In this document: piece by piece, positions 1 through 35,468 of the stretch
How the letters are laid out: every line of letters begins with the position of its first letter
Numbering within the stretch: position 1 is the stretch's first letter
Assembly (NCBI GenBank): GCA_024762395.1
Contig: JANTHP010000005.1
Location: 1 to 35,468, forward strand
Direction: 5' to 3'
Length of the DNA stretch: 35,468 nucleotides
Source: Anaerolineae bacterium
GTDB taxonomy: Bacteria > Chloroflexota > Anaerolineae > Promineifilales > Promineifilaceae
Notes under the pieces: generated by a model
What the model was told of the DNA's origin: nothing
Databases searched by the model: none
What the model saw: only the letters and a program-made list of their open reading frames with translations
Program-made: the position numbers and the translations under genes

Positions 1-235
1 AAACCGGCCGTTTCTCGCAGGCGATTTGGATGCCTTTCAACAATTTATCGCGCGAGAACTCCTCCCGCGTTTTATCTCGTTTGATGATGAGAGGCGTGGC
101 CAGAATCGGCCGTTCATAAGAACTAAACCGCTGCCCGCAGCTATCGCAGACACGCCGCCGCCGTGTACCGCCGCGTTGGTCGTGGCTGGTATCAATGACA
201 CGTGTTTTTGAATGGTCGCAATATGGACATTTCAT
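1..235 (-). CDS. nrdR: Transcriptional repressor NrdR (N-terminal part, cut by window edge)
   Basis: NrdR is the zinc-ribbon/ATP-cone repressor of ribonucleotide reductase genes. Reading the minus strand from the ATG at 235 gives MKCPYCDHSKTRVIDT, then RRRRVCDSCGQRFSSYER and the start of the ATP-cone (RPILATPLIIKRD, then FSRDKLLKGIQIACEKRP). The four zinc cysteines are in CPYC and CDSC, as in the family. About 78 of the usual ~150 residues are present; the rest lies to the left of the window. The leader at about 259-275 has a CCTATATAG stretch that resembles half of the NrdR-box core (CWATATAWG). Self-repression is therefore possible but not shown. Identification is by motif and is strong. 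Confidence 0.95.
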   Translation of the reverse strand, partial: MKCPYCDHSKTRVIDTSHDQRGGTRRRRVCDSCGQRFSSYERPILATPLIIKRDKTREEFSRDKLLKGIQIACEKRPV

Positions 236-499
236 AGTGACTACTCCCTTTTCAGCTAAACCTATATAGCGGCGTGTATCGAAAAATGATGCCAGAACGG
301 CTAAATATGGGACAAACTGACTAACTACCCCCATATTTGCCGGTCGAAGGGCCGAGATTATAGCACAGGAGTTCTTGCCTGCCAAGACGTTTGGCGCGTT
401 TACAACCTTAAAAATTCGATTTTTGTTGTTCTCTCTGGAATGGGTGCGGCGATTAGGTTTTAGATACAACGAGGAATTCTACATTGTGGATTTCACCCC

Positions 500-637
500 C
501 TAGTAGCTTGTCGGAAAAAGAATTTTGGGACGCAGATAACGCTGATTTTTGCTGATTTTTTGATGTTCTAATGCCAAAATCAGCGTTTTTCTGCGTTTAT
601 CAGCGTCCTATTTTGACTTCTCCGACAGCCCGCTAGA
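500..637. repeat. Long palindromic intergenic element with CTAG..GTCGGA ends, copy 1
   Basis: The ends are inverted: CTAGTAGCTTGTCGGA at 500-515 and the complement of CTAGCGGGCTGTCGGA at 622-637 (12 of 16 positions match). Internal arms also pair imperfectly, with GGACGCAGATAACGCTGATTTT on the left facing AAAATCAGCG...TATCAGCGTCC on the right. The whole could fold into a long hairpin. Its right end matches the left end of the element at 23725 in 15 of 16 positions, so this is a dispersed family. The size and structure resemble a non-autonomous mobile element (MITE-like). That class is an inference. Confidence 0.6.
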
Positions 638-747
638 CTTTTCTGATTTATCAGATTATTGCCTTCTTTTTTGCCATACAAGTCGCAGGCCGGGTTAAGA
701 CATGTTAAACTTTCCAAGGGGGGGCTGATGTGATATTTTTCTTTCAT
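638..747 (-). pseudogene. Possible remnant of a transposase N-terminal zinc ribbon
   Basis: The minus strand from the ATG at 747 encodes MKEKYHISPPLESL followed by TCLNPACDLYGKKEGNNLI. The pattern C-x-N-x-x-C-x-x-YG....GNLI resembles the opening of IS transposases that begin with CPNPxCxxYG and GNI. The frame then runs straight into the palindromic element at 500-637 and no further transposase sequence follows. It may be a decayed insertion sequence interrupted by that element. The match covers only about 20 residues, so this could be chance. Confidence 0.3.
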
Positions 748-785
748 GCAGTAATTTTCACCGCCCACTCCAGACCTCCGTTTTA

Positions 786-823
786 TAAGTGACTGTCACC
801 TCTGGAGCTGAGTAGGTACACAA
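786..823. repeat. GTGAC-GTCAC dispersed element, copy 1
   Basis: AAGTGACTGTCACCTCTGG is followed by AGCTGAGTAGGTACA. The 11-bp palindrome core GTGACTGTCAC with trailing CTCTGRRG is shared with copies near 17572, 28203 and 34361. All four copies lie between genes. Confidence 0.65.
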
Positions 824-850
824 AAACAATAAAGAAAACCGGAAGAAATC

Positions 851-2572
851 ATGAAACCCAGAATCAATCTCTTACCCAACGGCGTCATGTTTAACGCCTA
901 TCCTGACAGTTGCGGCGGTTCCCTGGACAAAATTGTCGAACTGCTGAAAAAAGAGGCGTTTGAGGATGTTTTTTCGCTATTTTATATTTTGCCTTCGTTG
1001 TTTAATTCCGATTTAGATCGCGGCTTTTCGATAGTCGATTACGGGATTAACGAGGCCCTCGCCTCGGAAAAAGATTTACGTGATTTACAAGCGCTAAATA
1101 TTGACCTGAAACTGGACTTTGTTTTGAATCATATTTCGGTGCAGTCTCCTCAATTTCAAGATGTTTTGCAAAATGGAGAAGATTCGCCCTACAGCGACTT
1201 TTTTATTGATTGGAACAAGTTTTGGGCGGGATATGGGGAAATGGGGCCGGCAGGTTACATTATCCCGGATGAACGATATTTGAAAAAACTGTTCATGAGA
1301 AAGCCGGAGCTGCCCATTTTGAAAGTGCCCTTTCCTGATGGAACCAGCCGCTTTTACTGGAACACATTTTACCAAAAGGTGACCGTTGTCCTGCCGGAGG
1401 CCAAAGATTTGCAGGTCATTGAGGGTCTGACCGAAACAGATGCTGCGGAAACCGCCTCAATCATCAAGTCTGCCGTCAATCATGGTGTGTCCATCTATGA
1501 CATTGACCTGGGAGCCTATGCGCCATACCGATCCCAAATTCTTCGATACATCGAACGCCACTGCACACAATACCTCGGCCAGATGGATTTGAATGCAAAA
1601 TCGGAAATGGTTTGGGAATATTACGATCAAACCCTGAAACAAATGAAAGCATACGGGGCCAAAATCATCCGGCTTGATGCGTTTGCTTATCTCCACAAAG
1701 AAGTGGGACAAAGTAATTTCTTCAATGAACCGGGCACATGGGATTATCTCAATCGTTTGAAGCAGATTGCAGATCGGTATGGTTTATTGTTGCTGCCGGA
1801 GATTCATGCACAATACGGTGAAAAAATCCATGAAAAATTGGCCGGGAAGGGGTTTGCGTTTTATGACTTTTTCTTTCCGGGGCTGGTGATTCATGCGTTG
1901 GAGTCCGGGGAAAACAGGTATCTGGTTAAATGGATTCGGGAGGTTGTGGCGGAAGGGTTTGTCACGGTGAACATGCTGGGCTGCCATGATGGGATTCCTT
2001 TATTAGATTTGAAGGGATTGTTAGACGACCAATCAATTGATGAGATGATTGCCGTTATTTTGGAACGGGGCGGCATGGTGAAAAACCTGTTTGGACCTGA
2101 TGGTCAGAAAATATCCTATTATCAGGTGAATGCGACCTTTTTCAGCGCGCTGAATGAAGACCACAAAAAGTTCCTGTTGGCCAGAGCTATCCAGATGTTT
2201 ATGCCCGGGGTGCCGGAAATCTGGTACCTTGATCTCTTTGTGGGAACCAATGATCATGAGGCGGCGGCAAAAGGTGGTCATAAAGAAATCAACAGAACCA
2301 ATCTTTCACTGCCAGAAATCAAGGCGAAATTGCCAATGCCCATTGTTCAGGACCAATTGAAGCTGCTGCGCTTCCGGAATACGTTTCCGGCTTTTGGTTT
2401 TGATGCCGAATTGACTATTGAAGCGTCTGGCGAAAATCAACTCAATCTCACATGGACGAACAACGGGTACACAGCGTCGCTTCAGGCTGATTTACGCAGC
2501 TATGCGTTTGAAATTACTTATTCAAGCGATGGGAAAAATGAGGCTGGGCAGTTAATGTTGCAAACGGGATGA
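851..2572 (+). CDS. GH13 sucrose phosphorylase-family enzyme
   Basis: Predicted cytoplasmic phosphorylase that splits a glucoside (sucrose or a relative such as glucosylglycerate) with phosphate to give glucose 1-phosphate. Family markers are clear: LDFVLNHIS, nucleophile Asp276 in IRLDAFAY, acid/base Glu317 in LLPEIHA, and transition-state Asp380 in GCHDGIPLLDL. Also present are YQVNATFFSAL and FMPGVPEIWYLDLFVGTND, typical of subfamily GH13_18. At 573 residues it is longer than usual (about 480-510). The extra length is mostly an insertion at about residues 175-250, before the MVWEYYDQTLKQM helix. The start ATG has GGAAG ahead of it. A ROK fructokinase lies 103 bp downstream, which favours sucrose as substrate, because the two enzymes would yield glucose 1-phosphate and fructose 6-phosphate. 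The exact acceptor specificity cannot be read from sequence alone. Confidence 0.88.
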   Translation: MKPRINLLPNGVMFNAYPDSCGGSLDKIVELLKKEAFEDVFSLFYILPSLFNSDLDRGFSIVDYGINEALASEKDLRDLQALNIDLKLDFVLNHISVQSPQFQDVLQNGEDSPYSDFFIDWNKFWAGYGEMGPAGYIIPDERYLKKLFMRKPELPILKVPFPDGTSRFYWNTFYQKVTVVLPEAKDLQVIEGLTETDAAETASIIKSAVNHGVSIYDIDLGAYAPYRSQILRYIERHCTQYLGQMDLNAKSEMVWEYYDQTLKQMKAYGAKIIRLDAFAYLHKEVGQSNFFNEPGTWDYLNRLKQIADRYGLLLLPEIHAQYGEKIHEKLAGKGFAFYDFFFPGLVIHALESGENRYLVKWIREVVAEGFVTVNMLGCHDGIPLLDLKGLLDDQSIDEMIAVILERGGMVKNLFGPDGQKISYYQVNATFFSALNEDHKKFLLARAIQMFMPGVPEIWYLDLFVGTNDHEAAAKGGHKEINRTNLSLPEIKAKLPMPIVQDQLKLLRFRNTFPAFGFDAELTIEASGENQLNLTWTNNGYTASLQADLRSYAFEITYSSDGKNEAGQLMLQTG

Positions 2573-2675
2573 GATGGATGTTGGTGGGTGGGGAAACGGC
2601 CGTATCCTTTTGCCCCTTACTCTAACATTTACCTGGCGCTGTTTCAGTTGCTTTAGTTAGAAAATCGGAGAGTAA

Positions 2676-3557
2676 ATGAAGAAATTACTCGGCGGCATTG
2701 AAGCGGGCGGGACGAAATTTGTGTGCGCGGTGGGGACGGGGCCGGAGGATATTCGGGCGGAGGTGCGCTTTCCCACGACCACGCCGGCCAAGACGATTGG
2801 GCGGGCGGTGGCCTTTTTCCAGGAGCAGGAACCGGTTACGGCCGTTGGCATTGCCGCATTTGGCCCCCTAGACCCCAACCCCCGATCCCCCACCTACGGC
2901 TGCATCACCACTACGCCCAAACCGGGCTGGGCCAATACCAACTTTGCCGGAGCCATCCAGGCTGCTCTCAATGTGCCCGTTGGCTTTGACACTGATGTCA
3001 ACGGGGCAGCTCTGGGCGAATGGCAGTGGGGCGCGGCGCAAGGGCTAGACACGTTTATCTACCTAACGATTGGCACAGGCATTGGCGGCGGCGCAATGGT
3101 CAACGGGAACCTGCTGCACGGCCTCATTCATCCCGAAATGGGGCACATCCCCCTGCCCCACGATTGGGAAGCCGACCCGTATAACGGCCGTTGCCCCTAT
3201 CACGGCGACTGCCTGGAAGGCATGGCGTCTGGTCCAGCCATCGAAGATCGCTGGCAGAAAAAAGGGCAGGAACTGCCGCCTGATCATCCGGCGTGGGAGT
3301 TAGAGGCGCACTACCTGGCGCTGGCGCTGCGCAGCTTTATCTGCACCCTGTCGCCGCAGCGCATCATCATGGGCGGCGGCGTCATGGCGCAGCCGCAGCT
3401 TTTTCCGCTGGTGCGGCAAAAGACACTGGACTATCTGAACGGCTACGTGCAATCGCCCGCCATTTTGGCTGACATTGACCGCTATATTGTGCCGCCAGGA
3501 TTAGGCAACCGAGCCGGAGTTTTGGGCGCCATCGCCCTGGGGCGGCAAGCGCTCTAG
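2676..3557 (+). CDS. scrK: ROK-family fructokinase
   Basis: ATP-dependent sugar kinase, most likely fructose to fructose 6-phosphate. The N-terminal phosphate loop [15 protein letters not shown], the catalytic region [13 protein letters not shown], and the nucleotide motif TIGTGIGGG are intact. The zinc site follows the fructokinase pattern: PEMGHI with [10 protein letters not shown] at about residues 149-184. [15 protein letters not shown] near the C-terminus is also typical. The length of 293 residues is normal. GGAGAG precedes the ATG. It follows the sucrose phosphorylase-family gene on the same strand and probably removes the fructose that enzyme releases. One ACGGCCGT octamer lies in the gap and two in the gene. 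Another ROK hexokinase is possible, but the CPYHGDC zinc motif supports fructose. Confidence 0.9.
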
Positions 3558-3570
3558 CCTTTGTGTGGGA

Positions 3571-3599
3571 TTGAACGAAAAACGGCCGTCCCTTATAAT
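3571..3599 (+). promoter_or_regulatory. Sigma-70-type promoter for the PAS histidine kinase
   Basis: TTGAAC at 3571-3576 and TATAAT at 3594-3599 are separated by exactly 17 bases. The kinase start codon follows at 3653. The spacer contains an ACGGCCGT octamer. Confidence 0.65.
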
Positions 3600-3652
3600 G
3601 ATTCCAATTGATATTGACGAGAGCCAACCCGTTCTCTGGCAAGGATAAACTG

Positions 3653-5791
3653 ATGGATGCACAACCCACTGCCCCCGCTGCGACCAAACAAACCATCTGG
3701 CAAACCCTCTGGGACAAACTGACCGCCCCTCACCCCACCATTCAAAACGACGAACAGCGGCAGCGCGCCCATCTGCTGGCCGCCTTATTGGTCATTTTTT
3801 TACCCCTGTTCGTCATTCCTGAAAGCATTCGAGCCATTCAAACACAGAATATCATCATCTTCTACTGGGTCATCGTAGCCTTCCTCGCCGCCGCCTATGC
3901 GTTGAGCCGCAGCCGCCATTTCCAGGTCGGCATTGTCATCACGCTAACCGTGCTAACGCTGCTGCCTATTGCCGGCATCCTCTCCCAAGGAAGCACGCCG
4001 CACAATTTATTGTCAGCTTTAATTTGGATGGCGCCCACTGTTTTGATTGGTAGTTTGCTGTTGTCGGTGCGCGGCACGGCCGTTTTGGGGTGCGTCAACA
4101 TCGCGCTAGGATTAGCGTTAACCCGCCTGCTGCCCGATGTGGCCGTCCGCCATTTATTTTATCCGCTGGGATATGTCGCAACCGTTTTACTACTTCTGGT
4201 CGTGGCCGCGGCCATGCGCCAACGCTATATGGAGCGCATCAAAGTACAGTCCGGCGAATTAGCCCGCAGCGAAGAGCAGTTCCGCGCGCTCGTCGAAAAT
4301 TCACATGCAGGCATCATCCAGGTTGGCGCTGATTATCGCTTTAATTATGTCAACTCTGAGACCTCTCGTATATTGGGCGTCGACCGAAATAATTTAATTG
4401 GCCGAGATTTCCGCACCGCACTCGACGAAGAAAGTAAGCAATTGGTTTCTGATCGTTATCGCCGCCGGCAGGCCGGCGAAAATGTGCCTTCACGCTACAC
4501 ATTTCAAGTCGTACGCCCGGATGGTGAAAAGCGGTTAATTGAAATTAGCTCATCCACCTACACCAGCGCCGACGGCCGTACCCAAACCATCGCCCAATTA
4601 CTCGACATAACCGAAAAAAAGCAGATAGAAGACGCCCTGCGTGATTCGGAAGCATTGTATCAGTCCCTGGTCAATAATTTACCCCAAAACATATTTCGCA
4701 AGGATGTGGACGGCCGTTTCACCTTTGCTAACGATAATTTTTGCCGGGCGCATGGCAAGTCCCTGACTGACATCATCGGCAAAACCGATTTCGACCTGCA
4801 CCCTTCTGAAATGGCACATAAATATCGCATCAATGATGAACACGTTATGGAAAGCGGGGAAACGTTTGAAGGGATCGAGATTTTTGAACGGCTGGATGGA
4901 GAAAAGTATTACGTGCAAACGGTAAAGACGCCGACTTATGACGCCGACGGCCGTCTAACCGGCATTCAAGGCATCTTTTGGGACATCACCGAAATCAAAC
5001 AGGCACAGGAAGCGCTGCAACAAGCGCATGACGAGCTTGAGCGCCGGGTAGAAGAACGTACCCAAGAATTAGCAGCCGCTAACAGCCGCCTTAAACAGTT
5101 AGATCATCTCAAAAACCAATTCATCGAAGATATGTCTCATGAGCTGCGCACCCCACTGGCCAACCTGAACTTATATCTGGATTTATTGGAAATGGGCAAT
5201 CCGGAAAAACAAGCCAGGTATTTTTCAGTTTTACGCCAGGCCACAAAACGACTCACCCACTTGAGCGAGGACATATTAACCGTAACGCGGCTCAATTTGT
5301 ACAAAGATGAAATCCACAAACGCCCAATTGACATAAACGAAATCGCGGGCGACATTATCCAAAAACAACAGCATCTGGTTGATAAAGCGGGATTAGAGCT
5401 AATTTTTTCACCGGATAAATCGCTGCCGCCCATCCTGGCAGAAAGCGACCAGATCCGTCAAGTTGTCAGTAATTTATTGCAAAACAGCCTAAACTATACG
5501 ACCGAAGGCGTCATCCGCGTTACCACTTCACTAGATGAAACACGCCAACTCGTGTGCTTAGAAGTAGCCGATACCGGCATGGGCATTGATGAAGAAGATT
5601 TACCGTTCCTGTTTGATCGTTTTTATCGTGGAAAACACATTGGCCAATCTACCATTCCAGGCAGCGGATTGGGGCTGGCCGTGGTAAAAGAGATTGTCGA
5701 ACTACATGAAGGCAGCGTGGAGGTAAGCTCCCGCATGGGAGAGGGAAGCGTCTTTCGTGTCTGGCTGCCCGCCGCCAAACGTGAAACGTGA
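3653..5791 (+). CDS. Membrane-bound PAS-PAS sensor histidine kinase
   Basis: Sensor kinase of a two-component system, with no adjacent response regulator. The start at 3653 is chosen because AAGGA lies 7 bases upstream; a TTG at 3608 would only add 15 poor residues. Residues about 40-185 form six membrane spans. They are followed by PAS 1 (about 200-325, EEQFRALVENSHAGIIQVG), PAS 2 (about 330-455, YQSLVNNLPQNIFRKDVDGRF), a coiled linker (DELERRVEERTQEL), HisKA with His496 in MSHELRTPL, and an HATPase domain with the N box (LLQNSLNY), DTGMGID and GSGLGLAVVKE. All catalytic boxes are intact. The final codons and stop lie inside a GTGAAAC tandem array. It converges on the amidohydrolase gene, 18 bases away. 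The signal sensed is unknown. Confidence 0.9.
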   Translation: MDAQPTAPAATKQTIWQTLWDKLTAPHPTIQNDEQRQRAHLLAALLVIFLPLFVIPESIRAIQTQNIIIFYWVIVAFLAAAYALSRSRHFQVGIVITLTVLTLLPIAGILSQGSTPHNLLSALIWMAPTVLIGSLLLSVRGTAVLGCVNIALGLALTRLLPDVAVRHLFYPLGYVATVLLLLVVAAAMRQRYMERIKVQSGELARSEEQFRALVENSHAGIIQVGADYRFNYVNSETSRILGVDRNNLIGRDFRTALDEESKQLVSDRYRRRQAGENVPSRYTFQVVRPDGEKRLIEISSSTYTSADGRTQTIAQLLDITEKKQIEDALRDSEALYQSLVNNLPQNIFRKDVDGRFTFANDNFCRAHGKSLTDIIGKTDFDLHPSEMAHKYRINDEHVMESGETFEGIEIFERLDGEKYYVQTVKTPTYDADGRLTGIQGIFWDITEIKQAQEALQQAHDELERRVEERTQELAAANSRLKQLDHLKNQFIEDMSHELRTPLANLNLYLDLLEMGNPEKQARYFSVLRQATKRLTHLSEDILTVTRLNLYKDEIHKRPIDINEIAGDIIQKQQHLVDKAGLELIFSPDKSLPPILAESDQIRQVVSNLLQNSLNYTTEGVIRVTTSLDETRQLVCLEVADTGMGIDEEDLPFLFDRFYRGKHIGQSTIPGSGLGLAVVKEIVELHEGSVEVSSRMGEGSVFRVWLPAAKRET

Positions 5792-5803
5792 AACGTGAAA
5801 CGT
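5776..5803. repeat. Tandem 7-bp array at the kinase stop codon
   Basis: CAAACGTGAAACGTGAAACG and one further unit repeat GTGAAAC about three and a half times. The kinase stop codon TGA (5789-5791) is part of the array. Confidence 0.75.
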
Positions 5804-5809
5804 AATGCG

Positions 5810-7438
5810 TCACATTTTACGTCTGAATACAATTTCCCCCGCAAAGATAGTTAAATCTACGGCCGTTTCCGCAATCCTTGTCGGCTCAATCTCAAACAAA
5901 TTCTGGTCAAGCAAGATTAAATCGGCCCATTTTCCGGCGGCGACGGAGCCTTGCACAGCTTGCTTACCCGCTAAAATGGCCGGCCCCATCGTGTAGGCGT
6001 AAATCGTCTCTTCCAGGCTAATTTTCTCCTGCGGATACCAGCCGCCAGCCGGTTGATGATGAGAGTCTTGGCGGGTAACGGCCGTTTCCATCCCCACCAT
6101 CGGGTTCAACGGCGCCACCGGTGCATCCGAGCCAAACGCCAATACCGTGCCCTTGTCCAGCAGCGTGCGGAACGCATACGTATAGCGTGCCCGCTCGCCC
6201 CAAACCCGGTCAGCCGTCGGCCAATCCGTCTGCAAATGCACCGGCTGCACCGCGGCAACGACCCCCAAGTCGGCCAACCGGCTCAGGTCGTCGGGATGAA
6301 GCAGTTGGACGTGTTCGATGCGGTGGGGGTGAAGGGGTGATGGGGTGATGGGGTGATGAGGCCCCGCAGCCTCGCCGCCTCGCAACTCCGCCAACACATC
6401 CAACACCTCGCGCACAGCGCGGTCGCCGATGGCGTGGACAGAGATGGGAAAGCCGGCCTTTTTTGCATTGACGGCCAGGTTCCACAAATCCTTTGCCGGG
6501 GTGACGGCAATGCCCGTGTTGTCGGGTTCGCCCTCGAACGGTTCCAGCATGTGGGCGGTGCGCGACCCCATCGTGCCGTCGGCAAACGCTTTAATGTGGC
6601 CGATCCACAGCCGGTCATCGCCAAAGCCGGGCTGTAAACCGAGGGCGGCGGCTTCGGGCAGCCGCTCGGCGGCAATGTTCATGTGGACGCGCAGCTTTAG
6701 ACGGCCGTCCCTTCTCAACTGCTGGAATAAGCGAAAACTTTGGTCGCCTTCATTCTCCACCCGCTGATCGTGGATGCCAGTCAACCCCAGCCGGTGGGTC
6801 TCGGCAATGGTGTCGGCCATCCAGTCGGCCAATGTCGCTTCGTCCGGTTCGGGGATGTGACGGCGCACCAGTTCGATGGCGTTCCATTCGCGTAAAATGC
6901 CGTTGGGACGGCCGTCTTCGTCACGTTCAATTTTGCTTTCTGGCGGATCGGCCGTTGCTGCGTTGACTCCTGCCCATTTCAAGGCGGCGCCGTTCACCCA
7001 CCAGGTGTGCATATCCATTCGCGCCAGGGCGACGGGGTTATTGGGGGCGATGGCGTCCAGCGCGGCGCGATGGGGGGCGCGATCCCACAGGTTTTCGTCC
7101 CAGCCCCAGCCTTGCACCCATTGACCGGGTTTGGCGTCAGCAACGGCCGTTTTCACCAAATCCAACACCGCGTCAAAATCAGCCACGCCAAACAAGCTCA
7201 CCTGCTGTCTGCGTTCGGCGATCTGCTGGAAATGCAGATGGGAATCGGTCAGGCCAGGCAGGGCGAGACGGCCGTTCCCATCCAGTAACTTAGTCTTTGG
7301 CCCGGCCAGCTTCAAAATCTCCTCATCAGAACCAACAGCCAGGAAACGGCCGTCAGCCATCGCCGCCGCCTCCGCCCAGGGCAAATCGGGGTCAACGGTG
7401 TAAATTTTGGCGTTGTGTACAATCAAATCAGCGTTCAT
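5810..7438 (-). CDS. Amidohydrolase family 3 (YtcJ-like) metal-dependent hydrolase
   Basis: Predicted cytoplasmic metal-dependent amidohydrolase of the amidohydrolase_3 type; substrate unknown. Typical motifs in order are LIVHNAKIYTVD, LPGLTDSHLHFQ (HxH metal ligands), HTWWVNGAAL, TGIHDQRVE, WIGHIKAFADGTMGSRTA, ISVHAIGDRA, HRIEHVQLL and LAFGSDAPVAPLNP. They include the conserved His and Asp ligands. The start at 7438 is chosen because TGGAGAA lies just upstream and it opens the conserved N-terminus. A longer frame to 7540 only translates a tandem repeat. Between VLAELRGGE and HRIEHV the protein carries a PHHPITPSPLHP stretch encoded by GGGGTGAT repeats (about 6328-6362), an apparent in-frame repeat insertion. 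It lies downstream of aroE on the same strand. Confidence 0.88.
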   Translation of the reverse strand: MNADLIVHNAKIYTVDPDLPWAEAAAMADGRFLAVGSDEEILKLAGPKTKLLDGNGRLALPGLTDSHLHFQQIAERRQQVSLFGVADFDAVLDLVKTAVADAKPGQWVQGWGWDENLWDRAPHRAALDAIAPNNPVALARMDMHTWWVNGAALKWAGVNAATADPPESKIERDEDGRPNGILREWNAIELVRRHIPEPDEATLADWMADTIAETHRLGLTGIHDQRVENEGDQSFRLFQQLRRDGRLKLRVHMNIAAERLPEAAALGLQPGFGDDRLWIGHIKAFADGTMGSRTAHMLEPFEGEPDNTGIAVTPAKDLWNLAVNAKKAGFPISVHAIGDRAVREVLDVLAELRGGEAAGPHHPITPSPLHPHRIEHVQLLHPDDLSRLADLGVVAAVQPVHLQTDWPTADRVWGERARYTYAFRTLLDKGTVLAFGSDAPVAPLNPMVGMETAVTRQDSHHQPAGGWYPQEKISLEETIYAYTMGPAILAGKQAVQGSVAAGKWADLILLDQNLFEIEPTRIAETAVDLTIFAGEIVFRRKM

Positions 7439-7440
7439 TA

Positions 7441-7560
7441 GGTTCTCCAGTTGGCGAGGTTGCGAAGTTGCGAGGTTGCGAAGTTGCAAGGTTGCGAAGT
7501 TGCGGGGTTGCGGGGTTGCGGGATTGCGGGGTCTCATCACCCCCTCACCTCTTCACCTCT
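7441..7560. repeat. Two adjacent ~8-bp tandem arrays between aroE and the amidohydrolase gene
   Basis: About 7450-7540 consists of units related to GGTTGCGA (GAGGTTGCGAAGTTGC, later GGGGTTGCG). About 7545-7560 consists of CTCTTCACC units, which continue into the last codons and TGA of aroE on the minus strand. The block fills the whole gap between the two genes. The GGTTGCRA unit recurs at 20036-20070 and 32390-32455. Confidence 0.8.
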
Positions 7561-8508
7561 TCACCCGTTCACCCGCTCAATCGCTTCCCGCATCACCGCC
7601 ACGTCCGGCATAACGGCCGTCCACAGCTCAAAAGCCAGCGCGCCTTGATGGACGAGCATTCCCAGGCCATTGGCGGTGCGGCATCCGGCAGCTTTTGCTT
7701 GGCGCATCAGCTTCGTCTGGCGTGGATTGTAGACCAAATCGTAAACAAATGCGCCTTTGGGGATGGGTAAATCATCGGGCCAGGGGGAACTGTTTTCGTT
7801 GGGAGACATGCCCAGCGGGGTGGTGTTGATGATGAGGGGGGCGGTGGCGGCGCGAACGGCCGTCCCCAACTCCGCCAACGGCCAATAATTCAACCAAGCC
7901 TCTGGCAACTGCCGTTGCGGCGACAACCCCGCCACATACGGCGATAAATCAGCCACCAACTGCTGCGCCTGCTTCGGGCGCCGGGACATGACTTGCACAT
8001 GCCCGCCCGCCGCCAGCAGCGCATACGCTACCGCCCGCGCCGATCCGCCCGCGCCCAAAACCAGACAGTCACGGCCGTTCACCGCCACAGCCAAGCTCTC
8101 CAAATCCGCCAAAAAACCCGACCAGTCGGTGTTGTAGCCGGTAGTCTTGTAGTCTTGTAGTCGGGTAGTCTCGTAGTCTCCAGTCTCCAGTCCCCCAGTC
8201 TCTAGTCTCCCCCTCTCCACCACAATCGTATTTACCGCCCCAATCGCCTGCGCCGCCGGGTCAATCTCATCCAAAAAGGGCATGACGGCTTGTTTGTGGG
8301 GGATGGTGATGTTGACGCCGCGAAAACCGAGCGTGGGCAGGGCAGGAACGGCCGTATCCACATCCTCAGGCCGCACCGGCAAAGGCACATAAACCACATC
8401 CAGCCCCGCCGCCTGAGCCGCCGCATTGTGCATCGCCGGACTAAAACTATGCGAAACCGGCCAGCCAATTAAACCGATGAGTTGGGTTTTCCCCGAAATA
8501 GTTAACAA
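7561..8508 (-). CDS. aroE: Shikimate dehydrogenase with an in-frame repeat insertion
   Basis: NADPH-dependent reduction of 3-dehydroshikimate to shikimate in aromatic amino acid synthesis. The N-terminal GWPVSHSFSPAMHNAA, NITIPHK with catalytic Lys72, GYNTDWSGF with catalytic Asp128, nucleotide loop VLGAGGSARAVAYAL, INTTPLGMSP and the C-terminal GLGMLVHQGALAFELW are all intact. The start is TTG at 8508, supported by GGGAG six bases upstream. At 315 residues it is longer than usual (about 270-290). The excess is a 22-residue stretch between VVERG and GYNTDW, encoded by the same GACTACNN tandem units found between genes elsewhere. It sits at a surface-loop position where most homologs have only a few residues. 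The stop codon merges into a GGTGAA array. aroA lies upstream on the same strand beyond the BrnT module. Confidence 0.93.
   Translation of the reverse strand: MLTISGKTQLIGLIGWPVSHSFSPAMHNAAAQAAGLDVVYVPLPVRPEDVDTAVPALPTLGFRGVNITIPHKQAVMPFLDEIDPAAQAIGAVNTIVVERGRLETGGLETGDYETTRLQDYKTTGYNTDWSGFLADLESLAVAVNGRDCLVLGAGGSARAVAYALLAAGGHVQVMSRRPKQAQQLVADLSPYVAGLSPQRQLPEAWLNYWPLAELGTAVRAATAPLIINTTPLGMSPNENSSPWPDDLPIPKGAFVYDLVYNPRQTKLMRQAKAAGCRTANGLGMLVHQGALAFELWTAVMPDVAVMREAIERVNG
8140..8208. repeat. GACTAC-type tandem array embedded in aroE
   Basis: On the plus strand the units are TAGTCTTG, TAGTCTTG, TAGTCGGG, TAGTCTCG and then CAGTCTC/TAGTCTC variants. On the coding strand they give DYKTT, DYETTRLQ and LETGG peptides. 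The 8-bp unit is that of the intergenic arrays at 11294 and 21370. Three units (24 bp) equal eight codons, and the frame is kept. Confidence 0.85.
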
Positions 8509-8538
8509 TTGACACTCCCAAATTAAAAGACGTATAAT
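8509..8538 (+). promoter_or_regulatory. Consensus sigma-70 promoter of the BrnT module
   Basis: TTGACA at 8509-8514 and TATAAT at 8533-8538, 18-base spacer. Both boxes are perfect consensus. Transcription should begin near 8545, which is at or next to the brnT ATG (8546), implying a leaderless message. The -35 box directly abuts the divergent aroE start codon (8506-8508). Confidence 0.8.
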
Positions 8539-8545
8539 CTCGTTA

Positions 8546-8833
8546 ATGCGTATTGATTATATTATCTGTCCGGCAAACATTGAGGACAAGTTGACGACAA
8601 AACACAATGTTCAAATAACTGAAGCCCGCCAGGTTTTGTTAAGCGCCCCTCGCATTCGATTTGCAGAAAAAGGATACACGCCAGGAGATGATGTGTATGG
8701 CGCATTTGGGCAAACCTTTGGCGGGCGTTATTTAGCCGTATTCTTTGTTTACAAATCGTCAACCAAAACAGCCATCATCATCAGCGCCAGAAATATGAGT
8801 TCAGCAGAAAAGAAACGATATGGAAGAAAATAA
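8546..8833 (+). CDS. brnT: BrnT-family toxin of a type II toxin-antitoxin pair
   Basis: BrnT toxins are small RelE-fold ribonucleases that inhibit translation. The 95-residue protein has the family layout: a KHNVQITEARQVL helix (compare KHGVSFEEA in the family), PRIRFAEKGYTPGDDVYGAFGQTFGGRYLAVFFVY, and the C-terminal IIISARNMSSAEKKRYGRK, matching the ISAR...E...Y signature. No Shine-Dalgarno sequence precedes the ATG. The start lies about where transcription should begin from a perfect promoter, so the mRNA is probably leaderless. It overlaps the antitoxin gene by 14 bases, a usual toxin-first BrnTA arrangement. The module lies divergent from aroE and converges on aroA. Confidence 0.85.
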   Translation: MRIDYIICPANIEDKLTTKHNVQITEARQVLLSAPRIRFAEKGYTPGDDVYGAFGQTFGGRYLAVFFVYKSSTKTAIIISARNMSSAEKKRYGRK

Positions 8834-9077
8834 ATTTAGCAGTATTTCAAAAGTGGATACGCTTGAAGGCATGGGTGAATTCTGGGACGAACACGATTTC
8901 ACCGAATTTGATACAGATGCGCCTGATTCGGTTTTCGACATCAACTGCGCTGTGCCAATTGAGCCTGATCTACTTTCAAAAGTAGAAAAACAAGCCAGGA
9001 AGCGCGGCGTGTCTGTGGAAACGCTCGTTAATTTATGGCTTCAGCAAAAAACGATGGAATTCGCGTCCTCGTCTTAA
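8820..9077 (+). CDS. brnA: CopG/BrnA-type antitoxin
   Basis: Antitoxin expected to bind the preceding BrnT protein and repress the shared promoter. The N-terminal part has the CopG-antitoxin signature GEFWDEHDFTEF. The C-terminal part is a short ribbon-helix-helix: FDINCAVPIEPDLLSKVEKQARKRGVSVETLVNLWLQQK. The length is 85 residues, normal for the family. It overlaps the toxin gene by 14 bases and is likely translationally coupled to it. Its stop is six bases from the end of the converging aroA gene. The symbol is by position and family; some databases place this protein in the separate CopG_antitoxin family. Confidence 0.75.
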   Translation: MEENKFSSISKVDTLEGMGEFWDEHDFTEFDTDAPDSVFDINCAVPIEPDLLSKVEKQARKRGVSVETLVNLWLQQKTMEFASSS

Positions 9078-9083
9078 CGCCAC

Positions 9084-10397
9084 TTATTGCACCCACGCCA
9101 TCCGCGCCCCTAACGCCTGCATTGTCTCCACAAAACCGGGGAAACTATCGGCGATGCAGCCCGCGTCATGCACCAGCGTTTCGCCGTGCGTGACCAATCC
9201 GGCCACCGCCAACGACATGCCCAACCGATGGTCGTCATGGCTGTCCACCTCGGCCCCGTACAAACGCATCGGGCCGGTTACGGTGAAGCCATCGGGATGC
9301 TCTTCGATTTGAACGGCCGTTTTCCGCAGTTCCCCCGCCAAAACGCTGATCCGATCCACTTCTTTGACGCGCAGCTCAGCCGCATCGCGCACCGTTGTGT
9401 TTCCGGCCGCCTGCGTCGCCGCCACCGTCAAAATCGGGAACTCGTCAATGCCGCGCACGACCACCTCGCCACCGATGTCGGCGGCGTGCAGTTCGTCAAA
9501 GCGCACGATCAAATCGGCGATGGGTTCGCCGCCAGTTGTGCGCTCGTTCTGAATGGCAACATTAGCCCCCATCGCGTGCAGCATATCCAAAATGCCAGTG
9601 CGCGTCTCGTTCAATCCCACGTTTTGAACGGTAATGTGGGAATGGGGCACGATGGTCGCCGCCACCAGAGGAAATGCCGCCGAGGAAATGTCGCCGGGGA
9701 CGATTAAATTGAGCGGCTCAAGTTCTCGTCCGCCATGTAACTCAACGATGCCGTCGCGCCAAGCAATGTCGGCATTCATGGCGGCCAACATACGCTCGGT
9801 GTGGTCGCGGCTGGGGCCGGCTTCGATGATGCGGGTGACACCGTTTGCATACAGCCCCGCCAACAAAACGGCGCTTTTCACCTGGGCGCTGGCGATGGTC
9901 ATCTGGTATTCGAAGCCTTGCAAGAGGGCTGGTTGAATGTTGAGAGGCGCTTTGCCATCGGGGGAGGAAATATCCGCTCCCATGCGTGATAATGGCTCAA
10001 TGATGCGGCGCATCGGCCGTTTGCGTAACTGCGCGCTGCCATCCAAAACGGAAGGGAAGGATTGCCCGGCTAAAATTCCGGCCATGAGGCGCATAAACGT
10101 GCCGGCATTGCGGCAATCCAACGCGCCAGTTGGCGCCTGCAAACCATGCAAACCACGCCCTTCAATCTGTAAATCCCAGGATTGGGGGGATTTTTTGTCA
10201 ATTTCGACTTGAATTCCTAACGATTGAATGCCAGCCAGAGTAGCCAGGGTGTCGCCGGCGGGGAGCCAGTTGCGGATGGTGGAACGGCCGTTCCCAATCG
10301 CCGCCAGCATCACCGCCCGGTGACTAATGGACTTATCACCCGGAACCGTAATCGTGCCTTGCAGCGGTGTTTTTTGTGGACGAACCAGAATTTTCAT
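9084..10397 (-). CDS. aroA: 3-phosphoshikimate 1-carboxyvinyltransferase (EPSP synthase)
   Basis: Transfers the enolpyruvyl group of PEP to shikimate 3-phosphate, the sixth step of the shikimate pathway. The VPGDKSISHRAVMLAA lysine/serine site, LDCRNAGTFMRLMAG, DGSAQLRKRPMRRI, ASAQVKSAVLLAGL, SRDHTERML, VPGDISSAAFPLVAA, VRGIDEFPILTVAA and DSHDDHRLGMSLAVAG are all present, and the 437-residue length is standard. One oddity is Arg in CRNAG, where most homologs have Gly before NSGT or NAGT. The ATG at 10397 has no evident Shine-Dalgarno sequence because a tandem GGTGAA/CTACTCGC array fills the upstream gap. aroE follows downstream on the same strand, separated by the oppositely oriented toxin-antitoxin pair. 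Confidence 0.95.
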   Translation of the reverse strand: MKILVRPQKTPLQGTITVPGDKSISHRAVMLAAIGNGRSTIRNWLPAGDTLATLAGIQSLGIQVEIDKKSPQSWDLQIEGRGLHGLQAPTGALDCRNAGTFMRLMAGILAGQSFPSVLDGSAQLRKRPMRRIIEPLSRMGADISSPDGKAPLNIQPALLQGFEYQMTIASAQVKSAVLLAGLYANGVTRIIEAGPSRDHTERMLAAMNADIAWRDGIVELHGGRELEPLNLIVPGDISSAAFPLVAATIVPHSHITVQNVGLNETRTGILDMLHAMGANVAIQNERTTGGEPIADLIVRFDELHAADIGGEVVVRGIDEFPILTVAATQAAGNTTVRDAAELRVKEVDRISVLAGELRKTAVQIEEHPDGFTVTGPMRLYGAEVDSHDDHRLGMSLAVAGLVTHGETLVHDAGCIADSFPGFVETMQALGARMAWVQ

Positions 10398-10398
10398 G

Positions 10399-10471
10399 AA
10401 CAGGTGAAGAGGTGAAAGAGTGACGCGCAGCGTACCATTCTACACCCGCCTACTCGCCACTCGCTTACTCG
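10399..10471. repeat. ~8-bp tandem arrays between the SEC-C gene and aroA
   Basis: GGTGAAGAGGTGAAAGAG lies beside aroA, and CTACTCGCCACTCGCTTACT lies directly at the SEC-C stop codon. The units are about 8 bp and imperfect. Confidence 0.65.
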
Positions 10472-11293
10472 CTACCTTCGCAGCCGCCGCATTTGCCGCG
10501 CAATCGTCTGCACCTTTTTGTCCGGCCGATCCGGGTCAAGACGGGCGACGGGCGGGCGGCCCTGCACTTTAGCTTCGGCCAGTGCGTGGTAAATGAGCAG
10601 ATGATTGTTGCGGCGCATAAATTCGTCGTGCGTCGCATCGGGATGCGTTTCGGCGTCTGCTCTTTTGGCCGCCGCCAGCTTGTCAGCCAAATCCGTGATT
10701 TCGGCGGCGGGCAGGTAAGCGGCGTCTGTGCTGAACTCTAACCTGTCCTGGACTTGAACTAATCGGGTCAGCAAAATCTCGCCAATTTCCACATTGCCGC
10801 GACCGCCCGGTTCATACACGTCATATGTCTCGCCGGTCATAAAGTTCTTCAAGTGCAATGTTTGTCCATCATAGCCGGTCAATTCGTAAGCATCAGCCGG
10901 GGACGCTTCCAGCCAGCCGTCTAAAACGGACTGCTGCTGTTCCGATAAGGCGGCCCGTTTTTCGGCGTGGTACACTTCTATCAGGCGCGGCGCGTCTTCC
11001 GGCTGGTAATCAAAGACGAACCAATCGAAAAAACGCAGCGCTTCGGATGGGCTCATCTCGTCGGCGTTTTCTATGTCGTAGAGGCCGTTCCAATAAAAGG
11101 GCAGTCCTTTGGCTAAATCTTCGGCAAAGCGTTCGTCGCGGGCGAATTTGAGCAGGTCTTGGCGCAAGAACCGGCCCGCTTCTTTCCAGGCGCGCTGTTC
11201 GCGTTCGGCCGCCTGGTCAATTTTCAGATGGCATTTTTTATATTTTTTGCCGCTGCCGCAGTAGCAAGGGTCGTTCCGTCCGGGTTTGCTCAT
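10472..11293 (-). CDS. SEC-C motif zinc-binding protein
   Basis: The N-terminus is a complete SEC-C zinc motif, GRNDPCYCGSGKKYKKCH (residues 4-21). This is the same metal-binding module as the tail of SecA. The remaining 250 residues have no family I recognise with certainty. They contain FFDWFVFDYQPEDAPRLIEVY and a KNFMTGETYDVYEPGG segment, like other plant/bacterial SEC-C proteins of unknown role. The ATG at 11293 has AAGGA seven bases upstream, and this ribosome-binding sequence is itself made by a unit of the GACTAAAG tandem array. The protein is probably cytoplasmic. Its function is unknown, and a role in protein quality control or export is only a guess from the motif. Confidence 0.75.
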   Translation of the reverse strand: MSKPGRNDPCYCGSGKKYKKCHLKIDQAAEREQRAWKEAGRFLRQDLLKFARDERFAEDLAKGLPFYWNGLYDIENADEMSPSEALRFFDWFVFDYQPEDAPRLIEVYHAEKRAALSEQQQSVLDGWLEASPADAYELTGYDGQTLHLKNFMTGETYDVYEPGGRGNVEIGEILLTRLVQVQDRLEFSTDAAYLPAAEITDLADKLAAAKRADAETHPDATHDEFMRRNNHLLIYHALAEAKVQGRPPVARLDPDRPDKKVQTIARQMRRLRR

Positions 11294-11396
11294 GGTTTAG
11301 TCCTTTAGTCTTGTAGTCTTTAGTCTTGTAGTCTTTAGTCTTGTAGTCTTGTAGTCTTTAGTCTTGTAGTCTTGTAGTCTTTAGTCTTGTAGTCTT
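11294..11396. repeat. TAGTCTTG tandem array, 8-bp unit with 7-bp variants
   Basis: About a dozen units of TAGTCTTG or TAGTCTT fill the gap from the SEC-C start codon to the stop codon of the HAD gene. The TAA stop of that gene lies in the last unit. This is the same unit as in aroE (8140) and, inverted, at 21370. Confidence 0.85.
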
Positions 11397-12139
11397 TAAT
11401 CTAACCGCTCTAAAATTGGCAGTAGTTCATTTAATTGGGTGATGGTGTAATCGGGCTTTATGCCGTTTAATTGGTTGGAAAGATGGGGCGGGTTCATCCA
11501 AACGCTGATTAAGCCGGCATTATTGGCCCCGGCCACGTCATTTTCGGGCCGGTCGCCGACAAAGACAGCTTGTTCCGGAGCAACGGCTAACGATTCTAAG
11601 GCGCGGTGGTAAATGGCGGGATGAGGTTTGATATAACCCACATCGCCGGAAGTCAACCGCACATCGAAGTAGTCGAGCAATTGGTAATGACGTAATTCGA
11701 TATCGCGCATCCACATGGGCAGCATGGCGTTAGTGATAAGACCGATTTTGTAGCCATCTTGTTTCAAACGGGTCAGGACGGCAGCGGCATCGTTGTAAGG
11801 AACTGCGCCGGGCATGGGCTGCCAATCATAAACGCGCATCACTGCTTCCAGGTCTATTTGATCGGGATCAAGACCGATGTTTGTAAAGGTCTGGCGCAAA
11901 ACAGTGGCGAAACGAACGCTTTCCCAGGTTTCATTAGCTCTTTGCCAGCTTTGCTTTAACAGGTTGTGATAGATTTGATGGCATGTGTCGGCGTCGGGCA
12001 GCGTATGGCCGGCATCTGTCAGGTAAGCGTGTATATTGCCGATGCTGACGCGGCTTATCTCTTCCCAGGTTTTGGTGCGGCCTGACCAATCTATAAGGGT
12101 ATCGTCGAAGTCAAAGAGTACGGCCGTTACCTTTGCCAT
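11396..12139 (-). CDS. HAD-superfamily phosphatase
   Basis: Cytoplasmic haloacid dehalogenase-like hydrolase, substrate unknown. All four motifs are present: I, LFDFDDTLIDWS (residues about 8-19); II, GLITNAMLP; III, GYIKPHPAIYHRAL (lysine); IV, VFVGDRPENDVAGANNAG. The 247-residue length and the helical cap between motifs I and II fit subfamily I enzymes such as YjjG-like nucleotidases or phosphoglycolate phosphatase relatives. A GGGGG stretch precedes the start. It is followed at its stop codon by the TAGTCTTG array and preceded by the DUF368-DedA pair on the same strand. It could belong to the same operon, since only 21 bases separate it from DUF368. Confidence 0.85.
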   Translation of the reverse strand: MAKVTAVLFDFDDTLIDWSGRTKTWEEISRVSIGNIHAYLTDAGHTLPDADTCHQIYHNLLKQSWQRANETWESVRFATVLRQTFTNIGLDPDQIDLEAVMRVYDWQPMPGAVPYNDAAAVLTRLKQDGYKIGLITNAMLPMWMRDIELRHYQLLDYFDVRLTSGDVGYIKPHPAIYHRALESLAVAPEQAVFVGDRPENDVAGANNAGLISVWMNPPHLSNQLNGIKPDYTITQLNELLPILERLD

Positions 12140-12160
12140 GCTGCCCCCTTCATTTTATGC

Positions 12161-13168
12161 TTATGTCCGGCGAGCGCCGGCCAATCGATCCAGCGCAATG
12201 ATAATGCCAAACCCGATGACAGCCAAAACCAGGGCGCCGATGAATTCAGTAACATCGGCGCGGCTGGAAAGCGCGGGCAAGATATCCGCCTGTTGCGTCA
12301 CGATACGTTCGCCAAAACTGTCCAATACATAGCTGCCATCGGCGTGAGTCAGCCACGCTTCATCTTGCTTCCAGGGCCATACTTTGCGTAAGCTGCCAAT
12401 CATTAAACCCAGAAGGAGAGCAACCGTGCCATCATGATATTTTCTGAACAGCCAACTCAAAATTTGGGCGAAGGTGACGAGGCCGATCAGGGCGCCAGCG
12501 GCAACAAGGGCCAGGGTGAAGATGTCACGATCGTTTACAGCGCCCAGCACATATTCATATTTTCCTAACAAAACGAGGATAAACGCGCCAGAAATACCTG
12601 GTAGTATCATGGCGCAAATAGCCAACGCCCCGCTCAAGAAGAGAAACCACCAGGTTTCCGGTGTACGGGCGGGGACGAGACCGACAAGCAAAAAAGAAGC
12701 GACTGCACCGAGGAGCAAGATAGCGCCCAAAGGGGGAGTCCAGCGTTTAATGCGTTTGCTCACTATGAAAACTGAAGCCAGCACCAACCCAAAGAAAAAG
12801 CTCCACAAATAAACAGGCTGATTGACAAGCAGGCGCTCTAGAAAATGGGAAAGCGTCAGGATCGCCAGCCCGATGCCAAGGGTGATGGCCAACATAAATT
12901 CCCAGTTCAGAATCGCCAGCGCGTCTTTGATGCGGAATTTTAGGGCGGCGCGAAAGAATTCAGGCTGGCCGATCATGCGAATGGAGTCAACCAACTCTTC
13001 ATAGATGCCAAGGATGAGGGCCATGGTGCCGCCGGAAACGCCGGGAACGATGTCGGAGGCGCCCATGGCGACCCCGCGCAAGGCCAGACCAATGTAGCCG
13101 CGCGGCGTACGTTTTATTTTACGGTGATTGTTGACGGGAACGGCCGTTTTATCTTTTTCTGAAACCAT
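12161..13168 (-). CDS. DUF368 membrane protein (PopT-type polyprenyl-phosphate transporter)
   Basis: Integral membrane protein with about nine hydrophobic spans. It carries the DUF368 signatures GVAMGASDIVPGVSGGTMALILGIYEEL (about residues 27-54) and LSGALAICAMILPGISGAFILVLLGKY. The family was shown in other bacteria to return undecaprenyl phosphate across the membrane for reuse in wall synthesis. The start at 13168 is preferred because it lies seven bases after the dedA stop and gives a normal 335-residue protein; the longer frame overlaps dedA with low-complexity sequence. No Shine-Dalgarno sequence is seen, so translation is probably coupled to dedA. The transport role is known for the family and inferred here. 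Confidence 0.87.
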   Translation of the reverse strand: MVSEKDKTAVPVNNHRKIKRTPRGYIGLALRGVAMGASDIVPGVSGGTMALILGIYEELVDSIRMIGQPEFFRAALKFRIKDALAILNWEFMLAITLGIGLAILTLSHFLERLLVNQPVYLWSFFFGLVLASVFIVSKRIKRWTPPLGAILLLGAVASFLLVGLVPARTPETWWFLFLSGALAICAMILPGISGAFILVLLGKYEYVLGAVNDRDIFTLALVAAGALIGLVTFAQILSWLFRKYHDGTVALLLGLMIGSLRKVWPWKQDEAWLTHADGSYVLDSFGERIVTQQADILPALSSRADVTEFIGALVLAVIGFGIIIALDRLAGARRT

Positions 13169-13175
13169 AAATGTG

Positions 13176-13850
13176 TTAAACGACTGGTTCGGCCGCTTCC
13201 GTTTTCTTTTCGTTACGCGCTTTCCAATACTCGATGAACATGGGCAGGACGGAAACGAGAATGATGCCGACGATGACAAACTCAAAGTTGGCTTTGACGA
13301 AGGGGATGTTGCCAAAGAAGTAGCCGAGGAAAACAAAGAGCAGCGTCCATAAAAAGCCGCCGATGACGTTGTAGGAAATGAAACGGCCGTAATGCATCGT
13401 CCCTACCCCGGCCACAAACGGCGCAAAAGTACGAACAATAGGCACAAAACGGGCCAGCACAATCGTTTTGCCGCCATGCTTGGCGTAAAATGCTTCCGTT
13501 TTTTCCAAATACTCCCGCTTGAGCACTTTTTTGAGGAATCGGTTTTGGGTGTCAAAAATAGCCAGACCTAATTTATGGCCAATCCAATAATTGGCCGTAT
13601 CGCCTAAAATAGCGGCAATAAACACCAACACCCACAACAAAATCGGATTCAGCGAACCTAACGCGGCAAACGTCCCGGCTGCAAATAACAGCGAATCGCC
13701 CGGCAAAAACGGCGTGACGACCAGGCCGGTCTCAATAAAAATTACCGTAAACAATAAGGCGTAGGTCCAAACGCCATACTGCCGAATAATTGCATCTAAA
13801 TGGACATCTAAATGCAAGAATAAATCCACCATTGATTTCAAAAAGTCCAT
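13176..13850 (-). CDS. DedA-family membrane protein (possible UptA-type C55-P translocase)
   Basis: Member of the DedA/SNARE-associated family. Some members translocate undecaprenyl phosphate and others affect membrane potential or drug resistance. Family marks are FIETGLVVTPFLPGDSLLFAAG (re-entrant helix), GDTANYWIGHKLG, LARFVPIVRTFAPFVAGVG with the conserved arginines, and NVIGGFLWTLLFVFLGYFFG. About five hydrophobic spans are present in 224 residues. The start at 13850 is chosen because GGGTGA precedes it and it aligns with the usual MDFLK-type N-terminus; an ATG at 13862 is possible. A hairpin with a T-run lies immediately upstream. The DUF368 gene follows after seven bases, so the two are almost certainly co-transcribed. 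Confidence 0.88.
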   Translation of the reverse strand: MDFLKSMVDLFLHLDVHLDAIIRQYGVWTYALLFTVIFIETGLVVTPFLPGDSLLFAAGTFAALGSLNPILLWVLVFIAAILGDTANYWIGHKLGLAIFDTQNRFLKKVLKREYLEKTEAFYAKHGGKTIVLARFVPIVRTFAPFVAGVGTMHYGRFISYNVIGGFLWTLLFVFLGYFFGNIPFVKANFEFVIVGIILVSVLPMFIEYWKARNEKKTEAAEPVV

Positions 13851-13866
13851 GCTTTCACCCATACAT

Positions 13867-13890
13867 TAAAAAAGAGCTTCGCTGAAGCTC
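13867..13890 (-). terminator. Hairpin with T-run immediately upstream of dedA
   Basis: On the minus strand GAGCTTC-AGC-GAAGCTC is followed by TTTTTT (13873-13868). It looks like an intrinsic terminator but ends only a few bases before the dedA start. It could therefore insulate or attenuate dedA-DUF368, unless dedA has its own promoter inside the hairpin region. Confidence 0.7.
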
Positions 13891-14014
13891 CTCAAAACAG
13901 TTATCAAGCGCGTAATTATAGCAGAAGTTGCCAATGACGCGAAAATAAAAATGGGTTTTCGGATTCCGCGATGAATGAATGGCTGACAAGCTGAAGTGCT
14001 GATAGCTGAACGCT

Positions 14015-14051
14015 TGCATAAAAATAGCTCCGGGGGGAGGAACCCGGAGCC
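14015..14051 (-). terminator. Intrinsic terminator after the acyl-CoA dehydrogenase operon
   Basis: On the minus strand the stem GCTCCGGG/CCCGGAGC (14050-14043 and 14034-14027) with an 8-base loop is followed by TATTTTTAT. It lies about 110 bases after the stop of the acyl-CoA dehydrogenase gene. The rest of the 13891-14162 gap shows only CTGA-rich imperfect repeats and one ACGGCCGT. Confidence 0.75.
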
Positions 14052-14162
14052 ATCAAACAAAAGGAGAAAAATTGTGTGTGTCCTTACGCTGTATACGTTA
14101 ATAGAAAACGGCCGTAACGTAAATAGGACAATGTTACTAAATTACAGATCGCCGCCAGCCTT

Positions 14163-15305
14163 TCACTTGCGGAACAACTCCCGCACCACAATCTCCCGTT
14201 GAATCTGGCTGGTACCTTCGTAAATCTGGTAGATTTTGGAATCGCGCATGAGCTTTTCTACCGGATACTCAGCCATGTACCCATACCCGCCGAAGACTTG
14301 AACGGCATTAGTGGCAATTTTAACGGCCGTGTCCGCTGCAAACGCTTTGGCAAAGGCAGCGGCCGTCGTATTTTGCACACCCGCATCAACCGCCCAGGCC
14401 GACTTCCACACCAGTAAACGGGCCGCTTCCAAATCCATCGCCATATCGGCAATCATATGGCCAATCGTCTGGTGCTGCCAAAGCGGCTTGCCAAACGTCA
14501 TACGTTCCTTGGCATATTGAATAGATTCATCCAACGCGCGACGAGACAAGCCCAACGCGCCGGCAGCCGTGCCCGGACGGCTGCGGTCAAACACCTTCAT
14601 CGCAATGAGAAAGCCCATGCCCTCTTGACCCAAAAGATGCGTAGCCGGCACTTTAACATCCTCGAAGATGACTTCGGCCGTATCCGAGGCATGTTGACCC
14701 ATCTTATCAAACGGTTTACCCACACTCACGCCGTCCCAGTTCCGATCCACAATAAAGCAGCTCATTCCTTTGTAGCGCACCGAGGGATCGGTGTAAGCAA
14801 AAACGGTATAAAAATCGGCCACCGTCCCACCGGTGATAAACATTTTGTTGCCATTCAAAATGTAATGGTCGCCCACTTTTTTAGCGGTGGTTTTGATACC
14901 GGCCACATCAGAACCGGCCTCCGGCTCGGTGGCACAGTAAGCCGCCATCTGTCCCTCGGCCAACCGCCCGCCATACTCCATCTTCTGCTCTTCATTCCCG
15001 GCAATAAGAATCGGCAGGGCAGCCAGGCCATTCACGGCAATGGCCGTGCTGATACCGGAACAGCCCCAAGCCAACTCCTCGCCTACCAATACCTCTTCAA
15101 ATAGGCTCAAGCCGAGACCACCATACTTTTCGGGCACATTCATACAGGTCAAACCCATCTCCTGCGCCTTCTTAATAACCGGCCAGGGGTACTCGTGGGT
15201 TTTGTCGTAATGCTCAGCGACAGGTGCAATCTCGTTTTTGGCAAAATCGCGGGCTAGTAATTGGATTTCTTTCTGTTCATCGGTCAGTGAAAAATTAACA
15301 CTCAT
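14163..15305 (-). CDS. Acyl-CoA dehydrogenase
   Basis: FAD enzyme that introduces the alpha-beta double bond into acyl-CoA (beta-oxidation type), cytoplasmic. Visible marks are LTDEQKEIQLLARDFAKNEIAP, AAYCATEPEAGSDVAGIKTTA (FAD binding), ILNGNKMFITGG, DRSRPGTAAGALGLSRRALDE, KERMTFGKPL, QVFGGYGYMAEYPVEKLMRD and IYEGTSQIQREIV with the catalytic base Glu363. The 380-residue length is standard for short- or medium-chain enzymes. The start at 15305 has AGGAG ten bases upstream; the longer frame only translates a tandem array. It follows the acyl-CoA ligase gene, which would supply its substrate. Chain-length preference cannot be read from sequence. Confidence 0.93.
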   Translation of the reverse strand: MSVNFSLTDEQKEIQLLARDFAKNEIAPVAEHYDKTHEYPWPVIKKAQEMGLTCMNVPEKYGGLGLSLFEEVLVGEELAWGCSGISTAIAVNGLAALPILIAGNEEQKMEYGGRLAEGQMAAYCATEPEAGSDVAGIKTTAKKVGDHYILNGNKMFITGGTVADFYTVFAYTDPSVRYKGMSCFIVDRNWDGVSVGKPFDKMGQHASDTAEVIFEDVKVPATHLLGQEGMGFLIAMKVFDRSRPGTAAGALGLSRRALDESIQYAKERMTFGKPLWQHQTIGHMIADMAMDLEAARLLVWKSAWAVDAGVQNTTAAAFAKAFAADTAVKIATNAVQVFGGYGYMAEYPVEKLMRDSKIYQIYEGTSQIQREIVVRELFRK

Positions 15306-15325
15306 GGGATAGGCTCTCCTTATTA

Positions 15326-15385
15326 TTTTGTGAAATGTGAAACGTGATAATGATTCACGCTTCACATTTCACGATTCACGTTTTA
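15326..15385. repeat. Inverted GTGAAA-type array between acyl-CoA ligase and dehydrogenase genes
   Basis: GTGAAATGTGAAACGTGA on the left is mirrored by TTCACGCTTCACATTTCACG on the right with a short TAATGA loop. One mismatch falls in about 19 paired positions. It starts immediately after the ligase stop codon (minus strand) and could form a strong hairpin in the mRNA. Confidence 0.7.
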
Positions 15386-16936
15386 CTACGCTTTTCTTAA
15401 CTCAGTCTTCAAAATCTTGCCCGTCGCGTTCATCGGCAAGGTGTCGCGGAAGACGATTTCGCGCGGATATTTGTAGGCAGCCATATTTTCTTTGGCCCAG
15501 GCTCTAATCTCATCGGGCGTGGAAGTCGCTCCCTCTTTCATAACCACAAAGGCTTTGATTTCTTCGCCGTATTGATCATGGGGAACGCCGATAACGGCCG
15601 CCATGGTGACATCGGGATGGGCAACAAGGGTTTCTTCGATTTCACGAGGATAGACGTTGAAGCCGCCGCGAATGATCATGTCTTTAACGCGATCGACAAT
15701 GTAGAGGTAGCCGTCTTCGTCGAAACGGCCGATGTCGCCGGTGTGGAACCAACCATTGCGGAAGGCGTCGGCAGTGGCTTCTGGTTTTTTGTAGTAGCCT
15801 TTCATAACGTTATGGCCGCGAATGACAATCTCACCCAATTCGCCTTGCGGCACGTCGTTGTCCTCTTCATCTACAACGCGCAGGCTAACGCCCCAAACAG
15901 GCAGACCAATGGAACCGGGTTTACGCTCGCGGTCAATGCGGCTGAAGGAGGCGACGGGGCTGGTTTCGGACAGGCCGTACCCTTCCAAAATCTTCACTTT
16001 GAATTTCTCATCGAACGCTTTCATCACTTCGACGGGCATGGCCGCGCCGCCGGAGACGGCGTAGCGCAGGGTATTGGAGATTTTGTCCAGATCGTATTTG
16101 TCGGCGTTGGGGGAGTGGAGCATGGCCCAATACATGGTGGGCACACCGGCGAAGAAGGTGACATTATCACGCTGCATGATGCCGAGAGCGGCGTCGGGAT
16201 CGAAGCGGGGCAGCAGGCTGATGGATGCGCCGTTGTAGAATCCGGCGTTCATCTGCACGGTCTGGCCGAAGGAGTGGAAGAGGGGCAGGGTGATGAGGTG
16301 TACGTCGTCGGGATGGGCTTCGTACATGGTGTCGCTGAGGCGGGCGTTGAAGACCATGTTGAGGTGGCTGAGTTCGGCGCCTTTGGGCTGGCCGGTTGTG
16401 CCGCTGGTGTAGAGGATGACGGCCGTATCCTCCGAACTAGTCTGCACAGTGGGGAATGTGGGCGGCTGGTTGTGCATGAGCATACCCAACGTTTTGGTTC
16501 CCTCAATGGGGGACGGCGCGGCCGGGTTGGCGGTGATGATGAAGAAATGTTCACAGGTATCGGCTTCCTGGAAGCCGCCCCATCCCATTTGGCCCATCGG
16601 CAATTGTTCCGTACCTTCAAAGACAAAATAGGCTTTGGCGTCGGAATCTTTCAGGTGGTAGGCGATCTCGCGCGGTTTGAGCAGCACGTTGAGCGGCACC
16701 ACGGCTGCGCCCGCTTTAAGAATGCCATAGTAAACGATGGGGAAGTAGGGGATGTTCAAACAGCTTAAGGCGACTTTATCGCCCGGCTGAATTCCAGCGT
16801 CAACTAACCCATTGGCAACCTGGTTGGCAGCGGCGTTGACGGCCGCATACGATAATTTGGTCTCGTTGAAAATAACGGCCGTGTGCGACGGCCGTTCCCG
16901 AGCGCTATCTTCCAACAATACAGCTAAATTTAACAT
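15386..16936 (-). CDS. Acyl-CoA ligase (AMP-forming)
   Basis: Adenylate-forming enzyme that activates a fatty or related carboxylic acid to its CoA ester. Motifs in order are ILYTSGTTGQPKGAELSH (P-loop), LPLFHSFGQTVQM, GGAAMPVEVMKAF, EGYGLSETSPV, HTGDIGRFDEDGYLYIVDRVKDMIIRGGFNVYPREIEE and the C-terminal catalytic lysine in NATGKILKTELRK. The 516-residue length is typical of short FadD-like ligases. The ATG at 16936 has GGAGGA six bases upstream, better than the TTG six bases earlier. It is upstream of the acyl-CoA dehydrogenase gene on the same strand, 80 bases away, so the two are probably one transcript for acid activation and first oxidation. Two ACGGCCGT octamers lie only five bases apart near the 5' end (16875-16882 and 16888-16895). 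Confidence 0.92.
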   Translation of the reverse strand: MLNLAVLLEDSARERPSHTAVIFNETKLSYAAVNAAANQVANGLVDAGIQPGDKVALSCLNIPYFPIVYYGILKAGAAVVPLNVLLKPREIAYHLKDSDAKAYFVFEGTEQLPMGQMGWGGFQEADTCEHFFIITANPAAPSPIEGTKTLGMLMHNQPPTFPTVQTSSEDTAVILYTSGTTGQPKGAELSHLNMVFNARLSDTMYEAHPDDVHLITLPLFHSFGQTVQMNAGFYNGASISLLPRFDPDAALGIMQRDNVTFFAGVPTMYWAMLHSPNADKYDLDKISNTLRYAVSGGAAMPVEVMKAFDEKFKVKILEGYGLSETSPVASFSRIDRERKPGSIGLPVWGVSLRVVDEEDNDVPQGELGEIVIRGHNVMKGYYKKPEATADAFRNGWFHTGDIGRFDEDGYLYIVDRVKDMIIRGGFNVYPREIEETLVAHPDVTMAAVIGVPHDQYGEEIKAFVVMKEGATSTPDEIRAWAKENMAAYKYPREIVFRDTLPMNATGKILKTELRKA

Positions 16937-17014
16937 GTGCAATCCTCCGAAAAATATGATTGGGACGGGGTTGCAAAGTTGCGGTGCGAAGTTAACTTTC
17001 GCCCCGCCGCTTTG

Positions 17015-17530
17015 CTACGCTGCCGCTTCGCTTTGTAACTGCTCAACTTTAGGCAAATCAATCGTCATCACGCCGTCGTCATTGCCTGTATCAATTAACG
17101 CTTCACGAGGTATGGCCCCTTTCTGGGCAATCGGCCCTTCGACAAACACTTTAGATAAGGCAAAGCCGGAAATATGCCCTTCTTCGCCCAAGATAATATC
17201 GCCAATAGCGCCCACTTTTGTGCCGCCCGGCGTATCCACGCCGCGCCCTTTCAATTTACTCAATCGCAGCCAATCTTCTGATTCATCCAAATCCTTGGCT
17301 TCAACAACCACTTCGGAATTTTTTACCAGAATGGCGTCAATGCCAAAAACAACCACACTATCGCGGGCAATAAGCCAGTTTTTGCGTTTCAGCAATCCTT
17401 CTGTGCCCACATGGATGCCTGTAAGCCAATAAAGTTGATCATTGATGTAGAGGTCTTTGACGACGCCCAGCAAACGGCCGTCTGTCACACTAATGATGGA
17501 TTTACCGATGAGATCTTTACCTAACCGCAT
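17015..17530 (-). CDS. PRC-barrel domain protein with two barrels
   Basis: Small soluble protein with two PRC-barrel-like halves: residues about 1-80 (GKDLIGKSIISVTDGRLLGVVKDLYIN) and about 85-165 (GRGVDTPGGTKVGAIGDIILGEEGHISGFALSKVF). PRC barrels are beta-barrel modules found in the photosynthetic reaction centre H subunit and in RimM. Stand-alone versions have no fixed function. AGGAG precedes the ATG. No enzymatic motif is seen. It lies alone between the acyl-CoA ligase gene and a GTGACAGTCAC repeat. The gap to the ligase (16937-17014) carries decayed GTTGCAAAG-type repeat units starting at the stop codon. Confidence 0.8.
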   Translation of the reverse strand: MRLGKDLIGKSIISVTDGRLLGVVKDLYINDQLYWLTGIHVGTEGLLKRKNWLIARDSVVVFGIDAILVKNSEVVVEAKDLDESEDWLRLSKLKGRGVDTPGGTKVGAIGDIILGEEGHISGFALSKVFVEGPIAQKGAIPREALIDTGNDDGVMTIDLPKVEQLQSEAAA

Positions 17531-17571
17531 GAGATTGCTCCTAAAAAGTCAGCATATTGAATTGAGGAAAT

Positions 17572-17618
17572 GTAACTACTAAGGTGACAGTCACCTCTGA
17601 GGCTTAGCAGCTACAGGG
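17572..17618. repeat. GTGAC-GTCAC dispersed element, copy 2
   Basis: AAGGTGACAGTCACCT forms the palindromic core (17581-17596). TAACTACT lies to its left and CTGAGGCTTAGCAGCTACAG to its right. It is related to copies at 786, 28203 and 34361. A TATAAT box at 17654-17659 lies just beyond it and may serve the Nudix gene, but no good -35 box is seen. Confidence 0.7.
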
Positions 17619-17721
17619 AATGAAGCAAACGCCCAACAACTTCTACCGTGAATTATAATGTGTGTTTAGATGTAGGCAACACACCTTTACTTTTAACCAT
17701 TCTCCGGTAAGCTTATTGGTT

Positions 17722-18384
17722 ATGCAAAAAAGATACACCATCCACGACATCAAACACGCCCTATCTTTACCTGACTTTGACGGGGCCGCTGCGCAGCAAA
17801 AAATGACTCCTGTACCACGCGGCATTCGGCGGCCGCCTTCTCGTCCGGGCAAAGCGCGGTTGGGCGGCGTGCTGGCGCTTTTCTACTGCTATCAGGATGA
17901 GCTTTACCTGGTTCTTACCAAACGGCGCGATGATATGAATGATCACGCCGGACAGATTTCTTTCCCCGGCGGCAAGCATGAAGAAGGGGAAACGTTGACG
18001 GAAACGGCCGTTCGTGAAGCAAACGAAGAAATTGGCGTCCTACCTGACCATCTCACTATTCTGGGCCAACTAACGCCTCTTTACATCCCGCCGTCTGATT
18101 TTGAAGTACACCCCACAGTTGCCTGGTATGCTAATGGGAAACGGCCGTCTTTCACTCCCAACGACAATGAAGTAGCCAAAATTCTAGAAGTACCGTTGAG
18201 TTACCTGCTCACTTCTGATGCGCGCGACGAAGAAATTTGGCATTTGCGCGGTTATGATGTGCGCGTCCCTTTTTTTACGGTTGGAGGACACAAAGTTTGG
18301 GGCGCAACGGCGATGATATTGAGCGAGTTAATCGAACGGCTGCGATCTGTAAACGGCCGTCCCATCAACGACCGCGCCGAATAA
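17722..18384 (+). CDS. Nudix hydrolase, CoA pyrophosphatase type
   Basis: Predicted to hydrolyse coenzyme A or its derivatives to 4'-phosphopantetheine and 3',5'-ADP. The CoA-pyrophosphatase motif LTKRRDDMNDHAGQISFPGG runs directly into the Nudix box G84-x5-E-x7-RE-x2-EE-x-G (GKHEEGETLTETAVREANEE). Length is 220 residues, normal for the NudL/YeaB group. The ATG at 17722 is preferred; a GTG at 17662 would add 20 residues unlike the family. The gene runs tail-to-tail into the histidine kinase on the other strand, and the last 20 bases of the two overlap. Substrate is inferred from the motif. Confidence 0.88.
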   Translation: MQKRYTIHDIKHALSLPDFDGAAAQQKMTPVPRGIRRPPSRPGKARLGGVLALFYCYQDELYLVLTKRRDDMNDHAGQISFPGGKHEEGETLTETAVREANEEIGVLPDHLTILGQLTPLYIPPSDFEVHPTVAWYANGKRPSFTPNDNEVAKILEVPLSYLLTSDARDEEIWHLRGYDVRVPFFTVGGHKVWGATAMILSELIERLRSVNGRPINDRAE

Positions 18385-19828
18385 CAGTTGACGCTTCCGG
18401 CGCATCGGTGGTAGGCAGGCGAACGATGAAAATACTGCCTTCGCCAACTTTGCTGCGAGCCAGAACACGGCCGTTATGCGCCGCCACCAGTTCTTGCACA
18501 ATCGCCAGGCCCAGGCCGGCCCCTTTCCGGCTGCTGGCCCGCGCCTTGTCGGCCTGGTAAAAACGCTCAAAAATGCGTGATAGGTCATCCGATTCAATGC
18601 CCTTGCCGGTGTCTTGCACCACGCCTTCAACCGCCTTCTCGCCATGCGGCCGTACCTGCAAATGGACGCGCCCGCCGGCTGGCGTGTGGGCCAGCGCATT
18701 GTCGGCCAGATTGGTGAACACCTGTATCAGCCGGTCGTAGTCGCCCAGAACGGCCGTAACCGGAACCGCGTCCAGCGTGAGGTGAATTTCCCGTTCCTGG
18801 GCGCGCGGGGCCAGACTGCGCTGCACGTCGCCCATCACCTGGCTCAAATCTACCGGAACCCGCGCCAATTCCAACTGGCCTGACTCGATGCGGGCTAAAT
18901 CCAGCAGTTGGGCGACCAGGCGCGACATGCGGTCGGCTTCTTTGTGGATGATTTGGGCCGCTTGCTGCTGCTCTTCGGCGGAAACGGCCGTGCCATCCAA
19001 CAGCGCCTGGCTCCAGCCCCGAATCGAAGTGATGGGCGTCTTCAAATCGTGGGAGACGTTAGCCACAAAATCTTGCTGCGCCTGCCGCGACTGTTTGACC
19101 TGGGCGGCCATGCTGTTGAAGCTGTTGGCGACGCGCTGCACTTCTTCCGGCCCCTGCGGCGGAAGCTGTTGATCGTAATCCCCCTCGGCGATGGCTTCGG
19201 CGGCGACGGCCATTTTTTGCAGCGGCCGCGCCACCCACCCGGCAATCAAAAACGCCAATAAAATCGCCAGCAAAAAAGCAGCCGTCCCCGCGCCAAACAA
19301 TGGCCGGAAAAACAAGTCGCGGAAGAAGGAAAGCGGGGTTGGCTCCGGCTGAACGTAGACGATTTGCAGCCGGCTGCCGGCGGCGGTGATGGCTGCGGGC
19401 GCAAAAGCGAGCCATTTTTGACCTTCGCTATCCTGAAAACGGCCGTACACCGCATCAGGGTCGGCATTGGGCAGTTGGCGGAAGGAGATGGGTTCGATGG
19501 ATACGGCCGTTTCCCCCACCCAACTCTCGCGGCTGTCATAAACAACGCGCTTGGTATTGGCATTTAACAGTAAAACACGCACACCGCTGTCTTCCGCCAA
19601 CCGCTTCAAAGCCTCTTGCGATCCGGCCAGACCTTCGCCCGATTCGTGCAAACGGGTCAATTCACGCCGGTGCGCCTGGCTGACCGCACTCAACCGCTGC
19701 AAGGTCGGCAAATAGCGCACGCCGGGGCTGGCCGCAATGAGGAATAGGGCGACAGCCACGATAAATAACGCGGCCACAATGACGGCGATATAAGAAAGAA
19801 GCAGTCGGCTGCGTAAACTCTTGAACAT
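18365..19828 (-). CDS. Membrane sensor histidine kinase with HAMP domain
   Basis: Sensor half of a two-component system with the OmpR-type regulator encoded just upstream. Residues 1-35 contain a first membrane span, then an extracytoplasmic sensing region of about 140 residues (LPTLQRLSAVSQAHRREL, RVLLLNANTKRVVYDSRE), a second span at about 177-197, HAMP (VARPLQKMAVAAEAIAEGDY), HisKA with His260 in NVSHDLKTPITS, and an HATPase domain with NLADNALAHT, DTGKGIESDD and KGAGLGLAIVQEL. Length 487 and architecture are classical. No Shine-Dalgarno sequence is seen. A 265-base gap rich in repeats separates it from the regulator gene, unusually long for such a pair. Confidence 0.92.
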   Translation of the reverse strand: MFKSLRSRLLLSYIAVIVAALFIVAVALFLIAASPGVRYLPTLQRLSAVSQAHRRELTRLHESGEGLAGSQEALKRLAEDSGVRVLLLNANTKRVVYDSRESWVGETAVSIEPISFRQLPNADPDAVYGRFQDSEGQKWLAFAPAAITAAGSRLQIVYVQPEPTPLSFFRDLFFRPLFGAGTAAFLLAILLAFLIAGWVARPLQKMAVAAEAIAEGDYDQQLPPQGPEEVQRVANSFNSMAAQVKQSRQAQQDFVANVSHDLKTPITSIRGWSQALLDGTAVSAEEQQQAAQIIHKEADRMSRLVAQLLDLARIESGQLELARVPVDLSQVMGDVQRSLAPRAQEREIHLTLDAVPVTAVLGDYDRLIQVFTNLADNALAHTPAGGRVHLQVRPHGEKAVEGVVQDTGKGIESDDLSRIFERFYQADKARASSRKGAGLGLAIVQELVAAHNGRVLARSKVGEGSIFIVRLPTTDAPEASTVIRRGR

Positions 19829-19874
19829 GGTTGAATTAAGGGTGAGGATTCAATAACCTACAGAGCTTTGAGAT

Positions 19875-19941
19875 GTCATACCTGCGAAGGCAGGTATCCA
19901 TCTTTTTTACAGGAATGGATTCCCGCCTGCGCGGGAATGAC
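19875..19941. repeat. MITE-like element with GTCATACC/GGAATGAC ends
   Basis: Inverted ends GTCATACCTGCGAAGGCAGG and CCCGCCTGCGCGGGAATGAC flank a CTTTTTTACAGGAATGGATT centre. Each arm is itself a small palindrome (ACCTGCGAAGGCAGGT; TCCCGCCTGCGCGGGA). The layout matches the widespread GTCATTCCCGCG..GCGGGAATCC class of intergenic repeats found in many bacteria. It lies between regulator and kinase genes. Confidence 0.65.
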
Positions 19942-20029
19942 AAGTTTCGTGTTTAATAAGATTCTTAATTCTTAGCCTACCATCCAATCGTGAAAAAGTT
20001 GGGCGAAAAGTGTTAGGGAAGTGTAAAAA

Positions 20030-20093
20030 GGGCGAGGTTACGGGGCTGCGGGGTTGCGGGGTTGCGAAGCCACTCCGCCACTCCGCCACTCCG
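20030..20093. repeat. Tandem arrays at the response-regulator stop codon
   Basis: On the minus strand, the last codons GTGGCGGAG-TAG of the regulator are followed at once by CGGAGTGGCGGAGTGGCGGA units, as if the gene end itself had been repeated. Further on, GGGGTTGCG units appear (about 20040-20070 on the plus strand), the same type as near 7500. Confidence 0.8.
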
Positions 20094-20783
20094 CTACTCC
20101 GCCACCAATTTGTACCCCATCCCCCACACCGTCTCAATTACCAGATCACTGCCGCTGAGCTTTTCGCGCAGGTGCGCGATGTGGACATCTACGGTGCGGG
20201 TTTGGCCATAAAATTCGTAGCCCCAGACTAAATCGAGTAGTTGGTCGCGGGAAAGGACGATGTTGACATGATCAAGCAGGGTCATGAGCAAATCAAACTC
20301 TTTGACGCGGAGATTGATGCGTTCCCCATTCACGGTAACTTCGCGGCTGGCGGGGTCGAGGGTGACATTACCGAGTTGTCGGGGTTTGTCGGGACGGTCG
20401 GGCTTGCCGGCATTCGTTCCCATGCGCCGTAAAATTGCCCGTACCCGCGCCACCAATTCGCGCGGATTGAACGGCTTGGTCAAATAATCGTCCGCGCCCA
20501 TTTCCAGGCCGACGATTTTGTCAATGTCGTCGTCGCGCGCCGTCAGCATCAGGATGGGCAAATCGCCTTCGGCGCGGAGGCGGCGGGTGACTTCCCAGCC
20601 GTCCATTTCGGGCATCATTAAATCCAACACCAGCAGGGCGGGTCGGTTTTCTTTGATTTTGATGAGGGCTTGAGCGCCGTTAACGGCCGTTTCCACCCCG
20701 TACCCTTCCTTTTCCAGGTACATGCGAGCCAGCTCGCGGATGCTGGGGTCGTCGTCGGCAATTAAGATCGTTTCACGAGGCAT
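20094..20783 (-). CDS. OmpR/PhoB-family response regulator
   Basis: DNA-binding response regulator partnered with the kinase at 18365-19828. The receiver domain has ILIADDDPSIREL, phospho-acceptor Asp54 in LLVLDLMMPEMDG, LTARDD and the lysine in YLTKPFNPREL. The winged-helix domain has LTLDPASREVTVNGERINLRVKEFDLL-like spacing, ending in TVDVHIAHLREKL and VWGMGYKLVAE. The start at 20783 gives 229 residues and the normal MPRETILIADDD opening. The longer frame translates a GTGAAAC array. A strong hairpin lies between this gene and ridA upstream. Target genes are unknown. Confidence 0.94.
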   Translation of the reverse strand: MPRETILIADDDPSIRELARMYLEKEGYGVETAVNGAQALIKIKENRPALLVLDLMMPEMDGWEVTRRLRAEGDLPILMLTARDDDIDKIVGLEMGADDYLTKPFNPRELVARVRAILRRMGTNAGKPDRPDKPRQLGNVTLDPASREVTVNGERINLRVKEFDLLMTLLDHVNIVLSRDQLLDLVWGYEFYGQTRTVDVHIAHLREKLSGSDLVIETVWGMGYKLVAE

Positions 20784-20804
20784 AGGGGACGTGAAACATG
20801 ATGC

Positions 20805-20845
20805 GTGAAACGTGAATGGCAACGCGCGGTTGCTTCACGTTTCAC
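20805..20845. repeat. Strong hairpin of GTGAAAC units between ridA and the regulator
   Basis: The outer stem GTGAAACGTGAA (20805-20816) pairs with TTCACGTTTCAC (20834-20845). The inner stem GCAAC/GTTGC has a GCGCG loop, with only a two-base bulge between stems. More CGTTTCA units continue to the ridA stop codon at 20860. There is no clear T-run on the minus strand, so it is not a classical terminator. Confidence 0.7.
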
Positions 20846-20859
20846 GTTTCACGTTTCAA

Positions 20860-21252
20860 TCATTTTTTCTTTTTCACCAGCGCTACCGCTTCAATTTCCA
20901 CCTGCGCCCCCAGCGGCAGGGCGGCTACTTCTACGGCGGAGCGGGCGGGCGGGTTTTTGGTGAAGAAACGGCCGTACACCTCATTCATCGCCCCGAAATC
21001 ACCCATGTTTTGCAAGAACACCGTCGTCTTCACCACATTTTTCAAGCTGGAACCGGCCGCCTTCAAAACAGCCTGCAAATTTTGCAAAGCGCGTTCCGTC
21101 TGCGCCTGAATATCCCCCTCCACCATCTGCCCCGTCGCCGGGTCCAGCGGAATTTGTCCGGCGGTATACACCAACTGACCAATCTTCACCGCCTGCGAAT
21201 ACGGCCCCACCGCCGCCGGCGCTTTCTCTGTACTAACAATTTTTTTCTTCAT
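20860..21252 (-). CDS. ridA: RidA family enamine/imine deaminase
   Basis: RidA proteins hydrolyse reactive enamine and imine intermediates from PLP enzymes such as threonine dehydratase. The 130-residue protein shows the whole family pattern: APAAVGPYSQAVKIGQLVYTAGQIPLDPATG, ALQNLQAVLKAAGSSLKNVVKTTVFL, DFGAMNEVYGRFF and PPARSAVEVAALPLGAQVEIEA, which contains the carboxylate-binding Arg. The start at 21252 has GAAGGA upstream. The longer frame reads through a palindromic element. It acts as a soluble trimer in known cases. No amino acid gene is next to it; the two-component regulator follows on the same strand. Confidence 0.93.
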   Translation of the reverse strand: MKKKIVSTEKAPAAVGPYSQAVKIGQLVYTAGQIPLDPATGQMVEGDIQAQTERALQNLQAVLKAAGSSLKNVVKTTVFLQNMGDFGAMNEVYGRFFTKNPPARSAVEVAALPLGAQVEIEAVALVKKKK

Positions 21253-21272
21253 TTGTTTTTCCTTCACGGCTG

Positions 21273-21298
21273 GTTTTGGGAATTCCAATTCCCGAAAC
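21273..21298. repeat. 26-bp palindrome, copy 1
   Basis: Arms GTTTTGGGAATT and AATTCCCGAAAC with a CC centre. It is nearly identical, in inverted orientation, to the perfect palindrome at 25685-25710 (one difference). It lies just upstream of ridA. Confidence 0.7.
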
Positions 21299-21369
21299 AC
21301 AAACTTGCAACGTAACTATTCCATTGACAGTCGAGAGACACCCAAATAGTTACCTTTCAACTATCCAAC

Positions 21370-21464
21370 CACTCGACCAAAAGACCACCAGACTACCAGA
21401 CTACCAGACTACCAGACTACCCGACTACCAGACTACTCGACTACCAGACTACCAGACTACCAGA
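21370..21464. repeat. CAGACTAC tandem array, 8-bp unit
   Basis: About eleven units of CAGACTAC with CCGACTAC and TCGACTAC variants run up to the GNAT stop codon. The gene's own last codons (GGTAGTCAAGTAG on the minus strand) match the unit. On the plus strand the array reads DYQTTRLP, almost the peptide found inserted in AroE. Confidence 0.85.
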
Positions 21465-22604
21465 CTACTTGACTACCTTCTCATAAATCCGATACGTCTT
21501 GTAAACCTTCCCGCCCATCATTGCCAGGGCGCGGTTCATCATATCATTATTTTCCAAAATCCACGACGCTTCGGCGAATTTGTACCCTTTGGCCGCGGCC
21601 GCTTTGGCCGTTTCGTAGTACATCAACGCATCAATTCCCTTGCCGCGATACGGCTCAATCACCCCCAAAATCAACACGCGCAGAAAATCGGCCTTTTTGC
21701 GGTTCAGCAGCGCGTAAGCGGCGCCCAGGTAAGAACTAAGCATGGATGGGCCGGGGTGAAATTTGTGCAGCGGTTGGTTGGCGTCGGGCAGGGAAACGGC
21801 TACGCCGACCGGCTTGCCATCCATTTCGACCAAAAATGTAATTTCCGGATCAAGAATCAGCTTTAATGATTCGGCCAGGTGGTCAAATTCGTGGTCGGTC
21901 ATGGGGACGAAGCCCCAATTCCGCTCCCAGGCGCTGTTGTAAATCTCCCGCACGCGCTCGACTTCGTTGTCCCAATCTTTCATGCGCAGGTTGCGGATGG
22001 TTAAATGGTAGCGTTTGGGCACTTTTTCGACGACATGCAGCAGTTTTTGAGGCATGTGGGCGACGGTTTCGTTAACATCGGCCCACCAGGCCCATAAATC
22101 CATTGCTTTGGCGAAACCGTTGGCCTCTAAAAAATCGGCGTAGTAGGGCGGATTGTAGGTCATCATGATGACGGGCGGGCTGTCGAAGCCGTCTACCAGC
22201 AGGCCGCATTCGTCGTTGGTGGAGAGGTTCATCGGCCCGACGATTTTGTCTACGCCGCGTTCTTTGGCCCAGGAAACGGCCGTATCCAACAAAAGTTTCG
22301 CCGCTTCAGCATCCTCCAACACCTCAAACACGCCGAAATGAGCGATATTTTCCTCATGGAACCAATTGTGCCGCGGGTTCAGAATGGCGGCGATGATGCC
22401 CACCGGCGCGCCATCCCGCCGCGCAATGAAAAAATCCACCTCAGCATGTTCAAAGAAAGGATGCTTGCCTTTGGTAAACGCAAACAGCCGGTCGTGGTAC
22501 AACCAGGGAACCCAATGGGGATCGTTTTTGTAGATTAGCCAGGGGACTTTAAGGAATTGACGTAACTGCTTGTTCGTCTGGACTTGTTCGATTTGTAGGC
22601 TCAC
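21465..22604 (-). CDS. GNAT-fold acetyltransferase-like protein, 379 residues
   Basis: The C-terminal part has an acyl-CoA-binding signature, VLILGVIEPYRGKGIDALMYYET (motif A with RGKG), and EASWILENNDMMNRALAMMGGKVYKTYRIYEK, typical of GNAT proteins. The N-terminal half, beginning LQIEQVQTNKQLRQFLKVPWLIY and including DPHWVPWLYHDR, occurs in a family of about 380-residue proteins found in many bacteria without known substrate. The start is GTG at 22604, supported by AAGGAGGT seven bases upstream. The stop codon is continuous with the CAGACTAC array. No partner genes hint at the acceptor. The product is predicted to be soluble. Confidence 0.75.
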   Translation of the reverse strand: MSLQIEQVQTNKQLRQFLKVPWLIYKNDPHWVPWLYHDRLFAFTKGKHPFFEHAEVDFFIARRDGAPVGIIAAILNPRHNWFHEENIAHFGVFEVLEDAEAAKLLLDTAVSWAKERGVDKIVGPMNLSTNDECGLLVDGFDSPPVIMMTYNPPYYADFLEANGFAKAMDLWAWWADVNETVAHMPQKLLHVVEKVPKRYHLTIRNLRMKDWDNEVERVREIYNSAWERNWGFVPMTDHEFDHLAESLKLILDPEITFLVEMDGKPVGVAVSLPDANQPLHKFHPGPSMLSSYLGAAYALLNRKKADFLRVLILGVIEPYRGKGIDALMYYETAKAAAAKGYKFAEASWILENNDMMNRALAMMGGKVYKTYRIYEKVVK

Positions 22605-22824
22605 CGTGCAACCTCCTTGTAGACAAAGACGAACGATAAATGATGTATTTTCGCATTTTAGCATAGCTGGAAATTTTTAGCATGTCAGCGGGTCAGCGTT
22701 TTTGCTAACCGGCTGAAAAGCTCTCCTGACAGAAACGGCCGTTTATGATAAACTCTCCCGGTAATTTATTGAATTTGTGCAGGCGGTGGGCGAGAAACGG
22801 CCGTTTCTGCAACCCAGAACACCC

Positions 22825-22995
22825 ATGTACCCAAACATTTGGCCTTTGGTCATCAAATTAGGCGATTTCAAGATCACCAGCGCCACGCCATTGAGCGATT
22901 TAGGCTGGTTTTTGCTCGGTTTGCTGCTGTTAGCCGGGTCATCTTTTGCCGTTTTGCGATGGCATCGCCGCGCCCGCCCCGATCCTTTCATTTAA
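22825..22995 (+). CDS. Possible small membrane protein
   Basis: A 56-residue ORF starting MYPNIWPLVIKLGDFKIT, with one strong hydrophobic span (LGWFLLGLLLLAGSSFAVL) and a basic C-terminal tail (RWHRRARPDPF). The start faintly resembles the N-terminus of prolipoprotein diacylglyceryl transferase (MYP..I.IG.F.IT), so it may be a relic of lgt or an independent small protein. No Shine-Dalgarno sequence is seen. It lies 95 bases before efp, on the same strand. Two ACGGCCGT octamers precede it. Whether it is translated is uncertain. Confidence 0.35.
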   Translation: MYPNIWPLVIKLGDFKITSATPLSDLGWFLLGLLLLAGSSFAVLRWHRRARPDPFI

Positions 22996-23002
22996 AAGCA
23001 AG

Positions 23003-23060
23003 CGGGTAGAGTTAGAGATAGAGGTAAAACGCCCTCTAGCTCTATCCTCTCGCTCTAGCT
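23003..23060. repeat. Inverted TAGAG repeat in the efp leader
   Basis: GGTAGAGTTAGAGATAGAGG on the left and CCTCTAGCTCTATCCTCTCG on the right are imperfect inverted copies made of about 7-bp TAGAG units. They could fold in the efp leader RNA. The function is unknown. Confidence 0.5.
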
Positions 23061-23090
23061 AATCAAAAATCATCAGGAGCAAGAACGAAC

Positions 23091-23648
23091 ATGATTGATG
23101 TCAACCAACTCCGTCGCGGCGTTAACTTTACCCACGATGGCAACTTATACAAAGTAACCGAATACAGCCATAAAAAACCGGGGCGGGGCAAAGCGACCAT
23201 CCGCGTTACCGTGCGTAATTTGCGCACCGGGGCCAACTTGCAATTAACCTTCACCTCCGGCGACCGCGTGGAAGATATTCGGCTGGACAAAACCACCTAC
23301 CAATACCTGTACGACGACGGCCAGTTTTATGTCTTTATGGATACAAGCACTTACGAGCAAAAACAGGTTGCCCATCCCGTCATGGAAGACCATGCCCAAT
23401 ACCTGCGCGACAATATGGAACTGGAACTTCTTACCTACGAAGGTGAGGTTTTAGACTTTATTTTGCCCAAATCAATGGAATTTGAGGTTGTAGAGGCTGA
23501 AAATGCCGTTGCCGGCGATACCGCCACCGGCGCAACGAAAGAAATCATCACCGACACCGGTTTGAAGGTAAAAACACCGCTGTTTGTTAAAGTTGGCGAC
23601 ACCATTAAAGTCAACACGGAGACGGGCGAGTACATCACACGGATGTAA
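23091..23648 (+). CDS. efp: Elongation factor P
   Basis: EF-P relieves ribosome stalling at proline runs. The 185-residue protein has the three beta-barrel domains: KOW-like N-terminus, VEDIRLDKTTYQYLYDDGQFYVFMDTSTYEQ, and the C-terminal signature KVKTPLFVKVGDTIKVNTETGEYITR. The modification loop is KKPGRGKA, so the tip residue is Arg32 where Escherichia coli has the beta-lysylated Lys34. Arginine tips are rhamnosylated by EarP in some bacteria and left unmodified in others; no earP is in the window. AGGAG lies 11 bases before the ATG. A good terminator follows at 23686-23720. Confidence 0.96.
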   Translation: MIDVNQLRRGVNFTHDGNLYKVTEYSHKKPGRGKATIRVTVRNLRTGANLQLTFTSGDRVEDIRLDKTTYQYLYDDGQFYVFMDTSTYEQKQVAHPVMEDHAQYLRDNMELELLTYEGEVLDFILPKSMEFEVVEAENAVAGDTATGATKEIITDTGLKVKTPLFVKVGDTIKVNTETGEYITRM

Positions 23649-23685
23649 GAGCGTTTCAGCAATTCAGCATTTCAGTAATCAGCAA

Positions 23686-23720
23686 GACCTCGCTGGGTTT
23701 CAATCCCTGCGAGGTCTTTT
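23686..23720 (+). terminator. Intrinsic terminator after efp
   Basis: The stem GACCTCGC/GCGAGGTC with a 15-base loop is followed by TTTT. It lies 38 bases after the efp stop. Confidence 0.75.
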
Positions 23721-23724
23721 CGCG

Positions 23725-23852
23725 CTAGCAGGCTGTCGGAAAAGTCTTGAAAACCTTGACAAGACACGGATTAACACAGATAAACACGGATTTTCAGGCT
23801 AAAAACGTTAAAAAATCTGTGTTTATCCGTGAAATCCGTGTCCCATTCAGCC
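23725..23852. repeat. Long palindromic intergenic element, copy 2
   Basis: The left end CTAGCAGGCTGTCGGA (23725-23740) matches an end of the element at 500-637 in 15 of 16 positions. The interior has imperfect inverted arms: ACACGGATTAACACAGATAA facing TGTGTTTATCCGTGAAATCC. The right end lacks a full copy of the 16-mer; only CAGCC remains. The interior differs in sequence from copy 1 but has the same plan. Confidence 0.6.
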
Positions 23853-24120
23853 CCGCGTCAGCCATCACCTTTGTCCAAAAACGGGCGTACAGCAAAAAAG
23901 CCACAGGCGGGTGACCTGTGGCTTCAAAATTGCAAAATCTGACGTAAATTCGGCCGTTAGACAGGTAAAACCCGACAACTTATTGGGTTGTCGAGTAATA
24001 ATAAAGCGATACGGCCGTTCCAAATCATCATCATAACCCCAGAATAACATACCCCGCCAACAAGCCTCAAGATAAATTCGCCAAAATCGTAGCCAGATAG
24101 CTCATTTGCCGTAAAATAGC
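23853..24120. other. Intergenic stretch with two hairpins, no gene
   Basis: Part of the roughly 600-base gap between efp and tnaA. The stem GCCACAGG/CCTGTGGC (23900-23922) has six A on its left side, so on the minus strand it reads as a terminator with TTTTTT. A second stem CGACAAC/GTTGTCG lies at about 23972-23993. A 61-codon minus-strand frame across both hairpins has no recognisable protein features, so I do not call a gene. One ACGGCCGT is at about 24010. Confidence 0.55.
23894..23922 (-). terminator. Hairpin with T-run, minus strand
   Basis: On the minus strand GCCACAGG-TCACCCG-CCTGTGGC is followed by TTTTTT. No clear minus-strand gene lies directly upstream of it; it may block antisense transcription from the tnaA side or end an unseen RNA. 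Confidence 0.6.
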
Positions 24121-24237
24121 AGTCAATACATCAGCTTGTCAGCTTGTCAGCGCGTCAGCGCGTCAGCGATTAAACCAACTGACTACCCGACTACCCGACC
24201 ACTCGACTACCTGACCACCTGACCACCCGACTATTTA
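24121..24237. repeat. Tandem arrays ahead of tnaA
   Basis: CAGCTTGT and CAGCGCGT units (24131-24170) are followed by CCGACTAC, TCGACTAC and CTGACCAC units (24178-24237). The second set belongs to the GACTAC family. No attenuator-like Trp-rich leader peptide was seen in the region. Confidence 0.75.
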
Positions 24238-24255
24238 ACCACACGGAGATGAGCC

Positions 24256-25656
24256 ATGCAGTTCAAAACTATAATCGAACCCTTTCGTATCAAAACAGTC
24301 GAACCCATTCGGCGCACAACCCACGCCGAGCGAGAAACCGCCTTGAAAGAAGCCGGCTACAACCTGTTCCTGCTTAAAGCGGAAGATGTACTGATTGATT
24401 TATTGACCGATTCCGGCACAGGGGCCATGTCCTCGGCGCAGTGGGCCGGGATGATGCAGGGGGATGAGTCGTATGCCGGAGCGCGGAGTTTTTATCGGTT
24501 TGAAACGGCCGTACAAGAAATCACCAACCTCAAACACATCATCCCCACCCATCAGGGCCGCGCCGCCGAGCGCATCTTGTTCGGGGCCGCCCTCAAACCA
24601 GGCGACATCGTCCCCAACAACACCCACTTCGACACCACCCGCGCCAACATCGAATATCGCGCCGCCGCCGCCCTGGACATTCCCATCCCCGAAGGGCGTC
24701 AGCCGGAGCTGCTCCACCCCTTCAAAGGCAACATAGATTTAGAAGCGCTAGAAAAAATCATCGTCGAAAACCCCGGCAAAGTCCCCCTGGTCATGATCAC
24801 CGTCACCAACAACTCCGGCGGCGGCCAACCCGTAAGCATGGCAAACATTCGCGGCGCCAGCGAAATCTGCCGACGACACAACATTCCCCTCTTCCTTGAT
24901 GCCTGCCGTTTTGCCGAAAACGCCTGGTTCATCAAAATGCGCGAACATGGATACGCCGACAAAACGCCGCTGGAAATCGCCCAGGAAATGTTCAGCTACG
25001 TAGACGGCTGCACCATGAGCGCCAAAAAAGACGGCATGGCCAACATCGGCGGCTTTTTAGCCCTCAACGATGACACATTGGCCCAACAATGCAAAAACAT
25101 GCTCATCCTCACCGAAGGCTTCCCCACCTATGGCGGATTGGCCGGTTATGATTTGGAAGCCATCGCTGTAGGGCTGCATGAAGTGGTGCAGGAAGATTAT
25201 CTGCGTTACCGCATTCGTTCCGTCGGCTACTTGGGCGACAAACTAATTGACGCCGGCGTTCCCATTGTGCAGCCGACGGGCGGACACGCCATCTACATTG
25301 ACGCCAAAACGATGCTGCCCCACATTCCACAAAGCGAATACCCGGCCTGGGCGTTATCGTTGGCGCTGTACCTGGCCGGCGGCATTCGCTCAGTGGAGAT
25401 TGGCTCGGTCATGTTTGGCTTGCAGCCGGATGGCAGCGAAAAACCGGCAGCGATGGAATTGGTACGATTGGCTTTTCCGCGCCGCATGTACACCCAAAGC
25501 CATGTGGATTATCTGGCGGAAGTCCTTCTTTATGTCAATGAGATAAAAGAGCAAATTCGGGGCGTCAAGTTTACAGAATCGCCGCCGGTTTTACGTCACT
25601 TTACAGCTAAATTTGCCCCGGCGCACGGTGAAATAATCATCGCGCAGCGCATATAG
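24256..25656 (+). CDS. tnaA: Tryptophanase (PLP beta-eliminating lyase)
   Basis: Cleaves L-tryptophan to indole, pyruvate and ammonia. The sequence aligns throughout with the tryptophanase/tyrosine phenol-lyase family: EPFRIKTVEPIRRTTHAER, IDLLTDSGTGAMS, IPTHQGRAAERI, NSGGGQPVSMAN, the PLP site MSAKKDGM (Lys258) and FPTYGGLAGYDLEA. Two positions separate the enzymes. This protein has GIRSVEIGS (tryptophanase; tyrosine phenol-lyase has ERG with the tyrosine-binding Arg) and a C-terminal RHFTAKF (tryptophanase His; tyrosine phenol-lyase has Phe). Other segments, such as EMFSYVDGCTMS, look more like tyrosine phenol-lyase. CGGAG precedes the ATG. No tnaB permease or tnaC leader is adjacent. The length of 466 is normal. 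Confidence 0.88.
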   Translation: MQFKTIIEPFRIKTVEPIRRTTHAERETALKEAGYNLFLLKAEDVLIDLLTDSGTGAMSSAQWAGMMQGDESYAGARSFYRFETAVQEITNLKHIIPTHQGRAAERILFGAALKPGDIVPNNTHFDTTRANIEYRAAAALDIPIPEGRQPELLHPFKGNIDLEALEKIIVENPGKVPLVMITVTNNSGGGQPVSMANIRGASEICRRHNIPLFLDACRFAENAWFIKMREHGYADKTPLEIAQEMFSYVDGCTMSAKKDGMANIGGFLALNDDTLAQQCKNMLILTEGFPTYGGLAGYDLEAIAVGLHEVVQEDYLRYRIRSVGYLGDKLIDAGVPIVQPTGGHAIYIDAKTMLPHIPQSEYPAWALSLALYLAGGIRSVEIGSVMFGLQPDGSEKPAAMELVRLAFPRRMYTQSHVDYLAEVLLYVNEIKEQIRGVKFTESPPVLRHFTAKFAPAHGEIIIAQRI

Positions 25657-25684
25657 GAAGCGTCTACAAATATCTTGCGGGGAT

Positions 25685-25710
25685 GTTTCGGGAATTGGAA
25701 TTCCCGAAAC
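25685..25710. repeat. 26-bp perfect palindrome, copy 2
   Basis: Arms GTTTCGGGAATT and AATTCCCGAAAC with a GG centre, symmetrical except at the centre. It lies 28 bases after the tnaA stop. It could be a protein-binding site or a transcription-end hairpin, but no T-run follows. Confidence 0.7.
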
Positions 25711-25801
25711 ACGAAGGAAACGACTTCGTCGTCTTATTTAATTTCCGCTCCTTAGCCCCAAAGTACCCTCGCTGCCGCTGGGCTTGGGACTATCGGGCTG
25801 T

Positions 25802-25830
25802 TTGCGCCGCCTATTTGGCTGAATTATAAT
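25802..25830 (+). promoter_or_regulatory. Sigma-70-type promoter for lepB
   Basis: TTGCGC (25802-25807) and TATAAT (25825-25830) are 17 bases apart. AGGAG (25852-25856) and the lepB ATG (25868) follow. Confidence 0.6.
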
Positions 25831-25867
25831 TTGATGAAGTAATTGGCGCTCAGGAGAGTAATAATTT

Positions 25868-26464
25868 ATGACTCTAATCGAGTCTGATTCACAACTAAAA
25901 TCCACTATTGCGGAACCCTCCGCTGATGTCATATCACATCAGCCCACTGAAGCCATCCTCCGTGAAATTATTGAGACCTTGCTGTTGACTTTTTTCATTT
26001 TTTTTATTGTCAACAGTTTGATTGGCCGCTACCGCATTGACGGCAGCAGCATGAATCCAACCCTGTTTGACGGCGAGTATCTCATTATCAACAACATCAG
26101 TTACTATCTGGATGACCCTAAGCAGGGGGATATTATTGTTTTTAAGCATCCCAACAACGATCTGAATTTGATTAAGCGGGTTATTGGGGAGCCGGGCGCT
26201 CATGTTGAGATTCATGACCGGCAGGTGATTGTTAACGGCCGTACACTAGAAGAACCATATATTGCAGCCGAACCCAATTACAGCGGCAAATGGGATGTGC
26301 CCGAGGGGATGTATTTTGTCTTAGGGGACAATCGCAATAACTCCAGCGATTCACATTCGTGGTCGTTTTTGCCGGAAGAAAATATCATTGGCAAAGCGAT
26401 GCTTGTTTATTGGCCGCCAAGCGACTGGACGGCCGTTTCCCACGCCAGTTCATTAACCGATTAA
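25868..26464 (+). CDS. lepB: Signal peptidase I
   Basis: Membrane-anchored serine protease that removes signal peptides from exported proteins. A cytoplasmic N-terminal segment (1-32) precedes one membrane span (about 35-52, IETLLLTFFIFFIVNSL). The catalytic Ser61 is in DGSSMNPTL and the general-base Lys103 is in LIKRVIGEPG. Box E is YFVLGDNRNNSSDSHSW, normal apart from Ser where many have Gly after SRxW. The length is 198 residues. A TTGCGC/TATAAT promoter and AGGAG lie upstream. It may head an operon with the zinc-finger and nucleotidyltransferase genes, as gaps are short (25 bases to the next start). Confidence 0.94.
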   Translation: MTLIESDSQLKSTIAEPSADVISHQPTEAILREIIETLLLTFFIFFIVNSLIGRYRIDGSSMNPTLFDGEYLIINNISYYLDDPKQGDIIVFKHPNNDLNLIKRVIGEPGAHVEIHDRQVIVNGRTLEEPYIAAEPNYSGKWDVPEGMYFVLGDNRNNSSDSHSWSFLPEENIIGKAMLVYWPPSDWTAVSHASSLTD

Positions 26465-26489
26465 CTTTTTAACTTACAGGACGTCAATC

Positions 26490-26756
26490 ATGCGCTGCGA
26501 CAATTGCCGAATCGGAAATTACCAGGAAATTACCACCCCATACATTCGCTGGGCGAACGGCCGTCAAATCATGATCATTCCCAACGCCCCAGCCTACAGC
26601 TGCGACATTTGCGGCCAGATGGAGTACGATCCAGCCTTCATTTACAAACTCAATCATTTGCTAGACCGCTTCTCCGAGCAAGCGCACAACCCGGGAACAG
26701 CCTATCGTCAATCGGTTGCATCTGCGCCACCCTCTGTATCGGTCACAAGTAGATAG
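26490..26756 (+). CDS. YgiT-type zinc-finger protein
   Basis: Small protein with paired zinc cysteines, MRCDNC (residues 3 and 6) and YSCDICGQMEYDP, separated by a strand-rich region (IRWANGRQIMIIPNAPAYSC). This is the arrangement of the YgiT-type zinc-finger domain, best known as the N-terminal half of MqsA antitoxins. There is no C-terminal helix-turn-helix domain and no MqsR-like toxin beside it, so it is not a usual antitoxin. AGGA precedes the ATG. Its stop TAG overlaps a possible GTG start of the next gene, so the two may be translationally coupled. The function is unknown. Confidence 0.75.
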   Translation: MRCDNCRIGNYQEITTPYIRWANGRQIMIIPNAPAYSCDICGQMEYDPAFIYKLNHLLDRFSEQAHNPGTAYRQSVASAPPSVSVTSR

Positions 26757-26773
26757 TGATATTTGAAAGGTTC

Positions 26774-27643
26774 ATGACTCCTGAGACAGAAGAAAAGAGG
26801 CAGCAATTTCAGTATTTTGTTGAGAAAGTATTGGCCCCGGAAACAGCCGTAAAAGGCGTAATCGCCATCGGCAGCATGGCCTCCGGCCATATGACCGCCG
26901 ACTCCGACTGCGACGCCATCATCTTCCTCGATCCATTTGACCTGTACATCGTCCCCGCCGAAGCCATCTGGCGGCCCGCCGACGACACCTTCCACAGCAT
27001 CTTCAACGAAAACATCAAGGGACTCCCCGTAGACTTTGCTCGTCTCAACTGGCAGCAATGGCGCGATCCTGACTTTGAATGGCCCGAAGGACGCCGCGCC
27101 GAACTCAGCGCCGGTTGGATTGTTCATGACCCCAGCGGCGAAACAGCTCAACTCATCGCCCAACGCACAACCTACCCCGATGATTTACGCCTGGCGCGCC
27201 TTGACGAAGCCATCGTCTGGCTGGACCAACACCTCAACTGGAAACCGATTACTGCCTGGGAAAAACTCGGTCCGGCCATTGCTTTTGACCGGCTGGAAGC
27301 CGCCTACGATTATTTAGTCCAGGCCTTATTCGCTTACAATCGGCAGTGGCGCGGATGGCGCAACCGGGAAATGCAAATGCTCCTAAACCTACCCTGGCTG
27401 CCGGATGATTTTGCCAATCGCGTCATCATCGCAGCCAACGCCCCATCGCTCGATCATGATGGTTACATGGCCCGCACCACAGCATTACGTGACTTGTTTA
27501 ACGAATTGTTGTCTCAGTTAATAGCCAATGGAGATTATTCAAATACGCCGATTGACCAGGCTTTCATCCGCAGCAGCGAAGAACCCGGCCGCGCCTGGAA
27601 TATGGTAGAATGGAACAAATTCCGTCAGGCCCGGCAGTTGTAA
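26774..27643 (+). CDS. Nucleotidyltransferase-domain protein
   Basis: The N-terminal region carries the polymerase-beta-like nucleotidyltransferase signature GSMASGHMTADSDCDAIIFL (about residues 33-52). Its GS and DxD metal-binding acidic residues are followed by a third acidic position in GLPVDFARL. The remainder is helical, with DRLEAAYDYLVQALFAYNRQWRGW, resembling the C-terminal part of aminoglycoside nucleotidyltransferase-like proteins. Substrate is unknown and antibiotic modification should not be assumed. The ATG at 26774 has GAAAGG upstream; a GTG at 26756, overlapping the previous stop, would add six residues. It probably forms a pair with the YgiT-type protein gene before it. An ACGGCCGT lies directly after the stop. 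Confidence 0.75.
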   Translation: MTPETEEKRQQFQYFVEKVLAPETAVKGVIAIGSMASGHMTADSDCDAIIFLDPFDLYIVPAEAIWRPADDTFHSIFNENIKGLPVDFARLNWQQWRDPDFEWPEGRRAELSAGWIVHDPSGETAQLIAQRTTYPDDLRLARLDEAIVWLDQHLNWKPITAWEKLGPAIAFDRLEAAYDYLVQALFAYNRQWRGWRNREMQMLLNLPWLPDDFANRVIIAANAPSLDHDGYMARTTALRDLFNELLSQLIANGDYSNTPIDQAFIRSSEEPGRAWNMVEWNKFRQARQL

Positions 27644-27676
27644 CGGCCGTAACACCCAAAAAAGGGGAATATAAAC

Positions 27677-28201
27677 ATGTCGCTTGGAACCCGCAACCTC
27701 ATCAGCCTTGATTTATTTACAGACGCCTACCGCGTAACCGGCCACACAAAAGTCGGCGTTGGCGGGATTCATGCCGAATTAGCCAATCCCAATTCCAACT
27801 TCTTGGAAATTCAAGACGCCTACATCTCACGCATCAACCAACCCGGAGAAATCGTCACCCATTACCAGGAAGCCGCCTTCCGCAAAAACAACATCAACTT
27901 TATCGTCTTGCAAGATAGGCGGGTGGGAATACCGGTGGGAACGCAGCACGGCCGTTCCATCTACACACGCGGCCGCCCCATCCCAGCCTTCCTAACCGTT
28001 CCATCATTTGAAATCAAAGGGGAAATCATACACGAAGGCAAAGTAGCCCCCCGCGATATTCTGGTAAAATCAATCGGCAATTACCTGCTCATCTTTGCCG
28101 CCGAGGCGTCAGCTTCCCTTTACCCCAATATCGCTTACAGCGGCGACCTGATCATGGTCAGCAAAGATCGTATTGGATTAATTGGATTGGGCAAAAAATA
28201 A
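27677..28201 (+). CDS. Protein of unknown function, 174 residues
   Basis: I do not recognise this family. The protein has no signal peptide or clear membrane span and looks beta-rich: NLISLDLFTDAYRVTGHTKVG, FLEIQDAYISRINQPGEIV, NNINFIVLQDRR, then PSFEIKGEIIHEGKVAPRDILVK and NYLLIFAAEASASLYPNI near the end. An AGGGGA Shine-Dalgarno sequence and normal codon use support it as a real gene. It follows the nucleotidyltransferase gene by 33 bases on the same strand and may share its transcript. The segment AFLTVPSFEIKGEI could be a strand-swapping barrel. This is a description and not a function call. Confidence 0.7.
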   Translation: MSLGTRNLISLDLFTDAYRVTGHTKVGVGGIHAELANPNSNFLEIQDAYISRINQPGEIVTHYQEAAFRKNNINFIVLQDRRVGIPVGTQHGRSIYTRGRPIPAFLTVPSFEIKGEIIHEGKVAPRDILVKSIGNYLLIFAAEASASLYPNIAYSGDLIMVSKDRIGLIGLGKK

Positions 28202-28202
28202 A

Positions 28203-28257
28203 GCAACTATACAGGTGACGTGACTGTCACCTCTTGTAGGTGTATGCTTACTACAAA
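28203..28257. repeat. GTGAC-GTCAC dispersed element, copy 3
   Basis: CAACTATACAGGTGACGTGA is followed by CTGTCACCTCTTGTAGGTGT. The core is expanded by a second GTGAC, and the outer CTATACAG is shared with copy 4. It begins two bases after the stop of the unknown gene. Confidence 0.7.
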
Positions 28258-28426
28258 ACGAATTTGAACCAGTTTATGCCCGCCGCTTCGGCGTCTGATA
28301 GATATAACAGGCAAAAAACACCTGTGAAGTTACCAAAAATTCACTCATTACCCCTTTTCATTCATAAGTCGTCTATGTTATTATGTCTTGCAGTAAGACA
28401 ACAGTACAGTGTAAGGAGTCATTGAC

Positions 28427-29551
28427 TTGGCAAAGATTATTGTAATTGACGATGATGACCAACTGCTGCATATGGTCGGTCTCATGCTTGAGCGTGGCGG
28501 GCACAACATCACGTTAATTAGCAATCCTCGTGACGGCTTGGAACGAATCAAAGCCCATAAGCCCGATCTGCTTGTTTTAGATGTTATGATGCCGGGCATG
28601 AGCGGCCATGATCTAACGCGCCAAATTCGAGAAACTAGCGGACTTGAGGGACTGCCCATCTTAATCCTCACCGCTCGCTCACAAGATATTGACCGGGACA
28701 CCGCTCTAAAAATTGGCGCCAATGCTTACTTAAGCAAACCAGTCACTTCTCAAGAGCTAATCAAACAGATTGATACGCTTTTAACGCCTAAAGTAGATGA
28801 AAAAGCAGCGCCCGGCATGATTTTGTCTTTATTTGGTTTGCGCGGCGGTGTGGGCCAAACAACGCTGGCAACAAATTTGGCGCTGGCGCTGCGCCGTGTC
28901 AGTCAACATGAGGTTTGTTTGGTTGACTTATCGCTCGCTGTAGGGCAAACGCCATTCCATTTACACCTAAAGCCACAATCAAGCTGGGCCGATTTGATGG
29001 GAAGTAACACGTTTGATTGGCCTATGGTCAAAGAACATCTAGCCATTCATCCGACTGGATTGCGACTGCTGCCTGCTCCCGCAATGCCGCAAACATCAGA
29101 TGGCCTTCCCGCCTATTTCATCATACAACTAATTGAGTTGTTACGCAGTCGCATGATGTTTACCGTGCTGGATTTGCCGCCGATTCTCTGTCCGGCATTT
29201 ATGGCTGCGCTGGAAATGACGGATGTCGGGCTGCATGTGATTTCACCGGATGTTATTTCTGTGAGAACGGCCGTTCAAGCAAACCGGGCGCTGGTTAATT
29301 CCGGCATCAAACTCAAGCAAAAATCATTCATCTTGAACCAGGTTTCGGCCAAACCTCAACTTTCTAAAGCAACAGTTGAGCGGGTGTTAAACGGCCGTAT
29401 CCCCTTCCACATTGATTTCGACCCCAACCAAATGCAGGCCCTGACACAAGGAACCCCATTAGCGCTAACCGGAACCAACTCCCCCATCCCCACCATCATC
29501 AACCGCATGGCCGAAGTCATCTGGAACCGCGCCCAAAAAGCGAGAGGGTAA
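28427..29551 (+). CDS. Response-regulator/ParA-like fusion (TadZ/CpaE-like)
   Basis: Residues 1-120 form a receiver domain with IIVIDDDDQLLHM, Asp52 in LLVLDVMMPGMSG and the lysine in YLSKPVTSQE. Residues about 130-370 form a MinD/ParA-type ATPase fold with LSLFGLRGGVGQTTLATNLALAL, VCLVDLSLAVGQ, VLDLPPIL and SFILNQVS. The Walker A loop is degenerate: the catalytic Lys of GGVGKT is Gln144 and the signature Lys is Arg. Such loops are typical of TadZ/CpaE proteins, which position Tad pilus machinery. No other tad or cpa gene is visible here. The start is TTG at 28427, supported by AAGGAG eight bases upstream. It converges on the CHAT gene with a four-base gap. Confidence 0.85.
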   Translation: MAKIIVIDDDDQLLHMVGLMLERGGHNITLISNPRDGLERIKAHKPDLLVLDVMMPGMSGHDLTRQIRETSGLEGLPILILTARSQDIDRDTALKIGANAYLSKPVTSQELIKQIDTLLTPKVDEKAAPGMILSLFGLRGGVGQTTLATNLALALRRVSQHEVCLVDLSLAVGQTPFHLHLKPQSSWADLMGSNTFDWPMVKEHLAIHPTGLRLLPAPAMPQTSDGLPAYFIIQLIELLRSRMMFTVLDLPPILCPAFMAALEMTDVGLHVISPDVISVRTAVQANRALVNSGIKLKQKSFILNQVSAKPQLSKATVERVLNGRIPFHIDFDPNQMQALTQGTPLALTGTNSPIPTIINRMAEVIWNRAQKARG

Positions 29552-29555
29552 GTAA

Positions 29556-31595
29556 CTACTCCTCAATCTTTACCCTCAATCCCGCCATCGCAAACGGAAT
29601 ATAAACCAACCCTAACGGATTGCCGGCTTGTAGAATCTTTAACCGCGCGCCGCGAATCGCTTCGCCCAACGTTTGTCGTTGCAGCAAGAAACGATCAAAA
29701 CAAACCTCGGCAAAACTCGTGGCCAACGACTCGAAAATCGTAATCTCCGTCCCCACCACCCCGGCCGCGTGTGCATTCTCCACAAACCCGCTCACCAAAT
29801 CAATCGCCGCTTCTGGCGAAAGCGCCGTTGTGTGGCAGCCGTTGATAAAAACCAATGGGCGCGGATGCTGCCAGCGCACACGGCGGCGTAAATTGGCGCG
29901 CGTAAAACGAGGATCATCGTCAGTGCCAACCTGTAAATATGGCACATTCTCATTGGTAATGCCGCCATGACAGTAAAAATACACCATCTGGGCATCAGAC
30001 ATTTTGAGCATCGCCAGGGTTTCATCGCGGCTGTTGGCCCGCTTACCGGCGATGCCCATCGCCCGTAGATGCTGCCAATGCTGCGGCAGCGATTGGAAGC
30101 CGGTAAAAACGCTGATGTCCAGTGACGGTTTATCGGGACTGGGGATTTCAGTCGGCGCGTCAGGGGCTTGCCGCACGGTTACGGGCAATCCCAAACTGTG
30201 CCGGTAACCCCAAAATCCACTGGGACAAATGACGACATCATCGTCATAATGGGCGCAGTTGCCCTGGAAACAGGCTGTCTCTTCCAATTTGGCGCCGGCG
30301 CGGAGGGATTGGAGGAAGTCTGGGCAAAGAGAGTAGTCGTTGGCGGAACGGCCGTCATCCAACGGATAATCATAAAACAACGCCGCCGGAACCACCCACC
30401 GAGCCGAATGCTTACTGGCAATTTGCACCTGACCGGGTTTCAGCATCAAGTCAGCCAGCGTCCAGGCCTGGTCAGCATCGCCCGCCAGTTGGTTGATGAT
30501 GGCGTCATAAAAACGAAATCCGCGTATGGCTAAACGGATGAGATCGGCCGTTAACCGCTTCTCATTGATACGGCCGCCGTATCGGTACACTTTACCCGTC
30601 CGATAGTCATCTTCATCGCCCCAGGCCGCCTTTCGCAGCGCGCCCCGCGCTTTTTTAATCAGGTCTTGCAAAGCGTCTTCGCTCAATGAGGCGTCATTTT
30701 TGAATTCACGCTCGCCAAAGAAGCGGAATCCATGCGTACCGTCATCATTTTGGTTCAGCATAAGGCTGAGCCGATTCCGTCCCATGCCTTGCAGCGCCCG
30801 CCCATCCAACGAATGCGACAGCGTGTAATCCACTTCCGATTTAAGCGCCGCTTCGCTTTGTGCAGCGGGATGGGCCGCAACCTGGGCCGTGATGAGACGG
30901 GATTGCACCAGCGTTTGCCGGTAGTAAACGTTGCAGCGCAGGCGGTGGCTGCCCGTTTCCGCCGGGGTGCGAACGGGAAAGAAAAGCCGCCGGGAGAGAA
31001 GTTCATCTCCCAACAGGCTGTTTGGCAGTTCAACGGGCTTTGTAACGCGGACACGGCCGTTTTCCCCAATCTTTATCTCCCCCACATCCATACCGGGCTT
31101 GATCGCCAATTCCCCGTCAAACGCAAACAGGGCAACTTGCAGCCGCGCCCCCGGCGGCAGCTTGTCGGCCGGCAAATCAACATCTTCAACCTCAATCGTG
31201 CCCGCCACCCGCTTACCCACTTCAAACCAGAAATAGTATTCTGAATTGGAATGTAAGGACATTTTCGCATTAACCGGCGTATCCGGTTCTGTTTCAGGTG
31301 CAAAACCGGTACTGACAACACGTTTCTGCGTTTCCCCATCAACGCTTTTATCAGATGAGGTTGTTTCCCGCACCGTATCTTCCCCGCGCATGATAAGCGA
31401 TTCCTGGGGAAAGAACTTGTCGTACTCCTCGCCAAACGTCGTTTCATCCACCCGCCGGGTCAGGTACCGGTACGCTTGCGGTGAGAGGTCGTAGGCTGCT
31501 AACGCCTCAGCCGGGTCATGAAAAAAGGCTTGCCGAAATGCTTCATCATCGGCAATTTGCCGCAAAACCTGTCTGACTTCGTCCGCCCAGTCCAT
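29556..31595 (-). CDS. CHAT-domain cysteine protease with N-terminal beta-rich region
   Basis: CHAT domains are caspase-like proteases, several of which act in bacterial defence or programmed death. The C-terminal domain (about 480-679) has the catalytic His543 in MVYFYCHGGITN and Cys587 in LVFINGCHTTALSP, so it should be active. The first 60 residues are helical (VRQVLRQIADDEAFRQAFFHDP, then EALAAYDLSPQAYRYL), resembling a LigA/Nif11-like helical domain. Residues about 110-245 look like a beta-sandwich (YYFWFEVGKRVAGTIEVEDV, RLQVALFAFDGEL, HRLRCNVYYRQTLVQSRLI). A 230-residue middle region follows. The start ATG at 31595 has GAGGAG upstream. Two small membrane protein genes and a metallopeptidase gene precede it on the same strand. 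Targets and trigger are unknown. Confidence 0.87.
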   Translation of the reverse strand: MDWADEVRQVLRQIADDEAFRQAFFHDPAEALAAYDLSPQAYRYLTRRVDETTFGEEYDKFFPQESLIMRGEDTVRETTSSDKSVDGETQKRVVSTGFAPETEPDTPVNAKMSLHSNSEYYFWFEVGKRVAGTIEVEDVDLPADKLPPGARLQVALFAFDGELAIKPGMDVGEIKIGENGRVRVTKPVELPNSLLGDELLSRRLFFPVRTPAETGSHRLRCNVYYRQTLVQSRLITAQVAAHPAAQSEAALKSEVDYTLSHSLDGRALQGMGRNRLSLMLNQNDDGTHGFRFFGEREFKNDASLSEDALQDLIKKARGALRKAAWGDEDDYRTGKVYRYGGRINEKRLTADLIRLAIRGFRFYDAIINQLAGDADQAWTLADLMLKPGQVQIASKHSARWVVPAALFYDYPLDDGRSANDYSLCPDFLQSLRAGAKLEETACFQGNCAHYDDDVVICPSGFWGYRHSLGLPVTVRQAPDAPTEIPSPDKPSLDISVFTGFQSLPQHWQHLRAMGIAGKRANSRDETLAMLKMSDAQMVYFYCHGGITNENVPYLQVGTDDDPRFTRANLRRRVRWQHPRPLVFINGCHTTALSPEAAIDLVSGFVENAHAAGVVGTEITIFESLATSFAEVCFDRFLLQRQTLGEAIRGARLKILQAGNPLGLVYIPFAMAGLRVKIEE

Positions 31596-31620
31596 CAATC
31601 CTCCTCAAACGCAGGCCTCT

Positions 31621-31636
31621 CAGGTTTGGAAACCTG
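31621..31636. repeat. 16-bp perfect palindrome between membrane-protein and CHAT genes
   Basis: CAGGTTTGGAAACCTG is perfectly symmetrical. It lies between the small membrane protein gene and the CHAT gene, in a possible leader region, and may be an operator or part of a dispersed repeat (GCAGGCCTCTCAGG lies beside it). Confidence 0.5.
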
Positions 31637-31651
31637 CGAAGTTTTACGTTG

Positions 31652-32047
31652 TCAGTCGTCAAATCCATCAGATGGATCATCATTTCTAGCCATTGGCGGG
31701 CGTTCATCATCCGGGATTTCGTAGCTGCTGGTGGGTTTGCGGCGACGGCCATCCAGGAACCAATCCACCGTGAAATTCTTGGAAATACGCACCCACAACA
31801 GCAAAAATGCAAAATAGCCAAAGAAACCGAGGAACAAGCCAATGCCATACGCGCCAAACAAAGCCGATTTAGCCGGGAACAGGGCCAGAACAGCCCCGCC
31901 GCCCAAAATGCCGATGAGCGTCGTCAAATCGCTGAATTGGACGTCTCCCTTGCGATACCGGTTGATGTAATAAACAAACCAACCGATGATGGCGCCAAAT
32001 CCGCCGGCCCCAAGAAGTTGAATGGTAATTAAAAATCGTTCGGACAT
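31652..32047 (-). CDS. Small multi-span membrane protein upstream of the CHAT gene
   Basis: 131 residues with three hydrophobic segments: about 5-27 (FLITIQLLGAGGFGAIIGWFV), about 42-60 (LTTLIGILGGGAVLALF) and about 66-92 (FGAYGIGLFLGFFGYFAFLLLW). These are followed by a charged cytoplasmic-like tail (DGRRRKPTSSYEIPDDERPP, then ARNDDPSDGFDD). I recognise no family. AAGGAG precedes the ATG. The gene ends 56 bases before the CHAT gene start and could be its membrane partner or substrate. The acidic, disordered tail would be accessible to a protease. That link is an inference from position only. Confidence 0.7.
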   Translation of the reverse strand: MSERFLITIQLLGAGGFGAIIGWFVYYINRYRKGDVQFSDLTTLIGILGGGAVLALFPAKSALFGAYGIGLFLGFFGYFAFLLLWVRISKNFTVDWFLDGRRRKPTSSYEIPDDERPPMARNDDPSDGFDD

Positions 32048-32088
32048 GAGATACTCCTTAAATTAAATGATGAAGGATGAAGGCTGAA

Positions 32089-32343
32089 TTATGAAGGATC
32101 GGTCTGGTTTTGTAAACGGATTCGCCAGGCAAGATGGATGCTGAAGGCGATAACGGCCGTTACCCCAAACACAACAACTTGTTCCCCGCCATTAAACAAG
32201 AACTGCTGCGTTCCCATCAAAATCGTGGCAAAAAGAAGAAAGGCGGCGCTGCGAAACGGTAGTTTTGCGGGCGCATCGCGCCACACCAGAACGAGCAGCC
32301 ATCCCCAAACCAACCCCATGCCAATACCGCCAACTACCAACAT
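32089..32343 (-). CDS. Small membrane protein, 84 residues
   Basis: Three hydrophobic segments: LVVGGIGMGLVWGWLLVLVW (about 2-21), AAFLLFATILMGTQQFLF (about 33-50) and VVVFGVTAVIAFSIHLAW (about 57-74). A short polar tail follows. No family is recognised. No Shine-Dalgarno sequence is visible before the ATG at 32343, so the start is uncertain. It lies 41 bases upstream of the 131-residue membrane protein gene on the same strand. It is probably co-transcribed with it and with the CHAT gene. Confidence 0.6.
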   Translation of the reverse strand: MLVVGGIGMGLVWGWLLVLVWRDAPAKLPFRSAAFLLFATILMGTQQFLFNGGEQVVVFGVTAVIAFSIHLAWRIRLQNQTDPS

Positions 32344-32345
32344 AT

Positions 32346-32455
32346 TTCAAGAAAAACGGCAAGGCAGCAAAGCAACAAAACACCCTGCAACCCTGCAACC
32401 TTGCAACCCTTCAACCTTGCAACCTTGCAACCCTGCAACCTTGCAACCTTACACC
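32346..32455. repeat. GTTGCAAG tandem array at the metallopeptidase stop codon
   Basis: From about 32380 the plus strand reads CCCTGCAACC and CTTGCAACC units (8-9 bp), about nine copies, ending three bases from the stop codon of the metallopeptidase gene. The same unit type (in inverse) is at 7450 and 20040. Confidence 0.85.
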
Positions 32456-34291
32456 TCAATTGCCAACTTCCGCCGCCACAAGCGCAGCCATTTCCAAATT
32501 GGGCGCGCGCACAACCAACGATTCCGCGCCCGAATCCGCCAGACAAATCACATCACCGGCCCCTTCCCAGCAGACCAATGAATCTTGTTGAATCTCATCG
32601 CCCGTTTCAAACAAATAACCGGCATACTGCGGGTAAATCGCCATGAACTCATCCGCATCCTCAGCCGTATCCCAGGCCAGACGAAGAACCATCACCAGAT
32701 CGCCATTCGCCGCGTTTTCATACACCGCATACCGGTCGCCGCCCCACCCCAGCGCCGCCGTCTCCACACTCGACTCATCCAACTGCTGCTCCAGATATTG
32801 CCGCAAATAAAACTCGCCAAATGTATCTTCATCCACCAAATGCCACTCAGCGCCTAATGTGTCGGTTAATGGCGGCAAGGTGACAATTTGGGGCGCGTCG
32901 CCATCCTGATACCGGTCTACATGCAAAATCTGCTCGGTAGATTGGGGCGGATCAGCCCACACGGCATTAACTGCCTCCATGCCGCCTTGCTGGTACACCT
33001 TCATCATGAACTCGTAGCCGGCCGTGTAAGGAAACATCAAATCCTCGGCCACAATACCCGGCACACTGCTCAAATAATCCGGCGATTCTCCCCCCAATCC
33101 ATCAACATATGCCGTAATCTCGTCAAGCGATAAGTATTCCGCCATGTACAACTCTTGCACGAGGGTTGCATGGCCCTCGGCCAACGCGCGCAGGGCAGCG
33201 CTGGCTTCAGAATCTAAATTCTCATTGTCTAATGAGTCCAGGTTGAAATGTTGATCCTGTAAAGCATGGACAAATTCATGCGCATAAGTCATTTGTTCGT
33301 TGATATCTAGCAGATCATCATCGCTTACAACAACAAATTCTTCTGTTTCCGGGTCATAAAAGCCTAAAACGCCATCGCTGTACATACCCACCAAGGCGTT
33401 GTACAAATCATAATCAGCATCCAAAAAATCAAAGGCGCTCAAAACCAATGCGTCTTGCTGCGCTTGGTCCGGTGTAACTTCTTCGGTGAAGTCGGCCTCG
33501 ATACGGCCGTTCAATTCATCATGCGTAAGCAGTGTGGGCGTAATGGGCTGCAATGGGACTAAACCCGTCAAGGCAATGACATTCGCTTCAATTTCGGCGC
33601 GAATGCTGGCATTCAATTTGTCAATATCTATCACTTGAATGGTAATGGCAATGGGATCGCTGGCAGTCCCTTCAGCATTGACCAACATAACGCTGAGCGT
33701 GTGATCGCCTTCTCCGACCGGCCGCCAGTTTTGGCGGTGCGTAAAAAGGGGAACGTCTTGGCCGTCCAGGTTTTGCGTTTCGCCATCGAGGGTCAGGTTT
33801 ACGGCCGTTATCCCCGCCGGATCATAAGCCGCAATAAAAATCTCAATCAACTCGCCCGGTCGAAAAATCTCGCCGTCAACCGGCGTCACCACCGTCAGGG
33901 AAGGGAATTGGGATTTCATGCGTTGATTTTCAGCTTCCAATTCGCCTAACGCCACCGTCGCCCCCTCCAAACTTTCTGTCAAAGCATCCCGCGTAGCTTG
34001 CAGGGCGGCAATTTCCTGGCTGCTTGTTACCGATTCACCCTCCAAAACAAATTTTTCGGCTTCTGTTGTTGCCAGCGCATCGGAAACGGCCGTTCGCGTT
34101 GCCTCAGCCGCAGAAAGTTCCAAACCAGTCTGGGCCAGGTCTTGGCGCAGTTGGCCCGATTCGGCCGTTAAATCATCATTCTCCTGCAACAGCGTCTGTT
34201 GGCGTGGCAGCAAGAAAATCACAGTCGCCGCAGCAACCATCAACAACATCAACAAAGTCAGCAAAATGGCAATAAATGTCGAGTTTTTCAT
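32456..34291 (-). CDS. Membrane-anchored HExxH metallopeptidase
   Basis: Residues 6-28 are an uncleaved N-terminal membrane anchor (FIAILLTLLMLLMVAAATVIF). Residues about 30-125 form a coiled coil (LLQENDDLTAESGQLRQDL, and so on). Residues about 128-215 look like an Ig-type beta domain (LTVVTPVDGEIFRPGELIEI). The catalytic region follows, with zinc-ligand His338 and His342 and catalytic Glu339 in AHEFVHALQDQHF, and a likely third ligand Glu372 in RALAEGHATLVQEL. The protein should face outside the cytoplasm with its C-terminal domain. No Shine-Dalgarno sequence is seen. I recognise the zincin motif but no named family. It is the first gene of the minus-strand run that ends with the CHAT protease, but a 112-base repeat array separates it from the next gene. 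Confidence 0.83.
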   Translation of the reverse strand: MKNSTFIAILLTLLMLLMVAAATVIFLLPRQQTLLQENDDLTAESGQLRQDLAQTGLELSAAEATRTAVSDALATTEAEKFVLEGESVTSSQEIAALQATRDALTESLEGATVALGELEAENQRMKSQFPSLTVVTPVDGEIFRPGELIEIFIAAYDPAGITAVNLTLDGETQNLDGQDVPLFTHRQNWRPVGEGDHTLSVMLVNAEGTASDPIAITIQVIDIDKLNASIRAEIEANVIALTGLVPLQPITPTLLTHDELNGRIEADFTEEVTPDQAQQDALVLSAFDFLDADYDLYNALVGMYSDGVLGFYDPETEEFVVVSDDDLLDINEQMTYAHEFVHALQDQHFNLDSLDNENLDSEASAALRALAEGHATLVQELYMAEYLSLDEITAYVDGLGGESPDYLSSVPGIVAEDLMFPYTAGYEFMMKVYQQGGMEAVNAVWADPPQSTEQILHVDRYQDGDAPQIVTLPPLTDTLGAEWHLVDEDTFGEFYLRQYLEQQLDESSVETAALGWGGDRYAVYENAANGDLVMVLRLAWDTAEDADEFMAIYPQYAGYLFETGDEIQQDSLVCWEGAGDVICLADSGAESLVVRAPNLEMAALVAAEVGN

Positions 34292-34360
34292 ACGATTTGT
34301 TAAAAGGGGAACAACAACCTATTAAAAAATGGTCTACAATCAACGATGATAAGAAGTTTG

Positions 34361-34407
34361 ATAGCTATACAGGTGACAGTCACTTACTGGGCAGCTGTAT
34401 AGTCACG
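34361..34407. repeat. GTGAC-GTCAC dispersed element, copy 4
   Basis: This is the most symmetrical copy: outer arms CTATACAG and CTGTATAG surround the inner palindrome GTGACAGTCAC with a TTACTGGGCAG linker. It could form a cruciform or RNA hairpin. It lies between the divergent metallopeptidase and lipoprotein genes. Confidence 0.75.
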
Positions 34408-34522
34408 AAATTTGTTGCTATATCCTCGAATGCTACACGAGGTTAGATCATGGGTCAAGCAACAGCCAAATTGTATTGTAAACCAGCTAACTTACTCTAT
34501 AACTTTCAAAGGAATGAACAAT

Positions 34523-35242
34523 ATGAAACGCTCCCCAATCTTCTTGCTAACCATTATTTTATTGTTGCTACCTACATTGGCCTGCGGCGGCATCAGCCAA
34601 CTACCCGAAGTGGACGAGGTTGCCGGTCAAGCCGCCGAAGCAGCCACAAAAGCGGCCGATCTGGCCGCAACGGCCGTTATCGTAGCTGAACAAGCCGCAG
34701 ATACCGCCGCCACCGCCGCCGCCAGCGACCAGGCGCAAAATTTAGAAGCAACGGCCGTCGCCGCCGCCACCGCCGTTTCAACCATCGAACTCCCCGACAC
34801 CAACGCCCTCAAAGAAAAATTCGCCGCCATCCAGCCCGACGAAAACGGCAACATCACCGTCACCGTCACCGACGACGAGATGAACCAGGCCATCCAGGCC
34901 AAACAAGCCGCCGCCGAACAAGCCGGGCAAGAAAATCTCGTCCAGAACATGGTCGTAACCTTCACCGGCGGCAACATCGTCCTCACCGGCAGCATCACCA
35001 GCCCCATCGCCGCCCAACTCACCGTCGTCTTCCGCCCCTACGTCGCCGACGGCATTCTGCAATTTGAAGTCGTCAGCGCCACCATAGGCAGCCTCACCGT
35101 CCCCTCCGCCGTCCTCGCCTCCACCGAATCCACCCTCAACAACACCTTAACCGACGCCATGGGCTACATGCCCGCCAACATCACCCTGCAAGATGTAAGC
35201 ATGGGCGAAGGAACCATGACCATCACCGGTCACAAACAATAA
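34523..35242 (+). CDS. Predicted lipoprotein with Ala-rich helix
   Basis: The first residues are a lipoprotein signal, MKRSPIFLLTIILLLLPTLACGG, with the lipobox LPTLAC; the modified Cys is residue 20. A very Ala/Thr-rich amphipathic stretch follows at about residues 30-80 (AEAATKAADLAATAVIVAEQ) and is probably helical or coiled. The second half is a beta-rich domain of about 140 residues (NITVTVTDDEMNQAIQ, MVVTFTGGNIVLTGSITSP, LTVVFRPYVADGILQFEV). It resembles secreted LmeA/DUF2993-like or lipid-binding barrels, but I cannot confirm this. The ATG at 34523 has AAAGG upstream, and the earlier frame from 34412 has no signal. Two ACGGCCGT sites occur inside the Ala-rich part. A strong terminator follows. 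Confidence 0.82.
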   Translation: MKRSPIFLLTIILLLLPTLACGGISQLPEVDEVAGQAAEAATKAADLAATAVIVAEQAADTAATAAASDQAQNLEATAVAAATAVSTIELPDTNALKEKFAAIQPDENGNITVTVTDDEMNQAIQAKQAAAEQAGQENLVQNMVVTFTGGNIVLTGSITSPIAAQLTVVFRPYVADGILQFEVVSATIGSLTVPSAVLASTESTLNNTLTDAMGYMPANITLQDVSMGEGTMTITGHKQ

Positions 35243-35250
35243 CGACCACC

Positions 35251-35284
35251 CAAGTGGGATGCACCTTTGAGGTGCATCCCACTT
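35251..35284 (+). terminator. Terminator-like perfect hairpin after the lipoprotein gene
   Basis: The stem AAGTGGGATGCACC/GGTGCATCCCACTT has 14 perfect pairs and a TTTGA loop. Only CCC rather than a T-run follows, so it may instead be a dispersed hairpin repeat that acts in ending the transcript. Confidence 0.65.
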
Positions 35285-35468
35285 TCCCTTCGCCCCCTCG
35301 CCCCCCTCGCCTCTCGTTCCTCTCGTTCCGCGCTCCGCGTGGAACGTCCCCCCAGGCGCTCTGCGCCCCGCTCCACCCCCAACACGCCCAAACAGCTCTT
35401 TTCGATAGCTTTTGATAGAAAAGCCGGTCTATTATTATCGAGGCGTCTGCCACCGCAGCCCGATTTGG
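35285..35468. other. Low-complexity C-rich stretch and end of window
   Basis: 35286-35380 is C/T-rich (CCCTCGCC and CTCGTTCCTCTCGTTCC units) and of the tandem-array type. The last 70 bases show no recognisable feature; a 76-codon minus-strand frame covering the region is low complexity and I do not call it a gene. Confidence 0.5.

Follow-up and report, generated by a model that had tools for sequence, protein, structure and literature searches.

Tandem 7- and 8-bp repeat arrays recur in frame in one hairpin loop of shikimate dehydrogenase (AroE) in a family of Anaerolineae

Rickettsia palindromic elements (RPEs) enter genes in frame, are about 150 bp long and carry a conserved peptide (Ogata et al. 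2000, 2002, as reviewed in PMC10969869). Heptameric repeats were described in Xanthomonas and Nostoc (PMC4692102), in Beggiatoaceae (PMC4679880), and in Chloroflexus (PMC6749651). In these repeats one strand is blocked by stop codons, and the Beggiatoaceae report foresaw insertion between protein modules. A literature search, with most subscription journals outside its reach, returned no case of such satellites at loops that are hit repeatedly in conserved enzymes, and it returned nothing on repeats in Promineofilum.

The arrays analyzed here resemble RPEs in being dispersed, hairpin-capable, and in frame in many unrelated conserved genes, where they are apparently tolerated. In-frame presence in conserved genes was found for 35 arrays in 22 genes, and family-wide for AroE, HypF, and MutS. 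Judged by unit type and peptides, they are not palindromic units of some 150 bp that encode a conserved peptide. Unlike RPEs, they are tandem 7-/8-bp arrays of many families, often single-armed, and one loop was struck by different families in different species. With the heptameric repeats they share 7-bp tandem units spread genome-wide, a mostly intergenic location, some inverted pairs, and one stop-blocked strand. However, those reports center on one unit family per genome and on intergenic DNA, whereas here many families of 7 and 8 bp were found, the polarity of the arms is fixed, and conserved enzymes carry arrays at recurrent loops. The mitochondrial coding palindromes of Nematomorpha are likewise inverted repeats kept within working protein genes, but both of their arms code for conserved protein parts (PMC6649704), whereas these arrays lie in variable loops. 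Many dispersed intergenic hairpins are also formed by REP/REPIN elements with RAYT (Y1) transposases, but the elements here are tandem arrays.

The window is the whole 35,468-nucleotide stretch of contig JANTHP010000005.1 from a Promineifilaceae genome. Its features are listed in Table 1.

Table 1. Coordinates of aroE, its array and the other arrays of the window
Feature	Position	Strand	Basis
aroE, shikimate dehydrogenase, 315 aa, TTG start	7561..8508	-	NCBIfam NF001314, Pfam Shikimate_dh_N and SDH_C
Array-encoded loop, residues 98-123, VNTIVV to GYNTDW	8140..8217	-	Alignment with relatives, outgroup loop lengths, low-pLDDT hairpin tip
GACTACNN octamer part of aroE array, about 5 units, sense strand	8141..8180	-	TRF period 8, pattern scan, census
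Degenerate AGACTGG heptamer part of aroE array	8181..8219	-	TRF period 7/15; related units at the same place in G001, G014
Second in-frame octamer array, inside Amidohydro_3 gene 5810-7435	6326..6383	-	TRF, census; Pfam PF07969 spans array
Intergenic array, GACTACAA units	11296..11402	-	TRF, pattern scan
Intergenic GACTACNN array, about 12 units	21382..21477	+	TRF, pattern scan
Intergenic GACTACCC/GACCACCC array	24174..24242	+	TRF, pattern scan

A profile search of the genome gave the 7561-8508 product as its sole AroE match. The whole protein scored 259 bits against the NF001314 cut-off of 248 and carried the catalytic K, N, and D, with K72, N93, and D128 invariant in an alignment with relatives (A1). 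The first-pass annotation had reported a repeat array within this gene, and Tandem Repeats Finder (TRF) and a pattern scan located it at that position. TRF assigned period 8 to 8141-8179 and period 7/15 to 8175-8219, with imperfect units (87% matches). The annotation had counted 22 residues at 8140-8208; that segment codes for 23 (RLETGGLETGDYETTRLQDYKTT), and the whole stretch to 8217 for 26 (ERGRLETGGLETGDYETTRLQDYKTT) between VNTIVV and GYNTDW, compared with about 6 in the outgroups. GACTACNNGACTAC occurred in 4 copies in the aroE array and 17 in the window (shuffle expectation 0.00), including the intergenic arrays at 11343-11379 and 21391-21476. A detail overlooked in the annotation is that, within the aroE array, GACTACNN was restricted to 8141-8180. 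The rest consisted of related AGACTGG heptamers, GACTGG-type units joined to the octamers. The insert is a composite, in which the heptamer array probably came first. GGCTAC, the native codon pair for the first two residues (GY) of GYNTDW, lies directly beside the array and is similar to the unit GACTAC, so it might be a candidate array seed. The adjoining Amidohydro_3 gene carries GCGAGGCG octamers followed by ATCACCCC octamers, encoding the peptide LRGGEAAGPHHPITPSPLHPH.

The AlphaFold model of AroE had a mean pLDDT of 90.5, with residues 104-109 below 50, and Foldseek matched it to AroE structures. In this model, the insert joins strands 94-99 and 120-125 as the tip of their beta-hairpin and is predicted to be disordered beside a confident core. 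With N93 and D128 at the far strand ends, the modeled tip is probably directed away from the active site. For the G023 protein, with a 41-residue loop, the model gave the same core with residues 104-128 disordered. Strands and catalytic motifs remained intact despite the insert, as the annotation had stated for frame and motifs, and the low-confidence hairpin tip agrees with its suggestion of a tolerated loop. The presence of an insertion in AroE and its tolerance are well supported, the latter as judged from sequence and model.

Loop lengths were compared from GAVNTI to GxNTD, a wider definition, in 79 motif-containing outgroup AroE proteins from Bacillota to Chloroflexota. The loop had 8 residues in 65 of them, 6 or 9 in 7, 12-13 in 6, and 22 in 1, so the short link expected in homologs (6-9 residues) was present in 72 of 79. 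The inserted residues were seen in none of the distant AroE proteins, and the loop differed even in the congener G001. By the same definition, 47 family genes had loops of 8 to 43 residues, with 28 in the source genome. Array-finding on DNA detected period-7/-8 arrays in the AroE core of 11 of these 47 genes, a count uncorrected for kinship, and all of them in the same hairpin loop, which by computation behaves as a hot spot; the remaining matches lay at or upstream of the N-terminus. These inserts, 60-130 nt of tandem 7-/8-bp units encoding unrelated peptides, came from no fewer than five repeat families without a common unit. The units were AGACTGG with GACTACNN in the source genome, AAGATTG in G001, AACAATTA plus CCAATCT in g2, CCGTWAN, TCACGCA, and GATTACS in g22, CATTCGT in G008, and GGTCAATG in G019. 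The recurrent site, the several families, the many affected genes, and the composite insert had gone unnoticed in the first-pass annotation.

A single ancestral AroE array, whose units were later swapped for local families, would also place arrays in one loop. The related heptamers of G000, G001, and G014, the octamer part that resembles a later extension, and the poorly resolved tree backbone are consistent with this explanation. However, the arrays of g18, g22, g7, and g2 had no unit in common. In the loop-free AroE tree, short-loop lineages split the array-bearing ones, with at least four array-label changes, three of them forced by well-supported (starred) branches. We consider a single arrival unlikely, though not negligible.

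Turnover of the loop was fast. Close pairs of species, with loop flanks 91-96% identical, had most of the insert in common and differed by 12 nt (G003/G024), 6 nt (G023/G062), and 42 nt, equal to six heptamers (G023/G063), all multiples of three. G024 carried an intergenic hairpin array immediately upstream of aroE that G003 lacked.

Abundance of a unit in the genome was then compared with its presence in the loop. Five g22 genomes with arrays in the AroE loop contained 76-217 GATTACS sites, and G059, also of g22, contained one such site and had a loop without an array. CCARTCT sites numbered 298 in G024 and 49 in G003. For the loop unit of G008, no further copy was found in its incomplete genome. 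Across 39 genomes, loop length correlated with array density (rho 0.51, p 0.001; small samples, uncorrected for kinship). G010, G016, G025, and G030 are array-rich yet have short AroE loops; therefore, array abundance permits AroE-loop arrays but does not force them.

The genome-wide census covered 1.23 Mb of the source genome (stretches L165-L224), a draft assembly of 500 contigs, with genes called by a simple codon-based caller. The density per Mb was 120 for period-7 arrays and 61 for period-8 arrays; periods 5, 9, 10, and 11 gave 0-3 per Mb, and shuffles gave no arrays. The triple GACTACNN octamer occurred about 120 times in the genome. Merging yielded 198 arrays: 107 intergenic, 54 across gene ends, 2 at gene termini, and 35 inside genes, the last all in frame. 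Density was 0.65/kb in intergenic DNA and 0.033/kb within genes, about 20-fold lower. The repeats are thus heptameric and octameric satellites, over-represented genome-wide and mainly intergenic.

Array hosts included HypF (5 arrays), PtsI, 2-oxoacid dehydrogenase E2, PabB, a pyridoxal-dependent decarboxylase, and MutS, and a RACo-type activase whose C-terminal domain contains a GACTACNN insert of 32 residues. Among 30 family HypF genes, 44 array matches of different families were confined to five loops. The 20 matches among 30 family MutS genes all lay in a single domain III loop, at about residue 385. With five loops in HypF, one in MutS, and 22 array-bearing genes, AroE is one case of a general pattern.

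The explanation we favor, and hold to be very probable, is that 7-/8-bp satellites disperse across these genomes and last within genes only where a loop tolerates them, provided that they are open and their length is divisible by three. The family genomes hold hundreds of dispersed tandem arrays, often as complementary pairs forming a hairpin. Slippage, template switching, or another process may grow and spread them, so that arrays would arise or lengthen at many sites, and purifying selection would clear most of them from genes. Persistence in a gene would require that extra residues are tolerated, as in surface turns or linkers, that the read strand is free of stops, and that three divides the total length. 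In AroE, the beta-hairpin tip between VNTIV and GYNTD appears to be one such site. There, an AGACTGG-type heptamer array, perhaps common to sister lineages, may have been lengthened by the locally abundant octamer GACTACNN. The outcome would be an enzyme with intact catalytic motifs and about 20 additional residues in a disordered loop.

The arrays also showed a fixed polarity. Inverted-repeat membership (score at least 14) was 43% for arrays and 2.7% for random spots, and some in-gene arrays were themselves inverted-repeat hairpins. Of 79 paired arrays, 67 had a purine-rich 5' arm and 2 a pyrimidine-rich one; in the other 10 the 5' arm was even. Stop codons were commoner in the purine-rich arms, and of the 47 arrays over gene 3' ends, 40 were rich in purines when read on the gene strand. 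Density was 1.33/kb in convergent gaps, 1.13 in co-directional gaps, and 0.50 in divergent gaps. Closeness to stop codons was 51% compared with 43% under random placement in the same gaps, barely above random, so a terminator role of the intergenic hairpins is not claimed. At L204:7361-7431, a hairpin lies between convergent genes, each arm giving its gene's stop codon.

A dispersal process specific to these bacteria might place paired 7-/8-bp array hairpins around the genome, nearly always with the purine-rich, stop-bearing arm first. A fraction would settle in recurring loops of core enzymes, MutS included, and steadily supply new loop sequence. This stronger proposal is doubtful at present. 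For REP/RAYT-type mobilization, Y1_Tnp (PF01797) was present in G000, but it was absent from the array-rich draft assemblies of G024 (298 CCARTCT sites) and G070 (72 CRTTCGT sites). On the evidence of these two assemblies, a RAYT mechanism is disfavored and REP/RAYT mobilization is unsupported.

Selection of the loop for a function, such as protein contact, a regulatory mRNA hairpin, or changed stability, was also considered. Loops persist and are remodeled in several genera, and the G023 aroE insert forms a strong RNA hairpin (z -6.5). However, loop sequences are unrelated between species and fast-changing, the source-genome insert is disordered in the model, and the HypF and MutS pattern points to a general process. 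The source-genome insert also had no hairpin and was not palindromic (RNA folding z +1.8), which rules out an RNA hairpin as the reason for this insert. Selected function is accordingly rated as quite improbable.

Contingency loci have non-triplet repeat units inside a reading frame. The 8-bp unit within aroE, not a multiple of three, could by slippage toggle AroE off and on as a phase-variable switch. The units are imperfect, however, and AroE is single-copy and biosynthetic. In addition, the loops of all 47 family genes were in frame, although this evidence comes from consensus assemblies and is partly circular, since only open genes were sampled and intact reading frames were thereby ascertained. 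The close pairs likewise differed by multiples of three, and a phase switch is very improbable. An assembly artefact, by which a repeat was mis-joined into aroE, is suggested by the 500 contigs and the way repeats mislead assemblers, but it is highly improbable given the intact frame and both flanks, the arrays of 11 separate genomes in the same loop, the inserts largely common to close pairs, and the different arrays found at the same place in independently assembled genomes of other species.

Repeats with 7- or 8-bp units would be expected to break genes. In AroE, HypF, and MutS they recur in frame at a small number of loops, in varied species and with varied units. This amounts to a natural insertion scan of protein tolerance, in which satellites are a measurable source of new loop sequence. 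This raises the question of how satellites spread in bacteria. Annotators should be aware that an unusual peptide within a conserved protein, for example DYKTTRLQDY or QSPISNLQSPI, can be a genuine insertion.

Several loci of the other hosts were recorded in addition. The hypF gene of the source genome (L189:4738-7134; relatives L266-L294) contained five separate in-frame arrays. In mutS (L199:14581-14610, L296-L324), about half of the 30 genomes carried arrays in the domain III loop. In the second hypF loop of G060 and G063 (L283 and L282), the peptides LSFDRLRT and AQDRLSN resemble another dispersed repeat family in frame.
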